A stretch of 64,000 nt of DNA from assembly GCA_003327425.1 (NCBI GenBank), contig QOQW01000006.1, forward strand, positions 124,001 to 188,000, written 5' to 3'. A program made the translations under genes and the position numbers. This DNA is from Candidatus Ozemibacter sibiricus (lineage in GTDB: Bacteria; Muiribacteriota; Ozemobacteria; Ozemobacterales; Ozemobacteraceae). The notes below the pieces were generated by a model. It saw only the letters and a list, made by a program, of their open reading frames with translations. It was not told where the DNA came from and did not search any database. How positions within the stretch are numbered: the first letter of the stretch is position 1; each line of letters starts with the position of its first letter. Shown here one piece after another: positions 1 to 64,000 of this stretch.

Positions 1-1
1 T

Positions 2-820
2 GGCATCACCGGGCACAGCCAGGCGGTGGTGGCTGATGCCGTCCATAGTCTGTCCGATTCGGCCACCGACATCGTAGTGCTGGTGGGAGCCCGGTTCTGG
101 GGCAAACCCGCCGATGCCGATCATCCCTACGGGCACCGGAAGGTGGAAAGTTTCGCCACCGCCTTCATCGGCTTGGCTCTGGGTCTGGTCGGCCTCGGGC
201 TCGGCTACAACGCCCTCGTCACCATGCACGAACAGCACGAGGCTCCGCCGGGCCTGGAGGCGCTGCTCGCCGCCCTCGCCTCGATCGTGGTTAAAGAGTG
301 GCTTTACCAATGGACCATCCGGGTCGGCAAACGGGTCAAATCCTCGGCGGTCATCGCCAATGCCTGGCACCACCGTTCCGATGCCCTGTCCTCCATTCCG
401 GTCGCGGTGGCGGTCGGCACGTCCTTCATCCTGCCGGGGTGGGCGTTCCTCGACCACGTGGCCACCGTGGCGGTGGCGCTGTTCATCCTCCAAGCCACCT
501 GGATGATCATGTCCCAGCCGATCCATGATCTGCTCGAACGTGGGGTGGAGGCAGAGGTCCTGCAGGCCATCGAACGACACGTGCGCGGGATTCCGGGCGT
601 GCGCGATTTCCACAAGATCCGCACGCGGTCGGTCTCGTCGGCCATCTTCGTCGACCTGCATGTCCATGTCGATGCCCACCTCGATATCGCGCAAGGGCAC
701 AATATCGCCCGCCAGGTGAAGAAAGCCCTCCTGGAATCCGAGCTGGGCATCGTCGATGTCCTCGTCCATATCGAACCCTACGATCCCGCCCGCGGCCTGG
801 TGGAATGCAACGGGACGTGA
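2..820 (+). CDS. Cation diffusion facilitator (CDF) family metal transporter, 5'-truncated
   Basis: The reading frame is open from the first bases of the window, so the true start lies upstream; a GTG at 26 is internal. The visible 272 residues carry the two metal-site motifs of CDF transporters, HSLSDSATD near the start (second membrane helix) and HHRSDALSS around residue 120 (fifth helix). Hydrophobic membrane segments lie between and after them. A C-terminal cytoplasmic domain of about 85 residues (beginning near IPGVRDFHKIRTR) matches the ferredoxin-like dimerisation domain of the family. By family knowledge it exports a divalent cation such as Zn, Co, Mn or Fe in exchange for protons; the metal cannot be read from this fragment. 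It ends in TGA, 25 bases before the PilZ gene, so the two may be co-transcribed. Confidence 0.92.
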   Translation, partial: GITGHSQAVVADAVHSLSDSATDIVVLVGARFWGKPADADHPYGHRKVESFATAFIGLALGLVGLGLGYNALVTMHEQHEAPPGLEALLAALASIVVKEWLYQWTIRVGKRVKSSAVIANAWHHRSDALSSIPVAVAVGTSFILPGWAFLDHVATVAVALFILQATWMIMSQPIHDLLERGVEAEVLQAIERHVRGIPGVRDFHKIRTRSVSSAIFVDLHVHVDAHLDIAQGHNIARQVKKALLESELGIVDVLVHIEPYDPARGLVECNGT

Positions 821-845
821 CCGGGCCCCGGCGAGGGGCGAGACT

Positions 846-1670
846 ATGACCGACGGACACGACCGACGTCGCGAAGCCCGGGTCAGGTTCGACTCCCTGG
901 GGATGCCCTTCCAGGGCATCCGCCAGGCGGACGCTCTCGGGTTTCAATATGTGCTGATGGATTTCAGCTCACAGGGGCTGCAGATCGCCATTCCCGGCTG
1001 GGTGGCCGCCTGGGAGAAACTCCTGGTCGGCGACGTGATCGATTTCGGCCTCCCCCTCCGGGTCGGATCGCAGATCGGACATCTCGGCACCATCCGGTGG
1101 CTGCGCTGGCAGGAAGAAGCGCGCGAACAGTATTGCGGGGCTCTCCTTTTGCCGCCAGGGCCGTATGCCGAGCCGGGAGCAATCGCGGTCGACATCGAGG
1201 ACGGCGGGGCCCGCGTCGTTCTCGATGGCTCGCGTTCCCTCGCCGAGCTGGCCCATACCACCCTGCGGGATGCCGAGCTGCTGAAGAAGAGTCTGCTGAT
1301 CCATCTCGACCATCTCTTGCCTTTTTTCCAGCGCCTCGCTAGCGACCGCGACACCTATGCGCAGATTCGTGAGCTCGTCCTGGATGACGTCCGGGCCCGG
1401 GTGGCGGCGAACCACGCTCGCCTGCAGGAATGGGCCCGAGCCACGGTCGGCGGGGCTCCCGACCGGTTCCCGCTGCCGGCCGGGTTCGATCTCGAGGAGT
1501 TCAGGCAGTGCATGGAATCGGAGATTCCAACCGTGCTGTTCCGGATGACCTTCGAGGGCGAAGTGATCCTGCGTTATCTCGAGGAGATCAAGCGGGTCGA
1601 GCAGCGGCTCTGTCGCGATTTCAATACCCTCGTACTGATCAACGTCCTCCGGTTGGAAGGAGGCGCCTGA
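846..1670 (+). CDS. PilZ domain protein with C-terminal helical domain
   Basis: A 274-residue cytoplasmic protein. The N-terminal 100 residues form a PilZ domain with both c-di-GMP contact motifs: RxxxR (RREAR, near residue 8) and DxSxxG (DFSSQG, near residue 39). The remaining roughly 170 residues are mainly helical with no family I recognise. The ATG at 846 is chosen over an upstream in-frame start at 756 because the domain begins directly after it and 756 lies inside the CDF gene. It sits tail to tail (10-base gap) with an exopolysaccharide operon whose glycosyltransferase has no PilZ domain of its own, so a role as a separate c-di-GMP receptor for that system is an attractive inference. 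It could equally control motility or something remote. Confidence 0.85.
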   Translation: MTDGHDRRREARVRFDSLGMPFQGIRQADALGFQYVLMDFSSQGLQIAIPGWVAAWEKLLVGDVIDFGLPLRVGSQIGHLGTIRWLRWQEEAREQYCGALLLPPGPYAEPGAIAVDIEDGGARVVLDGSRSLAELAHTTLRDAELLKKSLLIHLDHLLPFFQRLASDRDTYAQIRELVLDDVRARVAANHARLQEWARATVGGAPDRFPLPAGFDLEEFRQCMESEIPTVLFRMTFEGEVILRYLEEIKRVEQRLCRDFNTLVLINVLRLEGGA

Positions 1671-1680
1671 GCGGTCAGGG

Positions 1681-2802
1681 TCAAGGCCCCGGTCGGCGAA
1701 GCCATGGTCGCCAGTCGGGGCGATCCGGCGGGGGGAGCAGATGGGCCAGGGCGGCCGTCTCGGTGGCGGTGAGGGGCCAGGCTTGTTCCTTGTCGACCTG
1801 GAACCAGAGGATGCTGTCGATCCCAAGGCGGGGGGCGACGGTCAGGGCTTCGGCCAGCCAGGCGACCCGGTCGCCGCCCTGCGGCGAACAGGCGGTTTCC
1901 CAGATCACCAGCGGATGATCGGGGGCCAGCCGCTGTAGATCATCGACAGGTCGAGCGAACAGGTCGGCGAAGGAAATCCAGGTGCTGTCCCAGCCATGCT
2001 CGACGCGGGTGCGCGAAGTACCCCAGTTGTAGCCGTCGACCCCGACGAGGTCGACCCAGGCCGGCCCGGGAAACCACGCGGCGAACGTGTTCCAGTCGGG
2101 GTGATCCGGATGCTGCGGGTCGGGCGGGGCGGGGTCGGGGTGGTGGTTCGGGCAGAACGCCCAGAGCGCCTAGGTGGCTTGCTCCTGGTGGAAGATAGCC
2201 ACGACGTGGCGCCATAGACGGCGATACAGTCGGGGACTGGCCGGCCCATACTCCTGGCGGGTGGTACCCCAGTGGTAGTGGGCGAGATTCATTTCATGGG
2301 CGAAGCGGATGACCAGGGGCCGGCCCCAGTCGCGGGCGGCCCGGGCCCATCGACGAAGGAAGGAGTCATAGACCCCGCCCATGATCTCGGCGGCCGGGAT
2401 GGCTACGGTGACGGAGCCCAGCACGACCATGGGTTCCCAGGTGATCACGGGCAGGGCGCCGAACGCCCAGATGGCCTCGCAGGAGGTGGCCGGGAACTGG
2501 TCGAGATCGAGGGCGGTGGAGGCTGGCCACTGGCGGTAGAACCCGACCAGCGAAGGGACCAGACCGGCGTGGGTGGTCTCGGCGATCAAGCGATCGACGG
2601 TGATCGGCTCACCTGCCAATTGAATGCCGAGACGGACGGGTCTGACCTCAGGCGTAGTCGTCGCGGCCGGCATCGGTGGGAGGAAGTTCCCGCCCGATGC
2701 GGGGGAGGTGGCAAGGCTGGCGAGGGCGACGAGCAGGCCGACACCCAACCGGCCGACCAGCCTGGCCCCGATGGCCCGAGGCGGCAGGCGTGGACCGCTC
2801 AT
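1681..2802 (-). pseudogene. Secreted GH26-like glycoside hydrolase, interrupted by in-frame TAG
   Basis: Reading from the ATG at 2802 gives a signal peptide and 210 residues, then TAG at 2170-2172. The same frame then stays open for 162 more codons to a TGA at 1681. Both halves belong to one enzyme: the first has the GH26-type acid/base motif RFAHEMN, and the second continues with LWAFCPN, a VDLVGVDGYNWG strand and WETAC, which would carry the nucleophile Glu. Together they make a 373-residue protein of normal family length. GH26-like enzymes cleave beta-linked polysaccharides and are often encoded with exopolysaccharide synthases as trimming hydrolases. The start overlaps the glycosyltransferase stop as ATGA. 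Without readthrough the product lacks its nucleophile. A base-calling error, amber suppression or a true nonsense mutation cannot be distinguished here. Confidence 0.8.
2170..2172 (-). other. Premature in-frame TAG codon in the GH26-like gene
   Basis: Codon 211 reads TAG in the context ACC TAG GCG. A single C-to-T change from CAG (Gln) explains it, and the restored sequence would contain a CCAGG pentamer. Confidence 0.85.
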
Positions 2803-4445
2803 GGCGACGATCGCAGACGATCGGGATCGTTGAAGTATAGAACAGAGTACAAAATAATGGAATGGCACAAACACCAGAACATGTTGGCGAGGATGGCGGC
2901 GCTCTCCTGCCGTTCGAACCAGAGCCGGTTGGCACCCCACACCGCGGCCACGAAGCTCAGGGTGGCCAGCGTCAGTTGCGGCCAGAGCTGGGTCAGGGGC
3001 AAGGCGACGCTGCCGGCTTTCGGGGTGACCTGGAAGGTGCCGCGGATGCCCAGCAGCCCTTGCAAGGAAGCGCGCATGTAGACAGGAAAGGAGATGGCGA
3101 GCAGCAGCTGGCCGCGCACCGCTTCGCTCAGGCGGTACTTGCGGTGGGTCAAGGTCCAGAAGAAGGTGGTCATCGACAGGATGATGTACGGGGTGAAGAA
3201 CAGGAAGTAGAACCCAGGCCAGGCGAAGTAGCTGGGAACCTCGAACAGCAGGTAGAGAACAGGGCAGAGGAACATGACGAACAGGGCCCAGCCAATGAAA
3301 TAATGGGTACCCGACAGGAAGTATTCCCACCACTTGTAGGCGGACAGCTGCCTCGGGTGGGCCCACCATTCGGCCAGGATGCGGCGGAACAGGCCGGTAG
3401 TGCCCAGCGCCCAGCGGAATTGCTGCTTGAAGAAGCCGCCGAGATCTTCCGGCCCCATGCCGAAGGCGCTGACGAAATTGCGGTAGGCCGAACTCCAGCC
3501 ACGCTGATGGAACCGGAGCGAGGTGGCGAAATCCTCGGTCACCGACTGCTCATCGAACTTGCCGACGTCCATCAGGGCCTCCCGCCGGAAGATGACGTTG
3601 GTGCCGCAGCAGAACATGGCGTCTTTGAGGCTCTTGCCTTCGCAGATGTACTCATAGAACACGGCTTGCTGCATACCCGCGGCGTGCGCCACCCGGTTGG
3701 TCTCGAAATTCGAGTAGTACTGGGGGGTCTGGATGAACGCCAGGCGTGGATTCTGCTCCATCATCGCCACCAACGGCTCGGCGAACCCGGGCAGAGGATT
3801 CATGTCAGCGTCGAAGACCACCAGATACTTCTCCGGTTCGGGGGGGCGGGGACCGTTCGTGGTCAAGGTCGCCCCCTCCGGCGGGTGGCCGTCCAGGAAA
3901 TCGAGAAAGTCGTTGATGATGCCGGCTTTCGCCCCGCGCCAGCGCCGCCGGAAGACATGGACGCCGAGGCGCGCCGCCAGCTCGTCGATCTGGCGGCGAT
4001 AGGCCGCCATCTGATCGGGATCCCGGCCGGGGAGGTCATACCGCGTGTCATCGAGGAGGTAGAGGCGTTTGTTGGGATAGGTCAGGTTGTAGAAGCAGGT
4101 CAGCGTGTTCTCGAGAACGCTGGGGGGCTCGTGGTAGGAGGGGACCAGCACGGCAATGGGAGGGAATTCGGTCAGCGGTGGGGGCAACATGGTGCGACGA
4201 TCGAGCACCTTTTTTTCCCCCAGGAGATGGAGCAGGTTGAGGAAATACCCCACACCGTGGACCAGAATGAACCCCTCGGCCAGCAGCAGAGCCAGCGCCA
4301 GGGCCTTTTCGAACCAGAGGTAGTCCGATAGGAAGAACAGGGCGGTGCGGACGATCAGGTAGGTGAACACAGCCACCAACGCGAACCCGGCCAACAGCAG
4401 GAACACCAGGCTGCGCGAGGGAAGATCGCGGAAGAAGCTGGCCAT
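2799..4445 (-). CDS. Processive family-2 glycosyltransferase (cellulose/NfrB-type synthase)
   Basis: An intact 548-residue inner-membrane enzyme. Two N-terminal membrane helices (about residues 10-75) precede a GT-A catalytic domain. The domain has a substrate DD (LLDDTRYD), the nucleotide/metal DxD (VFDADMN), the catalytic-base TED (SVTEDFATS) and the processive-synthase motif Q(Q/R)xRW (QQFRW). Several C-terminal helices probably form the translocation pore. By family knowledge it polymerises a nucleotide sugar into a beta-linked polymer and passes it across the inner membrane. There is no C-terminal PilZ domain, unlike BcsA. The ATG at 4445 is preferred to an upstream GTG at 4616, which lies inside the preceding barrel gene's true frame. 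The stop overlaps the hydrolase start as ATGA. The polymer is not identifiable. Confidence 0.9.
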   Translation of the reverse strand: MASFFRDLPSRSLVFLLLAGFALVAVFTYLIVRTALFFLSDYLWFEKALALALLLAEGFILVHGVGYFLNLLHLLGEKKVLDRRTMLPPPLTEFPPIAVLVPSYHEPPSVLENTLTCFYNLTYPNKRLYLLDDTRYDLPGRDPDQMAAYRRQIDELAARLGVHVFRRRWRGAKAGIINDFLDFLDGHPPEGATLTTNGPRPPEPEKYLVVFDADMNPLPGFAEPLVAMMEQNPRLAFIQTPQYYSNFETNRVAHAAGMQQAVFYEYICEGKSLKDAMFCCGTNVIFRREALMDVGKFDEQSVTEDFATSLRFHQRGWSSAYRNFVSAFGMGPEDLGGFFKQQFRWALGTTGLFRRILAEWWAHPRQLSAYKWWEYFLSGTHYFIGWALFVMFLCPVLYLLFEVPSYFAWPGFYFLFFTPYIILSMTTFFWTLTHRKYRLSEAVRGQLLLAISFPVYMRASLQGLLGIRGTFQVTPKAGSVALPLTQLWPQLTLATLSFVAAVWGANRLWFERQESAAILANMFWCLCHSIILYSVLYFNDPDRLRSSP

Positions 4446-4612
4446 GGTCAGAAGTTCCGTTCCAGGAGGAAGCCGAAAGAGGTGGCATCCCATTGGCGAG
4501 ACCGGTGGACCATTCCGCACAGTTCGACGGCCCAGCGCCAGGCGAACTCGCAGTGCCAGGTCAGTTCGAGGCGCGTGGCTCGGTTGTCGTCGGTATCGTC
4601 GAGGCGGGTCAG

Positions 4613-4615
4613 TCA
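4613..4615 (-). other. Premature in-frame TGA near the 3' end of the TPR/barrel gene
   Basis: The codon between GTG and CTG reads TGA. After it the frame continues for 54 codons with beta-strand pattern and a C-terminal Phe. TGG (Trp) or CGA (Arg) are the likely original codons. Confidence 0.7.
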
Positions 4616-6046
4616 CACATCGACCTGGTGGCGGTCGGTCGAGGCCAGCAGCCGCTTCGAAAGATCGGCCTGATGGTGAAGGGTGAAGGCGCGGCTACGA
4701 TAGGACTGGGGGGTCCAGTAGGGGTGGAGGATGTCGGCCAGCCGTCCCGACCGGGTGATGAAAACCGAGGAGCGATCAGTGTCGCGCGCTTCGCCGGACA
4801 CCACCAGGCGCCAGAGGCGAGGATGCTCGGCCACGCGGTAGCCGGCTTCCCATTCGAACAGGCGGCCGCGGTTGTCGTCGGTCAGGTCCTGGCGGGTCCA
4901 GCGGCCCTGCACTCGAAAGCGGCGATGGGCCGCCCAGACGGCAGACAGCCAGCGTTGGCGGGCCTGCAGGCCGTTACGCAGGCCGATGTCGTTGACGAAC
5001 TGGTCGAGGCGATCGAGGCCCAGGCCGATGTCGAGGCGATCGCCCACGGTGGCGCGCAGCCCTACCTGCCCGGCATCCCGGTCGGGAAGGGCCTGGCCGA
5101 GAATGCGTCGTTCGGAAGCGAACTCCTGGCGCTGCCAGGAGGCATCCAGGCGCACCCAGGGATTGAACTCCCCCCGCAAGGTCAAGGAAGGGCCGCCGGC
5201 CCGGAACGCCCCGCCAAAGAGGCCGGGATGGTATTCCCAGCGGTTTTGGCCAACATCCAAGCGCCAGCGTGGGCCCAGAGCGGTCTCTCCTTCCAGGCGC
5301 CAGCGCCACCAGGACATGCGGGCCAGTTCCCCGCGGCCTTCCTCGGTCCAGCGATCGAACCGCATTCGGAGCAGAGGGCGCCCGACCACCTGGTGCTTGC
5401 GCTGGGCGTGGCGGACCAGACTGTGCAAAGGATCGAGCCGGAGGATCTCGCGGTAGGAGGCGGCTTCATGGTCGCGCAAGCCCAGGCGGTTCTGCACCTG
5501 GGAGAGGTCGAACCGGGCCTCGAGGTTGCCTGGTTCGGTCTGCAGAAGATGGCGGAAAAGGGGAAGGGAAGCCTGCAGGCGTCCTTCCCAGACGGCCCGC
5601 TTGGCCCGCTCTTCGAGGTCGAAGATCTTCTGTTGTCGGGCATCGGCCAGGGTCGAGGCCAGGATCTCCTCGAGGATCGTTCGCGTCGCAGAGGAAAGCT
5701 GGCGGTTGGAATCACGCGCCAGCTCGGCCAGGCGGTCCCATCCGTCCCAATCGGGGGGGCGAACGAGAGCAGAGCCAAGATCGAGGGTCAGACTGTGCTG
5801 CTGCAACCGTTCACCGATCTGGAAATCGGCCGCCGGGCGTGAGTGGCTGCGGTACAGGGTTCGAGCTTCGTCGGGGCGTTTGTTCCAGAAGGCCAGGCGG
5901 GCGCTTTCGCGCTGGGCCACGGGATCGTCGGGATCGGCCTGCCGCAACCGGCGGTAGGCCTCGCGGGCTTCGTCGTAGCGGCGGTCCCGGGCCAGCAGGC
6001 GGGCCTGCCACAAACGGACCAGGAAATGATCGAGGGGTGCGCTGCC

Positions 6047-6052
6047 GGGGGG
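6047..6052 (-). other. Frameshift site (run of six C on the coding strand) in the TPR/barrel gene
   Basis: Protein similarity to TPR repeats passes from one frame to another at this homopolymer. A seventh C, or a -1 slip, would join the two halves (coding strand CTG GTC CCC CC GGC AGC). Confidence 0.75.
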
Positions 6053-8017
6053 ACCAGGGTGTGGAGCGCCTCGCGCCGTCGCTCGGTGGCCGCCAGGAGC
6101 ATGACCAGGCCGAGGCGGGCGGGCAGGCAGTCGGGCTGGCGTTCGAGGGCTCGTCGGAAGGCAGCCTCGGCCGCGGACAACCGCTGGCGGCGCATCAGCT
6201 CTTGGCCCCAATCGGCCAGGTGGCGGGGGGCCGTCTGGTGGTCACGAGCGATGGCTTGTTCCAGTTCGGGGGTGCGTTCTCCGAAATGGGCCAGCAACCG
6301 AGCGAGCCGCAGGTAGGGGTGAAGAGGCCGTTGCGGTTCGAGGGCATCCAACAGCTGGCGGGCGGCGGTGGCCTGCCCAGTCAGATCGAGAAGACGGTGC
6401 AAGTCGACCAGCGTCTCGATGGGATGGGGATCATCGAGGCGACCGTCGAGGGGCAGGGGGGCGAGGGCCACCGCGGCCGAGGCGGGATGGCCGCTTCCCA
6501 ACCAGGCTTCAGCCTGCAGAAGGTGGGCCGCGAAGGCTTCAGGGGAGCCGGCGGGGGCGGCGGCGGCCGCGGTGGCACCCAGGGCCAGGGCTCCCGCGAA
6601 GTCCTTTTCGAGAAGTCGGATGCGACCTTCCAGCCAAGCCAGGCGGGGAGTGGCCGGATGGCGGAGCCGGAGGAGGGCGCACACCTGGCGGGCTTGGGCA
6701 TAGCGTTCGGCGCTGGCCAGGCTCCAGGCCAGGGCCAGGCCCAGATCGAGGTCGGCGGGGGCCGCCGCCGCCAGCCGACGATAGATGGGCCACGCCCGGG
6801 CGTGGTCGCCCGCGGCGGTCAGCGCATCGGCCCAGCGACGTTCCAAGGCAAGGGTGGCCGAGCCGTTGGTCTGGCTCTGCAAGGCCCGCTCGTACGCCTC
6901 GCGGAAATCGACGAACCGCCCCTGGGCCAGGCAGACATCGCCCCACAAGGCCAGATCGGTCGAACTGGGCGACGGCCCGGCGGTCAGGGGCTTGACCGTG
7001 GCTTCGGCCGAAGCCGGATCGGCGGCTCGCAGGTATTGCCGCCCCAGTTCGCGCCTGACCTCGGCATCCCCGGGGTCGTCGAGCAGGGCGGCTTCCAGGG
7101 CGGGGACGGCCCGGCCGGTCTGGTTCCGCCAGCTGCTGACCAGGGCGAGCTGGCGTCGCAGCCGGCGGCTCTCGGACGAACGGCGCTCTTTCGCGAGAGC
7201 CAAAGTGGGGTCATTCAGCAACGCTAGGGCTTTGGTCCAAGCAGTTTCTGCCTTGGCCAGGTCGCCAGAATAGAGGGCCACTTGTCCTTCCAGGTCGGCG
7301 ACTTGCCAGGCCAGGGCGCCCGGCGTCGCCGCCAGGCGGTCAAGCGCGGCCCGCGCCTCGGCCAGCTGGCCGGTCCAGAGGGCGACCTCGGCCTGCCGCA
7401 CCAGAAGGTCGGGGGGCGGGTTCGCTTCGGTGGTGGCTTCCCGGAGAATGACGAGCGCCTCGGGCAACCGGCCGGCGCGGATCAGCAGTTCGGCGAGCTG
7501 GGGTCGGCGAGCGGGCTGGCGGTCGCGGTGGGCGAAGGCGTGGTCGAGATGGGGAGCCGCCTCGGCGGCGCGACCGACCCGCAGAAGTAGGTCGCTGAGC
7601 AGGGAGCGAGCCTCGAGGTTCAGCGGCTGGTCGACGACCACTCGATCCAGGAGGGAACGTGCCTCGATCTGGTGCGCCGGGTCGTCGGCCAATAAGGTCG
7701 CCAGTTGCAGGCGGGCCTGCGCGTCCGAGATCCAGTCGGCGGGCGGCACCAGGCTGCCGGAGGAGAGACGTGCCCGGGCCTCGACACCACCCGTGAGCGC
7801 CAAGAGCATGACCAGCCACAGGAGCCGAACCCATGGCCGGGGTGGGCGATGGTGGGCCATACGAGGCTGGCAGACCTGGTCAGCGTGGACCACCCTGTCA
7901 CTGCCTACCGCAACGGTCTGGGAGCCCTTTGCGGCAAAGTTGGAACGCCGCACACGGTCGTCGATCGCGCGCCGGGAAGCAACCCGTGGGTTGGGCATGG
8001 CCGATGCCGGTTTTCTC

Positions 8018-8653
8018 TCACCGGCCTTGCAGAGAGCGGCGCAGTTCTTCGGCAGCTTCGGCTTTGCGGTCGGCCCAGATCAGGACGTTCGCCAGTTTGC
8101 GCCGGACCTGGACATCATCGGGGCGCGCTTCCAGAATGCGTCGGAACTCGGCGATCGAGGCGTCATACTGCTTGAGCCAGCTCAGCACGTCGGCCAGTTT
8201 CAAGCGGGCGGCCAGATCGCCGGAATCCGAGGCCAGATGAGCCTGCAGAAGGGTGCGAGCGGTCTCGAATTCCTGCCGGGCGATGTGCAGGTCGACCAGC
8301 GCGAGCCGCAGCGAGGCATTGACCAGGTGGGGAGGCAGCGTCTCGGCCAGCTGTCGGGCTTCGGTGGCCTGGCCGCTCCATAGCAGGACGGCCGCCAGCT
8401 CGGCTTTGGCTTCCAGCAGGTGAGGCTGATCGGCCAGGAGGCGTCGGTACTCCTAGATCGATTCGTCGTACGCCTTGGTATAGCTCAAAACCTTGGCCAG
8501 CTCCCATCGGGCCTGCCAATCCGGAATGGGATCGCCGAACCCGGGCGGCAGGGGAGCAGGTGGACTGGCCGGGGGAGCGGCGACCAGCAGCGGAGGATGG
8601 AGGATCGAGCTGACGGCCAGAGCGATCAAGCAAAGAGCAGTGGCGTGCTTCAT
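8018..8653 (-). pseudogene. Periplasmic TPR protein interrupted by in-frame TAG
   Basis: The ATG at 8653 overlaps the preceding gene's stop (ATGA). A signal peptide (ending near LLVAAPPA) leads into a first TPR whose helix reads YDESI, then TAG at 8453-8455, then EYRRLL in the same frame. A second repeat further on reads YDASIAEFRRIL, so the stop falls exactly on a TPR position and the two parts form one 211-residue protein. The frame ends at TGA 8018. It is presumably an accessory periplasmic scaffold for exopolysaccharide export. The truncated product would be only 66 residues, including the signal peptide. Confidence 0.78.
8453..8455 (-). other. Premature in-frame TAG in the TPR gene
   Basis: The context is ATC TAG GAG. 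CAG (Gln) would fit a TPR helix and, as in the GH26-like gene, would recreate CCAGG. Confidence 0.8.
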
Positions 8654-9135
8654 GAGGCAGGTTCCTTCAACAGCAGGCGAAACTCCCGGGCGGCTTCCGC
8701 AAAGCGCCCGAGGCGGGACAACAGCCGCCCATACAACAGACGAAGGGCAGGCGAGTCGGGGTGGCGGGTCACCTCATCGGCCAGAACGCCGAGGGCGGCC
8801 TCCCCTTGGTGGAACCGCAGGAACAGTTCCACCAGCGCATCGGCGGTGTAGGGTCGGAACCAGCGGTGCTGGAAGGCCTCCGCCAGGGTCTGGCGCGCGG
8901 CTTCGACCTGACCGAGAAACAACCGTATCTCGGCGAGATGCAGCAACAGATCGCGGCTGGGGACGCCGGCCCGTTCGGCGGCTTCGTAGTGAGAGAGGGC
9001 GCCGACCAGGTCGCCTTCCTGAAAGAGGGCCTCCCCTCGACGAAAGTTCACCCACCCCGGCTTGAGTATCTGGTACGCCACGCTGGTCAAGATGGCGACC
9101 AGAAGAAGGAACAAACCCAGGCGAGTCCAGCTCAT
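8650..9135 (-). CDS. Membrane-anchored TPR protein
   Basis: An intact 161-residue protein. One N-terminal membrane helix (about residues 5-25) is followed by four TPR-like helical pairs covering the rest (for example RRGEALFQEGDLVGALSHY). The topology suggests a single-pass inner-membrane protein with a periplasmic scaffold. Its start overlaps the STAS stop as ATGA and its own stop overlaps the next TPR gene the same way, so the operon is translationally coupled. A role in assembling the exopolysaccharide secretion apparatus is inferred from context only. Confidence 0.8.
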   Translation of the reverse strand: MSWTRLGLFLLLVAILTSVAYQILKPGWVNFRRGEALFQEGDLVGALSHYEAAERAGVPSRDLLLHLAEIRLFLGQVEAARQTLAEAFQHRWFRPYTADALVELFLRFHQGEAALGVLADEVTRHPDSPALRLLYGRLLSRLGRFAEAAREFRLLLKEPAS

Positions 9136-9527
9136 GGCTGATCAGGGGAAGGGGGTGGGGTGGGGCCGGCGCCAGGACCGTTGGCTGGAACGGGCGGGGG
9201 ATCGGCCAGAGCGGCAGCGAGATCGGGATAGAGGGGCAGGGCTTTGTCCACCCGGGTCAAGGAAAACACCCGGCGGACAGGGCTCTGCAAGTTGCAGGCC
9301 CGCAGGCTGCTCTGCAGTCGGGAGATGGTGGTCCAGGCCCCGACGATGGCCGTCAATCCGGAAGAATCGAGGAACGTCACCCCGGTCAGGTCGAGCACGA
9401 GGTGGACCCGGCCCGCTTGCAAGTGGCTGTTGACGGTGGCCCGAAAAACCGGGGCGGACTGCAGGTCGAGGCTTCCCTCGAGGCGCAGGATGGTGAACGG
9501 CGGGCGCAGTTCATGGGTGATGTTCAT
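9132..9527 (-). CDS. STAS-domain (anti-anti-sigma type) protein
   Basis: A 131-residue cytoplasmic protein. Residues 1-95 form a STAS domain, and the DSSG segment (LDLTGVTFLDSSG, near residue 53) contains the serine that kinases phosphorylate in SpoIIAA-like proteins. A proline-rich C-terminal tail follows. The ATG at 9527 is preceded by GGAG at good spacing. It is the first gene of the exopolysaccharide operon, directly downstream of the promoter at 9589-9616. By family knowledge such proteins work in partner-switching with a serine kinase; no kinase partner is encoded in this window. Confidence 0.85.
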   Translation of the reverse strand: MNITHELRPPFTILRLEGSLDLQSAPVFRATVNSHLQAGRVHLVLDLTGVTFLDSSGLTAIVGAWTTISRLQSSLRACNLQSPVRRVFSLTRVDKALPLYPDLAAALADPPPVPANGPGAGPTPPPSPDQP

Positions 9528-9588
9528 GGAATGGTCTCCGCAAAGGTGGTCGGGCCGACGACGGCCCACCAGCCTTTCATCGAGCCGA

Positions 9589-9616
9589 ATTCTACCACAC
9601 GGAGCGCCAGACTCAA
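9589..9616 (-). promoter_or_regulatory. Sigma70-type promoter of the exopolysaccharide operon
   Basis: TTGAGT, a 16-base spacer and TAGAAT on the minus strand, with an extended -10 TGG directly before TAGAAT, about 62 bases upstream of the STAS ATG. The block GTGTGGTAGAAT recurs at 62031-62042. Confidence 0.6.
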
Positions 9617-9734
9617 GAAGGCGGGCAAATCAGGCGCTTCCCACCGCGGCCTTCGCCTGGTCTGCATCGGGATCCTGCGATGCGGGTTCCCGCCGTGGCG
9701 ATGTTTTTCCCGGGTGTAGGGGCAAGCTGGCTTT

Positions 9735-10571
9735 TCAGAGGGCTGCCCCGCAGTATTTGCAATAGCGCGCGTCGGCATCGTGACCGTCGGCGCTGCAAGA
9801 CATGCACGCCTGTGTGCTGACCGGTTTTTCGCTGGTGTCCGGCCCCCGCACGATTTCGGCGGTGACGATGCCGGTCGGCACCGCCAGGATGCCCCAGCCC
9901 AGCAGCATGACCACGCTTGCGAAGAACCGGCCTAACGGGGTCTTGGGCGTGATGTCGCCGAAGCCCACCGTGGTCAGCGTGACGATGGCCCAGTAGATCG
10001 AGATCGGGATGCTGGTATAGCCGTTTTCCGGCCCTTCGATGACGTACATGATCGACCCGATGATGATGACCAGGGCGGTCACCCCCAGCACGAATACCGT
10101 GATCCTGGGCACGCTGGCCAGCAGGGCGCGCTGCAGTTCCGCCGCCTCCTTGACGTAGGTGGACAGTTTGAGGATGCGGAAGATGCGCAGCAGACGCAGC
10201 GTCCGCAACGACAGGAACACGCTGGCTCCGGGCACGATGGTCTCAAGCCAGGTGGGCAGAATGGCCAGCAAGTCGATGAGGCCCATGCCGCTGAGAATGT
10301 ACCGCCAGGGGCGCGTCACGCAGACGATGCGCATGACGTATTCGGCCGTGAACAGCAGGGTCAGGACCCATTCCGCCACATTGAACCATGGCCGATAGGC
10401 GGTCTCCAAGGGGGCCACGCTCTCGAGCATCACCAGGACGACTGCCAGAATGATGGCAACGATCAACACGAGGTCGAACGCTTTGCCGGCGGGCGTGTCG
10501 GCTTCGTAGATGATCTCGTGCCAGGTGCGGCGCCATCCTGTCAGGGTGTCTTTGTCAGGGGTTTCGACCAT
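9735..10571 (-). CDS. Voltage-gated potassium channel with C-terminal zinc ribbon
   Basis: A 278-residue Kv/KvAP-type six-helix channel subunit. S4 carries regularly spaced arginines (RTLRLLRIFRILKL, near residue 125). The pore loop carries the selectivity filter TVGFGD (near residue 200), followed by the S6 helix. The last 30 residues add a CxxC...CxxC zinc ribbon (CMSC and CKYC), an uncommon cytoplasmic tail on this channel family. The protein should form tetramers conducting K+ in the inner membrane. The ATG at 10571 has a GGAG Shine-Dalgarno. The gene is single and divergent from the next plus-strand gene. Confidence 0.92.
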   Translation of the reverse strand: MVETPDKDTLTGWRRTWHEIIYEADTPAGKAFDLVLIVAIILAVVLVMLESVAPLETAYRPWFNVAEWVLTLLFTAEYVMRIVCVTRPWRYILSGMGLIDLLAILPTWLETIVPGASVFLSLRTLRLLRIFRILKLSTYVKEAAELQRALLASVPRITVFVLGVTALVIIIGSIMYVIEGPENGYTSIPISIYWAIVTLTTVGFGDITPKTPLGRFFASVVMLLGWGILAVPTGIVTAEIVRGPDTSEKPVSTQACMSCSADGHDADARYCKYCGAAL

Positions 10572-10613
10572 GAGCGGTTCTCCGTGGCTCAGCGCTTGGC
10601 GGGTCGCAAATGC

Positions 10614-10642
10614 TTGTGGGGCTTCCCGGCCGTGAGTAGAAT
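10614..10642 (+). promoter_or_regulatory. Candidate sigma70-type promoter
   Basis: TTGTGG, a 17-base spacer and TAGAAT, about 59 bases upstream of the ATG at 10702. It lies in the divergent gap after the potassium-channel gene. Confidence 0.5.
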
Positions 10643-10701
10643 TTAGGTGATACTTGATGCCCTTGCATTCGATATACCATACCTGAACCGGTGGGGGAAA
10701 A

Positions 10702-11286
10702 ATGCCTCAGATCGGCGTTCATCTTCAAGCGTGGAACAGCTCAGGGGCCAGGGAGGCCGGCCAGGTCGGTTGGCTCCTCGCTCGGCGGTCCTTCCTGGGC
10801 CTGGCGGTGGCCTTGCTGCTGTCGGCAGGCGTGGTGGCCGGCCCGCGGGCGCCCGATCAGATTCGCTACGCGATGCCGCGATCCCTCGAACTGGCCCTGG
10901 CGCCTGCCTCCGGAGCTTTGCAGATCGAAGCACGCCTCGAGAGCCGGTGCGGCCTTCTTACCGATCTCGAGCTGTTCGTCACCACCTCGCCCGATCTGCG
11001 TTGCAACTGGACCATGCAGCGCCTGAGCGAGCTGCGGCCCGGACGACCAGTACATCTGACCCTGCCTCTGGCGCGCACGGCTTCGGGGGCGGGCGAGCTG
11101 GGTTCCTGGGTCCGGCTGGGGGTGCGCTATATCCCTGATTACGAGGCGTTGCGGGCGGCCGTGGCCGATCCCGCCTCGTTCCCGATCGAGGCCGAACGCC
11201 GGCGCCTGCTCGGCATCCTGGCGCGCAGCCAGAAATCCCGCGCCCGCTTCACCGATGCCACGCGGCTCTTTCTGCCACGGCCATAG
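10702..11286 (+). CDS. Secreted or membrane-anchored protein of unknown function
   Basis: A 194-residue protein not recognised. A hydrophobic segment at about residues 28-47 looks like a late signal sequence or anchor. The rest is soluble with a beta-rich centre (RSLELALAPASG, then several short strands) and a basic helical C terminus. The ATG at 10702 follows a purine-rich GGGGGAAAA. It ends in TAG. The mid-region resembles a generic beta-sandwich of the type that binds a partner on the cell surface, but there is no motif to support a function. Confidence 0.6.
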   Translation: MPQIGVHLQAWNSSGAREAGQVGWLLARRSFLGLAVALLLSAGVVAGPRAPDQIRYAMPRSLELALAPASGALQIEARLESRCGLLTDLELFVTTSPDLRCNWTMQRLSELRPGRPVHLTLPLARTASGAGELGSWVRLGVRYIPDYEALRAAVADPASFPIEAERRRLLGILARSQKSRARFTDATRLFLPRP

Positions 11287-11423
11287 CCTATCGCCATGGT
11301 CAGGGCAGATCGATCCAGTGCCGTTCCGTTCTCGCCGAACTTCATCCGGTCCACCAGGGGCGAGACATCCTGGCGCCCACGGTCTGCCTCTCATACGAAG
11401 TGCCTGAACCAGGGAGGGGAAAG

Positions 11424-12911
11424 ATGAACGCATCGCGGAAAGGGCGATCGCCACAACGACTTCTGGCTGGGTGGGTCGGGCTGGTCTTCCTGCTGGCCCA
11501 GACCATTCCGGGCTTCGGATGGGAGCACCCTGGCGGGGAACGGCCCGCCGCTCCCCCGGCGCAAGTCAGCGCTTCTGTCAGGCAATCTTCGCCGATCGCC
11601 GCGTCCGGAGCGTCGCCGACCGCCCGCGCGGCGGCCTCGCGTTCCGGCGCGCCGGTGTCGGCAAACGTCGCTGCGGCCAGAGAAGCCGGTGATGATGACC
11701 CGGTCGGCGATGCTCCCGAGGCGGTGCCGTTCATTCCGGTCGGTTCTCAACCCACGCCGGTCGAACCCGGGCCCGCCTCTCCGCCCCGCCAGATGAGTCT
11801 GGCCGAGCAGTCGGCGTGGTCGGCCGCCCGGGCGGCCGCGGCCGCCGCCGGGTCCACCCTGGGGGCCGCCGCTGGCGCGGTGGCGTTGCCGGCGGTCGTG
11901 ACCGCCATCGTCGGCGCCCTCGGCATCTCCACCGCCGGCACCGGGTTCGTGGGGGGCGTGATTCTGCCCGCCATGCCGCTGGTCGGCAAGATCCTCGGTT
12001 CGGCGATCGGCTCCGCCCTCTTTTCGAGCGTGGTGGCGGTGGCGTATGAGGTGCGGATGAACCAGTTCCGGGCGGTGCCCAAGACGGCCGCCCAGATCGC
12101 GCGTGATGTAGCCAAGTCGGCCGCCTTCGAGGCGGCCGTGGGCGCCGCCACCTTCGGATTGGGCGGTGGCGCGGGCGCGGCCACCAGCCAGACGCTGAAG
12201 CAGACGCTGACGAAGATCCTGGAAAAAGCCGCCACGCGGTTCCTGGCCGAGTCGGCCATCAACGTGCTGGTCCGAAAACTGCCGGGAATGCAGCACCTGC
12301 CGGGGGCTCCCTTCGAGCCCGGGCCGACGGGCGAGCTGCCGACCGTGCCCGAAGAACCCGAGGTGGCCACCGGCCCGCCGCCGCCGCCCCAGGTGGGCGG
12401 GCCACAGGGCACCAATCCCCTCGCCAGCAGCCGGCCAACCGCTATGATGGCCGCCCCGCATGCGAGAGGGCAGGCCATCGGCGCCCGGCAGGAAGCTTCG
12501 GCCGCGCGAGCAGGTTCCGAACCGATCTCTGGGAGGAATCGCCCCTCCAGCGCGGGCCGTTCTGCCGACGCTCAGGGAGCAGCCAGGCCAGAGAGGGTGG
12601 CTGGGGCAAGGCCGCATGCCTCCCTCCCCGCGGTCGGCCGACCGCCGGTGGTTCCTGCCACCTCCGATGCGCCGGCCGACTCCGCCGAGGCGGACGCCGC
12701 CATGCAAAATACCCGGCTCGACCACGCTGATCATGGGCCGGGCGATCGCGCTCCTGCCCACGGCTTCTCGGCCGACGTCGAACGGCGGGCCCGCGTGGGG
12801 CTGGTCACCGAGCCCCTGGCCGCGGTGGCGAGTCTGGTGCCGGGCACCCTCGGCGGCGGACTGGGTCTGCGTCTGTCGGTGGCCATCAGCCTCGATCGCA
12901 CCATGGAGTGA
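11424..12911 (+). CDS. Ala/Gly-rich secreted protein of unknown function
   Basis: A 495-residue protein with a clear signal peptide (hydrophobic at about 20-38) after an excellent AGGGAGGGGAAAG ribosome site, which selects 11424 over 11400. Residues 40-130 are Ala/Pro/Ser-rich. Residues 130-290 hold alternating hydrophobic, glycine-rich helices reminiscent of glycine-zipper membrane-inserting segments (for example AAAAAAGSTLGAAAGAVAL). The C-terminal 200 residues are low-complexity Pro/Ala/Arg. The composition is biased, and long open frames occur on the opposite strand too, but only this frame has a ribosome site and signal peptide. No function is assigned. Confidence 0.6.
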   Translation: MNASRKGRSPQRLLAGWVGLVFLLAQTIPGFGWEHPGGERPAAPPAQVSASVRQSSPIAASGASPTARAAASRSGAPVSANVAAAREAGDDDPVGDAPEAVPFIPVGSQPTPVEPGPASPPRQMSLAEQSAWSAARAAAAAAGSTLGAAAGAVALPAVVTAIVGALGISTAGTGFVGGVILPAMPLVGKILGSAIGSALFSSVVAVAYEVRMNQFRAVPKTAAQIARDVAKSAAFEAAVGAATFGLGGGAGAATSQTLKQTLTKILEKAATRFLAESAINVLVRKLPGMQHLPGAPFEPGPTGELPTVPEEPEVATGPPPPPQVGGPQGTNPLASSRPTAMMAAPHARGQAIGARQEASAARAGSEPISGRNRPSSAGRSADAQGAARPERVAGARPHASLPAVGRPPVVPATSDAPADSAEADAAMQNTRLDHADHGPGDRAPAHGFSADVERRARVGLVTEPLAAVASLVPGTLGGGLGLRLSVAISLDRTME

Positions 12912-13252
12912 CCCCCGGCTTCCCACCGTTCGACCGTTGTCCAGGAAGCATGGCGTGTGGCGATTCGCCATCCCTGGGCGAGCCGGTTGCCCCGCCATCT
13001 TCATCCAGGAAGGGCCGCCCTGCCAAGGTCGACTGGAGGTGTGGGCGGCTTCAGACAGGCGCTCTCCGCCCCTGGGGCTGAGCCACGATCGACCGGGGGC
13101 AGAGGCTGCACTGGTCGAGGGCAGTGCCAATATTCGCACGGCCAAAGCTCCGCCTGGCCCCGGTGGAGGGGGCCGGTCGATCACCGTCTGGGAGGGTCGC
13201 GGGAGGAAGGCTCCGGGCCCCGGGGCAGGGAGGCTGGCCGCGCAGGGGTCGA
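12912..13252 (+). other. 341-base intergenic region between convergent genes
   Basis: No gene is supported. A short hairpin TGGCG-ATT-CGCCA at about 12957-12969 could help termination, and a 10-base inverted repeat (GATCGACCGG at 13087-13096, CCGGTCGATC at 13173-13182) has 76 bases between its arms. Both may be chance. Confidence 0.4.
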
Positions 13253-14341
13253 TCAATCCCAGGCGACGCCGTCGATGCCCTCAATGCCGAGGCCGGGCGC
13301 CTCCGGCACGGTCAGCCAGGGCCCGTCGATGGTCACGCCTCCGCGCACCGGGTCGGCCGCGCACAGCATCGGGCTGTCGAGATCGTAGCGCGTGATGATG
13401 CCGCGGCCGCAGGCGAGATGGGCGGCGGCGGTCACCGCCAGCCGGCTCTCCATCATGCAGCCCATGAAGCACGGCAGACCATGCAGCTCGGCCAGCGCGC
13501 AGATGCGCAAGGCGCCACGCAGGCCGCCGCTCTTCATCAACTTGATGTTGAGGAAGTCGGCCGCTCCCAGGGCGATCAGCCGTTCGGCATCGAGGCCCGA
13601 GAACACGCTCTCGTCGGCCATCACCGGGGTGGCGATGGCCCGGCGCACCTCGCGGAGCCCCTCGAGATCATGGGCGGCGACCGGCTGCTCGACCAGTTCG
13701 ATGCCGAGCTTCGCCTCTTCGAGCGTGCGCATGATGGCGATCGCCTCCCGCGGCATCCAGCCCTGGTTGGCATCGAGCCGCAGCACGACGTCGGGCCCCA
13801 CCGCCTCGCGCACTGCCCGGATGCGGGCGATGTCGAGGGCGGGGTCCTTGCCCACTTTGCTCTTCAAGATGCGGAACCCTCGCCCGACCGCCTCGCGGGC
13901 ATCGCGCGCCATCTCTTCGGGACTGTTGACGCTGATGGTCAGATCGGATTCGATCCGCGGCCGCCGGCCGCCGAACAAGCGGTGGAGCGGCACGCCATGC
14001 AGCTTCCCGAACAGGTCGTGCAGGGCGATGTCGACGGCGGCCTTGGCGCTGGTGTTGCGCACGCAGGCCCCGTCGAGGACGTCGAGGGTCTCGTCGAGCC
14101 GGTTGACGTCGCAGCCCTTGAGCCGCGGCGCGATGAATTCATGGATGGCCCCCCGGATGCCGCCGAGGGAATCGCCAGTGACCGCCCCGGTGGGCGGGGC
14201 TTCCCCCCACCCGATGGCGCCGGTGTCGGTGTCGATGGCGACGATCACCGAGCGCAGGTGCTCGAGGGTGCGCAGCGCCGTTTTGAACGGTTTGCGCAGC
14301 GGAATGGAGACGATGCCGGTGCGGATGCCGGTGACGATCAT
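13253..14341 (-). CDS. L-Ala-D/L-Glu (dipeptide) epimerase, enolase superfamily
   Basis: A 362-residue member of the muconate-lactonising subgroup. The KxK catalytic pair is visible (KSKVGKD, near residue 160). Metal ligands are D in LDANQG, E in VEQP and D in MADES, and the second catalytic Lys is in NIKLMKSGG. Family members epimerise L-Ala-D-Glu from murein breakdown to L-Ala-L-Glu, in the cytoplasm. The gene starts inside the stop of the NlpC/P60 gene (ATGA), so the peptidase and epimerase are translationally coupled. This pairing is typical of murein-peptide recycling (YkfB/YkfC or YcjG-like). Another dipeptide specificity is possible within the family. Confidence 0.88.
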   Translation of the reverse strand: MIVTGIRTGIVSIPLRKPFKTALRTLEHLRSVIVAIDTDTGAIGWGEAPPTGAVTGDSLGGIRGAIHEFIAPRLKGCDVNRLDETLDVLDGACVRNTSAKAAVDIALHDLFGKLHGVPLHRLFGGRRPRIESDLTISVNSPEEMARDAREAVGRGFRILKSKVGKDPALDIARIRAVREAVGPDVVLRLDANQGWMPREAIAIMRTLEEAKLGIELVEQPVAAHDLEGLREVRRAIATPVMADESVFSGLDAERLIALGAADFLNIKLMKSGGLRGALRICALAELHGLPCFMGCMMESRLAVTAAAHLACGRGIITRYDLDSPMLCAADPVRGGVTIDGPWLTVPEAPGLGIEGIDGVAWD

Positions 14342-15843
14342 GGCTGTTTCCCCTGGCGATGGGTCGCTTCCTCGAGACGGAACTCGCGGGCGGCGTACAG
14401 GCCTTCCATCCAGGATTTGCCGTTCGACAGGTAGATGGCCAGCAGCGGAGTCACGAAGACCAGCCGGGCCTTCGACCGTTTCATCTTGCCGTCGGCGTCG
14501 GGCACGTTGAACCCCGAGAAGTCATGGATGATGTAGTAGTCGCCGGCCTCCTTCCCGATGTAGAGCATGGCGTGGCCTTCCATGTAGACGGGCGAGCCGG
14601 GCGGCAGCCGGTCGAACAGAGCGCACCGCTCGGCCAGGGGCATCTCCTTGGGCATCGGGTGGGTGAGTCCCAGCGAGAGTTTCCCCTGCTCGCCGGCGTT
14701 GCGCGGCAGATAGACCCCCATGCTGCGGAAGATGTCCATGATGAAGGCGCTGCAATCGCGGGTGTTGAACATGCCGCCCCAGCCATACCGCTGGCCCAGG
14801 AAGCGGAAGGCCTGGATCAGCGTGTGGCGGGCCGTCAGCGGCAGATACCCCACGCGCACCTCGTCGGCGCGCGAGATCAGCCCCAGCCGCCATTCCAACC
14901 GGCCGGCGGGGGACCGCGCCGGCAATTTGACCACCCAGCTCCCAGCCGGGTGCTGGCCGTCGATTTCGAGCGGGATCTCCTCGCGCCTGGCCAGCGGGAT
15001 GCGCACGCCCATATCGAGCTGCAATTCGGAAATCTCGGGCCGCAGGGGATTGTAGGTGGTGAAGACGTGCTTGCCGGTGACGACGAGGAACGGTTCGGCG
15101 TCGAGCCAGCGGAACAGCTCGGCCCGTTCGCCGATCGCCACGTCGGCCACCGGCACCCAGGCCAGATAGTGGTAGGCCTGGGCCAGGAACCATTTCCCGT
15201 CGGCGCTCTCATGCAGGATGGCCAGCGGTTCGAGCGGGTAGAGGGCGGTCTCCATGAACTGGTCGAACTCGTAGTCATCGGGCTCTTCGAAGATCTGGTC
15301 GGTGGTGGGGAAGGCCCGCATCTCGGTGCGTTTGACGGTCACCCCGAACCGCACCGTGACGAGATCGGGAACGGCGGAGGCGTTGAGGGCCTGCTCGAGG
15401 GCGTCGAAATAGGCCGGTTCGACCGGCTGGCCGTGGCGGTAGACCGTTTTCGACGGGCGACGGCTGACCTTGGCGATCATCTGGCGCACCTCGTCGCCGG
15501 GCACGACCCGCCGGAAACGGCGCAAGTCTTTCAGCACCTCGCACTGGCGCAGGTTGGCACGATTGAAGCGGGCGATCTCGTCGGGGGTCATGATCACCCG
15601 ATCGGGATCAGGGCAGCGCGCTGCCCAATATCCCGGATCGAGCATGGCATCGACGACACCGGGAATGTTGGGATCGAACTGGATGAACCGCGGGTCTTCA
15701 CTCGGTTTGGGGGCCGGGGCGGCCGTCCGGGCGCCGCCACTGTTGCGGGCCCCGGCCCCCAGGGATGGCCCGGAGGCGCCGACGACCAGCAGAACGAGCA
15801 GGATCACCGACAGACCTGACGAAGGAACGGAAGACTGGTGCAT
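14338..15843 (-). CDS. Secreted NlpC/P60 murein endopeptidase with SH3-like domains
   Basis: A 501-residue exported protein: signal peptide at 1-30, an N-terminal helical/SH3-like region to about 330, then an NlpC/P60 papain-fold domain. The catalytic triad is visible as DCSAF (Cys near 390), GHAMLYIG (His near 445) and HDFSGF (third polar residue). The architecture matches SH3-NlpC/P60 gamma-D-Glu-diaminopimelate endopeptidases that release L-Ala-D-Glu from murein stem peptides. ATG 15843 has AGAGAGG upstream and sits 21 bases after the DUF819 stop. With the downstream epimerase and the upstream DUF819 transporter it forms a plausible murein-peptide salvage operon. Confidence 0.88.
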   Translation of the reverse strand: MHQSSVPSSGLSVILLVLLVVGASGPSLGAGARNSGGARTAAPAPKPSEDPRFIQFDPNIPGVVDAMLDPGYWAARCPDPDRVIMTPDEIARFNRANLRQCEVLKDLRRFRRVVPGDEVRQMIAKVSRRPSKTVYRHGQPVEPAYFDALEQALNASAVPDLVTVRFGVTVKRTEMRAFPTTDQIFEEPDDYEFDQFMETALYPLEPLAILHESADGKWFLAQAYHYLAWVPVADVAIGERAELFRWLDAEPFLVVTGKHVFTTYNPLRPEISELQLDMGVRIPLARREEIPLEIDGQHPAGSWVVKLPARSPAGRLEWRLGLISRADEVRVGYLPLTARHTLIQAFRFLGQRYGWGGMFNTRDCSAFIMDIFRSMGVYLPRNAGEQGKLSLGLTHPMPKEMPLAERCALFDRLPPGSPVYMEGHAMLYIGKEAGDYYIIHDFSGFNVPDADGKMKRSKARLVFVTPLLAIYLSNGKSWMEGLYAAREFRLEEATHRQGKQP

Positions 15844-15864
15844 GGACGAACCTCTCTGCACGAT

Positions 15865-17022
15865 CTAGATGAGCGACAGGATCTGGCCCACGGCCAGCCC
15901 CACCCCGGTGCCGATGACGTAGCCCAGCATGGCCATCAGCACGCCCACGGGAATGAGCACCTCGCGGTAGGCGGCGGCCAGGATGGGGGCCGAGGCCACG
16001 CCGCCGATGTGGGCCAGGCTGGCGACGCCGCAGGTGAAGAGATCGAGCCTGACCAGCCGGGCGATGAGGGCCAACGACAGGCCATGGACCGCGATGATCA
16101 GAAAGCCGCAGAAGATGTAGAAGGGGGCCTGGGTCAGCTCTTTGAAGTCGGCGCGCGATCCCATCAACGCCACCATCAGATACAGGATCAGATTGGCCAG
16201 CATCGCGATGCCCGGCGTCCGGCCCAGCCGGGTCATGCCGCCGCCGATGCCGGCCGCGGTAGCCAGCAGCACCACCCAGGTCGAGGTCGTCAAGATGGGC
16301 CAGGTGGGCAGCAGCCTGGCGACCTCGAGGCAGAGCGCTCCGACCAGGCAGCTCGTCCCCAGCAGCCCGACGAGATGATGGAATTCCATGTCGCGATGTG
16401 CCTCGGCCTGCTCGGCGACGAGGCGGGCTCCGATCTCGTCGAGGGCCGAGGTGTCGGCCCCGGTCCAGGCGTTGAAGCGGGGGGCGGCGGGCACGCAGGC
16501 CAGCAGGATCATCACCCAGACGGCGTAGTTCACCGAATCCATGAGCAGGGTGTAGCCCATCTGGGAATCGCTGACCTCGAGCGCCTTCTGCACCGCCACC
16601 ATGTTGCCGGTGCCGCCCACCCATGATCCGCAGAGGGCGGCGAAGGTCTTCCAGGTGTGCGGTTCCCAGTGGTGGCGGAAGGCGGCATAGACCACGATGA
16701 AGCCGAGCATGATCGAGAGGGTGCAGGAGAAGAAGCCCAGCAGCATGCGGGGGCCGAGCTTGAAGATCTCGCGAAGGTTGCAGCGCAGCAGCATCAGGAA
16801 GATCATCACCGGCAGCAGGTTGTCTTTCAGCAGGTTGTAGGAGAGGTTGACGTCATCGCTTTTCTGCCACACCCCGAGCGTCGACAGCAGCATCACCAGG
16901 AAATACAGGAGCACGATCCCTGGCACGTACTCGAAGAACCGGCGATACCGACGGTCGAGCTGGACGACGACCGCGATCAGGAACAACAGCACGGCCACAT
17001 AGGTGAATCCGCTGGTGATCAT
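15865..17022 (-). CDS. DUF819 family integral membrane protein, probable permease
   Basis: A 385-residue protein with about 10-12 hydrophobic helices and the family's glycine-rich segments (GSWVGGTGNMVAVQ near 130, HIGGVASAPILAA near 345). DUF819/YjcL proteins resemble sodium-coupled carriers, but the substrate is not established. First in an operon with a murein endopeptidase and a dipeptide epimerase, it is a candidate importer of murein peptides such as L-Ala-D-Glu (inference from context). ATG 17022 has no Shine-Dalgarno; instead a TATCAT box lies 6 bases upstream, implying a leaderless transcript. It ends in TAG and is intact. Confidence 0.85.
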   Translation of the reverse strand: MITSGFTYVAVLLFLIAVVVQLDRRYRRFFEYVPGIVLLYFLVMLLSTLGVWQKSDDVNLSYNLLKDNLLPVMIFLMLLRCNLREIFKLGPRMLLGFFSCTLSIMLGFIVVYAAFRHHWEPHTWKTFAALCGSWVGGTGNMVAVQKALEVSDSQMGYTLLMDSVNYAVWVMILLACVPAAPRFNAWTGADTSALDEIGARLVAEQAEAHRDMEFHHLVGLLGTSCLVGALCLEVARLLPTWPILTTSTWVVLLATAAGIGGGMTRLGRTPGIAMLANLILYLMVALMGSRADFKELTQAPFYIFCGFLIIAVHGLSLALIARLVRLDLFTCGVASLAHIGGVASAPILAAAYREVLIPVGVLMAMLGYVIGTGVGLAVGQILSLI

Positions 17023-17028
17023 AGGGGG

Positions 17029-17037
17029 ATGATACCA
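17029..17037 (-). promoter_or_regulatory. Extended -10 promoter element for leaderless DUF819 operon
   Basis: TGG-TATCAT on the minus strand, ending exactly 6 bases before the ATG at 17022. No good -35 is visible. There are no Shine-Dalgarno bases between box and start codon. Confidence 0.55.
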
Positions 17038-17237
17038 GAATCCCGCCCCCCGCACCTCACGTTCGGGGCGGGGCGAGACCGTGCCGATTGGCTTGAGACG
17101 ACACGATCGCCTGGGAAGGGTTGTTCTGTCGTGAAAGCCCGGGCGCGGGACAAGGCCTGGGTCCGCGCGTGAACCGGTACGTGCAACGAACCATGGTTCG
17201 CCAGAGCGCCGGCGGGCAGGTCAGGGCCAGATCGTGA

Positions 17238-18254
17238 TCAGGCCCGAGTCAACAGCTTCTTCCAGCTCGGGGGAAGGTTGCGGTCGAGTTCGACGCCTTC
17301 GAACGGCTTGCCTTGCCGGGCGCCGACCTGCCAGGCCCACGCCGCCATCTCGGCCAGCCCTTTGGCCAGAGGCACCGGTGGCGGCTGGTCGGGGAAGACC
17401 CGCCGGACCTTGTCGTGATTGGCGTAGGCATGGACCACCTCGTTGCGAGGCGGCAGATGCTCGATGGGCACTCGCTTCCCCATGGCGGTCATGACGGCCT
17501 CGGCCAGCTCATTCACCGAGACCGGCTGATCGGCACCGACGTTGAAGACCTGTCCGATCGCGGCCGGCACGTGGATCGAGCGCGCGATGATGGGCGCCAC
17601 GTCGTCGATATGCGAGAAGGCGCGGGTCTGGGTGCCGTCGCCGAAGATGGTGAGCGGCCGGCCCTGCATGACCTGATTCATGAAGATGCCGATGACGTTG
17701 CGGTAGGGGTCGCCGAGGTTCTGGTTGATGCCGTAGACGTTGTGCGGCCGGAAGACGATCCAGCGCAGACCGAACATCTCATGGGCGGCGCGCAGGTCGA
17801 GTTCCACGGCATATTTGGCGATGCCGTAAGGATCTTCGGGGGCCGGTACCAGCTCTTCCGTCATCGGCAGCTGGTTGCGGCCGTAAACGGCGATCGAGCT
17901 GGTGAAGACGAAGGTCGCCACGTCATGCCGCACGGCCGCGTTGATGAGGGCGACGCTGGTCAGCAGGTTGTTGCGGTAGTTGAATCCCCGGATGAAATGG
18001 GACAGACCTTCGGCGGCATAGGCGGCCAGATGGAAGACGTGCTTGAATCGATACTGGGCGAACAACCACTCGAGCAGGTCGACATCGCCGGCATCGCCGT
18101 GCACGAAGGTCGCGCCCGCCGGTACGTTGGCCTCGAACCCGCCCGACAGATCGTCGAGCACGACGACCGCATGTCCCATCGCCACCAGATGGCGCGCGAC
18201 ATGAGAGCCGATGAATCCGGCACCACCGGTCACCAGCACGGCTTCGTTCGGCAT
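17238..18254 (-). CDS. NAD-dependent epimerase/dehydratase (UDP-glucose 4-epimerase type)
   Basis: A 338-residue extended short-chain dehydrogenase. Its features are the NAD-binding GGAGFIGSH at residues 10-18, catalytic Ser in TSSIAVYG, YxxxK as YGIAKYAVE (near residue 148), and the substrate region RPHNVYG. It closely fits UDP-glucose 4-epimerase/GalE-like sugar-nucleotide enzymes of surface polysaccharide synthesis. The exact sugar cannot be decided. ATG 18254 follows AAAGGAGACG. It lies 26 bases downstream of a small gene of unknown function. Confidence 0.9.
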   Translation of the reverse strand: MPNEAVLVTGGAGFIGSHVARHLVAMGHAVVVLDDLSGGFEANVPAGATFVHGDAGDVDLLEWLFAQYRFKHVFHLAAYAAEGLSHFIRGFNYRNNLLTSVALINAAVRHDVATFVFTSSIAVYGRNQLPMTEELVPAPEDPYGIAKYAVELDLRAAHEMFGLRWIVFRPHNVYGINQNLGDPYRNVIGIFMNQVMQGRPLTIFGDGTQTRAFSHIDDVAPIIARSIHVPAAIGQVFNVGADQPVSVNELAEAVMTAMGKRVPIEHLPPRNEVVHAYANHDKVRRVFPDQPPPVPLAKGLAEMAAWAWQVGARQGKPFEGVELDRNLPPSWKKLLTRA

Positions 18255-18280
18255 AGGAACGTCTCCTTTCGTCGGGCTCG

Positions 18281-18574
18281 TCAGCTCGGGCAGAATTCCT
18301 CGAAGCACTCCCGGACCAGTCCGATCCGGCGGATGACGTCTTCGAGTTCCTGCTGCAAGGCATCGTTGTCGGGGGTGAGGGCCGGGTCGGCCAGAATGGC
18401 CTGCCGGCGTTTTTCCAGCCGGTCGTACAAGGCGTGCAGCTGGTTGCAGAACACCTCTGGCGAGTAAGCGGCCGGCTTGGCCCTTGGCTGGCGCAGCGGG
18501 GTCGAGGTCGAGCGCGGCGCCGCCGCTGGACGTGGAGCCTTCCGTGGAGCTTTCCGGGGACGGGTCGTGGGCAT
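18281..18574 (-). CDS. Small basic/helical protein of unknown function
   Basis: A 97-residue protein. The first 35 residues are a Lys/Arg/Pro/Ala-rich tail (KAPRKAPRP), and the rest is a predicted two-helix coiled coil (about residues 40-90) ending with two cysteines. ATG 18574 is preceded by GGGAGG at about 9 bases and is chosen over 18628 for that reason. It may be co-transcribed with the epimerase (26-base gap). The basic tail could bind nucleic acid, but no family is recognised. Confidence 0.5.
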   Translation of the reverse strand: MPTTRPRKAPRKAPRPAAAPRSTSTPLRQPRAKPAAYSPEVFCNQLHALYDRLEKRRQAILADPALTPDNDALQQELEDVIRRIGLVRECFEEFCPS

Positions 18575-18754
18575 GCGAGGCGGTCCTCCCTCGTCGCCGT
18601 GGCATGGCGTAGCGGGCGACGGATCCATTGTACCACAAGGCGCCGCGCATCGGAAAAGAACGCGGCGCCATCGACAGCTCTCAACGGGGAGACCGGCCCG
18701 AGGGCCATACGGGCCTCGGGCCGGCCGGGAAGCTCAGCGACAGTTTCGAACGAC

Positions 18755-19474
18755 CTATTTCTTGGCGGGGGCTTTGTCGATGGCCCCTGAGGTGATGTCG
18801 ATCGCCTTCTTGTAGGCGTTCTCCGCCTCGCTTTCCGCCCCCTTCTTCCGGAGGATATCGCCGAGATTGAGATACAGGCGAGCGGCGATTTCTGGTTGCG
18901 TGCCCTTCAACCGGTCGGCTCCTTCCTGCAGATTCGATTTGGCTTTGTCAATCTGGTCGGCCTTGAGATAGAGTTCCGCTATTTCCATGTAGACATGCCC
19001 GATCTGTTTGCCCAGGCGATGGAGTTCCTTATCATCGACCTGGGAAGCCAGTTCGAGGATCTTGTGCAGCTCGGCCACGGCTTGCTCGATCTTGTTCTGG
19101 CTGGCATACAGGTCGGCGAGGTTCTTGTGGGCCTCAGCGCGGGTGCGCAGGATCTGGTTCTTCCGCTGCCGTTCGCGGTGGGCTTCCATTTCCTTGGGGT
19201 CGAAATCGCGACCGCCTCTGAGCTGGCGCAGCCGCTCCATGGCGGGTCCGCCCGGACGCCCGGGGCCGCCGGGTCCCCCCGGCCCGCCCATCGGCCCCAT
19301 GGGAGGCGGGCCCATGTGGGGACCGCCGGGGCCCATCGGGGGCCCGCCTTCGTCATCCATCTCGGGGTCGCCGGGCGGGAATGGTGGTTCCTGGGCGAGG
19401 ACGGGGGCCGCCCGACCCAGCACCATGACGACGAACAGGCCGAGAACGATCAACCGCGTGATTCTTCCAACCAT
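18755..19474 (-). CDS. Secreted TPR protein with Gly/Pro/Met-rich linker
   Basis: A 239-residue exported protein: signal peptide at 1-27, a low-complexity Gly-Pro-Met segment at about 40-80 (repeats of GPMGGPGG type), then a charged helix and four TPRs at about 95-230. The start has a textbook AGGAGGACAC before ATG 19474 and overlaps the anti-sigma gene by 25 bases. Third in an ECF sigma operon, it is likely a periplasmic partner or output of that stress system, but no direct evidence connects it to signalling. Confidence 0.78.
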   Translation of the reverse strand: MVGRITRLIVLGLFVVMVLGRAAPVLAQEPPFPPGDPEMDDEGGPPMGPGGPHMGPPPMGPMGGPGGPGGPGRPGGPAMERLRQLRGGRDFDPKEMEAHRERQRKNQILRTRAEAHKNLADLYASQNKIEQAVAELHKILELASQVDDKELHRLGKQIGHVYMEIAELYLKADQIDKAKSNLQEGADRLKGTQPEIAARLYLNLGDILRKKGAESEAENAYKKAIDITSGAIDKAPAKK

Positions 19475-19968
19475 GTGTCCTCCTTTTCTTTTTCCTCGTC
19501 ATCGAGGAAGCTGATTGCGGTCTCCTGGGCATCCAGGAAGCTCCATTCTTGAGTGTCGATGTCGACGTCGTCGGTTACGATCGATTCCCAGGGTTCGAGA
19601 AATGTGACGTGAGCCAGGTGGGAAGCGGGTCGGCCAGACGGCGCCACCGGTGGCGAGGAGGGGCGGGAGAAGTGGATGGCGATCAGCAGCATGGCCGCGG
19701 CTCCGGCCACGGCCAGGGGGTGGACCAAGGCACGGGCCAGCGCCGTCCACCACGCCTGGGGCTTGGAAAGAGCCGCCTCCAGAACGGCCTCGCGCAAGCG
19801 GGGCGAAGGCAGGTCGAGGGGGGAGGGGTCGAACCCGGCAGGGGGCGAGGCCAGTTCAGCCTCGAGCCATTGGCGACAGGCGGGACAGTCATCGAGGTGG
19901 GCGGCCAATTCGGCGTCGGCCTGGCCTTCCGAGGTCTGCAGACACTGGCGGAGCTGTTCGCAGTTCAT
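19450..19968 (-). CDS. Anti-sigma factor with zinc-binding (ZAS) domain
   Basis: A 172-residue single-pass membrane protein. The N-terminal cytoplasmic part carries HxxxCxxC (HLDDCPAC, residues 24-31), the ZAS zinc motif. One membrane helix lies at about 83-103, and an acidic extracytoplasmic tail (rich in D and E) follows. By family knowledge it sequesters its cognate ECF sigma factor until a signal in the periplasm triggers release. Its ATG overlaps the sigma factor stop as ATGA, the usual coupling of sigma and anti-sigma. Confidence 0.88.
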   Translation of the reverse strand: MNCEQLRQCLQTSEGQADAELAAHLDDCPACRQWLEAELASPPAGFDPSPLDLPSPRLREAVLEAALSKPQAWWTALARALVHPLAVAGAAAMLLIAIHFSRPSSPPVAPSGRPASHLAHVTFLEPWESIVTDDVDIDTQEWSFLDAQETAISFLDDEEKEKEDTWLEESRG

Positions 19969-20501
19969 GCGGTCTCTCCCAATTCCGAGGGGGGGGCTGG
20001 CCAGACCTGGGCGAACCGGGCGCGCGCGCGGAACAGCAGCACTTTGACATGGTTGGGGGTCAGCCCCATCACCTCGGCGATTTCCTGGCAGGTCAGGTCA
20101 TCCCAGTAGGCCATCACCAGGACCTCTCGATCCCGCTCTGGTAAGCGGTCGAGCACTTCTTTCACCGACAGCCGGGTTTCGACGGTGCCGGCATGGCTGG
20201 CAATGCCGACTGGCGGCAGTTCGGCCACGGCGGTCTCGCGGCGACGCCTGGCTCGCATGCGCAGAGCCGTCCGGTAGAAGATCGTATACAGCCAGGTCTT
20301 CACGCGCGCCTCTCCCCGAAAGCCGTCCAGGCCGGCGAACGCCGCGGCGAAGGTTTCCTGGACGGCATCTTCGGCCAGGGCCCGATCGCCCAGCATGCGC
20401 ATGCCCAGCGTGAGCAGGAAGGGGGCATAACGGTCGAACAGCGCCCGGTACCCTTCGGGCCGGCGCTGCCGGCACAGGTCGATCGCTTCCCGGTCGTCCA
20501 T
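19965..20501 (-). CDS. ECF-type RNA polymerase sigma factor
   Basis: A 178-residue sigma70 of the extracytoplasmic-function group with only regions 2 and 4. Region 2 contains AEDAVQETF and the -10 recognition helix ending TWLYTIFYRTALRMRARR. Region 4 has the helix-turn-helix CQEIAEVMGLTPNHVKVLLFRAR. ATG 20501 is preferred over the adjacent TTG at 20504 because AGAGGAT sits at proper spacing only for the ATG. It is co-transcribed with its anti-sigma factor and a secreted TPR protein. A TGTAACC-like box and a hairpin lie just upstream, so autoregulation is plausible. Confidence 0.9.
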   Translation of the reverse strand: MDDREAIDLCRQRRPEGYRALFDRYAPFLLTLGMRMLGDRALAEDAVQETFAAAFAGLDGFRGEARVKTWLYTIFYRTALRMRARRRRETAVAELPPVGIASHAGTVETRLSVKEVLDRLPERDREVLVMAYWDDLTCQEIAEVMGLTPNHVKVLLFRARARFAQVWPAPPSELGETA

Positions 20502-20508
20502 CAATCCT

Positions 20509-20537
20509 CTGAGGCGGCAGATGCCCCTCAGGTTACA
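20509..20537 (-). promoter_or_regulatory. Hairpin and ECF-like -35 box before the sigma factor gene
   Basis: On the minus strand TGTAACC (20531-20537) resembles some ECF -35 elements. It is followed by a stem-loop CTGAGG-GGCA-TC-TGCC-G-CCTCAG that abuts the ribosome site AGAGGAT. Autoregulation of the operon, at transcription or at translation, is an inference. Confidence 0.35.
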
Positions 20538-20612
20538 AAATTTTTTTGATGGCGAAAACCGGAGAAGGCGACGGAACGACGGGAAAATTTTGAACCCGCA
20601 ACCCGGTCGCGG

Positions 20613-21530
20613 TCAGGCGCCGATGTAGAGCACCTCTTCTTCGAGAGTGATGCCGAACAGGTCGAAGACCTTTTCTTTCAGCTTCGCGGCCAGCGTGCGC
20701 ACGTCGGCGGCAGTCGCCTCGCCATAGTTGACGATGAAATTGGCGTGCTTGTGGAACACTTTCGCGCCGCCGACCGACATTTCTTTGGCCCCGGCTTTTT
20801 CGAGCACCTCGCCGGCGGGCCGCCGGCGGGTTTCCCCGGGAGCGGGGGGCAGGTTCTTGAAGAAGGAGCCGGCCGAGCCCACGCCGAGCGGCGGATGCTT
20901 GGCCTGCCGCTGGGCCAGGATGTTGGCCATCTCGGCCCGGATGGCGACAGGATCGCCGGGAGTGGTGCGGAAGGTGGCGTTGAGGATGACGTGAGGCTCG
21001 CGCTTGAGGCGGCTGCTGCGGTAGGTGAACTCGAAGAAGCTGGCATCGGCCTCGAAAATGCGTCCGGTGGCCGGGTCGAGCAGGGTGGCGGTAACCAGGA
21101 GATCCGAGATGGTGCGGCCGTAGGCTCCGGCGTTCCCGTAGATGGCGCCGCCGACGGTGCCGGGAATGCCGGTCATCGGCTCGAAGCCGGTCAATCCATG
21201 GGCCGCGGCCAGCTCGACCAGATGCCCGAGTTTCCGCCCGGAGCTGATGGTCAACAGGCCGCGCGCCGGGTCGAACCGTTCCGGGTCGCGGCTGGCATTG
21301 CGGATGACCAGACCGCCAATGCCGTTGTCACTGACCACGAGGTTGGACCCTCCGCCCAGGAGGAACCAGGGCAGGCCCTCGGCCTGGGCCATGGCGACCG
21401 CCTCGGCCAGTTCGGCCTCGGTTTCGACTTCGAGGAACAGTTCCGCGGCCCCGCCCAGGCGGAAGGTGGTGAACTCCCGCAGCGGGATTGATGGGCGGAT
21501 GCGTTGTTTCAAAGCGTTGCGATCGACCAT
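20613..21530 (-). CDS. murB: UDP-N-acetylenolpyruvoylglucosamine reductase (MurB)
   Basis: A 305-residue cytoplasmic flavoenzyme that reduces UDP-GlcNAc-enolpyruvate to UDP-MurNAc with NADPH. The FAD-binding segment LLGGGSNLVVSD lies near residue 60, GIPGTVGGAIYGNAGAYG near 125, the proton-donating Ser in GSFFKN near 228, and the terminal catalytic Glu region LEEEV. The ATG at 21530 follows AGGAGGTG at ideal spacing. It lies 115 bases downstream of the cyclophilin gene on the same strand and may share its transcript. Confidence 0.95.
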   Translation of the reverse strand: MVDRNALKQRIRPSIPLREFTTFRLGGAAELFLEVETEAELAEAVAMAQAEGLPWFLLGGGSNLVVSDNGIGGLVIRNASRDPERFDPARGLLTISSGRKLGHLVELAAAHGLTGFEPMTGIPGTVGGAIYGNAGAYGRTISDLLVTATLLDPATGRIFEADASFFEFTYRSSRLKREPHVILNATFRTTPGDPVAIRAEMANILAQRQAKHPPLGVGSAGSFFKNLPPAPGETRRRPAGEVLEKAGAKEMSVGGAKVFHKHANFIVNYGEATAADVRTLAAKLKEKVFDLFGITLEEEVLYIGA

Positions 21531-21645
21531 GACCGACACCTCCTGCAGATCCATGCTGCAGAATAGGTATCGACCAGTTGGCCCCTCGGGGTGAGCCCGA
21601 TCGGCGTGATCGGGGCGACCGAGGCGATCGAGCCGAAAGCCTCGC

Positions 21646-22188
21646 TCACTTCCCTTTGGTGATGATTTCGATCTTCATCACATCGCCTTTCTTGACCTTC
21701 TCAGGGATGTCCAGGCCTTTGACCACCTGCCCGAAGATGGTGTAGGCGCCGTCCAGGTGGGGGGTGCTGTCGAGGCAGATGAAGAACTGGCTGCCGGCGC
21801 TGTTGGGGTCGCTGGTGCGGGCCATCGACAGGGTTCCCTTGACGTGTTTGCGAGTGGTGCTGAACTCGGCGGGCAAGGTGTAGCCAGGGCCACCGGTGCC
21901 GTTGCCCAACGGACATCCGCCCTGAATGACGAATCCAGGCTCGACGCGGTGGAAAGTCAGGCCGTTGTAGAAGCCTTTGGCGATGAGCGAAAGGAAGCTT
22001 TCGACGTGCTTGGGCGCGGTTTCCGGAAAAAGTTCGATCCACATCTGGCCGGCCGGCACGGTCAACAGCACCACCGGATGGTCGGGATTCTCGAGCTTGA
22101 CATCGGGAGGCAGGGCCGGAGCGGCAGGTTCGGCCGCCTGAAGGACGACAGGAACGAGCAGGGCGCACAGAAGAGCGATCTTCACCAT
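21646..22188 (-). CDS. Periplasmic cyclophilin-type peptidyl-prolyl cis-trans isomerase
   Basis: A 180-residue protein with an N-terminal signal peptide (1-18) and a cyclophilin domain. The catalytic Arg is in FHRVEPGFVIQGG, the active-site strand reads SMARTSDPNSAGSQFFI, and the end motif is FGQVVKGLDI. The normal Trp/His positions are not all canonical, but the fold motifs are complete. It should speed proline isomerisation of exported proteins. Start 22188 follows AGGAGATCGCC. A TAGAAT box about 35 bases further upstream on the minus strand may be its -10. Confidence 0.92.
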   Translation of the reverse strand: MVKIALLCALLVPVVLQAAEPAAPALPPDVKLENPDHPVVLLTVPAGQMWIELFPETAPKHVESFLSLIAKGFYNGLTFHRVEPGFVIQGGCPLGNGTGGPGYTLPAEFSTTRKHVKGTLSMARTSDPNSAGSQFFICLDSTPHLDGAYTIFGQVVKGLDIPEKVKKGDVMKIEIITKGK

Positions 22189-22385
22189 GGCGATCTCCTA
22201 TCGATCTTTGGATGAAGCATTCTATCGCATTCAAGGCGCTCTGCCAAACCTGAAGCAGCGCTGTTCCGTTGAAAATGCCACCGGTCGGCCATGATGGAGG
22301 GAAACAAATTTTCCCTCCGGGAAAGAGCCCGGTCTCGGGGAAGATCCAGGCTGGGCGTAGGAGGAGAGAAGGCCGCTAGAAGGAG

Positions 22386-23390
22386 TCAGTGCAATTTGAA
22401 CTGGACGGTGAGCATCACCCAGGTCTCGCGGGGCTCGCCATTGACCAGCACGGGCGAGAACACCCAGCGGCGTAGGGCCTGCGCGCCGAGAATGGCCAGC
22501 TTGGGATCGATGGTCGAGGCCATCGTCAGCACGTCGCCGACGGTACCGGCCGGCTGGACCAGGACCTTGTAGGTAGCCTGCCCCCGAATGCCCTGCTTGC
22601 GGGCCCATTCCGGATATTCGGGCAGCACTTTCGACAGGATCTTGGGGGGCGCGAACCGTTCTTCGCCGCCACCGAGCGATTCGAGGCCGGCCACTTCGAC
22701 CTCGCCGCCGCCGACGGTGGCCAGCGCCGGATCGGCCGCCCCGGAGGGCGGGGCCTCGCGGTCGCCCGTGCCGTGCGGCAGGGGGGCGGCGGTCATCTCG
22801 GACGGCATTTCCATCTCGAGGGGATCGCCCAATTCCCCCCCCGCCAGGGGCGCCGACAACGGGGTGGGCGGGGTGGGTTCGGTCAGCGCGTGGCTGACAT
22901 CGTCGAACGCCGGGGCCGGAATGTAAGGCTTGGTGTCACGGAATCCCGTGGGAGTGTCCTGCACCGCGGTGGGTTTGGTCGTCTCTGTGTTGGTGCGTGG
23001 TCCTGGGCGGGTCGTACTGCCCGTTTTCGCTTGAGGGTTCTTGGGCCGCACCGGGGCCTTGACCTTGGGGGCGCTCGGCACGGGAGGGCTCAGGCGGCGG
23101 TTGTCGGTTTGACGTCCTTTGGCCTGGCGGCTCGCATCACCTCGGGCCTGGCGAGACCCGGTCTCCGGCTGCGGTTGGGTCGACGAACCGGGACGCGGTA
23201 CGCTGAGCGGCCCCACCAACCGCACGGGATGCACGGTCGGGGTGGGAGGAACATACGGCCCGCGCAGCGCGAACCAGGCGGTCATGGCTAGCAGCAGGGC
23301 GAGATGCAGCAAGAGCGAGGCGGTGAATTCCTCGCGCCCGTCCTCCTCGGGATGCACCAGAACCAAGGTGGGGCGGTGTTCCCCGGTCAT
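22386..23390 (-). CDS. tonB: TonB family energy-transducing protein
   Basis: A 334-residue protein: short cytoplasmic N terminus, one membrane helix at about 25-45, a long Pro/Thr/Lys-rich periplasmic linker (about 50-240), and a typical TonB C-terminal domain at about 250-334 (PEYPEWARKQGIRG, then the RRWVFSP motif and strand WVMLTVQF). By family knowledge it spans the periplasm and transmits proton-motive force to outer-membrane receptors. ATG 23390 begins one base after the ExbD stop. Together with the ExbB and ExbD genes it forms a complete energising unit beside a dedicated barrel. Confidence 0.92.
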   Translation of the reverse strand: MTGEHRPTLVLVHPEEDGREEFTASLLLHLALLLAMTAWFALRGPYVPPTPTVHPVRLVGPLSVPRPGSSTQPQPETGSRQARGDASRQAKGRQTDNRRLSPPVPSAPKVKAPVRPKNPQAKTGSTTRPGPRTNTETTKPTAVQDTPTGFRDTKPYIPAPAFDDVSHALTEPTPPTPLSAPLAGGELGDPLEMEMPSEMTAAPLPHGTGDREAPPSGAADPALATVGGGEVEVAGLESLGGGEERFAPPKILSKVLPEYPEWARKQGIRGQATYKVLVQPAGTVGDVLTMASTIDPKLAILGAQALRRWVFSPVLVNGEPRETWVMLTVQFKLH

Positions 23391-23391
23391 G

Positions 23392-23799
23392 TCACTGGAT
23401 CCTGGTCGACAGCCCGATGGCCGTGCCGCCCGCGGTGCGAATGGCGTCGAGCACGCGTACCACATGGCCGTATTCGGCGCCCTGATCGGCTTCGACCAGA
23501 ATGCCGCGATTGGGATCCTCGGCGAGGTATTCCTTCACGCGCAGCCCGACCTGGTCGAGATCGAGGGCTTCCCCGCGCAGGGTGATGCCGCCGGTCTTGT
23601 TGACCTGGAAGGTCAGGGTCTCGCCTTCGATCACGGCGCCCGAGCTGGCCCGGGGCACATCGATCGGCAACCGCCGGGTGTCGCGAGCGAAGGAGCTGGT
23701 GACCATGAAGAAGAAGACCAGCAGAAGGATGACGTCGATCAGATTGGTGACGATGATCTGCGGGCGCTCGCGCCGTCGCTCAGGCAACAGCTTTTTCAT
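23392..23799 (-). CDS. exbD: ExbD/TolR family biopolymer transport protein
   Basis: A 135-residue protein with one N-terminal membrane helix carrying the conserved proton-pathway Asp (NLIDVILLLVFFFMV, near residue 22) and a periplasmic domain with the ExbD/TolR fold. ATG 23799 lies within the 3' end of the ExbB gene (20-base overlap) and has GGAGG at 6 bases, so 23799 is chosen over 23814. It should work with ExbB and TonB to use proton flow. Confidence 0.92.
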   Translation of the reverse strand: MKKLLPERRRERPQIIVTNLIDVILLLVFFFMVTSSFARDTRRLPIDVPRASSGAVIEGETLTFQVNKTGGITLRGEALDLDQVGLRVKEYLAEDPNRGILVEADQGAEYGHVVRVLDAIRTAGGTAIGLSTRIQ

Positions 23800-24427
23800 A
23801 GGTGGCCTCCGCACCGGCGAAGAAGTTGGCCAGATCGAGGGAGTGATACTCCACCTGTTCGACGAACTCGGTGGTGACGCTTTCGCACCAGTTGAAGACG
23901 GCCAGGCTGGGAATGCCCACGAACAGACCGGCGGCCGTCGTGTAGAGGGCCTCGGAAATGCCGCCTGCCAGGGCCGTGGGGTCGCCGATGCCGATCGTGC
24001 TGATCACGCTGAAAGCCGAGATCATGCCCGTCACCGTGCCGGTCAGGCCCAGCAGCGGACTGATGCTGGCGATGGTCGACAGGATGGCGGTGTGCTTCTC
24101 ATAGCGCTTCATCTGGCGCAGGGCCTCCTGGCGCATGACGTCGAGCAGGGCATCCTTGGGCAGGTCGAGCCGATCGATGCCGGCGGCCAGCACCCGCGCC
24201 AGGGGATGGTTCTCGCGTCGGCACAGCCGCATGGCTTCCGTGAAATCGCGGGCGCACAGCGCGGCTTTGACCTGTTTCATGAACAGCTCGGGGGAACGCC
24301 CGGCCCGCCGGTAGAACCGGATGCGCTCGATGGTCACGGCCAGCGCCAGGATGGAACACAAAAAGATGGGGATCATCACCGGGCCGCCTTTGATGAACAC
24401 CTGGACGATGAACAGCTCTTTCAACAT
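23780..24427 (-). CDS. exbB: ExbB/TolQ/MotA family proton channel protein
   Basis: A 215-residue inner-membrane protein with three predicted helices and the ExbB/TolQ signature (SPLLGLTGTVTGMI, near residue 125, and GGISEALYTTAAGLFVGIP, near 155). ATG 24427 follows AAGGAGG. It starts 22 bases after the upstream barrel gene's stop, so barrel, ExbB, ExbD and TonB form one operon. Confidence 0.93.
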   Translation of the reverse strand: MLKELFIVQVFIKGGPVMIPIFLCSILALAVTIERIRFYRRAGRSPELFMKQVKAALCARDFTEAMRLCRRENHPLARVLAAGIDRLDLPKDALLDVMRQEALRQMKRYEKHTAILSTIASISPLLGLTGTVTGMISAFSVISTIGIGDPTALAGGISEALYTTAAGLFVGIPSLAVFNWCESVTTEFVEQVEYHSLDLANFFAGAEATYEKAVA

Positions 24428-24449
24428 GGGTTCCTCCTTGAAATGTCGC

Positions 24450-26060
24450 TCAGAAGTTGGCTTCCAGCCCGGCCAGGGTCACCCGGCCCTCTTCGGGCAC
24501 GTCATACCGCAGGCTTTTGGCCTCGTCATAGAGGTCGCGAATCTTGATGTAGGCTTTGAGATGCTTCTTGAAGTCGTACCGGAACACCAGGTCGGCGCGA
24601 CTGTAATCGCCGGCATCGACGGCCACCGCCGGAATGTAGGCGATCCGATCGGCCGCGGCATGCCGGGTGAAATCGACGTGCAGGGGGCCTTCGTTGTACG
24701 TCAGCCCGACGTCGAGCAGCCGTTTGGCTTCATAGGACAGGCGGGCGCCGGTCCGGTCATCCTTGGGATTCTGGAAGGTGGCCGCGGCCGTCAGTTGGAA
24801 ATTCTCATCGAGCTTGAAGGTGCCTGACAGGCGAACGCCGGCCCGGCGGGCCCGCGCGGCGAACCGGAAGGTCGAGGTCAGCAGGCTGCGACCGGCATCC
24901 CAGCGGTCGAGATACTCGATCGCGTCGTCTTCGCGAACGTTGAAGAGTTCCGCCCCCAGCACGTTCCCATTGGCCGCCCGGTAGTTGAGCTGGCCGGCGG
25001 TGCGCCGCTCGTGGGAGGCGCGCAGAGGGGTGAAGGCGACATAGCGGCGGGGCAGATAGACCTGTCGCAGACTGTCGTTGCCCAGGTCCTCTTCATAGGA
25101 CAGAACCAATTGCCAGGGCTTTCCCCAACGGTGATCGAGTCGAACCAGGGGCGAGAAGCGAGAATCCTCCATCATGGTGATATCCCGCACCCCGGCGGTC
25201 AGAAAGGTGGTCTTGGCCAGTTCGATGTCGGCGAGAGCCGAGGCCGTCCGCTTGGTGAACCGCTGGGAAGGTCCACCCGAAATCTCGAAACTGTCGCGTT
25301 GCAGGTCGAGACCGAGCCGGCCGGTCACGGTCTGATTCAGACTGCGGCGATATTCGGCGCCCGCCGACGTCGACAGCAGGTCGGCGTCTTCGGCGAATCC
25401 GACGACCCGGTTGGTGGTCGTGCGGTTGACCGCGTCGACCTGAACGTAGCCGGTGAAGAACGCTCCGTCCGAGAGGGTCGAGTTGCCCTTGACGGCGAAG
25501 GCCTTGGTTTCATCCTCGATGCCGGCGAAGGGAGAAGGACTGGTGCGGGGACCCCGCTGGGCGAATTCCTCGGCCCCGAGAGCGCCCGACACGGTCAGTT
25601 GGTAGCTGCCTTCGCCGCTCGTGGAAATCTTGCCCGCCAGCAGCGTCCGGCGATCATCGATGGTGGATCGGTAGCCGTCGCGGGCTTCCCGCACCACGCT
25701 CGCTTCGCCGACATAGCCCTGGTAGCTGCCCCGGGCCTGGCCGCGGAACTCGGTCGCCCCTCGGCTGCCGGCGCCGAAGAAGACCGACACTTCGTCCTTG
25801 CGGGGGCGCTGGTCGGTCACGAACGGTTTCTCTTCGAGGGTGCGGGTCTCGCGCGAGGGGACCTCGGGCAGGATCTCGGGCAGGGGCATGGATCGTTCCC
25901 CCATCTCGAGCTGGATCTCCGCCGGGTCGCCGGAAAACTCGCCGCTCTGGGCGTCTTTGCCGACGACCTGGACCTGCCCCATGTCATAAGCGTTCTTGGC
26001 GGCCAGGGCGGGAAGGGGAGCGGTCGCCAGGGCGATTGCCAGGAAAAAGGGCCAGCGCAT
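24450..26060 (-). CDS. Outer-membrane beta-barrel, TonB-linked, without an obvious plug domain
   Basis: A 536-residue protein with a signal peptide (1-20), a short N-terminal stretch MGQVQVVGKDA that resembles a TonB-box or first receptor strand, then an extended Pro/Glu-rich segment. From about residue 90 amphipathic beta-strands run to the end, and the last residue is Phe (GLEANF), the barrel assembly signature. I do not find the conserved TonB-receptor plug motifs between the N terminus and the barrel. The gene is followed at 22 bases by ExbB-ExbD-TonB, which strongly implies that this barrel is energised by them. Substrate unknown. It could be a receptor with a degenerate plug. Confidence 0.8.
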   Translation of the reverse strand: MRWPFFLAIALATAPLPALAAKNAYDMGQVQVVGKDAQSGEFSGDPAEIQLEMGERSMPLPEILPEVPSRETRTLEEKPFVTDQRPRKDEVSVFFGAGSRGATEFRGQARGSYQGYVGEASVVREARDGYRSTIDDRRTLLAGKISTSGEGSYQLTVSGALGAEEFAQRGPRTSPSPFAGIEDETKAFAVKGNSTLSDGAFFTGYVQVDAVNRTTTNRVVGFAEDADLLSTSAGAEYRRSLNQTVTGRLGLDLQRDSFEISGGPSQRFTKRTASALADIELAKTTFLTAGVRDITMMEDSRFSPLVRLDHRWGKPWQLVLSYEEDLGNDSLRQVYLPRRYVAFTPLRASHERRTAGQLNYRAANGNVLGAELFNVREDDAIEYLDRWDAGRSLLTSTFRFAARARRAGVRLSGTFKLDENFQLTAAATFQNPKDDRTGARLSYEAKRLLDVGLTYNEGPLHVDFTRHAAADRIAYIPAVAVDAGDYSRADLVFRYDFKKHLKAYIKIRDLYDEAKSLRYDVPEEGRVTLAGLEANF

Positions 26061-26225
26061 GGTGTGCCTCCGGATGCTTGTCTGCCATCTTCATCGGCAT
26101 TCCGGGGGGGAAATCTGAGGCATGGCCCGGACGGCATGGCTGGCCGGCTGAGGCGAAAGCGTCGGCCCGGCCGCGCCAATGGCGGTGCGAAGGCTGCGAG
26201 AGAACGGCGCCGAGCGAGGGAAAGG

Positions 26226-28364
26226 CTATTTGAGATGGGTGCGAGCCTCGTCGGCCAGGGGGCCGGTCGGCTGGAACTTCAGCACCTCGCGCCACATCTG
26301 CACGGCCTTCTGGCCGCGACCGAGGTCGGCATAGGCCCGGGCGGCCTCGGCGTAGGCCTCGGCAACCAGCGGGCTTTTGGGGTACAGCACCGGCACCTTC
26401 AAGACTTCGAGGATGCCGTCATCCTTTTTGCCCTGGGCGATCAAGGTGCGCCCGAGCCAGAGACGGCACTCGGGGATCGCCACATCGCTGGGCGGAAATT
26501 CCTTGAGAATCTCGCGGAAGGTCGTCGCCGCGGCTTCAAAATCCTTCATCTGGTAGAGGGCGATGCCGATGGCCCGTCGGGCGCGCGAGACCAGAGGATT
26601 CTTGGGATCTTCGGCGATGATGGCTTTGTACTGCTGGATGGCGAGGGGCAGATCGCCGACCTGCCGGGCGATCTCGCCGATCTGGAAGCGGGCTTCCTGG
26701 CGGAAATAGCCGGTCGAGTCGCGCAATTGCGAGAAGGCGGCCAGGGCTTTGCCGGTGTCTTTCAGCTCGAGCTGGCACAGACCGATCTTGAAGAGGGCGT
26801 CGTCGCGCAGACGGCCATCAGGATACGTCGACAGGTAGCGTTCGAAGACCGGCACCGCATCGACGAACCGCAAGGCCTTCATCAAGACCTCCCCCGAACG
26901 GAACAACGCCTGGGCGGCCAGCTCGGACGACGAATCGGCGATGGTGCCGAAGGCCTCGAGGGCGGCCTGGTGATCGCCGGATTGGTAGGCGATCTCGCCG
27001 AGCTGATAGAGGGCATCGACCCGAGCGGCGCCTTTCGGGTATTCCCGGATCACCCGTTCGAAATACTCGCGGGCTTTGGCCAGCCCGCCCAGGTTGAAAT
27101 GGCATTCGCCCATGCGGTAGAGGGCCTTTTCGCGGAGCGCCGGGGTGGTCTCGCGACGGACGAGGTCCTCGAGGTCGTCCAGGGCTTCGCGGAACTTGCC
27201 CATGGAGATCTGCACCAAGGCCATCTGGTAGCGTGCCTCTTCGGCTCGCGGATGCTTCGGGTAGGTCTTGAGGAAGGCTCGGAACGCCTGCAGACTCTCG
27301 GTGAACTCGCCCAGCCGGGAGAGGGCCAGGGCCCGCAGGTACGACAGTTCTCCGGCCTCGTCGGCCGGGAATCGGGCGATGACCTTGCTGATGAGGTCGA
27401 CGGCGTCACGGTATCGATGCAGGTTCATCAGCAGGTCGATCAGGTTGCGGGTCGCCTCGAGACGGACGGGGCTGTCGGGATTATCGGCCACCCGTCGGAA
27501 CAACGGCTCGGCCTCGGCCGGCTTGCCGCCTTTGATCTTGCACCAGGCCAGGGAATACAAAGCCTTGTCGGCCAGATCAGGCGTTGGCGAAGCCTCGGCG
27601 ACTCGGGCCAGGGCGACTTCGGCGTCAGCGTACCGGCGACTGCGGAAGAGGGACTCGCCGATGTAGAACTGCACCACCGCTCGCTTGTCGGGAGGAGCGA
27701 GCGGCAGGGCCTTCTCGAAATGCGTCAGGGCTTCGGCGAACAGGCTGGCATTGAACCGACCGATGCCGACCTGGAGGTGGGCCTCGAACTGCTGCGGCCC
27801 GGTCAGTCCCGGCTGGGCCAGGATCTCTTCGTAGACCGCCTGGGTGGCTGTCGGGTCGAATCCGTAACGCACCATTAGGAAGCCCATTTTCAGGCGGGCG
27901 TCGATCCAGAGCTTGGGATCCTTTTTGCTGACCAGGGCGAAACTCTCGACCGCCGATTTGGGGTTGTTGTCCTTGATGTGCGCCCATCCCAAGCCGTAGG
28001 CGGCGCGGTCCCGGAAGGTGCTTTGCGGATGCTCGCGCAACACCTGGGAATAGGCGGCGGCCGCACCGGTCCAGTCATTCATGCGGTAGCGGCATTCGCC
28101 CAGCCAGAACAGGGCGCCATCGCGTAGCGAGAAAGGCGTGGGATCGTTCACCACGCGGGCCAGGACGCGTGCCGCTTCCTCATGCAACTGACGCTGGATC
28201 AACCCGAGGGCGTAGCGATACTGCTGGGCTTGTTCAGGAGCATCGGTGGTGGCGCTGACGGCGGGGGGGAGAAGCGCGGTCTCGGCCAGCACAACCAGCA
28301 ACAGGCCGACGACAAGGCCTGCCATTGACGGTTTGCCGGGTAGGGGGAAGGGGCGATCGGTCAT
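26226..28364 (-). CDS. Secreted TPR-repeat protein (about 16 repeats)
   Basis: A 712-residue exported protein: signal peptide at about 12-38, then TPR pairs almost to the end (for example ALFWLGECRYRMNDWTGAAAAY). The repeats are of the YfiO/YbgF-type outer-membrane-assembly kind. ATG 28364 has AGGAAT at good spacing and is preferred to 28406. It precedes the barrel/ExbB/ExbD/TonB operon by 165 bases, on the same strand. It is likely a periplasmic scaffold for the same system, though no binding partner can be shown. Confidence 0.85.
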   Translation of the reverse strand: MTDRPFPLPGKPSMAGLVVGLLLVVLAETALLPPAVSATTDAPEQAQQYRYALGLIQRQLHEEAARVLARVVNDPTPFSLRDGALFWLGECRYRMNDWTGAAAAYSQVLREHPQSTFRDRAAYGLGWAHIKDNNPKSAVESFALVSKKDPKLWIDARLKMGFLMVRYGFDPTATQAVYEEILAQPGLTGPQQFEAHLQVGIGRFNASLFAEALTHFEKALPLAPPDKRAVVQFYIGESLFRSRRYADAEVALARVAEASPTPDLADKALYSLAWCKIKGGKPAEAEPLFRRVADNPDSPVRLEATRNLIDLLMNLHRYRDAVDLISKVIARFPADEAGELSYLRALALSRLGEFTESLQAFRAFLKTYPKHPRAEEARYQMALVQISMGKFREALDDLEDLVRRETTPALREKALYRMGECHFNLGGLAKAREYFERVIREYPKGAARVDALYQLGEIAYQSGDHQAALEAFGTIADSSSELAAQALFRSGEVLMKALRFVDAVPVFERYLSTYPDGRLRDDALFKIGLCQLELKDTGKALAAFSQLRDSTGYFRQEARFQIGEIARQVGDLPLAIQQYKAIIAEDPKNPLVSRARRAIGIALYQMKDFEAAATTFREILKEFPPSDVAIPECRLWLGRTLIAQGKKDDGILEVLKVPVLYPKSPLVAEAYAEAARAYADLGRGQKAVQMWREVLKFQPTGPLADEARTHLK

Positions 28365-28491
28365 CGGTTCATTCCTATCGACGGATGATGGTTCGTCACT
28401 AGCCATTCCGTCGTCGCATCTTTTCTTGGTTGCGACAACGGGGCAGTTGCGACGGCGAGAAAAACACCCGCGAGCTCAGAGGGAGGGGATT

Positions 28492-28659
28492 TCAGGGTTG
28501 CTTGTCCTCGTCCTGGTCGTCGTTGACCTCACGCTGGGCTTTCTTGAATTCGCGGATGCCGCGCCCGAGGGCTTTGCCGATCTCTGGCAGTTTGCCTGGC
28601 CCGAACAGGATCAGGATGATGACCAGGATGACGAGCAATTCACTGAAATTCAACCCCAC
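28492..28659 (-). CDS. tatA: TatA/TatE family Sec-independent translocase subunit
   Basis: A 55-residue protein: N-terminal hydrophobic helix with the Phe-Gly hinge (LILFGPGKLPEIGKALGRGI), amphipathic helix and an acidic tail, all typical of TatA. The start is GTG at 28659, fixed by AGGAGG six bases upstream; starting at 28725 would give a long non-conserved extension. No TatC is present here, so the other subunit must be encoded elsewhere. It may be co-transcribed with the downstream TPR gene (127-base gap). Confidence 0.9.
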   Translation of the reverse strand: MGLNFSELLVILVIILILFGPGKLPEIGKALGRGIREFKKAQREVNDDQDEDKQP

Positions 28660-28765
28660 GGTGGGCCTCCTTGGGTCCGATGTCCTCGGCGTTTTCGGTG
28701 CCAAGGGACGCCGCCATCGTAGCATGATCGGGTTTTTCCTCGCAACCTTGGGTCCAGCCGAACAG

Positions 28766-28799
28766 AGCCGGCCAGAACCTCGAAAGGTCCTGGCCGGCT
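28766..28799 (-). terminator. Strong stem-loop (possible terminator or processing site)
   Basis: AGCCGGCCAG pairs perfectly with CTGGCCGGCT, and an inner ACCT-CGAA-AGGT stem closes it. It lies between the small membrane protein gene and tatA. No clear T-run follows on the minus strand, so termination is uncertain. Confidence 0.5.
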
Positions 28800-28822
28800 A
28801 TGGACCAGAAGAATCGGCGGGG

Positions 28823-28957
28823 TCAGCCCATGAAATACCAGAGAATCCCGCCGCCGAGGAGGGTGATTAAGGTGGTCAGGAAGATCTTCCAGAGGACTTC
28901 AGAGGAAGACTCGCCATTGCCCGCAGGAGAAGACGCTGGATCGATTGGGTTCATCAT
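28823..28957 (-). CDS. Small single-pass membrane protein
   Basis: A 44-residue protein beginning with two Met codons (ATG at 28957 and 28954) after an AAGGAA ribosome site. A polar N-terminal half is followed by a membrane helix at the C terminus (KIFLTTLITLLGGGILWYFMG). It is too short to assign to a family. It lies upstream of tatA, separated from it by the stem-loop. Confidence 0.55.
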   Translation of the reverse strand: MMNPIDPASSPAGNGESSSEVLWKIFLTTLITLLGGGILWYFMG

Positions 28958-29056
28958 CGGTTGATTCCTTCGTAGTTGGAAGTCGCCAGGATGGGTTGGC
29001 CTTGCAGGGCCGACCAAAAGGGGAAGAGGAGGGGTGCGGATCGGGGGCGACCGGAA

Positions 29057-29416
29057 TCAACCGTCGCTGCGGGGAAGTTGAATCGGAACCAAACCCCACT
29101 CGCGGGGGTGAACCCCTTCGAATGGGTGTCGCAGCCGGGTGGAGGCGAGATGCAGGTGCTGGCCAGGGGCGGTGAAGAGGGAAGGCCCGCAGAACCGAGC
29201 TTCCCGGTGGGGCCCCGGCAGAACGCGGAGGAGGTGTTCACCTTCTCGGAGAAGACTGGAGGCAGGGACTGCCGTCGCATCGGATTGGTGCAGCGCCTCT
29301 TTCGCCTGGCGAAGGTCGCCGAAGGCCCACCTGGGCAAAAGATGTCGGCCATCGTGCCACAATCCCTGGAATAGGCAGAACCCCAGGAAATAAGCCAGAA
29401 ACAATCTGCGCCACAT
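29057..29416 (-). CDS. Small exported protein of unknown function, leaderless start
   Basis: A 119-residue protein. An N-terminal hydrophobic segment (RRLFLAYFLGFCLFQGLWH) serves as signal or anchor, and the rest is soluble, basic and His/Arg-rich. Reality is supported by a near-consensus promoter (TTGGAC, 18 bases, TATACT) whose -10 ends 6 bases before ATG 29416. That places transcription start at the A of ATG. There is no Shine-Dalgarno. No family recognised. Confidence 0.5.
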   Translation of the reverse strand: MWRRLFLAYFLGFCLFQGLWHDGRHLLPRWAFGDLRQAKEALHQSDATAVPASSLLREGEHLLRVLPGPHREARFCGPSLFTAPGQHLHLASTRLRHPFEGVHPREWGLVPIQLPRSDG

Positions 29417-29422
29417 GCTCTG

Positions 29423-29452
29423 AGTATACCCGAAACCTCTGGTCCTGTCCAA
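29423..29452 (-). promoter_or_regulatory. Sigma70-type promoter giving a leaderless mRNA
   Basis: TTGGAC (29447-29452), an 18-base spacer and TATACT (29423-29428) on the minus strand. The -10 is 6 bases from the start codon at 29416. Confidence 0.65.
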
Positions 29453-29525
29453 TGTGGCGACGACGGGCAGCGGCGGAAGTCGGCCAAAGGCGCCACTGGC
29501 TGTTCAAGACCTCGTTTTCGATGCG

Positions 29526-29554
29526 TTGACAATCCTTGAAGGGTGGTTTACTCT
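29526..29554 (+). promoter_or_regulatory. Sigma70-type promoter giving a leaderless mRNA
   Basis: TTGACA, a 17-base spacer and TACTCT. The -10 ends 6 bases before the ATG at 29561, the same geometry as the divergent promoter at 29423-29452, whose -35 is about 74 bases away. Confidence 0.65.
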
Positions 29555-29560
29555 GGCCAC

Positions 29561-30958
29561 ATGGAACGCAAGTTGACCATTTTCCTGGTGGTGGGGCTAT
29601 GGCTGGTCATGGGCGGGTTGGGGGCTGAGCCCGCCTGGGCGCAGATTTCCGACGCCGATGGTCTGGTGCTCGACATTCCCGAACCCCCTGGCGCCAAACA
29701 GGAGCTGCCCTCGCCCATTCCCATGATCTACGAATTCGTCGGGGGGCTGATGGGCGGCGACCAGGACCGCTGCTTGAGCAATTTCGATGTGCCCACGTTC
29801 CTGGCCATCATCTTCGGTGCGCCGCTCAAACGGCTCAGCCCGGCCGAATACCAAGAGCTGTTTGCCTACCAGGTCCAGGTGCAGCGGAACGAATTCCGGT
29901 TCCTCTCCCGAATCATGCACCGCATGGCCAAAGACGCCAAATTCAATTATTCCAATCCCCGATTCCATAACAACGTCCAGTGCAAGGTGGTCGTGCAGAT
30001 GCGCACCACCAAGGGCAATCACACCCTCGAACTCTACGCCCGGTATTCCAATGAGCGCTGGGCGATCTATGATTACATCCTCGATGGCAAGAGGTTCACC
30101 CAGAGTTTCAAAGAAGGATTGGGCAACCTCAAGCTCGATGGCTACATCGCCAGTCTGCGGCCTTTCTACGACGACTTTCCTGGCACCCGCACCATCCGCA
30201 ACGATGAGTATGGCATCAGTCTGAAGGTCCCTTCGCGGTTTCAGATCAAGGAGAAGATCAGTCCCAATTTGCTGGCCTCGGTGACCGGGCTTGATGGCCA
30301 GTTCCTGCTGCACGTGCAAGCGGCCCAGTATTCGACGGCCCAGACGCTGTCGCAGGTGGCCGCCGAGATCAAAAATACCATCCTGCCCTTCAATCCAAGA
30401 CTCTACGACCAATGGAAGACCGACATCGCCGGGGTCGATATCGGCCATGTGCTGTTCCAATTCGAAAAGAACGGCAAGACTCTCTTCACGCACATGGTCA
30501 TCATCCCCATGGGCAAGAAGCTCGTGGTCCTCAACTTCTATCACGGCTCCCTGCCGCTGATGAAGCACATGACCAATATCCGCGACAAGATGTTCGACAG
30601 TCTGACCCTGACTCGCATCGAAGGTCGGGGCGGGGAACTCAGCCTGCCGGGCGACGATCTCGGTCTGCCCGCCTCGCCGGCCACCGGTGAAATGACCCCA
30701 CCGCCGCCCGCGATGGATGAACCGCAGCCCATGGCGCCACCGCCGCCGCAAGAACCCCCGGAAATTCCGCCGCCTGGTCCCGATGAAGAGCCCGACATCG
30801 ATACCGGCGAACCTCCCCCTCCTCCTCCGCCTGGCGCTGGCAACGCGACCGGCGAGGACCAGCCCGAAGGCGACGATTATCCTCCGCCCCCGCCGCCTGA
30901 ACCGAACGCCGACTATCCGCCACCTGACGAGAGCGGTGGCTCGGAAGTCTCGTTCTGA
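29561..30958 (+). CDS. Secreted MlaC-like / DcrB-like two-domain protein with proline-rich tail
   Basis: A 465-residue exported protein: signal peptide at 1-27. Residues 50-185 resemble the MlaC/Ttg2D phospholipid-carrier fold (ELFAYQVQVQRNEFRFL, then strands ending ERWAIYDYILDGKRFTQSFKEGL). Residues 205-350 resemble PsbP/DcrB-type lipoprotein domains (DEYGISLKVPSRFQIKE, then IAGVDIGHVLFQF). The last 110 residues are an acidic Pro-rich tail with stretches of five or more prolines. ATG 29561 follows a near-consensus promoter with no Shine-Dalgarno, so the mRNA seems leaderless. Lipid transport is suggested by the fold resemblance only; the family calls are by eye. Confidence 0.6.
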   Translation: MERKLTIFLVVGLWLVMGGLGAEPAWAQISDADGLVLDIPEPPGAKQELPSPIPMIYEFVGGLMGGDQDRCLSNFDVPTFLAIIFGAPLKRLSPAEYQELFAYQVQVQRNEFRFLSRIMHRMAKDAKFNYSNPRFHNNVQCKVVVQMRTTKGNHTLELYARYSNERWAIYDYILDGKRFTQSFKEGLGNLKLDGYIASLRPFYDDFPGTRTIRNDEYGISLKVPSRFQIKEKISPNLLASVTGLDGQFLLHVQAAQYSTAQTLSQVAAEIKNTILPFNPRLYDQWKTDIAGVDIGHVLFQFEKNGKTLFTHMVIIPMGKKLVVLNFYHGSLPLMKHMTNIRDKMFDSLTLTRIEGRGGELSLPGDDLGLPASPATGEMTPPPPAMDEPQPMAPPPPQEPPEIPPPGPDEEPDIDTGEPPPPPPPGAGNATGEDQPEGDDYPPPPPPEPNADYPPPDESGGSEVSF

Positions 30959-30980
30959 GGCCGGTCAGGGCACGTTCCGA

Positions 30981-31835
30981 TCAGGGGCCGACCACTTCCA
31001 CTTTGACCAGGTAGTGAGCTGACTGTCTCCCGGACGACCGGCCGATCGAGCCGCCGCCTCGGGTTCCTTGCCATCGAACGTCCGTGCCGCCCTCCGTTCG
31101 ATCGCTGGCCACGTCGCCGAGATAGGTCCATTCGCCTAGTTTGACGGCAACCTGGGACATCAGCCGGGTCGCGCTGGTTCCGGTGCCATCGGCAGCGCGG
31201 ATCTCGACCACCGCCATCCCGTCGCCGGCCCGTCGACCGAGAATACGCAACCCTCTCTCGCTTTTCAACACGGCGGTCTGCAAACCCCAGGGGGTAGAGA
31301 GATCGACGATTCGGGTGGTTTCATCGAGCAACGCGACGGGAACCCCTTCGAGCCCCATCACGGTTCGCACGTCGGTTCCCCGCTCCTGTCGCGAAGTCTG
31401 CTGCGCCTGGATCTGGGCGCCCCGCTCGCGGTGGGGCGCGGCCCCCACCTGCCAGGCGCGGGCTTCTTCTGCCGAGATCCGGCGCAATGAGAACCGGAAG
31501 GTGACGGGCGGCTGATCGAGCTGGGCGAGGAGAGCCGCGGCCTGATCGAGCAGGTCGTCGTGCTCGGCGTTGAGCACAAGAGCGCTGATCATCGGGGCCT
31601 CGGCGATGCGGAGCTGGCGTCCGTAGGTCTGGCGCAGGATATCGGCCAGCATGGCGGGCGAACCAGAGCGCACCTTCACCACCCGGGTGGCGGCGGGGGC
31701 CGGAGTGGTCACTCCCAGAACCAGAAGACCAAGCAGCAGAGCCATCGAGGGAACCATCGCCCATTTCCGGACGTCAAAGCCTTTCGGCTGGCCAGGCATG
31801 GCCACGGCGTGGGTAGGGGAGACCTTGCTGCTCAT
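30981..31835 (-). CDS. Secretin N-domain-like (NolW) exported protein
   Basis: A 284-residue protein with a hydrophobic export segment at about 28-48, then RVVKVRSGSPAMLADILR near residue 52 and the VLNAEHDDLLDQAAALLAQLD motif near 88. This is the short secretin N-domain fold of type II/III secretion and type IV pilus secretins. No secretin pore domain follows; instead a Gln/Arg-rich linker leads to a beta-rich end of about 100 residues. The gene overlaps the next as ATGA. It may be a secretin-associated or fold-sharing accessory. Its coupling to the GGT-transglutaminase gene is unusual. Confidence 0.6.
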   Translation of the reverse strand: MSSKVSPTHAVAMPGQPKGFDVRKWAMVPSMALLLGLLVLGVTTPAPAATRVVKVRSGSPAMLADILRQTYGRQLRIAEAPMISALVLNAEHDDLLDQAAALLAQLDQPPVTFRFSLRRISAEEARAWQVGAAPHRERGAQIQAQQTSRQERGTDVRTVMGLEGVPVALLDETTRIVDLSTPWGLQTAVLKSERGLRILGRRAGDGMAVVEIRAADGTGTSATRLMSQVAVKLGEWTYLGDVASDRTEGGTDVRWQGTRGGGSIGRSSGRQSAHYLVKVEVVGP

Positions 31836-34297
31836 GGGGCCGCGTGCTCGGTGGGGGCGGGTTCGGAAAGGGCAGGGGAGGAAGTCGGGCGCGGCCGACG
31901 ACGGCCCCAGGGCCGTCGGACCGACCGCGCCAGGCGCGAGCGCTGATCGACCTCATGCAGGCGGAACAGCATCCGGCCGGGAGTTTCGAGGGTGCCGGTG
32001 TCGCCATAGCGCATGATCAGCCAGTTGGGGGGAAGCCGGCCCAGCACGTGATTGGTGGTGCAGACGGTCTCCCAGCGGCCATCGAGCCAGACTTCGTTCC
32101 AGATGTGGGTGGCCTCCTGCCATCCCGGGCGCAGGATGAGCCCGCCCACCAGCCGGCACGGCAGGCCCCGGGCGCGGGCCATGTCCTGGAACAGGCGGGC
32201 TTTGCCGCTGCAGTCGCCGTGCCCCAGCCGCAGGAGGTCCTCGCCGGACATTCGGCCGGGAAGCCTCTGATACGGAATCCCATGGCCGATGGTGACCGCC
32301 AGCCAATCGACCAGAGCCCGCCCGGCCAGGCCGGCGGGGATCTGCGTCAGGAACTCCTGTTCACGAGGACCGAGGGGCAGGGGGCAGCTCCAGCGGGTGG
32401 GATCATCCCAGGGCGGGGGTGCCCCCGCCGGGGCGGTCGGGTCGATCCGGACCTGTTGTCGCAACATGACGGCCGAGGCCGTCGACGGCATGGCCAGGCG
32501 CCGCCGAACGGTCGGACCAGGATGGGGCTCGGGCAGAGGCTCGCCGATATGGTGCCAACCCGTCGAGGTCTGGCGCGGCGAGGGGACGACGTCGGCGATG
32601 GCGACCTCCTCGAGGCCCTTGCGGTGCCAGGTGAAGACATCGAGTTGCCAGGTGCGGGGCGCTTCCGGGTTCCGGCGCAGGGCGCCGGCCGCCCCGCTCC
32701 GGCGAAAATCGCCGACGGCGACCAGATGCGAATCCAGGCTGGCCACCGCCGCCACCAGGCCGAACAGGTCGCTTCCGGCTGGTTGCACGGTAAGGGAAGC
32801 CACCTCGGGGGTGGGGGCCAACGGCCGGCTGGTCGTCGCCGGAGGGGCCCATTCCACCACCGGTCCGCTGGGTTCACGGGGAGCCAGGCGCGGGCCATGG
32901 ATCAATGCTGGCAGGCTGGCGATCCCCTGGATGAATCCTGCCAGGATGATGGCCAGGTTGGAGATGATCCGGTTGGCCCCGGCTCCGCCGATGGCCAGGA
33001 CCGGTCGCCCATCGCGCAGCAGCAGCAGAGGAGCCTTGGCGGAAATCGGGCCGGCCTGCGGTGGGTAATCGGCAGGATACTTCGCCACGGCCGGGGTGAA
33101 ATTCCGCATTTCGTCGTTGTAGAAGAATCCAAGCGGCGAGAAGTCCCGCGTGCCGAAGTGCCGGCCCAGGGTGAGCGTGAGGCTGACGATGCGGCCCTGG
33201 CGATCCCAGGTGACGAGATGGGTGGTCTCGTCGGGCCCGGAAGCGGCTTCGGGGGAAAGCTCCTGGGCGGGCCGGGTCAGGCCATGCTCCAACAGGGCCA
33301 GGAACCGGCGCGGCGAAGTCAGGCAGGCGGCGAGATGGCGATGCTTGATCAGGAGGGCGCGGCACAGCAGATCGATGGTGCGACGGGTCCCCTCGGCGCT
33401 GGTGAAATCCGGCAGATGTTCCCGGACCAGGGCCTTGACCAGCCACATCACCACCAGAGCCGAGGAAGGGGGCGGGGTGCCGACCAGCGTCCAGGGGCCG
33501 AACGACAGGCGGACCGGCTCGACGGCGCGGGGCACGAATGCCGCCAGATCTTCCAGGGTGTGATCGGAGCCACGCGCACGAAGGTCTGCAGCCATGATCG
33601 CGGCGTGGGGGCCGCGGTAGAAGGAAGCGCCGCCATCGATGGCCATGGCCGATAAGACCTCGGCCAGTTCAGGCTGAGCCAGGTGCTCGCCGGCGCGGGC
33701 CGGCCATCCCTGGGGCCCGAACCGCTGCCGGGCCAGGGCATCGGGGAAGCGCTGGAGGTTCTTTTCCAGCAGGCGCTCCAGGGATGAGGAGACCTTGCAG
33801 CCCCGGCGCGCCAGTCGAATGGCAGGCGCCATCACCTCGGGCAGGCCGCGGGTTCCGCCCCGGCGATGCAGATGGAGCAGCAGGGCGGGCTCGGTGGGCA
33901 GCCCGATCTCGCTGCGGCTGCCGGAGCGGCGGCGGGGTGGCGGCGCCGAGGCATCCCAGGCTTCGATGGTGCCGTCCGGCTGAGAGACCAGCGCGAACCC
34001 ATCGCCGCCCAGCCCTGAGTTGGAAGGATCGACCACGGCCAGGACGAAGGCGGCGGCGACGGCCGCATCGATCGCGTTGCCGCCCCGTTCGAGGAGGCGG
34101 AGCGCGGCGTGGGTGGCTTCCGGATGCCCGGTCGAGACCGCGCCATAGGGGCCGCTGGCGACCAACGTTCGGGCCAGAGCCGCCCCGCGGCAGGGGCCGA
34201 GGGCCATCGCCAGCGCGAATACCCCGAGCAGGAGGCCCGGGCCGGGCCACCACGCAGATCGAGGCCGGAGAGACGGGGACGTAGAGAGAAAGTTCAT
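31832..34297 (-). CDS. Gamma-glutamyltranspeptidase fused to a transglutaminase-like domain
   Basis: An 821-residue exported protein (hydrophobic signal at about 19-40). Residues 45-560 are a gamma-glutamyltranspeptidase: RLLERGGNAIDAAVA near 68, NSGLGGDGF near 93, and the autoprocessing nucleophile in DETTHLVTWD (Thr358), which would become the N terminus of the small subunit. Residues 640-770 form a transglutaminase-like domain: GDCSGKA (Cys696) and ATHIWNEVWLDG (His731), with a conserved Trp-rich end. I know of no such standard fusion. It may process a gamma-glutamyl substrate with both activities in the periplasm. ATG 34297 is chosen because the signal peptide starts there. It precedes the secretin-like gene (ATGA overlap). 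Confidence 0.82.
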   Translation of the reverse strand: MNFLSTSPSLRPRSAWWPGPGLLLGVFALAMALGPCRGAALARTLVASGPYGAVSTGHPEATHAALRLLERGGNAIDAAVAAAFVLAVVDPSNSGLGGDGFALVSQPDGTIEAWDASAPPPRRRSGSRSEIGLPTEPALLLHLHRRGGTRGLPEVMAPAIRLARRGCKVSSSLERLLEKNLQRFPDALARQRFGPQGWPARAGEHLAQPELAEVLSAMAIDGGASFYRGPHAAIMAADLRARGSDHTLEDLAAFVPRAVEPVRLSFGPWTLVGTPPPSSALVVMWLVKALVREHLPDFTSAEGTRRTIDLLCRALLIKHRHLAACLTSPRRFLALLEHGLTRPAQELSPEAASGPDETTHLVTWDRQGRIVSLTLTLGRHFGTRDFSPLGFFYNDEMRNFTPAVAKYPADYPPQAGPISAKAPLLLLRDGRPVLAIGGAGANRIISNLAIILAGFIQGIASLPALIHGPRLAPREPSGPVVEWAPPATTSRPLAPTPEVASLTVQPAGSDLFGLVAAVASLDSHLVAVGDFRRSGAAGALRRNPEAPRTWQLDVFTWHRKGLEEVAIADVVPSPRQTSTGWHHIGEPLPEPHPGPTVRRRLAMPSTASAVMLRQQVRIDPTAPAGAPPPWDDPTRWSCPLPLGPREQEFLTQIPAGLAGRALVDWLAVTIGHGIPYQRLPGRMSGEDLLRLGHGDCSGKARLFQDMARARGLPCRLVGGLILRPGWQEATHIWNEVWLDGRWETVCTTNHVLGRLPPNWLIMRYGDTGTLETPGRMLFRLHEVDQRSRLARSVRRPWGRRRPRPTSSPALSEPAPTEHAAP

Positions 34298-34322
34298 GCA
34301 GGGACTCCGGGGAAAAAGAGTG

Positions 34323-37300
34323 TCAAGCCTCTGAAGGCGGAGGGGGAGGCGGAGAGGAGAACAGATGATGATCGATGGCGCGGCGGGTCTCTTCAATGAG
34401 TTCACCGAGGTCGGCCACGAGGTGATTGGCGGTGGTCTGGTCCTGTTTCAGGCAGGCCGCTTCGAGTCGAGCCGCCCATTCGGCCAGGGCCTGGGCGCAG
34501 AACTGGACGGCGGCCCCTTTGAGGGCGTGGGCCGATTCCCGGACGCGGCTGAGGTCTTGCGCCGCCAGGGCCGCTGGAATCGAAGTGGCGTAGTTGGCCA
34601 GCCCTTCCCGGAAATTGCCCGCTAGCTTGCGGGCCAACGGAAGGTTCTGGCTGAGGCTGGCCAGCAGACTGGCGTGATCGAACACCTTGGGCGGGGGGGG
34701 AGGGCGCGTCGGTGAGGCCTGGGGCGGGGGGCGTCGGGCCGGCAGGCGCGCCGCCCAGGCGCTGAGCATGGCGGCCAGACGTTGCGGCGTGAGGGGTTTG
34801 GCCAGATGGTCGTCCATCCCGGCCGCCAGGCAGCGTTCCCGATCACCCTCCAGGGCGTGGGCGGTCAGCGCGATGATGGGGATGCGCGAGTCGGGAATCA
34901 CCGATTGCGCCGCTCGGATCCGGCGGGTGGCCTCATACCCGTCGAGACGCGGCATCTCGCAATCCATCAGGATCAGGTCATACCGCTGGGTCTGCCAGGC
35001 TTCGATGGCTTCCTCGCCGTCGAACACGGCATCGGCCGAATAGCCGAGCATCTCGAGCAATTTGAGGGTGATGCTCTGGTTGATGTGATTGTCTTCGGCG
35101 AGCAGGATGCGCAGGGGTTTCCAGCCCACGACCCGAGTGCTTTCGGCGCGGGAATCGCTGGAGGGAAGGGGGGGAGAGGGGGACAGCGCCTGGATGGCGG
35201 GGGGCGGAGAGCCGCGCGGCACGGCTGCAGAAGCCCCGCTGGCCGTCGGCGGGGGGGATGCCGTGGTGGAGGGCGCGCCCTCGTCGAGGGCGAGGTCGGC
35301 CAGGCACTGCACAAGGTCGACCGGGCGGACCGGTTCGCAGAGGAAGCCGGCGACGCCGGCCCGGGTCAGGGCATCCCGTTCGGACCGAAGATAACGGGTG
35401 GTGACGAACACGACGCGGGTGCGGACTGCACGCTCGGCGGCAAGAGGGAGCGAGGCGAGAATCTCGGTCACCGGCAGCACCAGCTCGGCCTCGTCGACCA
35501 GCAGCAGGTGGAAAGATTGCCGCTCGGCGGCCGCCATGGTCAGCGCGGCCTGGGTCTTGGTCAGATCGGCGGCGGTCTGGACCAGGGCTCCACCTTCTTG
35601 CAGGAGCGAGGTCAGGCGCTGGCAACGTTCCTGGTGCCGCAGCAGCAGCAGGATGCGGTGCCCGGCGGCCCATTTGTGGCGGGGTTCCGGGGTGGACTGC
35701 GGGGTGAAGGCCGCGGTGAACCAGAAGGTCGAGCCTTTGCCGACGAGGCTCGAAACGCCGATCTCGCCGCCCATCAGTTCGACCAGCCGGCGCGCGATCG
35801 AGAGGCCCAGGCCGCTTCCGCCATGCCGGCGGCGAGAGCCCGAATCTCCCTGGCTGAACGGTTGGAACAGGCGAGGCAGCATTTCGTGCGGGATGCCGAT
35901 GCCGGTGTCGCGGATGCGGAAACGGATCAACCCGGTCGGCTCCTGGGGGTCGGCCAGTTCGACGGTCAGGGCGACCTCGCCGATCGAGGTGAATTTGATG
36001 GCGTTGCTGAGCAGGTTGTTCAGGATCTGTCGCAGCCGACTGGGATCGCCCCGCAGGGACAGCGGCACCTCGGGCAGGATGCGCCCGATCAGTTCGATGT
36101 CCTTTTCCCGAGCCAGGAACGCGCTGAGCCGCAGGGTGTCTTCGACCAGGGTCCGTAGATCGAAGTCGAGGGATTCAAGTTCGAGCCGGCCGGCTTCGAT
36201 CTTGGACAGATCGAGGATGTCGTTGAGGATGCCCAGCAGGTTCTCGCTGCTGGTCAGCAGGGTTTTGACATGGTGCCGCTGTTCGGGGGTCAGCGGCGAC
36301 GCCAGCAGAATATGGGCCAGGCCGATGATGCCGTTGATCGGGGTGCGGATCTCATGGCTCATGCTGGCCAGGAACCCGCTCTTGGCGCGGTTGGCGCTTT
36401 CGGCCTGGGCGGCGTGGGTGCGCGATTGCCGGGCCGTTTCGTCGAGGCGCTGGTTGGCGGTGACCAGGTCGCGATTGACCATGGCCAGCTGGTCCATGGT
36501 GTTGGCCAGCTCGGCTTCCTGCTGCTTGCGGATGGTGATGTCCTGGATGGTGGTCAGAATGGCCGGTTGGCCCCCGAATTCGATGGGACCGCAATCCACT
36601 TCGGCAGGGAAGCCCTCGCCCGACCCGCGTCGGCAGCCTTGCCATTCGAAACGGATGGACTGGCCGGCCAGGACCTGCGCCCGGCGGGCGGGCAGATCTG
36701 GGGCTGGCGAGCCCGCATGGGTCAGCGCTTCCATGGTCTGCCGCAGCGCCTCTTCCCGGGACATCTGGAACATCTCGAGGAAGCGGGCATTGACGGCCAG
36801 GATCCGGCCGTCGGCATCCTGGACCAGGATGGCGGTGGGCAGGTGGTCGAAGACCTGTCGGATGTAGCCCTCGGTGCGTGCCAGCGCTTCCCTGGCCCCC
36901 ACGCTGGTCTGCTGGAAGATGAAGAAACCCAGGAGCGCCAGGAGGAAGAGGAGCATCCAGACCAGGGGAAACAGGCGCGCCTGGAAGATCTGGCGCTGGT
37001 GTTCGCCGGCCGCTTGTTCGACGGCGGCCAGGCGGGGCGAGCGGCCGAGAGGTGCCAACCCGACGAGGGAGTATCCCCAGCGAGTCGGAACGGGGCCGAT
37101 GGCCACCGCTTTGCCCTGAGACAGCGCGGCGTCGAGGTCGGGCCGCTCCTGGAACCAGAGTTCATCGCTCGGGCCGGGAAGGGCGATGGCCGGCGAGCTC
37201 TCGGGAGAAGAGGCCAGCGGAGCCTCGAACAGCACCTGGACGCTCTTTGCTTGACGGTCGATCAAAAAGAGGCGGCGGCCGGCGGTCTGGATCCGGCCGA

Positions 37301-38270
37301 AGCTGGCGACGGGCGAACCAGGGGCACGTGAGGGGCCGGGAGCGACCACGGCGAGCGAGGCGGCGGGCGCTCCCTCGGGGTGACCGGTCTCGACCAGGGT
37401 GGCCAGGATCGCGGCCGTCTGTCGGAGCGCTTGCCGCAGTGCCTGGTCCATGGCTTCCCCGACGACATGGGTCCGACCGAAGCCGAGCAGGATGGTGAGG
37501 GCGACGAAGAGCAGGCCGAAACGGTTGTTCCAACGGCTCCAGGCGGCGGTGTCGGGGTCGAAATACCGTTGTCGGCACACCCGGCCAAAGTGCCGCCAGA
37601 CGGCCATCCCGAGAAGTACGGTGAGAACAAGACCGATGATCGGCAGCGAGAATCCGTGCTTGCCTCCAGGACCCCAGGTGGAGAGGAGGTCGAACGGGCA
37701 ATGTCCTTGGATGCTGCCCAGGAGCCAGAGACCTGCCAGCAACCACCACACCAGGGACAGCAACGGCAGGCGCCGCAGGTCAGGATGCGAGACCTGGCGG
37801 AATTTCCAGATGGCCAGGCCGGCGAACAGCGCCGCCGGGCTGGCCAGGAAGATGGTCAGCCAAGTCGCCCGCGGCCAGGGGGTGGCGGAACCGATCGCCG
37901 TGAGCAACCCGGCAAGAATTGGGCCAACCAGCCCATGCCAGAAGGGGTTGTCCGGGGGGTCTGGCTCGGTGGAACGGGCAGCCACCCAGGCCTGTCGCGC
38001 GAATTCGACGAAGGCCAGCAGAGCCAGCCATCGGAGCGTCTCGAGGGGAATGGTTGTGGGAAGGTTCAGCCAGGCCAGCCCCATCAACTGCAAGAGGGCG
38101 TCCAGAGCCAGGAGCGAAGCCGCACCGGCCAGCCATTTCCAGGGAAATCTTCCGTTTTCGAGCGAGGAGAGGGCGAGGCTGGAGCAGGCGACCAGGGCCA
38201 GGCTGAACCCTTGCAGGAAGACGAGGAGATCGAGTTGTCGGAAGAGAATCTCGGTCATTCTGAATCCCAT
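34323..38270 (-). CDS. Hybrid sensor histidine kinase with PAS, two receivers and HPt
   Basis: A 1315-residue membrane protein. About seven N-terminal helices (1-245) and a further helix are followed by an extracytoplasmic segment, then a helix near 450. Next come a PAS domain (FDHLPTAILVQDADGRILA), a coiled coil, a HisKA box with phospho-His in MSHEIRTPINGIIG, and an HATPase (FRIRDTGIGIP). Receiver 1 is degenerate: the paired acidic residues are lost and the usual Lys is Glu. Receiver 2 is canonical (AEDNHIN, LILMDCEMP, LAKP). A C-terminal HPt carries HALKGAA. It should run an internal His-Asp-His relay; the final receiver is not adjacent. ATG 38270 or 38258 are both possible. It is divergent from a pseudo-receiver regulator. 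Confidence 0.9.
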   Translation of the reverse strand: MGFRMTEILFRQLDLLVFLQGFSLALVACSSLALSSLENGRFPWKWLAGAASLLALDALLQLMGLAWLNLPTTIPLETLRWLALLAFVEFARQAWVAARSTEPDPPDNPFWHGLVGPILAGLLTAIGSATPWPRATWLTIFLASPAALFAGLAIWKFRQVSHPDLRRLPLLSLVWWLLAGLWLLGSIQGHCPFDLLSTWGPGGKHGFSLPIIGLVLTVLLGMAVWRHFGRVCRQRYFDPDTAAWSRWNNRFGLLFVALTILLGFGRTHVVGEAMDQALRQALRQTAAILATLVETGHPEGAPAASLAVVAPGPSRAPGSPVASFGRIQTAGRRLFLIDRQAKSVQVLFEAPLASSPESSPAIALPGPSDELWFQERPDLDAALSQGKAVAIGPVPTRWGYSLVGLAPLGRSPRLAAVEQAAGEHQRQIFQARLFPLVWMLLFLLALLGFFIFQQTSVGAREALARTEGYIRQVFDHLPTAILVQDADGRILAVNARFLEMFQMSREEALRQTMEALTHAGSPAPDLPARRAQVLAGQSIRFEWQGCRRGSGEGFPAEVDCGPIEFGGQPAILTTIQDITIRKQQEAELANTMDQLAMVNRDLVTANQRLDETARQSRTHAAQAESANRAKSGFLASMSHEIRTPINGIIGLAHILLASPLTPEQRHHVKTLLTSSENLLGILNDILDLSKIEAGRLELESLDFDLRTLVEDTLRLSAFLAREKDIELIGRILPEVPLSLRGDPSRLRQILNNLLSNAIKFTSIGEVALTVELADPQEPTGLIRFRIRDTGIGIPHEMLPRLFQPFSQGDSGSRRRHGGSGLGLSIARRLVELMGGEIGVSSLVGKGSTFWFTAAFTPQSTPEPRHKWAAGHRILLLLRHQERCQRLTSLLQEGGALVQTAADLTKTQAALTMAAAERQSFHLLLVDEAELVLPVTEILASLPLAAERAVRTRVVFVTTRYLRSERDALTRAGVAGFLCEPVRPVDLVQCLADLALDEGAPSTTASPPPTASGASAAVPRGSPPPAIQALSPSPPLPSSDSRAESTRVVGWKPLRILLAEDNHINQSITLKLLEMLGYSADAVFDGEEAIEAWQTQRYDLILMDCEMPRLDGYEATRRIRAAQSVIPDSRIPIIALTAHALEGDRERCLAAGMDDHLAKPLTPQRLAAMLSAWAARLPARRPPPQASPTRPPPPPKVFDHASLLASLSQNLPLARKLAGNFREGLANYATSIPAALAAQDLSRVRESAHALKGAAVQFCAQALAEWAARLEAACLKQDQTTANHLVADLGELIEETRRAIDHHLFSSPPPPPPSEA

Positions 38271-38401
38271 GGTTGACTGCTGGAGGAGAGGCTGGTTGTT
38301 CCTCCGACTTTCTCGAAAGACCTTTGGTCGGGGCACGCAGACCTGAGTCGATTCGACGGGAAGAGACCGATCACGGACCGACAGGCCTCTGTATGGAACG
38401 C

Positions 38402-38430
38402 ATCATACCATCCACTCCCTGGAGAGTAAA
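38402..38430 (-). promoter_or_regulatory. Promoter of the hybrid kinase gene
   Basis: TTTACT, a 17-base spacer and TATGAT on the minus strand with extended -10 TGG. It lies about 130 bases before the kinase ATG. The rest of the 354-base divergent gap shows no gene. Confidence 0.55.
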
Positions 38431-38624
38431 GGTATGAAATCCCCTGGGCCTGGGCGAACCATCGCCCAGCGGTTTCCCGGTGAACAGAGCGTTCGCAGGG
38501 AAGGCCGGGCCCGGTTGTCCGTTCGGTGGCTGTCGTCGGAACTCTGGCCAGAAAGGGGGCCAGTATGCTATGCTGCCCCCGCCATGTCTGGCGCAAACCT
38601 GAAACAGAACGCGAGGTTGGCGGA

Positions 38625-39632
38625 ATGCACGCACCAGAGAAAAACGCCATGAGAGAGATCATCTGGATACCAGAACGCCGGGGGTATGTCTCCGAAGTCC
38701 GTTCCCTGCTGGCCGACGGGGGATACCGCCTGATCGAAGCCCCCACGGCCGTGGAAGGACTGCGCCTGCTCGATGAGCGTCGAGCGCAGAGCGAAGCCGT
38801 CGCCTGCCTTCTCACCGGCATCCACCTCCCTGACATTCCTGGCCTGCGCATGCTCGAAATGGTGAAAAGCCGGTTCCCTCGCCTGCCGGTGGTTGTGTTG
38901 ACCGAGGCCGGGACGCCTCCCTTCCCCGGCGATCGGGCCGCCCGCCTGGCCGATGGCTTCTTCCAATGGCCGTGTTCCGGCAAGGAAGTGACCGATCACC
39001 TGGGTCGCCTTGCCGCCGTCGATCCCTTCCAGGCCGAGCGGCGTTCCCGCCGTCGCGGCAAACGCCCCCACCGGGCCTGGGGGTTGATCCAGCTCTTCGA
39101 AGAAGTCGACGCCGAACGGGTCTTCCGGGCCTTGCGCGATCATCCCCTGGTCCAGACCTGCGACGGAGTGCAGGGGGAGTTCGATCTCGTCGTTTCCCTG
39201 GCCTCCGGGGTCGCGAAGAACATCGAGCAGTTCTGGAAGGACGTGAGCCGTTGGCCTGAGGTGGCCCGGAGCGATCTGCTGGCGGTCATCGAACCGCCCC
39301 TCGACGAGGCCGTGCAGGAGTTCCTGGCCGCCTTCCGTCGCCATCAGGCCGAGGAAATCCAGCAAGGCCGGCAGATCCGGCCGGCCCTGCTCGTCGATGA
39401 GATCCTGCTGGTCGAGATCGATCCGGCCGCCCGCAGTCACGTCTTTCCTCGTCTGGCCTGCGCCGAAGGCGTGGTGCAGTGCGAAGCCGTCCGCGGGCCC
39501 TGGCAGGCCATCGTCCAGGTGCAAGGCCCCACCCGCGAGCAGATCCGGCGTCTGGTCAGCGAAGAGCTGGCCTCGCTCGAAGGCGTCCTCCGCCTGCGCC
39601 CCCTCAAGGTGGTCCGTCTGTCCGAAAATTGA
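38625..39632 (+). CDS. Pseudo-receiver fused to two RAM (Lrp/AsnC ligand-binding) domains
   Basis: A 335-residue cytoplasmic protein. Residues 9-135 have the receiver pattern (IIWIPERRGYVSEVRSLLADGGY, LLTGIHLPDIPGLRML, PVVVLTEAG), but the acidic pair is absent, the phospho-Asp is Thr and the usual Lys is Trp. About 150-230 and 260-335 each look like the RAM/Lrp-AsnC effector fold: FEEVDAERVFRALRDHPLVQ with GEFDLVVSLASG, and LLVEIDPAARSHVF with GPWQAIVQVQGP. There is no recognisable DNA-binding domain. It immediately precedes the NuoE-type gene (66 bases, with a hairpin in between), so it probably senses a metabolite or redox state for that operon. ATG 38625 or 38649 are both possible. Confidence 0.65.
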   Translation: MHAPEKNAMREIIWIPERRGYVSEVRSLLADGGYRLIEAPTAVEGLRLLDERRAQSEAVACLLTGIHLPDIPGLRMLEMVKSRFPRLPVVVLTEAGTPPFPGDRAARLADGFFQWPCSGKEVTDHLGRLAAVDPFQAERRSRRRGKRPHRAWGLIQLFEEVDAERVFRALRDHPLVQTCDGVQGEFDLVVSLASGVAKNIEQFWKDVSRWPEVARSDLLAVIEPPLDEAVQEFLAAFRRHQAEEIQQGRQIRPALLVDEILLVEIDPAARSHVFPRLACAEGVVQCEAVRGPWQAIVQVQGPTREQIRRLVSEELASLEGVLRLRPLKVVRLSEN

Positions 39633-39650
39633 CCCTGCCTTCAGGCAGGG
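39633..39650 (+). terminator. Stem-loop directly after the pseudo-receiver gene
   Basis: CCCTGCC-TTCA-GGCAGGG starts at the base after the stop codon, 66 bases before the NuoE-type ATG. No T-run follows, so it may be an attenuator or mRNA-stabilising hairpin and not a terminator. Confidence 0.4.
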
Positions 39651-39698
39651 CCGTGATAACCGCAAGAGTCGTTTCCGGGAAAGGAGCAGCCGAAGCCA

Positions 39699-40235
39699 AT
39701 GCAACCCCCCAACCACGATCGACCGGGGGCCCGACCCTCCCCGTCGGCCCTGGCCCTGGACCTCTGGCAGAATGGCCAGGAGCCTGGCCAATTGATTCCG
39801 CTCCTGCAGAAAACCCAGGAGCAGTACGGATACATCCCCGAGCACGCCATCCGGACGATCAGCAGCATCACCCGCGTGCCCGAGAGCGAGATCTATGGGG
39901 TCATCACCTTCTACAAGCAGTTCCGCCTCAAACCGCTGGGGCGCTATCTCATCCGCTTGTGCGACGGCACGGCCTGTCACGTCAACGACGCCCGCACCTT
40001 GATGAACCTGATCAAGGAAGAATTGCAGCTCGATGCCGATGACACCACGGCCGACGGGCTGTTCACCTTGACGCCGGTGGCCTGCTTGGGCTGTTGCAGC
40101 CTGGCGCCGGTCATCATGATCAACGACGAGACCTTCGGCCGGCTCACCCCGCCCAAGGTTCGGCAGATCCTCAAGGAGTTCCGGCAGCGAGCCGCGACGG
40201 AAGACGCCGCCACCCGAGGAGGAACCAGCGCATGA
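39699..40235 (+). CDS. NuoE/HydC-type [2Fe-2S] thioredoxin-fold subunit
   Basis: A 178-residue protein of the NADH-dehydrogenase 24 kDa family. Helical N terminus, then the [2Fe-2S] site: CDGTACH near residue 90 and CLGCC near residue 131 give the four-Cys pattern. In NADH-oxidising soluble complexes it passes electrons from the FMN subunit. Its stop overlaps the next start as ATGA (coupled). Start 39699 has AAAGGAG, a little far upstream. First of three linked genes (NuoE, NuoF, large fusion). Confidence 0.92.
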   Translation: MQPPNHDRPGARPSPSALALDLWQNGQEPGQLIPLLQKTQEQYGYIPEHAIRTISSITRVPESEIYGVITFYKQFRLKPLGRYLIRLCDGTACHVNDARTLMNLIKEELQLDADDTTADGLFTLTPVACLGCCSLAPVIMINDETFGRLTPPKVRQILKEFRQRAATEDAATRGGTSA

Positions 40236-42013
40236 ACGCCTCTTCCACCGTCATCACCGTCGGCACCGGCACCTGTGGCGTGGCCGCCGGGGCCGACAAG
40301 GTCCTGGCCGAGATCCGTCGCCAGGTGGCGGCCAGGGGGTTGGACCGCGTCGCAGTGCGCGAGACCGGCTGTGTCGGCATGTGCTACAGCGAAGTCCTGG
40401 TCGAAGTAGCCGACGGTCAGCACAAAACCCTGTACGGTCATATCACTCCCGATCGGATCGGCCGCCTCCTCGAGCAGCACGTCCAACAGGGGAAACCGGT
40501 CGAGGAGTGGCGCATCCTGACCGACGATCGCGACGGCCCCGAGGCCGCGTTCCTGAAGCGCCAGAAGCGTATCGTGCTGCGGAATTGCGGCCATATCGAT
40601 CCTCTTTCGCTCGACGACTATCTGGCTCGCGATGGGTACAAGGCCATCCAGAAAGTGGTCAAGGAGATGACCCCGGAGCAGGTCATCGATCTGGTGCAGG
40701 CCTCCGGCTTGCGCGGGCGCGGCGGGGCGGGCTTCCCCACCGGCACCAAATGGCGTTTCGCCCGCCAATCGCCCGGAACCGAGAAGTATGTCGTCTGCAA
40801 CGCCGACGAAGGAGACCCCGGCGCCTTCATGGACCGCAGCGTGTGCGAAGGCGACCCCCATTCGGTCATCGAGGGCATGATGATCTGCGGCTATGCCATC
40901 GGGGCCACCCATGGCTACATCTACTGCCGGGCCGAGTATCCCAAGGCGATCGTCCATCTCCGTCGGGCCATCGATGAACTCAAGGCCCGCCAGATGCTCG
41001 GCACCAACCTGTTCGGCAGCTCGTTCTCCTTCGATCTCAAGATCAAGGAAGGCGCCGGCGCCTTCGTCTGCGGCGAAGAGACCGCCCTGATCGCTTCGAT
41101 CGAGGGCAAGCGGGGCATGCCGCGGCTGCGCCCGCCGTATCCGGCCGTCCGGGGGCTCTGGGGCAAACCCACCAACATCAACAACGTCGAGACCCTGGCC
41201 ACCATCCCCTGGATCATCCTCAACGGCGCGGCGGCGCTGGCCAGTCTCGGTACCGAGAAGAGCAAAGGCACCAAGGTCTTCGCCATGGCCGGCAAGGTCA
41301 AGCGCTCCGGCCTCGTCGAGGTGCCGATGGGCATCACCATCAATCAGATCATCTTCGATGTCTGTGGCGGCATCATCGGCGATCGCGCCTTCAAGGCGGT
41401 GCAGATGGGCGGCCCGTCGGGCGGGTGCATCCCGGCCTCCCTCGGCGATACCCTCATCGACTACGAACAGATCAACCAGACCGGGGCCATCATGGGCTCG
41501 GGTGGCATGGTCGTCATGGACGACACCACCTGCATGGTCGAGATGGCCCGGTTCTTCCTCGAATTCACCCAGAACGAATCGTGCGGCAAATGTACCAGTT
41601 GCCGCATCGGCACCTTGCGCATGCTGGAGATCCTCGAGCGCATCGTGGAGGGGCAGGGAAAGCCGGACGACATCCCCGCCCTGCTCGAGCTGGGCGAGCA
41701 CATCAAGGCCACCGCCCTGTGCGGCCTCGGCCAGACCGCCCCCAACCCGGTCCTGACCACCTTGAAATACTTCCGTGAGGAATACGAGGCCCACATCCAC
41801 CAGAAACGCTGTCCGGCGCATAGTTGTCCTAAATTGGTCGAATATGTCATTCGCGCCGACAAGTGCGTCGGATGCACCGTCTGCGCCCGGGAATGCCCGA
41901 CCCGGGCGATCAGCGGCAAAGTCAAGATGAAGCATGTCATCGATTCGCAGAAGTGCGTCAAATGCGGCAAATGCTTGACCGTCTGTCGCTTCGATGCTGT
42001 GGCCAAGGAATGA
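40232..42013 (+). CDS. NuoF/HydB-type NADH-binding flavin/Fe-S subunit
   Basis: A 593-residue protein. An N-terminal thioredoxin-like [2Fe-2S] domain (1-90) shows only three candidate Cys (C15, C47, C51), where HydB relatives usually have four. The FMN/NADH domain follows (RGRGGAGFPTGTKW near 165, GAGAFVCGEETAL near 275), then the N3-type 4Fe-4S site SCGKCTSCRIGT near 450, and two ferredoxin clusters at the C terminus (CVGCTVCARECP and CVKCGKCLTVC). This is the layout of soluble bifurcating-hydrogenase HydB and Stn-type subunits, not respiratory NuoF. By context it accepts or donates electrons at NAD(H). Confidence 0.9.
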   Translation: MNASSTVITVGTGTCGVAAGADKVLAEIRRQVAARGLDRVAVRETGCVGMCYSEVLVEVADGQHKTLYGHITPDRIGRLLEQHVQQGKPVEEWRILTDDRDGPEAAFLKRQKRIVLRNCGHIDPLSLDDYLARDGYKAIQKVVKEMTPEQVIDLVQASGLRGRGGAGFPTGTKWRFARQSPGTEKYVVCNADEGDPGAFMDRSVCEGDPHSVIEGMMICGYAIGATHGYIYCRAEYPKAIVHLRRAIDELKARQMLGTNLFGSSFSFDLKIKEGAGAFVCGEETALIASIEGKRGMPRLRPPYPAVRGLWGKPTNINNVETLATIPWIILNGAAALASLGTEKSKGTKVFAMAGKVKRSGLVEVPMGITINQIIFDVCGGIIGDRAFKAVQMGGPSGGCIPASLGDTLIDYEQINQTGAIMGSGGMVVMDDTTCMVEMARFFLEFTQNESCGKCTSCRIGTLRMLEILERIVEGQGKPDDIPALLELGEHIKATALCGLGQTAPNPVLTTLKYFREEYEAHIHQKRCPAHSCPKLVEYVIRADKCVGCTVCARECPTRAISGKVKMKHVIDSQKCVKCGKCLTVCRFDAVAKE

Positions 42014-42027
42014 TCAAGGAGCCTCCG

Positions 42028-45000
42028 ATGAGCAACCCCACCCAGATCCGCCTCACCATCGATGGCCGCTCGCTGACCGCCGCGCCGGGCCAGACCATTC
42101 TCCAAGTGGCTCGCGCGCATGGCATCGAGATTCCCACCCTGTGCTACGACCCGCGCCTGAACCCCTACGGATCCTGCCTCCTGTGCGTGGTCGAGGTCGA
42201 GGGCCAGCCGCGCCTCGCCCTGTCCTGCGCCACCGAGATCCGAGAGGGCATGAAGATCGTGACCAGCAGCGAGCGCATCTATAAAGCTCGAAAGAACGCG
42301 CTCGACATGCTCCTGTCGAACCATTTCGCCGACTGCCGCGGCAACTGCTACGAGAAGTGCCCCGCCGAGGTCGATGTGCAGGGCTACCTGGCGCTGGCCA
42401 GCGCCGGGAAATACCTCGATGCCCTCGAGCTGATCCGCAAGACCAACCCGTTGCCGATGGTGTGCGGCCGCGTCTGCGTGCGCTACTGCGAAGCCAACTG
42501 TCGCCGCCGGGATGTCGATGCCTCGGTGGGCGTCAATTTCATCAAGCGCTATGTCGCCGACCTCGCCAGCGACCATCTGCCTAAGCCGCTTCCCGCCCGC
42601 CCGACCGGGAAGCGGGTGGCCGTCGTCGGCGGCGGCCCGGCCGGACTGACCGCCGCCTACTACCTGGCCCGCGGCGGCCATGCCGTCACCATCTTCGAGG
42701 CCCAGAGCCACCTGGGCGGCATGCTGCGCTGGGGCATTCCCGATTATCGCCTGCCGCGCGACATCCTCGACAAAGAGATCGGCATGATCCTGTCGCTTGG
42801 CGTCGAAGCCAGGACCCGACAGGTGCTGGGGCGCGACTTCACCCTCGATGACCTGAAGGCCCAGAAGTATGATGCCATCTATCTCGCGCTGGGCGCCTGG
42901 GTGGCCAAGAAGATGCGGGTGAAGAACGAAGAGACGCCCGGCGTCTGGGGCGGCATCGACTTCCTCCGGAAGGTCAAGCAGGACGGCCCGCCCGAACTGC
43001 ATGGCCATGTGCTGGTGGTCGGCGGCGGCAACACCGCCATCGATGCGGCCCGCACCGCCTTGCGGTGCAAGGCCGGCAAGGTCTCCATCCTCTACCGTCG
43101 CACGCGTGAGGAGATGCCGGCCGATGACATCGAAATCGAAGATGCGCTGGCCGAAGGCGTCGAGATCAAATTCCTGGTCGCGCCCGTCGAGGTGGTGGCC
43201 GAGAATGGCCAAGTCAAGGCGCTGCGCTGCCAGGAGATGACCCTCGGCGAACCAGACGAGAGCGGGCGGCGTCGTCCCGTGGTCAAAGAAGGCTCCGATT
43301 TCGAGATCCCCTGCTCGACCATCATCGCCGCCATCGGGCAGGATTCCGATCTGTCAGGCCTGAAGAATGAACGACTCGGCCAGATTCCCACCACCAAGTG
43401 GGGGACTATCATCGTCGATGAAGCGACCTATGCGACCTCCGTTCCCGGCGTGTTCGCCGGCGGCGACGTGGTCACCGGGCCGATGGCCGCCATCGATGCC
43501 ATCGGTGCCGGTCGCAAGGCGGCCCAGGTCATCGATCGCTACCTGGAGACCGGCCAGATCAAACCCTATCCACGCGAGTTCCTGAGCAAGAAGACCAACC
43601 TGGGCGAGATTCCCGCCTCGTATTTCGCAGCGGTCGAGAAGGTCGAGCGCGCCCATATGCGGCAGTCCCCTGTCGCCGAGCGGGTCCAGACCTTCGCCGA
43701 GGTCGACCATGGCATTCCGCCGACCCATGTCTCGGTCGAGACCTCGCGCTGTCTGTCCTGCGGCTGTTCCGACGTCTTCACCTGCGAGGTCAAGAAACTG
43801 GCCGGCGAGTATGGCGTCGATCAGAAGCGATTCGCCGGCAAGGTCAAAAAGTACGAGGTCGATCTCCGGCACCCCTTCATCACGCTCGACCCCAACAAGT
43901 GCATCCTGTGCGGGAAATGCGTCCGCCTGTGCGGGGAATTGATCGGGGCCGCCGCGCTCGGCTTCGTCCATCGCGGGTTCGAGACCATCGTTCGCCCCTC
44001 GCTCGACCGGCCGCTGCAGAAAACCACCTGCATCAGCTGCGGCAACTGCATCGATGTCTGCCCCACCGCCGCGATCGCCCAGCGCCTCCCCTTCCAGAAG
44101 CCCGGCCCGTGGGTCGCCCAACCCCACGAATCGGTGTGCAATCACTGCGGGGTCGGGTGTGGGCTGGTCTACCACAAAGTCAACGACACTATCTGGTACA
44201 TCAGCGCCCGGCCGGCCGCGGCGCACGTGCCCGGCCAGATCTGCTTCAAAGGCCGGTTCGCCCATGAGTTTCTCCGTTCGCCGGAGCGCCTGCGTGAACC
44301 CACCGTCGGCGTCGGGGCGAGCCGCCAGACGGTCCACCTCGATGCGGCCCTCGACGCGGCCGTGGCCGGTCTGCAGAAGGTCGCCGCCACCCACGGGGCC
44401 GACAGCCTGGCGTTCATCGTCTCGGCTCGCGCGACGAACGAAGAGATCTTCCTCGCCCAGAAACTGGCCCGTCAGGCGTTCGGTTGCAACAACGTGAGTT
44501 CGCTGCCGGCCCTGGTCGGCCTCGGGGTGGGGCAACCCCTTCAGGCGGCGACCGGAGCCATCGCCTCCAGCGCCACGCTGGCCGACCTCGCTCGGACCGA
44601 GCTGATGATCCTGGTCAATGTCGATCCGGACCAGGACAACCCGGTGCTGGCCTTCACCATCCGGCAGGCGCATCGCCGCGGGGCCAAGCTCGTGGTCATC
44701 GGTTCCGCCCCGACCCTCCTGGCGGAAACCTGCGATCTGTGGCTCGATCCCCGGAAAGGGAGCTCTCCCGTCCTCCTACGGGCCATTCTGGCCGAGCTGG
44801 TGCGGCAGAACGCCTTCCTCGAGCAGGCGGTGGCGGAGGCGGCCAATTGGGCCGCGCTGCGCGCCGAGGCGACCCTCACGCTCGCGGAGGCCGCTGCCGC
44901 GACCGGGGTGGATGAGAAGAAAATCGCCTTCCTGGCCAATCTGCTGGCGGTCGCCCACCGCTCGGTCGTCTTCGTCGCGCCGGGCGATTCCGGCGAGGCG

Positions 45001-45810
45001 CATGCCAATGCCGATCTCCAGGCGATCAGCAATCTCCTGGTGTTGGGTCATCGCTACGGCAAGGAAGGCAGCGGCCTGTTGCTCACCCGTTCCGCCCCGA
45101 ACGGGCAAGGCCTGCTCGACCTCTTCGCCAGCCCCGAAAGCGCGCAGAACCGCCTGGTCGGCATGCAGAACCCCTACCTGGCGGGGGCGATGTCGCTCAA
45201 AGATCTGCGGGCCAGCCTGCAGGCCGGTCGCATCAAAGGCCTGTTCGTATTGAACGAAGACATCACCTGCATCCCCGTGGGAGAGTCCCTGATGCGGCAG
45301 ACCGAATGGGTCGTGGCCATGGATCTGCTGCCGACCGGTACCACGGCCCGTGCGCACGTGGTGCTGCCGGGCAGCGCCTTCGCCGAGACCGACGGCACGG
45401 TCACCTCGATGGATCGCACGGTGCAGGCCTTTGCCCAGGTCCTCGCCCCGCCGGCCGGGCGGACCGGCTGGGAGATCCTCGTCGGCCTCTGGCAGCGGGT
45501 TCTCCAGCGGCAGCCGCCGACCTTGCAGGAGATCCGGCAGGAGATCGGCCGGATGAACCCCCACTACCATCCGATCGTACGGGTGGGTCGGAGCGGCAGT
45601 TTCCGCTGGAACGAGACCGAAGATGGCGGCGATGTGCTCTTCGCCAAGGGGTTTCTGACGGAAGACCGTCGTCCTCGCTTCCTCACCCCGGCGCTGGAGA
45701 TCGTCGCCGACCCCGAACGGCAGGCGCTGGTCGCCGATCTCACCCGGTCCTCCTGTCTGACCGCCGCGGTGGCGGCCCAACGGCAACGCCTCCAGGCGGA
45801 GGCCGGCTGA
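42028..45810 (+). CDS. NfnB-like FAD oxidoreductase fused to NuoG-like domain (Stn-type subunit)
   Basis: A 1260-residue Fe-S flavoprotein. Residues 1-80: [2Fe-2S] ferredoxin (C39, C50, C53, C67). About 95-185: Cys-rich 4Fe-4S region of the glutamate-synthase small-subunit type. About 195-510: FAD and NAD(P) Rossmann domains with GGGPAG at 201 and VVGGGNTAIDAA near 330. About 620-690: two 4Fe-4S clusters (C625-C635 and C668-C678). About 700-1240: NuoG/FdhA-like fold with one cluster (C704, C707, C711, C739). No Cys or Sec stands at the molybdenum-ligand position, so Mo catalysis is unlikely. ATG 42028 follows AAGGAG. With the NuoE/F pair this matches the Sporomusa-type transhydrogenase (Stn), not a hydrogenase: no H-cluster domain exists here. 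Confidence 0.85.
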   Translation: MSNPTQIRLTIDGRSLTAAPGQTILQVARAHGIEIPTLCYDPRLNPYGSCLLCVVEVEGQPRLALSCATEIREGMKIVTSSERIYKARKNALDMLLSNHFADCRGNCYEKCPAEVDVQGYLALASAGKYLDALELIRKTNPLPMVCGRVCVRYCEANCRRRDVDASVGVNFIKRYVADLASDHLPKPLPARPTGKRVAVVGGGPAGLTAAYYLARGGHAVTIFEAQSHLGGMLRWGIPDYRLPRDILDKEIGMILSLGVEARTRQVLGRDFTLDDLKAQKYDAIYLALGAWVAKKMRVKNEETPGVWGGIDFLRKVKQDGPPELHGHVLVVGGGNTAIDAARTALRCKAGKVSILYRRTREEMPADDIEIEDALAEGVEIKFLVAPVEVVAENGQVKALRCQEMTLGEPDESGRRRPVVKEGSDFEIPCSTIIAAIGQDSDLSGLKNERLGQIPTTKWGTIIVDEATYATSVPGVFAGGDVVTGPMAAIDAIGAGRKAAQVIDRYLETGQIKPYPREFLSKKTNLGEIPASYFAAVEKVERAHMRQSPVAERVQTFAEVDHGIPPTHVSVETSRCLSCGCSDVFTCEVKKLAGEYGVDQKRFAGKVKKYEVDLRHPFITLDPNKCILCGKCVRLCGELIGAAALGFVHRGFETIVRPSLDRPLQKTTCISCGNCIDVCPTAAIAQRLPFQKPGPWVAQPHESVCNHCGVGCGLVYHKVNDTIWYISARPAAAHVPGQICFKGRFAHEFLRSPERLREPTVGVGASRQTVHLDAALDAAVAGLQKVAATHGADSLAFIVSARATNEEIFLAQKLARQAFGCNNVSSLPALVGLGVGQPLQAATGAIASSATLADLARTELMILVNVDPDQDNPVLAFTIRQAHRRGAKLVVIGSAPTLLAETCDLWLDPRKGSSPVLLRAILAELVRQNAFLEQAVAEAANWAALRAEATLTLAEAAAATGVDEKKIAFLANLLAVAHRSVVFVAPGDSGEAHANADLQAISNLLVLGHRYGKEGSGLLLTRSAPNGQGLLDLFASPESAQNRLVGMQNPYLAGAMSLKDLRASLQAGRIKGLFVLNEDITCIPVGESLMRQTEWVVAMDLLPTGTTARAHVVLPGSAFAETDGTVTSMDRTVQAFAQVLAPPAGRTGWEILVGLWQRVLQRQPPTLQEIRQEIGRMNPHYHPIVRVGRSGSFRWNETEDGGDVLFAKGFLTEDRRPRFLTPALEIVADPERQALVADLTRSSCLTAAVAAQRQRLQAEAG

Positions 45811-45854
45811 GAGACCGTTCCGGGGCTCCCCTCGCCGTCGCCTGGCTCGCCCAG

Positions 45855-45892
45855 GCCCCTGGCCGTTCCACGGCCAGGGGCGTTTTCGGTTT
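45855..45892 (+). terminator. Rho-independent terminator of the NuoEFG-like operon
   Basis: GCCCCTGGCCG pairs perfectly over 11 bases with CGGCCAGGGGC around a TTCCA loop, followed by GTTTTCGGTTT. It lies between the convergent fusion gene and dCTP deaminase gene. Confidence 0.85.
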
Positions 45893-45897
45893 CGAGG

Positions 45898-46431
45898 TCA
45901 GTCGTGGCAGAAATTGGTCGGCGTTTGCCCGGCGAAGACCCCTTTGTACTCGATGGCCCCTTCGCACCGGGTGAAGATGAACTGACAGATGGCGGTGCCA
46001 GGGATGATGCGCAACGGGATGGGCCCGAAGTTCGAGATCTCGAGGACCTGATGATTGGCGATGCCCGGCTGCATGAACGAAGCCGAGATATGCACGAGCA
46101 GACCGACCCGGGCGAACCGGCTGCGGCCTTCCAGCCAGCCCGCGATGCCGGCGCGCGTGGTGATCTTCTCTTGCGTGATGCCGAGGACGGTCTGCCCTGG
46201 CTGGATGATCAGGTCCTGGCCAGGGGGAACGAGGAATCCCTTGGTGGCGGCTTTGAAATCCATGTCGTCGGTCAAGTGGAGTTCAGTGGGCAGATGCACG
46301 AAGACCCGGAAGGCGTTCGACAGGTGGAGATCGACGCTGGCCGGGCCCAGCATGCTTTCGTTGAACGGCTCGATGATGATGTTGCCCCGACGGATTTCTT
46401 CAAGAATGGCTTGTCGACCAAGAATAGACAT
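45898..46431 (-). CDS. dcd: dCTP deaminase
   Basis: A 177-residue cytoplasmic enzyme of the dCTP deaminase/dUTPase trimer family. The nucleotide motif GRSRFARVGL lies near residue 105, and the catalytic-site strand carries the conserved Glu in QVLEISN. The E. coli-type segment DPGW reads MQPGI here, within family variation. ATG 46431 is set by AGGAGG seven bases upstream. It supplies dUMP for thymidylate synthesis, releasing ammonia from dCTP. Single gene, convergent with the transhydrogenase operon and divergent from dnaE. Confidence 0.9.
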   Translation of the reverse strand: MSILGRQAILEEIRRGNIIIEPFNESMLGPASVDLHLSNAFRVFVHLPTELHLTDDMDFKAATKGFLVPPGQDLIIQPGQTVLGITQEKITTRAGIAGWLEGRSRFARVGLLVHISASFMQPGIANHQVLEISNFGPIPLRIIPGTAICQFIFTRCEGAIEYKGVFAGQTPTNFCHD

Positions 46432-46579
46432 GAAAACCTCCTGCACTTCGTGGAACCGATGGTACTAGAATTTCGCCGGGCGAACCAGGGGGGGACAGAG
46501 AAGGCGCAGGGGAAAGGTCGATCCTTGAGGCACTCCCTTGGCCCTTGGCCCTAGGAGCTGGTTGCCTTTCCTCCGGGAT

Positions 46580-46609
46580 TTGTGGAAGAGGAAACGCCTT
46601 TGCTATACT
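46580..46609 (+). promoter_or_regulatory. Promoter of dnaE
   Basis: TTGTGG, an 18-base spacer and TATACT with TGC as extended -10. The -10 ends 10 bases before the dnaE ATG, leaving a leader of only a few bases and no Shine-Dalgarno. Confidence 0.55.
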
Positions 46610-46619
46610 GCCACCTGAC

Positions 46620-49600
46620 ATGTACCACACCAATTTCGTTCATTTGCACGTCCACAGTCACTACAGCTTGCTTGATGGAGCGGCGCCGGTCAAGGCGATC
46701 GTCGAGGCCGCCCGGAAGTACCGCATGCCCGCGGTGGCGATCACCGACCATGGGAACATGTTCGGCACGATCGATTTCTATCAGACCGCGATCAAGCGCG
46801 GGGTCAAGCCGATCATCGGGTTCGAGGCCTACATGGCTCCCGGCAAGCGCACCGAAAAGACCCCCGCCGGCGAGAAAGACTTCCACCTCGTCCTTCTGGC
46901 TCGCACCAACGACGGGTACAAGAACCTCGTCAAACTATCGACCCTGGCCTATACCGAGGGCTTCTCCTACCGCCCCCGCATCGATCGTGAGCTTCTCGAG
47001 ACATACGGTGGCGGCCTGCTGGCCTTGGGAGCCTGTCTGCAAGGGGAAATCCCCGCCCGCCTCTTGAAGGGCGATCTGGCCGGGGCCCGCCAGGCCGCCA
47101 ACTGGTACCGCGATGTGTTCGGGGCCGACAACTTCTACCTCGAAGTCCAGAACCATGGGCTGCCCGAGCAGCTCGAACTGCTGCCTCGCCTCGTCGAATT
47201 CGCGCGCGATCAGGAGATCCCGCTGGTGGCGACCAATGACAGCCACTACGTCAACCCCGAAGACTGGGAAGCGCACGAGGCCCTCCTCTGCATCCAGACC
47301 CGTACGACCTTGAATGATCCCAATCGCTTCAAATTCGGGTCGCGGGAATTCTACTTCAAACCGCCGGCGATGATGGCCGATCTCTTCCCCGATCTGCCCG
47401 ACGCCATCACCAACACCCTGCGCGTGGCCGAGAAGTGCAATGTCCGATTCACGCTGGGCAAGCCGATCCTGCCGCATTTTCCCATCCCCGAGGGCAAGAC
47501 GTCCGAAAGCTACCTCGAGGAACTGTGCCGGCAGGCCCTGCCCGAACGTTACCCCCAGGCCGATGAGAAGGTCTTGCAGCGGCTCGAATACGAGCTGTCG
47601 GTCATCCGGCGGATGGGGTTCTGCGACTACTTCCTCATCGTCTGGGACTTCATCCGCGCCGCTCGCGACATGGGGGTGCCGGTCGGCCCGGGCCGCGGTT
47701 CGGCCGCCGGCAGCATGGTGGCCTACCTTCTGCGCATCACCGATCTCGAACCGCTGCGCTACGGCCTGCTCTTCGAGCGCTTCCTGAACCCCGACCGCAT
47801 CAGCATGCCCGATATCGACATCGATTTCTCGGATGATGGGCGCGGGCGGGTCATCGACTATGTCGTCCAGAAATACGGCCGGGACCGGGTGTCGCAGATC
47901 GCCACCTTTTCGGCCATTCTGGCCAAGACGGCCATCCGTGATATCGGCCGGGTGATGGGCATGCCCCTGGCGGAGGTCGATCGCATCGCCAAACTGGTGC
48001 CCGAGAAACCGGGCATTCACCTCAAGCAATGCCTCGCCGGCAAGGAAGGGGAAGTCGTTCCGGAGCTCAAGGAGATCTGGGAGAACGGAACCCCTGACCA
48101 GAAACGCCTTCTGAAGAATGCCATGACGGTCGACGGGCTGTACCGGCACAGCGGCATCCATGCGGCCGGCGTCGTCATCTCGCGTGAGCCGTTGATGGAT
48201 ATCGTTCCGATGTTCAAGGACAAATCGGGCGAAATCATCACCCAGTTCGAGAAGAACGCCATCGAGAAGATCGGCCTGCTGAAGATGGATTTCCTGGGGT
48301 TGAAAACCCTGACGGTCATTCAGCGAGCGCTCGAATACATCAAAGAAACCCGCCATCTCGACATCGATTTCGATCGGTTGGGGTTCGACGACAAGGCCAC
48401 CTATGAGCTGATGAGCAAGGGTTTCGTGCAAGGAGTGTTCCAGCTCGATTCTTCGTCAGGCATGCGCTCGCTGGTCATGCGACTCAAACCGTCGGTCTTC
48501 GAAGACCTCATTGCTTTGCTGGCGATGTACCGACCCGGTCCCCTCGGGTCAGGGATGGTCGATGATTTCGTCGAGCGCAAACACGGCCGACAGGCCCTGG
48601 TCTACCCGCATCCGGACCTCGAACCGATTCTGCGCGACACCTATGGGGTTTTCCTGTACCAGGAACAATGCATGCAGACCGCCAACGTGCTGGCCGGGTT
48701 CACCATGGCGCAGGCCGATGGCCTGCGCAAGGCGATGGCCAAGAAGATCGCCGAAGACATGGAGAAGAACGGCAAGATGTTCGTGGAAGGCGCGGTCAAG
48801 CGCGGCATCGACAAAGGTCTGGCCGAATCCATCTTCGCCATGATGGCCAAGTTCGGCGAATACGGCTTCAATAAGTCGCATTCCGCAGCCTATGCGGTGC
48901 TGACCTATCGCACCGCCTACCTGAAGGCGCATTTCCCGACCGAGTTCATGGCCGCGGTGCTCAGTTCCGAAATCAACGACACCGACAAGATCGCCATCTT
49001 CGTCGATGACTGCCGCGCGCTCAATATTTCGGTCCTGCCGCCCGACATCAATCGCAGCCGACAGAACTTCACGGTCGAAGAGGGGTCCATCCGCTACGGA
49101 CTGGCGGGCATCAAGGGGGTCGGGGAAAAGGCCATCGAGTCGATTCTGAAAGCCCGCCACGACGGAGGGCCCTTTAAGAGTCTGGCCGATTTCACCCGCC
49201 GGGTCGATACGCGAGTGGTGAACAACCAGGTCTTAGAGGCCTTGATCCACTCGGGAGCGATGGATGTGTTCGGGTGGCGGCGCAGCCAGTTGGTGGCGAT
49301 GGCCACCGATGCCTTGCGGTCAGGTCAGGCGCTGGCCAAAGAACGCCAGGCCGGGCAGGCCACCTTCTTCGACCTGTTGGGCAGCGAAGCCCCCGACGCC
49401 CTCGAGGCCGACCTGCCGCCTCCCGATCTACCGGAATTCCCCGAACGCGAACGGCTGGATGCCGAAAAGAAGGCCTTGGGCTTCTACCTGACAGGGGATC
49501 CCTTCGGCGAATTCGTTCCGCTGGCCCGTCTGTTTTCCACGCATGCCCTGCCCGAGCTGGCGGCGGGGGAAGGTCAGATCTGCCGCATCGCCGGCCTGCT

Positions 49601-50168
49601 GACTTCTTTCAAGAAGCATCCGACCAAGAAGGGCGATGTGATGGCCTTTTTGACCATCGAAGCCGACAATGTCAGTCTTGATGTGACCGTTTTCCCGAGC
49701 CTCTACCAGGAAATGTCGGCGCGATGGGAGGTCGATCAGCCCCTGTTCCTGGTCGTGCGGCCAGAGATGCAGGGCGAAGATCTGAAGGCGGTGGCCGAGA
49801 AGATCCTGACCCTGAAAGATCTGCAGGAAGACGAATCGGTGAAGCTGCGTTTCATCGTGCCGCCTGAACATGCCGCGAAAGAAACCTACCAGGAGCTCCT
49901 GCGCGTGGTGCGCCGCTTCCCCGGACCGCTCCCCTTCACCATTCAGATCTTCTTGCCGAGCGGAGAGCGGGTGGTATTGAAGCCGCCCCCGCTGCTGAAG
50001 GTCTCCCTTGCTCCCGGGCTCATCAAGGAATGGGAAAAAATCTGCGGGCGTGGCACGGTCAAAGCGCAATTTCCCCAGCTCGAGGCCATCCGGGACCGCC
50101 CCCCCCGCGGGCCACGCAACGGCAATGGCGGGAATGGGTACGGGAATGGTCGCCGAAGCACCCACTGA
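46620..50168 (+). CDS. dnaE: DNA polymerase III alpha subunit
   Basis: A 1182-residue replicative polymerase. N-terminal PHP domain (HLHVHSHYSLLDG, ITDHGNMFG), C-family polymerase palm with the catalytic Asp triad (GRGSAAGSMVAY, PDIDIDF near 400), tandem HhH and OB domains, and C-terminal clamp-binding region. Length and order match DnaE1. The ATG at 46620 follows a promoter with a very short leader. The last 23 bases overlap the next gene. No proofreading exonuclease domain is fused, so epsilon should be separate or the PHP domain active. Confidence 0.96.
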   Translation: MYHTNFVHLHVHSHYSLLDGAAPVKAIVEAARKYRMPAVAITDHGNMFGTIDFYQTAIKRGVKPIIGFEAYMAPGKRTEKTPAGEKDFHLVLLARTNDGYKNLVKLSTLAYTEGFSYRPRIDRELLETYGGGLLALGACLQGEIPARLLKGDLAGARQAANWYRDVFGADNFYLEVQNHGLPEQLELLPRLVEFARDQEIPLVATNDSHYVNPEDWEAHEALLCIQTRTTLNDPNRFKFGSREFYFKPPAMMADLFPDLPDAITNTLRVAEKCNVRFTLGKPILPHFPIPEGKTSESYLEELCRQALPERYPQADEKVLQRLEYELSVIRRMGFCDYFLIVWDFIRAARDMGVPVGPGRGSAAGSMVAYLLRITDLEPLRYGLLFERFLNPDRISMPDIDIDFSDDGRGRVIDYVVQKYGRDRVSQIATFSAILAKTAIRDIGRVMGMPLAEVDRIAKLVPEKPGIHLKQCLAGKEGEVVPELKEIWENGTPDQKRLLKNAMTVDGLYRHSGIHAAGVVISREPLMDIVPMFKDKSGEIITQFEKNAIEKIGLLKMDFLGLKTLTVIQRALEYIKETRHLDIDFDRLGFDDKATYELMSKGFVQGVFQLDSSSGMRSLVMRLKPSVFEDLIALLAMYRPGPLGSGMVDDFVERKHGRQALVYPHPDLEPILRDTYGVFLYQEQCMQTANVLAGFTMAQADGLRKAMAKKIAEDMEKNGKMFVEGAVKRGIDKGLAESIFAMMAKFGEYGFNKSHSAAYAVLTYRTAYLKAHFPTEFMAAVLSSEINDTDKIAIFVDDCRALNISVLPPDINRSRQNFTVEEGSIRYGLAGIKGVGEKAIESILKARHDGGPFKSLADFTRRVDTRVVNNQVLEALIHSGAMDVFGWRRSQLVAMATDALRSGQALAKERQAGQATFFDLLGSEAPDALEADLPPPDLPEFPERERLDAEKKALGFYLTGDPFGEFVPLARLFSTHALPELAAGEGQICRIAGLLTSFKKHPTKKGDVMAFLTIEADNVSLDVTVFPSLYQEMSARWEVDQPLFLVVRPEMQGEDLKAVAEKILTLKDLQEDESVKLRFIVPPEHAAKETYQELLRVVRRFPGPLPFTIQIFLPSGERVVLKPPPLLKVSLAPGLIKEWEKICGRGTVKAQFPQLEAIRDRPPRGPRNGNGGNGYGNGRRSTH

Positions 50169-53100
50169 CCGCGCCAGGGTTCCTGCTGGCGGCCTGACTT
50201 CCGTTCGGCCGGCCGGTCGGGGTGGGCGACAGCAGGCCGGGGAGGGCCTGGCCCTGGCCCTGATGCTGTGCGTTGTTCTGGCCTGGGCTTTTCCGGCCCG
50301 CGCCATCGAACTGGATGAGGCCTACCGCTTCCTCGGCCCCTTCGAAGTCACGGCCTCGCAGGGCATTCGGTTGTATTATCCGGCCGGTTGCCGGAGCGCC
50401 ATTCCCAGGGTGCTGCGCTCGTTCATCACCGTGCGAGAGTGTCTGCTCACGCATTTTCCCGACCAACGGGGATTCGAGGTCGTCGTCCTGCTGACCGATC
50501 ACGACGATCGGGAAAGCGCCGGAATCGATGCCACCTTCGATCTGGTTACCCTGGGGCTGTATGAAGAGATGGGCTCGCTATCGACCCGCGGGTATTCGCT
50601 GGCCGAGCGATTCGCGATCCGGCTGGCCCACACCCTGATCATGCGCACCCTCGGGTCGGCTCATTCAGCCTTGCGTCGTCGGATCGGGCTGTTGTCGATT
50701 CCGCCTTGGTATCTGGAAGGGCTGGCTCTGTATTACGGTTTGCCGCTCGATGTCCGGCACACCACGCGGCTGCTCGATCTCGCCCGGCATGGTCGCCTGT
50801 TCTCGCTCGACGAACTTGACACCATCCAGAGTCGGCGGGCCCGGGTGCGCGAAGAGATGAGCTATCAGGTGCACAGCATGCTCGCCTTCTGGCATCGAGG
50901 AGCCGCACCCGATGCCGGGTTGCGGTTGCTGCACCAGATCCGGGGACGGCCCGGGCAGTTCGCCGATCTGTTCCGCCGCGCCTTCGGGATCTCGCTCAAG
51001 GAAGCCTTTCGGCGCTATCGCGAGCATGTCCAGGCCGAGTGTGCCAGGACGCCGGAGTGTGCCAAAGCGGTCGACCCTCCGGTGCTCCCAGGGTGGGCCG
51101 AGGGGGAATACGCCCAGGGCGGGCGGCTTCGACCAGATGGGGCGCAGGTCTGGGTGTCGAGCCGCCGCTACACCCAGGAGGTCTATGATCTGTACATCGA
51201 AGCTCCGGGAACGCGACGACGATTGGCCTTGCGCAATGTCCATCCTCGCCTCTGGGTCGATCCCGAAACGGGCAGCGTGCTGACCGGGAAGTTCGAACTG
51301 ACCGCGCGCAAGCAACGTCGGCTCTTCCTCTGGGAAGTGCCGAAGCAGGGGCGGCCTCGCCGGGTGGTGGACCTGGCCGGAAGTTTCCAGCCGTTGGGTC
51401 GGCTGGACGATCGGCTGCTGTTCCTGAACTGGACGGCCGGCACGCTGCGCGTCATGTCGCTGCCCTGGCCGGTCGCCAGCTCCTCGGTTGGCGACGCGGG
51501 ATCAGCCGGGGTCGCGTCGTCCGCGGTCGGGGCGGCTTCCCTCGCCACCGGTCTCCCGCTGATCCCAGAACGGGAAGGGCGGCACCGGCCAAGGGCCGGC
51601 GAGACCCAAGAGCGCGAAGAATACCGGTTCCCGGCCCATCTGCAGCCGCTCGAAGTCGCCCTGGACCCGGCCGGTCGCCGGCTCGTCTTCGTCCTGCGCG
51701 ACGGAGAGTCCAGCTACCTGTGCCGAGACCGGTTGGCGACACCCTCTGCCCCGTGTCCGCAAGTGCTGTTCGTGGCGAGCGACACCATCCGGGCTCCACA
51801 GGCGGTCGGCGAGGATGTCTGGTTCGCGGCGGCCGGGCCCTACCGCACGGTCCAGGTGTATCGCTGGTCGACGAGGGGGAAGAGCCAGGAAACCGTGGCG
51901 GAAGCCGATGACGCCTCACCGATCTCTTCCCTTCAAGATCAGCACCGCGAGAGGGCAAGCGCGACCGTCGCGCTCATGACCGCCGTGCCCGGTGGCATCT
52001 GGGATTTCCTGCTTGAACCTGACGGCGGGCTGGTGGGCACCACCCTGCAGAACGGCTGGTTTCGCACGGTGCGGCTGCCCACCGCGGAGCTGGCGACCGC
52101 CCCGGCGCCGGTCGCGCCCTTTCCTTGCGATCGCGGGCAACGGGCTGGTTTGACGGTGCGGCACTATCAGCCCGAGTTCCGCAGTTCCTACTGGTTGCCC
52201 AAGGTGTCGCGCGATGATCAGGGCGGCGTGTTCGGCGTCTACAGCTATCGGGCCGACCGGCTCGACCGCAGCCGGCTGGTCGTGTCGCCGACGTTCGGGT
52301 TCAAGAGCCGCAACTGGGGCTACCTGGCCGAATTCATGCGGCGATTCGACCTCTGGCGGGCCGTGCTGGCCAGCGAAGATCGTGTCGTGTCGAAGAGCTA
52401 TCTGAGCAATGCCTACTACGAACGCATCCGATCGCTCGATCTGAGCCTGACCTATCCGTTCGATCTGGCGACCACCCTGACCATCGGAGGCAATCTGTCG
52501 CATCGCCGCATCGCCAAGATGCCTGATAAAGGCGCCCCCGCCCCGACCACAGGGCGTGACCATTCGATCTACGGCCGCATGGAATACCGGGCCATCCGCA
52601 CCGAACCGTTCTGGGAACTGTTTCCCCGGCACGGGCGTCGCCTGACCGCCTGGTGGCGGAAAGGCCTCGATCTGCTCGATGGCCAACTGAAGTACGATTC
52701 GATGTCGCTGCGCTATGAGGAGTATGTGCCGTTGAACCAGGCCTGGGTGCTGTCAGCGCGCGCCTGGGTGGCCGAAGACGACAAAGAAGGAGACATCCGG
52801 CGTCCGGAAGACCTCAACCTGGGCGGCACCGATTTCCTGCGGGGGTACCCTGGCGCGGTGCGGTTCGGCGACTCGCTGCGCGCTTTTGCCTTGCATCTGG
52901 GGCGGCCGTTCCATATCGAAATCCCGGCCTTGCGATCGTGGGTGCAAGAGGAGATCGTCGTCGCCGAAGCCTTCTGGGAACGCGGCGACGTGCGAGCCAC
53001 CGGTCGCCGGTTCGATTTTCTGGAAGACCGCGGATTCGAGGTGCGAGCGCGGGGTCTGCTGCTGCGGCGGATTCCGGCCGCGATTCGGGTCGGGGTCGCC

Positions 53101-53175
53101 TGGCCGAGCGGCGGTGGCCCCCGCCACGACTACTGGATGGTCGACTTCAGTTCGTTGACCGGCAGCTGGCAATGA
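50146..53175 (+). CDS. Outer-membrane protein: degenerate peptidase-MA, beta-propeller and Omp85-like barrel
   Basis: A 1009-residue exported protein with signal peptide near 33-52. About 60-330 resembles the peptidase-MA/gluzincin fold: it has the PPWYLEGLALYYG downstream Glu motif, but the helix that should carry HExxH reads LAHTLIM, so zinc catalysis is probably lost. About 340-690 contains WD/TolB-like propeller repeats (GRLRPDGAQVWV, for example). About 700-1009 is a beta-barrel with the Omp85-type motif LGGTDFLRGYPG near 905 and an end strand of surface-antigen kind. The start overlaps dnaE by 23 bases. It may be an assembly or translocation pore with a regulatory head. Domain calls are by eye. 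Confidence 0.7.
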   Translation: MVAEAPTDRARVPAGGLTSVRPAGRGGRQQAGEGLALALMLCVVLAWAFPARAIELDEAYRFLGPFEVTASQGIRLYYPAGCRSAIPRVLRSFITVRECLLTHFPDQRGFEVVVLLTDHDDRESAGIDATFDLVTLGLYEEMGSLSTRGYSLAERFAIRLAHTLIMRTLGSAHSALRRRIGLLSIPPWYLEGLALYYGLPLDVRHTTRLLDLARHGRLFSLDELDTIQSRRARVREEMSYQVHSMLAFWHRGAAPDAGLRLLHQIRGRPGQFADLFRRAFGISLKEAFRRYREHVQAECARTPECAKAVDPPVLPGWAEGEYAQGGRLRPDGAQVWVSSRRYTQEVYDLYIEAPGTRRRLALRNVHPRLWVDPETGSVLTGKFELTARKQRRLFLWEVPKQGRPRRVVDLAGSFQPLGRLDDRLLFLNWTAGTLRVMSLPWPVASSSVGDAGSAGVASSAVGAASLATGLPLIPEREGRHRPRAGETQEREEYRFPAHLQPLEVALDPAGRRLVFVLRDGESSYLCRDRLATPSAPCPQVLFVASDTIRAPQAVGEDVWFAAAGPYRTVQVYRWSTRGKSQETVAEADDASPISSLQDQHRERASATVALMTAVPGGIWDFLLEPDGGLVGTTLQNGWFRTVRLPTAELATAPAPVAPFPCDRGQRAGLTVRHYQPEFRSSYWLPKVSRDDQGGVFGVYSYRADRLDRSRLVVSPTFGFKSRNWGYLAEFMRRFDLWRAVLASEDRVVSKSYLSNAYYERIRSLDLSLTYPFDLATTLTIGGNLSHRRIAKMPDKGAPAPTTGRDHSIYGRMEYRAIRTEPFWELFPRHGRRLTAWWRKGLDLLDGQLKYDSMSLRYEEYVPLNQAWVLSARAWVAEDDKEGDIRRPEDLNLGGTDFLRGYPGAVRFGDSLRAFALHLGRPFHIEIPALRSWVQEEIVVAEAFWERGDVRATGRRFDFLEDRGFEVRARGLLLRRIPAAIRVGVAWPSGGGPRHDYWMVDFSSLTGSWQ

Positions 53176-54197
53176 ACATGGCTCGCTCTGACCATTGCGG
53201 TTGGCGGTTGGCCCCGAAGTGGGCCGCATGGGTCGGGGTGCTCGTGTTGGGGCTGTGGTTCGCCGGGGCGAACCCTACCTGGGGCCAGGATTCCCTGAAG
53301 GGAGCGGTTCGCTCGTGGTTCGGCGCGCTGGCGGCGGCGACGACGGTGGCTGATCCTGGGCCGCTGCCAGACGGCGTCGTCATCTGGCAGGCGCCGGGGT
53401 GTCGGGGCATCCGCCTGGAGCCGGGCCGGTTCCGGGTGGCGCCCCTGGTGTGGTCAGGATCGCATGGCCTGCTCGACGAGGTTCGGCGCCGGGCCGCCTC
53501 AGACGCGGCGCTGCTGGCGGCCATCAACGGCACCTTCTACTCGATGCAAGGGCCCCTGGGGCCGATCGTCATCGACGGCCGGGTTCCCGAGCGCCCTCGC
53601 CCGTTGCCGGGGACGCTGTCCCGATGCTGCCTGGTGGTGATCGAGGAAGACGGGCGGCGACGGTGGCGGCTGGGCGAAACGGCCGCTTCGCTGGCAACCC
53701 TGGTTGGGCCGGGCTGGCCGCCTGGCCTGTCGGTGAACCGTCCGGTCGCCCCGGGGGCGCGCGTGGTGCACCTGCTGGGGGGCGGGGGCTGGATCGTTCG
53801 CCAGGGCCGCGATGTGCACATGGAGGCCTACCAGCGCCAGCGCTTCCGGTTTCGACGGGTCGACCAGGACAGCCGGCATACCGTGGTGGCCATGGACGAC
53901 CAGGACCGGTTGTACCTGCTGGTGTTCGAGAACGGGGCCAATCTGAGCCGCGTTTCTGCCGTACTGCGCGATCGGGCGCATTTTCCGGGGATCACCGAGG
54001 CCGTCTTCTTCGATGGGGGTTCCTCGTCAACCCTGGTCTGGCGTGACGACTATCTGGTGGCGCCGCTGTATCTGATCGACAAGGCGCGCTTCTCGGCGAT
54101 CGGAGTGTGGTCGGTCGCAGCCGGGGCCACGGGGTCCCCGGCCACGGGTTCGGCCTCCCTGCCGACCGATCCGGGGGCGGGCCCCACCGCTCCGTGA
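53172..54197 (+). CDS. Secreted phosphodiester glycosidase (NAGPA-like domain)
   Basis: A 341-residue protein with a signal peptide at about 20-40. The remaining sequence carries the phosphodiester-glycosidase core: AINGTFYSMQGPLG near residue 118 and VFFDGGSSSTLVW near 278. Family enzymes cleave glycosidic phosphodiesters (for example N-acetylglucosamine-1-phosphodiester) and related surface polymers. Start overlaps the barrel gene stop (ATGA); its own stop overlaps the radical-SAM start (TGATG). Together with the barrel it points to cell-surface carbohydrate work. Confidence 0.85.
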   Translation: MNMARSDHCGWRLAPKWAAWVGVLVLGLWFAGANPTWGQDSLKGAVRSWFGALAAATTVADPGPLPDGVVIWQAPGCRGIRLEPGRFRVAPLVWSGSHGLLDEVRRRAASDAALLAAINGTFYSMQGPLGPIVIDGRVPERPRPLPGTLSRCCLVVIEEDGRRRWRLGETAASLATLVGPGWPPGLSVNRPVAPGARVVHLLGGGGWIVRQGRDVHMEAYQRQRFRFRRVDQDSRHTVVAMDDQDRLYLLVFENGANLSRVSAVLRDRAHFPGITEAVFFDGGSSSTLVWRDDYLVAPLYLIDKARFSAIGVWSVAAGATGSPATGSASLPTDPGAGPTAP

Positions 54198-55969
54198 TGA
54201 CGGGAAGCGGGCTGCCGCCGCTGGCGACGCTGGGCCGGATCGACCGCCGGGGCGAATGCGGCGACTTCGACGCGATCATCGTCACGGGAGATGCCTACGT
54301 CGATCATCATGCCTTTCCGGCGGCGGTCGTCGTGCGCTGTCTGCAGGCCCTCGGCCTGCGAGTGGCGGTGATCGCCCAGCCGCGCTGGGACAGCCCGACG
54401 GATTTCACGGTGTTCGGGGCGCCGCGTCTGTTCTTCGGCGTGTCGGCGGGGGCCATGGACAGCATGGTGGCCAACTACACCTCGCTCAAGCTGCCGCGCC
54501 AGACCGATCGGCTGTCGCCGGGGGGGCGGGCCGGGCTGCGGCCGAAGCGGGCGGTGCAGGTCTATGTGCAACGATTGCGCGAGGCCTTCCCGGATGTACC
54601 TATCGTGGTAGGCGGCATCGAGGCCTCCTTGCGGCGGTTCGCCCACTACGATTTCTGGGAAGACCGCCTTCGGGATGCGCTGTTGATCGATGCTCCGGCC
54701 GATCTGCTGGTCTACGGCATGGCGGAAGGAGTGCTGCCGCGGGTGGTGGCGTGGCTGCAGGCGGCGGCCGGCTCGCGCCGGGCCTTGCGCCCCGCCGTGC
54801 TGCCGCAGGGCTGCCTGCGGGTCAAACCAGGAAGCTGGCGGGAACTGACCGGTGGCGAGGTGCGGTTGCTGCCGACCGCCGATGACATCAGGCGGGAGCC
54901 GCGACGGTTGCTGGAGCTGGCCTTGATTCTGGACACGTCGGTGCGACCGGGGGGGCCGGTGCTGGTGCAGCCCCATCCCAAGGGCGATATCATCTGTTTC
55001 CCGCCCCAGATCGAAGATGTGAAGGCCGAACTGGCGATGTTCGACCGCCTGGCCTTCACCCGGCGGCCCCATCCTCTGTATGACGAGCCCATTCCCGGGC
55101 TCGAGCCGGTGCAGTTCTCGGTGGTCTCCCATCGGGGTTGCCTGGGAGCCTGCTCGTTCTGCGCCCTGGCGATGCATCAGGGCCGGCTGATCCGGTCCCG
55201 CGATCCGGCGGCGATTTTGGCGGAAGCGGCCACCTTCCCTGCCCATCCTGATTTTCGGGGCACCATTCCCGACCTGGGCGGTCCGTCCGTCAACATGTAC
55301 GCCTGGGACCAATGGACCGTGCCCTCGCTCGAGGTCGAAGGCTTCGCTCGCGGCGGCGAGCGAACCAGCACGGTCGCCGCGGCCAGTGCCGGGGCTGGCC
55401 CGCTGACCGGCTCGCCAGCCGGACCGGCGGCGGGGCTGGCGCCGCTCGCCACCCTGCTGCAGCAGGTACGGGCCCTGCCCGGCATCCGGCATGTGTTCCT
55501 GGGGTCGGGCCTGCGGTACGATCTGGTGCGACCCGACGATTGGCCGGCGTTCCTCGAGATCCTGCGCTGGCATGTTTCTGGCCAGTTGAAAGTGGCTCCC
55601 GAGCATCTCGACCCTGAGGTGTTGACCCTCATGCGGAAAGGCCCGCGCGCCGATTTCGCGGCGTTCGTCGACGCGTTCCGCCGGGCCTGCCGCGAGGTCG
55701 GCCGCGACCTCTATCTGGTGCCCTATTTCATGACCGCCTTCCCGGGAGCGGGCGCGAAAGATGCCCTGATCGCCGAGTTCGTCAAGAAATTTCGACTGGC
55801 GCATGAGCAGATCCAGGAATTCACGCCGACGCCCGGCACCGTGGCCACCGCCATGTACTGGACCGGCCTCGACCTGCGCGGCCGACCCCTCGCCGTCGCC
55901 CGCACCGCCACCGACCGCCGCGCCGGGCGGCGCCGCATCCAGAACGGGCAGCCAGGAGGGCGGCGATGA
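54197..55969 (+). CDS. YgiQ family radical SAM protein
   Basis: A 590-residue protein of the UPF0313/YgiQ family. N-terminal cobalamin-binding-like Rossmann fold (DAIIVTGDAYVDHHAF), then a radical SAM domain with CLGACSFC (CxxxCxxC near residue 319) and KVAPEHLDPEVL near 465, and a Pro/Thr-rich C terminus. Length and motif spacing match the family, whose reaction remains unclear. Start 54197 (TGATG) is coupled to the glycosidase gene. Confidence 0.9.
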   Translation: MTGSGLPPLATLGRIDRRGECGDFDAIIVTGDAYVDHHAFPAAVVVRCLQALGLRVAVIAQPRWDSPTDFTVFGAPRLFFGVSAGAMDSMVANYTSLKLPRQTDRLSPGGRAGLRPKRAVQVYVQRLREAFPDVPIVVGGIEASLRRFAHYDFWEDRLRDALLIDAPADLLVYGMAEGVLPRVVAWLQAAAGSRRALRPAVLPQGCLRVKPGSWRELTGGEVRLLPTADDIRREPRRLLELALILDTSVRPGGPVLVQPHPKGDIICFPPQIEDVKAELAMFDRLAFTRRPHPLYDEPIPGLEPVQFSVVSHRGCLGACSFCALAMHQGRLIRSRDPAAILAEAATFPAHPDFRGTIPDLGGPSVNMYAWDQWTVPSLEVEGFARGGERTSTVAAASAGAGPLTGSPAGPAAGLAPLATLLQQVRALPGIRHVFLGSGLRYDLVRPDDWPAFLEILRWHVSGQLKVAPEHLDPEVLTLMRKGPRADFAAFVDAFRRACREVGRDLYLVPYFMTAFPGAGAKDALIAEFVKKFRLAHEQIQEFTPTPGTVATAMYWTGLDLRGRPLAVARTATDRRAGRRRIQNGQPGGRR

Positions 55970-56718
55970 AGGTCGTGCCGGAAACGGGCGATCCGCGCTG
56001 GCTGTCGTTCCTGCGGGTCCACGAGCTGGCCTTCAATGCCGAATTGCATCTGCATGCCACCGGGCAGCGACGGGTCGAATGCCTTCCTCCCGACGGGCCG
56101 GCCCGCGGCGCCGGCTGGTTCCTGACCTGGGCCGATACCGAGGCGGGCGAATGGAACCTGGCCCACCCGTTCGGTCCTCCCGAAGCCTACCGGGCGTTCC
56201 TGTCGCTCTTCCCCGCCGATGTCGAGTTCCATCTGCTCATTCCGATGGCGGACCTCCCAGTCTTTCAGGCGGGCCGTCCGATCGAGATGGTCGAAGAGCT
56301 GATCTGGCATGTCGATTCCCTCGCCCTGACCGACCTGCCTGATCCTCCCGTTCTGCCCGAACTGCCGGCCGGGTATGAATTCCGTGCCGTGGCGGTCGAT
56401 CCAGGCCTGTTCGTGCTGTCGGGCGAACCGGCGATCGTACCGCGCTCCTATCTGATGAAAGACGGAGCGATCGTGGCCCTGGTGCGGGTGACCCACGTCA
56501 CCCGCCGCACCGTTGAGATCTATATCGAAACGGTGCCCGGGCAGCGTGATCGCGGTCTGGCCACCGTACTGCTGGGGCGGGCCATGCAGGGATTCCGCCT
56601 GTCGGGTCGCCACCTGGTCTACGTCACCAGCGCCAGCAACCTGGCGTCGCGCCGGGTCGCCCAGAAAGTAGGGCTGGTTCCCTACCAGACCCTTGGACGA
56701 TGTCCCTTCCGACGATAG
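55966..56718 (+). CDS. GNAT family N-acetyltransferase
   Basis: A 250-residue protein. The C-terminal 120 residues carry the GNAT acetyl-CoA motif (QRDRGLATVLLG, near residue 195) and the following strand/helix (VYVTSASNLASRRVAQKVGL). The N-terminal half is a less conserved domain. Start overlaps the YgiQ stop (ATGA). Acceptor unknown. It ends in TAG. Confidence 0.82.
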   Translation: MKVVPETGDPRWLSFLRVHELAFNAELHLHATGQRRVECLPPDGPARGAGWFLTWADTEAGEWNLAHPFGPPEAYRAFLSLFPADVEFHLLIPMADLPVFQAGRPIEMVEELIWHVDSLALTDLPDPPVLPELPAGYEFRAVAVDPGLFVLSGEPAIVPRSYLMKDGAIVALVRVTHVTRRTVEIYIETVPGQRDRGLATVLLGRAMQGFRLSGRHLVYVTSASNLASRRVAQKVGLVPYQTLGRCPFRR

Positions 56719-56729
56719 CTGGTGATGGA

Positions 56730-56759
56730 TTGACTTCCCTCCGCCAAGGGTCCTAGAAT
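56730..56759 (+). promoter_or_regulatory. Sigma70-type promoter of the nucleotidyltransferase gene
   Basis: TTGACT, an 18-base spacer and TAGAAT, about 45 bases before the ATG at 56805. The gene has a weak AAGG upstream of its start. Confidence 0.6.
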
Positions 56760-56804
56760 GCCTTGGAAGAGATCTCAATTGGGCATGGAAAGGATGGATA
56801 AGGT

Positions 56805-59318
56805 ATGAAGGCTGTCATCATGGCCGGCGGGTTCGGCACCCGCCTCCGACCGATCACCTGCAACATTCCCAAGCCGATGGTGCCCGTCGCGAACATTCCG
56901 ATGATGGAGCACATCGTCAATCTGCTGAAGAAATTCGGCATGACCAAGATCCTGTCCATTCTGTATTTCCAGCCCGAAGTCATCACCAGGTACTTCGGCA
57001 ACGGCTCCGATTTCGGCGTCGAGATGGATTACGTCATGGCGACCGCCGATTACGGCACCGCCGGCAGCGTCAAGAATTCGGAAGCCAAGCTGAAAGACAG
57101 CCCATTCATCATCATCTCGGGCGACGTTTTGACCGATTTCGACCTCGATGCGGCCATCCGCTTCCACCAGGAGCGGAAGGCGATGGCCACCATGGTCCTG
57201 ACCCGGGTGGCCAACCCGCTCGAGTACGGCGTGGTGATCACTGCCGAGGATGGCCGGATCATCCGCTTCCTCGAAAAGCCCAGCTGGGGCGAGGTGTTTT
57301 CCGACACCATCAACACGGGCATCTATATTCTGCAGCCCGAAGTGCTGGCGCAGATTCCGCCCCAGACCGAGTTCGATTTCAGCAAGAATCTGTTCCCGCT
57401 CATGCTGAAAGAGAAGATGCCGCTGTATGGCTACATCGCCGAAGGCTACTGGAAGGACATCGGCGACATCAACGAGTACCGCCTGGCCCACCGGAACCTG
57501 CTCGACGGCAATGTTCAGATCCAGATCCCGGGCACCCGACTGAACGTCATCGGCCGCGATGTCTGGGTCGGCACCGATTCCAAGGTGGGACCCAAGGTCA
57601 AATTCAAAGGCGGGGTGATCATCGGGGCCAATTGCGAGATCGAGAACGGCGTCGAACTGGAGAACAGCGTGCTGGGCGATGGCTGCGTGGTCAAGGCCGG
57701 CGCCCGCATCGTCGATTCGATTCTGTGGGAGCGGGTCCATGTGGGGGCCAAGGCCCAGCTCGAAGGCACCATCGTCAGCTGGGACACCCAGATCAAGGAT
57801 GGCGCCGTGCTCGAGAAAGGGACGGTGATCAGCGAGGAATGCCGGATCGGGGAGCGGGCCATCGTGCGCAGCAATGTCATGATCTGGCCCCGCAAGGTCG
57901 TGGAAGACGGCTCGACCGTCTTCACCAGCATGGTCTGGAGCGACAAATGGACGAAGAACCTGTTCACCGACCTGGGCATTTCGGGCCTGGGCAACATCGA
58001 GATCACCCCCGAGTTCGCGTCGAAGCTGGGGGCGGCCTTCGGGTCGAGCCTGCCCAAAGGCAGCAGCATCAATACGTCCCGTGACGGCAACAAGTTCTCG
58101 CGGGTCATCAACCGGGCCCTGATCTGCGGTCTGACCTCGACCGGGGTCAACGTCGCGGACCTGCGGGTGACGCCCGGGCCCCTGGCTCGCTTCAAGCCCA
58201 ATGCCTTCCATCGCGCGGGCGGGGTCCACGTCAAGCTGAGCGCCACCGATCCCAACCAGGTCGAGATCAAGATCTTCGACGCCGAGGGGCGCGATCTGGC
58301 GCCCTCGCAGAAGAAATCGATCGAACGCACTTTCAACCGGGAAGACTTCCGACGGGTCTCGCTGCAGGAGATCGGCGAAATCACCTTCCCGCCACGGGTT
58401 CCCGAATACTACAGCGAAGAGCTGTTGCGGCACGTCGACGTCGAAGCGATCAAGGCGCGGGGCCTGAAGGTGGTGGTGGATTTCGCCTTCACCGGGGCCA
58501 GCAGCATCTTCTTCTCCTTCCTGGGCAAGCTGAATTGCGAAGTCATCTCGCTCAACGCCTACCAGGACGAAACGCGGTTGCATCGGGTCCATGCCAATCT
58601 GAAGAGTTCGCTGGAGAAACTGGCCGGGATGGTGCGGTCGTTGAAAGCCGATGCCGGTCTGATGTTCGACGACGGCGCCGAACGACTCTACGTGGTCGAT
58701 GACCAGGGGCGGGTGATCCTGGGTGAGGAGGCGCTCGTCGCCTGGATCAAGCTCGTCCTGACCCTGCACCAGAACTGCCGGGTGGCGGTGCCGATCTCGG
58801 CGACGCACCTCGTCGATCGCCTGGCCGAGAAAGCGGGAGCCACGGTGATCCGCACCAAGACCGGGCATCGGGCCTTGATGAACGCGGCGGTCAACGACAA
58901 GGTCATCTTCGCCGCCGACGACTGCGGTGGTCTCATCTTCCCCGAATTCCAGCCCACGTTCGATGGCATCATGGGCGCGGTCAAGCTGCTCGAGTATCTC
59001 TCGCGCTGCGGCAAGCCGCTCTCGAAGCTGGTCGGGGAGCTTCCCCCCTTCTACTGCGGGTCCAAGCGCATTCCCTGCCCCTGGGAGAGCAAGGGCAAGG
59101 TCATGCGCCATGCCATGGAGTTCGCCCGCGACAAGAAGACCGTGCTGGTCGACGGGGTCAAGGTCATCCTCTCCGATGAGGAGTGGGTGCTGATCCTGCC
59201 CGATCCTGATCAGCCGTTCGTCAACGTTACGGTCGAAGCCGGTTCGGAAAAACGCCTCGAAGCCTTGCTGCGCGAAACCGTGGAGAAGGTCGAGTCCTGG
59301 AAGGACAGCGCCGACTGA
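56805..59318 (+). CDS. Sugar-phosphate nucleotidyltransferase / phosphohexomutase fusion
   Basis: An 837-residue protein. Residues 1-230: nucleotidyltransferase with GGFGTRLRPITCNIPKPM. About 235-380: left-handed beta-helix repeats. About 390-830: alpha-D-phosphohexomutase fold. The mutase site is altered: where TASHNP is expected the text reads KLSATDP, and the metal-binding DGDADR region reads FDDGAER. Similar fused proteins are known as mannose-1-phosphate guanylyltransferase/phosphomannomutase, so GDP-mannose or a related sugar nucleotide is the likely product. ATG 56805 follows the promoter at 56730-56759. It would feed surface polysaccharide synthesis. Confidence 0.88.
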   Translation: MKAVIMAGGFGTRLRPITCNIPKPMVPVANIPMMEHIVNLLKKFGMTKILSILYFQPEVITRYFGNGSDFGVEMDYVMATADYGTAGSVKNSEAKLKDSPFIIISGDVLTDFDLDAAIRFHQERKAMATMVLTRVANPLEYGVVITAEDGRIIRFLEKPSWGEVFSDTINTGIYILQPEVLAQIPPQTEFDFSKNLFPLMLKEKMPLYGYIAEGYWKDIGDINEYRLAHRNLLDGNVQIQIPGTRLNVIGRDVWVGTDSKVGPKVKFKGGVIIGANCEIENGVELENSVLGDGCVVKAGARIVDSILWERVHVGAKAQLEGTIVSWDTQIKDGAVLEKGTVISEECRIGERAIVRSNVMIWPRKVVEDGSTVFTSMVWSDKWTKNLFTDLGISGLGNIEITPEFASKLGAAFGSSLPKGSSINTSRDGNKFSRVINRALICGLTSTGVNVADLRVTPGPLARFKPNAFHRAGGVHVKLSATDPNQVEIKIFDAEGRDLAPSQKKSIERTFNREDFRRVSLQEIGEITFPPRVPEYYSEELLRHVDVEAIKARGLKVVVDFAFTGASSIFFSFLGKLNCEVISLNAYQDETRLHRVHANLKSSLEKLAGMVRSLKADAGLMFDDGAERLYVVDDQGRVILGEEALVAWIKLVLTLHQNCRVAVPISATHLVDRLAEKAGATVIRTKTGHRALMNAAVNDKVIFAADDCGGLIFPEFQPTFDGIMGAVKLLEYLSRCGKPLSKLVGELPPFYCGSKRIPCPWESKGKVMRHAMEFARDKKTVLVDGVKVILSDEEWVLILPDPDQPFVNVTVEAGSEKRLEALLRETVEKVESWKDSAD

Positions 59319-59345
59319 CCCCGGCCCGTCGACTGACCCCGGCCC
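59312..59345 (+). repeat. Tandem 16-base repeat at the 3' end of the fusion gene
   Basis: CGACTGACCCCGGCCC occurs at 59312-59327 and 59330-59345. The first copy contains the stop codon TGA. It looks like a short tandem duplication. Confidence 0.8.
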
Positions 59346-59377
59346 TGGTCTGAAGACCTTTGGCAGACACCGTCAGG

Positions 59378-59412
59378 CGCGCCGCCCCGGTACCATTGAC
59401 CAGGGCGGCGCG
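59378..59412 (+). terminator. Strong stem-loop between convergent genes
   Basis: CGCGCCGCCC pairs with GGGCGGCGCG over 10 bases around a 15-base loop. A T-run is weak (TTGGGGTCTT), so termination is probable but not certain. Confidence 0.5.
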
Positions 59413-59469
59413 TTGGGGTCTTGAGGGGAAGGCCGGGAAGAGCCGCGCGCGGGCCGGCCGTGGGCGCCG

Positions 59470-60033
59470 TCAGTTGCCCGGCTTCGGCGGCCCCTCGAGC
59501 TGCATCCGAAGGGTGTCGTACTGCAGCTTGGGGAAGGCCATGAACTCGAGCAGGTCATCCGATTCGAACCGGATGAAATTGAGCTGCCAGGGGCCGTCGG
59601 GCTTGGGGCGGTAGAACGAGAATTCCCACAACACCGGCATCAGGTCGTGGAAGCTGAACCAGTAGACGATGACATAGCGCTGGCTCACCCCGAACCGGCG
59701 GAAGCCGATGAACTCGCTGCCTGAGAGGTTGCCCAGCTTCCCTTTCATGGCGGTGATCTTGTTGGCGAAGCTGTCTTTGGCTTCCTGGCTGATGGGGAAG
59801 ATGGCGAACAGGTCGCGGGCGGCCGACACGACATCCTGGGTGGCCAGGTTGGCGAAGAAGGTCTCGAGAATGGGCTTGACCTGGTCGACCGGGGCAAAAG
59901 GCACGGTTTCGAGCGGACAGCCGGTGACCTGGGCGACGGCGGGCAGGGGACCTGAGGCCAGCCACCATCCGATGGCGAGCAGAATGAGCGGTCGCGAGAG
60001 GGGCAGGGCGGAAGGGCGGCGTGGGCAGGTCAT
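59470..60033 (-). CDS. Secreted protein of unknown function (NTF2-like pattern)
   Basis: A 187-residue exported protein. Signal peptide at about 15-35. The rest has a helix-then-strand pattern (LETFFANLATQDVVSAARDLF, then VSQRYVIVYWFSFHDLM) reminiscent of NTF2-like/DUF4864 sensors, but I cannot assign a family firmly. ATG 60033 follows AGGAGGAACC and overlaps the amidohydrolase stop (ATGA). Confidence 0.6.
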   Translation of the reverse strand: MTCPRRPSALPLSRPLILLAIGWWLASGPLPAVAQVTGCPLETVPFAPVDQVKPILETFFANLATQDVVSAARDLFAIFPISQEAKDSFANKITAMKGKLGNLSGSEFIGFRRFGVSQRYVIVYWFSFHDLMPVLWEFSFYRPKPDGPWQLNFIRFESDDLLEFMAFPKLQYDTLRMQLEGPPKPGN

Positions 60034-61562
60034 GCGGGTTCCTCCTGGAAGTGATCTGGGGGGACCTCCTGGCCGCCGACGAACACGCGGTCGACGCGCA
60101 AGGTGCGGAGCTGGTCGGCCGGTACCTGGCAGGGGTCGCGGCGCAGGCAGACGAAATCGGCGATGAAGCCAGGCTGGAGATGGCCGCGCAGTCGCTCTTC
60201 TCCGGCGAAGGCATGCGGCGCGACGATGAAGGCAGTCAGGGCTTCGGCGAGACTGAGGCGTTCCTCGGGCGTGGGGTGGTTGACGAAGCCATGAATGCCG
60301 AGGAAGGGGTCGAGCGGCGTGACCGGACTGTCGGACCCGCCGGCCAGGGCCAGGCCGTGGGCCCGCAGGGTGCGGAAGGGATTGGTGCGGCGGGCGCGCT
60401 CGGGGCCGAGCCGGCGGGCATACATGGCCGCGGGGCCGCCCCACAGCACTTCGAAGGCGGGCTGCACAGCCAGACGGGCGCCTGCTTCGGCGGCGCCGGC
60501 GATGGCAGTCGGGGTCGGCAGTTCGAAATGTTCGATGCGATGACCGAGAGCGCGGGAGCCGTAGCGCCGCACCCCGGCGCGGTAGGCGGCGACCAGGCGG
60601 TCGATGGCGACATCGCCGATGGCGTGCATGGCCAGTTGCAGGCCATGGTCGGCACAGAGCGAGACCAATCGATCGAGATGGGTCTCGTCACGATAGATCA
60701 CCCCGGAGGTGGTCGGATCGTCGGCGTAGGGAGCCGACAGGGCGGCGGTGCGGGAGCCGAACGAGCCATCGACCATCAGGCAGCCGCCGAGGCGGGGCCA
60801 GCCGCGGCGCCTGGCCAGGGCGGGGTCTTCCGACTGATGGTAGACCACGCCATGGAAGCCGGGACGAGCCAGGAAATCGGCGACCAGCTCGACGTCGTCA
60901 TTGGTGGCGGCCCAACCGCCTTCGAGGGCGTGCACGGTGGTGATGCCGCGGCCCAGGCACCAGCGGCGGGCCAGCTCGAGGGCCCGTTCCTTCATGGCCC
61001 GGGGCAGGTCGCGCATCAGACGGCTGAAGAGGATGACGTAATCATCGCGATAGTAGTAGTCGTGGTGGAGCGTGGCGGTGGGATGCACCTGCTGGGCCCA
61101 GCGGACGGCGGCGGAGTTGGGAATGGCCGAGTGCAGGTCGACGCGGGAGATCCAGACGCGGCGATCGGGGACCGCGCGGTCGATCTCGGCCACGGTGGGC
61201 AGGCGCTTTTCCCGCAGCATGGTTTCATCGAGGTTCCAGGCCAGGATCCAGTCGTCGGCATGGCGCGCGGCGTGGTGACGCAATCGGTCGCAGACGTCGT
61301 CGAGCGAGGTGGCCTCGTCGAGACGGCATCCGAGGAAGGTCAGACCGGTCTGCAGGAAATGGACGTGCGAATCGGCGAAGGCGGGCAGGACGACGGCTCC
61401 GCCCAGATCGGTGCGGGGCAGATCCTTCCAGGCGCTGTGCCGCTCGAGGCCGAACCCGACCTGCGTGATCAGGTTGCCAGAAACGACGAAGGAATCGAAC
61501 GCAGGATGGGCCGGATCAGGCAGATCGCGGCCCGAACAATGGAAGAACAGTCGGGTTCCCAT
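60030..61562 (-). CDS. Amidohydrolase family protein (YtcJ/NfdA type)
   Basis: A 510-residue cytoplasmic metal-dependent hydrolase. HxH as DSHVHF near residue 65, further metal and substrate residues near AMHAIGD (His near 316) and LGHRIEHFE (near 347), and a C-terminal metal-site Asp in AGGSDSPV (near 412). The YtcJ-like group has a long insertion and broad or unknown substrates (N-substituted formamides in NfdA). ATG 61562. It is coupled to the secreted protein downstream (ATGA). Confidence 0.88.
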   Translation of the reverse strand: MGTRLFFHCSGRDLPDPAHPAFDSFVVSGNLITQVGFGLERHSAWKDLPRTDLGGAVVLPAFADSHVHFLQTGLTFLGCRLDEATSLDDVCDRLRHHAARHADDWILAWNLDETMLREKRLPTVAEIDRAVPDRRVWISRVDLHSAIPNSAAVRWAQQVHPTATLHHDYYYRDDYVILFSRLMRDLPRAMKERALELARRWCLGRGITTVHALEGGWAATNDDVELVADFLARPGFHGVVYHQSEDPALARRRGWPRLGGCLMVDGSFGSRTAALSAPYADDPTTSGVIYRDETHLDRLVSLCADHGLQLAMHAIGDVAIDRLVAAYRAGVRRYGSRALGHRIEHFELPTPTAIAGAAEAGARLAVQPAFEVLWGGPAAMYARRLGPERARRTNPFRTLRAHGLALAGGSDSPVTPLDPFLGIHGFVNHPTPEERLSLAEALTAFIVAPHAFAGEERLRGHLQPGFIADFVCLRRDPCQVPADQLRTLRVDRVFVGGQEVPPDHFQEEPA

Positions 61563-61575
61563 GCGTGGTTCCTGG

Positions 61576-61911
61576 TCAGAAGAAGAGCGAATCGTACCAG
61601 CGTTTGGTGGTCACGATCGCTTCCACTCCCCACCGCACGGGGGGCAGCACCAGGCGCCCGAGCAGGCCAAGGAGGCGGGACAACCTGGTGAGGCGCAATA
61701 CCCAGTAGAGCAGGCAGAAGGCGGCGGTGCCGCCGGCGGCCAGGCTGGCATACAGCACCCACAACCCATGCTGGGCGCTGGGACGACAGGCCGGATCGAG
61801 CAGGCAGGGGCGATTCCGGTTCCCGAGCAGGCGGCAGAGGATCTGGGCCGGAAACCAGCGCGCGGCCGGCCGCCCCGCGCAGGTGGCATTCAATTCGCGC
61901 AACGGAACCAT
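61576..61911 (-). CDS. Small Cys-rich membrane protein, leaderless start
   Basis: A 111-residue protein: an N-terminal Cys/Arg/Pro-rich part (about 12-46) that could bind metal, a membrane helix near 50-70 (LWVLYASLAAGGTAAFCLLY), a second hydrophobic stretch and a basic C terminus. It begins at ATG 61911, exactly 6 bases after a TATAGT box, with no Shine-Dalgarno. It lies just upstream of the amidohydrolase gene (13-base gap). Unknown function. Confidence 0.55.
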   Translation of the reverse strand: MVPLRELNATCAGRPAARWFPAQILCRLLGNRNRPCLLDPACRPSAQHGLWVLYASLAAGGTAAFCLLYWVLRLTRLSRLLGLLGRLVLPPVRWGVEAIVTTKRWYDSLFF

Positions 61912-61917
61912 GCCTGC

Positions 61918-61926
61918 ACTATACCA
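61918..61926 (-). promoter_or_regulatory. Extended -10 element for leaderless small membrane protein gene
   Basis: TGG-TATAGT on the minus strand, ending 6 bases before the ATG at 61911. The -35 is weak. Confidence 0.55.
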
Positions 61927-62013
61927 GACTTGCCTTCGAGGGGAAAGGCAGTGGTTGAATTTTGGCCCGAGCATTTCCATAGTTGGTTCCCCGGCAGAAC
62001 TCCTGCTCCGTCC

Positions 62014-62042
62014 TTTCTTCCGGGAATCGAGTGTGGTAGAAT
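62014..62042 (+). promoter_or_regulatory. Promoter of the carbon-nitrogen hydrolase gene
   Basis: A weak TTTCTT -35, a 17-base spacer and TAGAAT with extended TGG, about 50 bases before ATG 62094. GTGTGGTAGAAT is identical to the exopolysaccharide-operon promoter at 9589. Confidence 0.5.
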
Positions 62043-62093
62043 GCGACATTCGGATCTTCAGTCCTGGGCCTTATTCCGAACCGGAGGGACGAG

Positions 62094-62987
62094 ATGAAGC
62101 GCATAGTCACCGCTGCCCTGCAGTTCTCGGTCGAGCCGATGGCGGTGGAACGCAACCTGCAGCGCGCGTATGAACTGCTGTGTCAATGTCATGAAACGAC
62201 CAAGGCCGAACTGGTCGTGCTGCCCGAATCCTTCACCACGGGCTTCACGCCGGTCGGCGACGTTCGCGACCTGTGGAAGACGGTCGATACCATTCCTGGG
62301 CGCCTGACCGATCGGGCGGTGGCCTGGGCCAAGGAATTGAACACCTACATCGTCTTCCCCACCTACGAGCGAGGGAAGCGCGAGGATATCGTCTACAACA
62401 GCGCCGCCCTCGTCGGGCCGCAAGGAGTGCTGGGCGTCTATCGCAAAACGCACCCCTTCCCCACCGAGCGGCGAGAAGCGGGCGGCTGGACCACCCCGGG
62501 GCACAAACCCCTCTGCGTCGAGACCCCGATCGGCAATATCGGCATCGTCATCTGCTACGACGGCGATTTTCCCGAGCTGGCGCGGGTCACCACGCTGCAG
62601 GGGGCCGAAATCATCTGTCGCCCCTCGGCCTTCATGCGCACCTTCGACCACTGGGAGCTGACCAACCGGGCTCGCGCCTACGACAACCACGTCTACTGGG
62701 TCGCCGCCAACAGCGTCGGCCCCGACGCGGGAGGCTCCTGGTTCTTCGGCTCGTCGATGATCGTGCACCCCACCGGCGTCAAGATGGCCCAGGCGCGGGC
62801 CTGCGATGAGTTCATCTGGGCCGAGCTCGATCCTGACCCGATCCGCACGGTCGTGCCCAATGCCTCCGCCCCGCAGCACTTCGATCACCTCGAGGACCGC
62901 AACCTGACCTCGTACGCCGGCATCCTCCGCCAGGGGCGATCGGCCTTCGAGCCGGCCCGGCGCATTCCCTACCAGCGGTGGCGGTGA
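62094..62987 (+). CDS. Carbon-nitrogen (nitrilase-superfamily) hydrolase
   Basis: A 297-residue enzyme with the Glu-Lys-Cys triad: LPESFTTGF (Glu near 46), YRKTHPF (Lys near 121) and ICYDGDFPE (Cys near 159). It closely fits the aliphatic amidase/N-carbamoyl hydrolase branch. ATG 62094 follows GGAGGGACG. It ends 4 bases before the CoA-transferase start, so it probably shares its operon. Substrate unknown. Confidence 0.92.
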   Translation: MKRIVTAALQFSVEPMAVERNLQRAYELLCQCHETTKAELVVLPESFTTGFTPVGDVRDLWKTVDTIPGRLTDRAVAWAKELNTYIVFPTYERGKREDIVYNSAALVGPQGVLGVYRKTHPFPTERREAGGWTTPGHKPLCVETPIGNIGIVICYDGDFPELARVTTLQGAEIICRPSAFMRTFDHWELTNRARAYDNHVYWVAANSVGPDAGGSWFFGSSMIVHPTGVKMAQARACDEFIWAELDPDPIRTVVPNASAPQHFDHLEDRNLTSYAGILRQGRSAFEPARRIPYQRWR

Positions 62988-62991
62988 TTTC

Positions 62992-64000
62992 ATGCCCGGG
63001 CCCCTGAATGGCATCGTCGTCGTCGATCTGACCCGGGTCCTGGCCGGCCCCTTCTGTACCATGCTGCTGGCCGACCTGGGAGCCGAGGTGATCAAGATCG
63101 AGCGCCCCGACGGGGGGGATGACTCGCGCGCCTTCGGTCCCTTCGTGCAGGGGGAAAGCGCTTACTTCATGAGCATCAACCGCGGGAAGAAGAGCGCCAC
63201 CCTCAACCTGAAGCACCCGCAGGGCAAAGAGCTGTTGCAGGCGCTGGTCGCCAAGGCCGACATCCTGGTCGAGAACTTCAAGCCGGGCGTCATGGACCGC
63301 CTCGGGCTGGGGTACGCCGCCCTGTCGGCGCTCAACCCGCGGCTCATCTACGCTGCGTCGTCGGGGTTCGGCCAGACCGGCCCCTACAGCGATCGCCCCG
63401 CCTATGATCTGATCATTCAAGGCATGGGCGGGTTGATGAGCATCACCGGCCCTGATGCCAGGCATCCCACCAAGGTCGGCAGTTCGATCGCCGACATCTT
63501 CGCCGGCGTGTTCACGACGATCGGCATCCTGGCCGCCCTTCATGCCCGCGCCAAGACCGGACGCGGGCAGCTCGTCGATGTCGGCATGCTCGATTGCATG
63601 GCGGCCATCCTCGAGAATGCCGTCGCCCGCTACGTCGCCACCGGCACCGATCCCCAGCCGATCGGCAATCGACATCCTTCGATCGCCCCGTTCGCCACCT
63701 TCACCACGGCCGACGGCGCGATCAACCTCGCCATCGGCAACGACGAGCTGTGGAAGAAGTTCTGCGGGCTGGTCGGGGCGCCGGCTCTGGCCGACGACCC
63801 CCGCTATGCCACCAATCCGCTACGCGTCCAGCATTGGGCCGACCTCGAAATCGATCTGAACAAGATCCTGGCGGGCCGAACCACCGCCGCCTGGCTCGAA
63901 CTCTTCCAGGCGAAGGGGATTCCCAGCGGCCCGATCAATTCGATCAGCCAGGTGCTGGCCGATGCCCACATCCTGGCTCGCCAGATGCTGGTCGAAGTGA
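62992..64000 (+). CDS. Class III (CaiB/BaiF) CoA-transferase, 3'-truncated
   Basis: A frame open from ATG 62992 to the window end (336 full codons). The N-terminal fold (VVVDLTRVLAGPF, LLADLGAEVIKIERP) and the conserved Asp in LLDCMAAILEN-like context (VGMLDCMAAI, near 203) match family III CoA-transferases, which move CoA between carboxylic acids. It has no recognisable stop inside the window, so the 3' end lies beyond. It is joined to the carbon-nitrogen hydrolase by a 4-base gap, suggesting catabolism of an amide- or nitrile-derived acid. Confidence 0.93.
   Translation, partial: MPGPLNGIVVVDLTRVLAGPFCTMLLADLGAEVIKIERPDGGDDSRAFGPFVQGESAYFMSINRGKKSATLNLKHPQGKELLQALVAKADILVENFKPGVMDRLGLGYAALSALNPRLIYAASSGFGQTGPYSDRPAYDLIIQGMGGLMSITGPDARHPTKVGSSIADIFAGVFTTIGILAALHARAKTGRGQLVDVGMLDCMAAILENAVARYVATGTDPQPIGNRHPSIAPFATFTTADGAINLAIGNDELWKKFCGLVGAPALADDPRYATNPLRVQHWADLEIDLNKILAGRTTAAWLELFQAKGIPSGPINSISQVLADAHILARQMLVEV

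Follow-up and report, generated by a model that had tools for sequence, protein, structure and literature searches.

Probable recent inactivation of a synthase-dependent exopolysaccharide operon in an uncultured Ozemobacteraceae bacterium

Organization and predicted function of the operon

The window, i.e., the whole 64,000-nucleotide stretch of DNA analysed here, corresponds to bases 124001 to 188000 of contig C39 in a 5.68-Mb assembly (58 contigs, 97.9% complete) of an uncultured bacterium of the family Ozemobacteraceae. Six minus-strand genes, read from position 9527 to 1681, encode in this order a STAS-domain protein, two TPR proteins (TPR1 and TPR2), a TPR/barrel exporter, a GT2 polysaccharide synthase, and a GH26-type hydrolase. 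As the intact reference we used G002 (Candidatus Ozemobacteraceae), a genome of the same genus and the closest relative carrying the operon; the identities given below are to this genome by tblastn. The STAS gene (9132 to 9527) is intact, and its product (Pfam STAS, 3.7e-19; 69% identity) scores above the NCBIfam cut-off for the anti-sigma factor antagonist superfamily. The start of the intact TPR1 gene (8650 to 9135; Pfam TPR_19, 2e-12; 73% identity) overlaps the STAS stop codon in an ATGA. The TPR2 gene (8018 to 8653) is broken by an in-frame TAG, across which it retains 89-90% identity. The exporter gene (4448 to 7860), which encodes TPRs and an outer-membrane β-barrel, is interrupted by both a frameshift and a TGA, and it aligns in two frames with a 1126-residue protein of G002, the two halves having identities of 60% and 70%. 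The GT2 gene (2799 to 4445; 89-90% identity) is intact and encodes a BcsA-like synthase without a PilZ domain that matches the Pfam GT2 families. The last gene (1681 to 2802; 69-70% identity) is broken by an in-frame TAG, and its ortholog in G002 matches both Pfam GH26 and a PDB structure.

The six genes were originally predicted to be coupled. They are indeed closely packed, with ATGA overlaps at three joints, but a gap of approximately 157 bases (7861 to 8017) separates the TPR2 stop from the likely start of the exporter gene at 7860. The same gap is approximately 210 bases in G002, and this joint is unlike the others. A PilZ-like gene, recognized by inspection and placed by gene prediction and neighbourhood, adjoins the operon convergently in three genomes: at 846 to 1670 on the plus strand of the window, at L012:4632-5456 in G002, and at L013:10202-11023 in G012. 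This neighbour may be the c-di-GMP input that the GT2 protein lacks.

The six genes make up a BcsC/BcsA-like, synthase-dependent exopolysaccharide cassette. The GT2 translation contains DDTRYD, FDADMN, TEDF, and QQFRW, that is, the D,D,D and QxxRW motifs of a predicted processive synthase, and its nearest PDB match is BcsA (3e-40). The model of the C-terminal half of the G002 exporter (pLDDT 92.1) has TPR helices and, after them, a 16-strand barrel; its nearest folds are BcsC, the best match, PgaA (4y25), and PelB (9h80). The intact G002 protein is a TPR-bearing outer-membrane barrel exporter, while the copy in the window is broken before the barrel. The G002 hydrolase scores above the Pfam cut-off for GH26 (3.4e-10), and its PDB match to endoglucanase H (CtLic26A; 1.4e-25), a lichenase, is well ahead of those to mannanases. 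Assignment to GH26 rests on this profile match and on two catalytic glutamate sites that are invariant in the homologues; the product encoded here is truncated between them.

The cassette shares with the Bcs cellulose operon a synthase nearest to BcsA/CelA, a TPR exporter with a 16-strand barrel whose best fold match is BcsC, and a linked hydrolase. However, the G002 synthase reaches only 203 bits (6e-60) against the NCBIfam CelA cut-off of 699, and the GT2 protein lacks the PilZ domain; the assignment as a Bcs cellulose operon proper was rejected on these grounds. The hydrolase belongs to GH26 and not to the BcsZ family, no BcsB was found among the six genes, and STAS and separate TPR genes are present. 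The exporters of the Pga (PNAG) and Pel systems, PgaA and PelB, share the TPR and barrel fold, and the TPR domain of PgaA is established as a scaffold for the polymer and a modifying enzyme (PMC9384988). Unlike those systems, the operon here has no deacetylase gene, and its hydrolase is of another family. By homology, the synthase of the intact form would make a chain, predicted to be glucan-like, across the inner membrane. This chain would be guided through the periplasm by TPR1, TPR2, and the TPR half of the exporter, trimmed by the GH26 enzyme, and released from the cell through the 16-strand barrel. The STAS protein and the adjacent PilZ-like protein are probable regulators.

Four lesions in three genes

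The original prediction listed two TAG codons, one TGA codon, and a frameshift, all with homologous flanks, and tblastn against G002 confirmed the four lesions. All are on the minus strand, and homology to G002 carries on past each of them. The TAG of TPR2 (8453 to 8455) replaces a codon that is sense in G002, lies inside an alignment of 90% identity, and leaves approximately two-thirds of the protein downstream. The TGA of the exporter gene (4613 to 4615) and the TAG of the GH26 gene (2170 to 2172) lie inside alignments of 70% and 69% identity, respectively. In the exporter gene, residues 27 to 593 of the G002 protein align with 7761 to 6049 and residues 600 to 1126 with 6031 to 4451 in another frame. 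The frame loss is thus real; its proposed site, a six-base C run at 6047 to 6052, is plausible, and the combined DNA and protein alignments bound the one-base loss to approximately 6031 to 6079. The exact base is uncertain because G002 has no homopolymer at that site. In favour of genuine inactivation, the number of lesions per gene approximately follows gene length; the long GT2 gene, however, is unbroken, which counts against it. Comparison with the nearest relatives, proposed as a check on the original prediction, found each of the same six genes to be a single open frame in G002.

The frameshift lies upstream of the remaining TPR region and of the whole barrel, all of which are lost from the product. 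The TGA corresponds to residue 486 of the model, within the modelled strand 481 to 493, the fourth from the end of the barrel; alone, it would cut off the last barrel strands. An alignment of 58 sequences places the GH26 stop codon, a TAG at residue 211, between two invariant glutamates: Glu170 is kept, and Glu302, likely to be the nucleophile by homology, is removed. With an exporter product that stops short of the barrel, a truncated TPR2, and a hydrolase without its likely nucleophile, this genome should lack secretion through the operon, although the synthase is intact.

To look for other breaks, we compared this genome with the genes predicted in G001 and G002, which covers genes with a detectable relative. 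For contig C39, this comparison took in 81 genes (31,707 residues) and showed true breaks only in the three operon genes; no further break survived checking in 187 genes of the relatives (68,379 aligned residues from C39 and stretches of other contigs). The earlier statement that comparable breaks are absent elsewhere is therefore borne out by homology for genes with a relative and now extends to 187 genes. The operon accounts for 2,561 of the approximately 68,000 residues, and if lesions were evenly spread, all four would fall there by chance with a probability of approximately 2e-6. Apparent breaks on C39 upstream of the window and one on contig C1 proved to be antisense open reading frames, and one on contig C35 was the natural end of AroQ. 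An automatic filter set aside five cases, of which two were the exporter and TPR2 genes themselves and three were antisense open reading frames. A six-frame comparison was dropped in favour of predicted genes since antisense frames swamped it. A homology-free scan for in-frame stops by codon usage was rejected because it gave an excess of false calls in this GC-rich genome. G002 shows apparent breaks of its own (C75:287, C66:7693, and C311 near 11163; loci L163 and L167) in genes that are whole here.

Timing of the inactivation and alternative explanations

The dN/dS values of the six operon genes against G002 are 0.08-0.32, compared with a median near 0.11 for 72 other orthologs, and relative-rate tests with G012 as the outgroup detected no acceleration. 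The operon was under normal constraint for most of its divergence from G002, and the three broken genes, which carry disabling changes relative to intact orthologs after this earlier constraint, are probable pseudogenes. When amino acid changes in the broken genes were polarised with approximately 50-65 homologues, 39 were unique to this genome and 44 to G002, i.e., there was no missense excess over G002; outside the operon, the lineage studied here is 1.26 times faster than G002. Among 266 highly conserved columns, this genome alone deviates at three and G002 alone at four; one of the three is an exporter tryptophan, conserved without exception in 46 homologues, that is arginine here, a change in favour of inactivation. 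Approximately 1 in 31 substitutions in the operon genes creates a stop codon. The three stops taken alone gave an estimate of approximately 93 neutral substitutions, which was rejected because the missense balance disfavours a value of about 90. A joint fit of the stops and the missense balance gives approximately 30-40 neutral substitutions, or approximately 0.5% of the operon, under simple Poisson assumptions with estimated site fractions. Because the absence of a missense excess allows so few neutral substitutions, three nonsense changes are somewhat above expectation, the chance of three or more being approximately 0.07-0.14 at the best-fitting value; this counts against genuine inactivation.

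The operon is also eroding in other members of the genus. In G012, STAS is preceded by a complete GH26 gene (L013:2922-4142), while in G002 this upstream gene is a remnant (L012:13466-13966) in which the N- and C-terminal ends are joined in frame and the catalytic core is deleted. In the genome studied here, 207 bases separate STAS from the next gene, and the upstream GH26 gene is absent. The third congener, G001, gave no match to the GT2 synthase and has other genes at the syntenic site in place of the operon; the synthase is present in 3 of the 24 family genomes searched. The loss of the catalytic core in G002 and the absence of the operon from G001 indicate that erosion runs through the genus; since more than one assembly is affected, an artefact is less likely.

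Thin or mixed metagenome coverage could nevertheless have produced all four lesions as local base-calling or consensus errors. In favour of such errors, the operon has no excess of missense changes beside the stops. However, an error density high enough for three nonsense changes should bring in missense changes as well, just as neutral decay would, so that their absence counts equally against an artefact. Such errors would also need to halt at the operon edges. No break was found elsewhere in the 134 kb compared, even though the contig has 46 C/G runs of at least seven bases, and 34 of these lie within intact genes. Together with the erosion seen in other assemblies of the genus, these observations make consensus error unlikely. 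The original prediction had ranked sequencing error low; a genome-wide error rate is excluded, while a local error or a mixture of strains keeps a small share of the probability. In such a mixture, co-occurring strains with different null alleles, arising by parallel loss of a matrix polysaccharide under selection, would have been stitched together by the consensus. Bacterial populations are known to lose matrix genes repeatedly, and a composite would account for several null changes with few missense changes. It requires, however, that several alleles be at or near the majority in one assembly, and no sign of polymorphism was seen; we regard it as improbable. If it were true, the loss would be repeated and probably favoured, and the assembly would be a snapshot of parallel polymer loss.

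Phase variation and translational recoding, both offered in the original prediction, fared worse. Although the frame loss may sit in a C run, where slippage could switch the exporter off reversibly, that run has only six bases, is absent from G002, and is not a long conserved tract; it is one of 164 six-base runs on the contig, 124 of which lie in intact genes. The three nonsense substitutions would be left unexplained, and phase variation is thus very improbable. Recoding, with the stops read through and a ribosomal frameshift, might explain why the sequence past each stop is still well conserved. Yet the stop codons of 156 genes are TGA in 131, TAG in 19, and TAA in 6 cases, and TGA terminates all six operon genes. 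The three stops stand in place of three different residues in the relatives, and no other in-frame stop was found in the 187 genes. No stop-reading anticodon occurs among the 44 tRNAs, a set that lacks, for example, an isoleucine tRNA and may be incomplete. We give recoding next to no credence.

A genuine and recent inactivation of this conserved operon in the lineage is the best-supported explanation, given the intact genes in G002, the normal past constraint, and the other erosion of the operon in the genus, and we consider it probable. Of the recent selective loss originally proposed, the recency therefore holds, while the word "selective" found no support. A first disabling mutation would have released the operon from constraint, and the remaining lesions would then have accumulated, an order of events that we infer. 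Whereas locus loss in exopolysaccharide operons removes the genes, here they are still present and broken by point changes, and the loss therefore appears to have been caught early.

Distribution of the cassette and significance of its loss

The cassette of GH26, TPR, TPR-barrel, and GT2 genes, often with STAS, also occurs in Desulfobacterota, Gammaproteobacteria, Chlamydiota, Verrucomicrobiota-type, and Riflebacteria genomes. At 67 GT2 loci in other genomes (L076-L142, e.g., L081, L095, and L140), the exporter gene accompanies the synthase on the same strand in 64 cases, GH26 in 59, and TPR2 in 57, compared with 27 for TPR1 and 24 for STAS. No exopolysaccharide operon of this GH26-linked type was found described in the open-access literature searched. 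Since the GH26 protein is nearest to a lichenase, a mixed-linkage glucan product is a testable guess.

As a class of event, gene decay is ordinary; the cassette it has hit is less so, and its occurrence at 67 loci may matter more than the loss itself. For a phylum without cultured members, the lineage studied here would provide an example of matrix-operon loss that is both early and roughly dated, and the intact sister copy allows it to be compared with the unbroken form.
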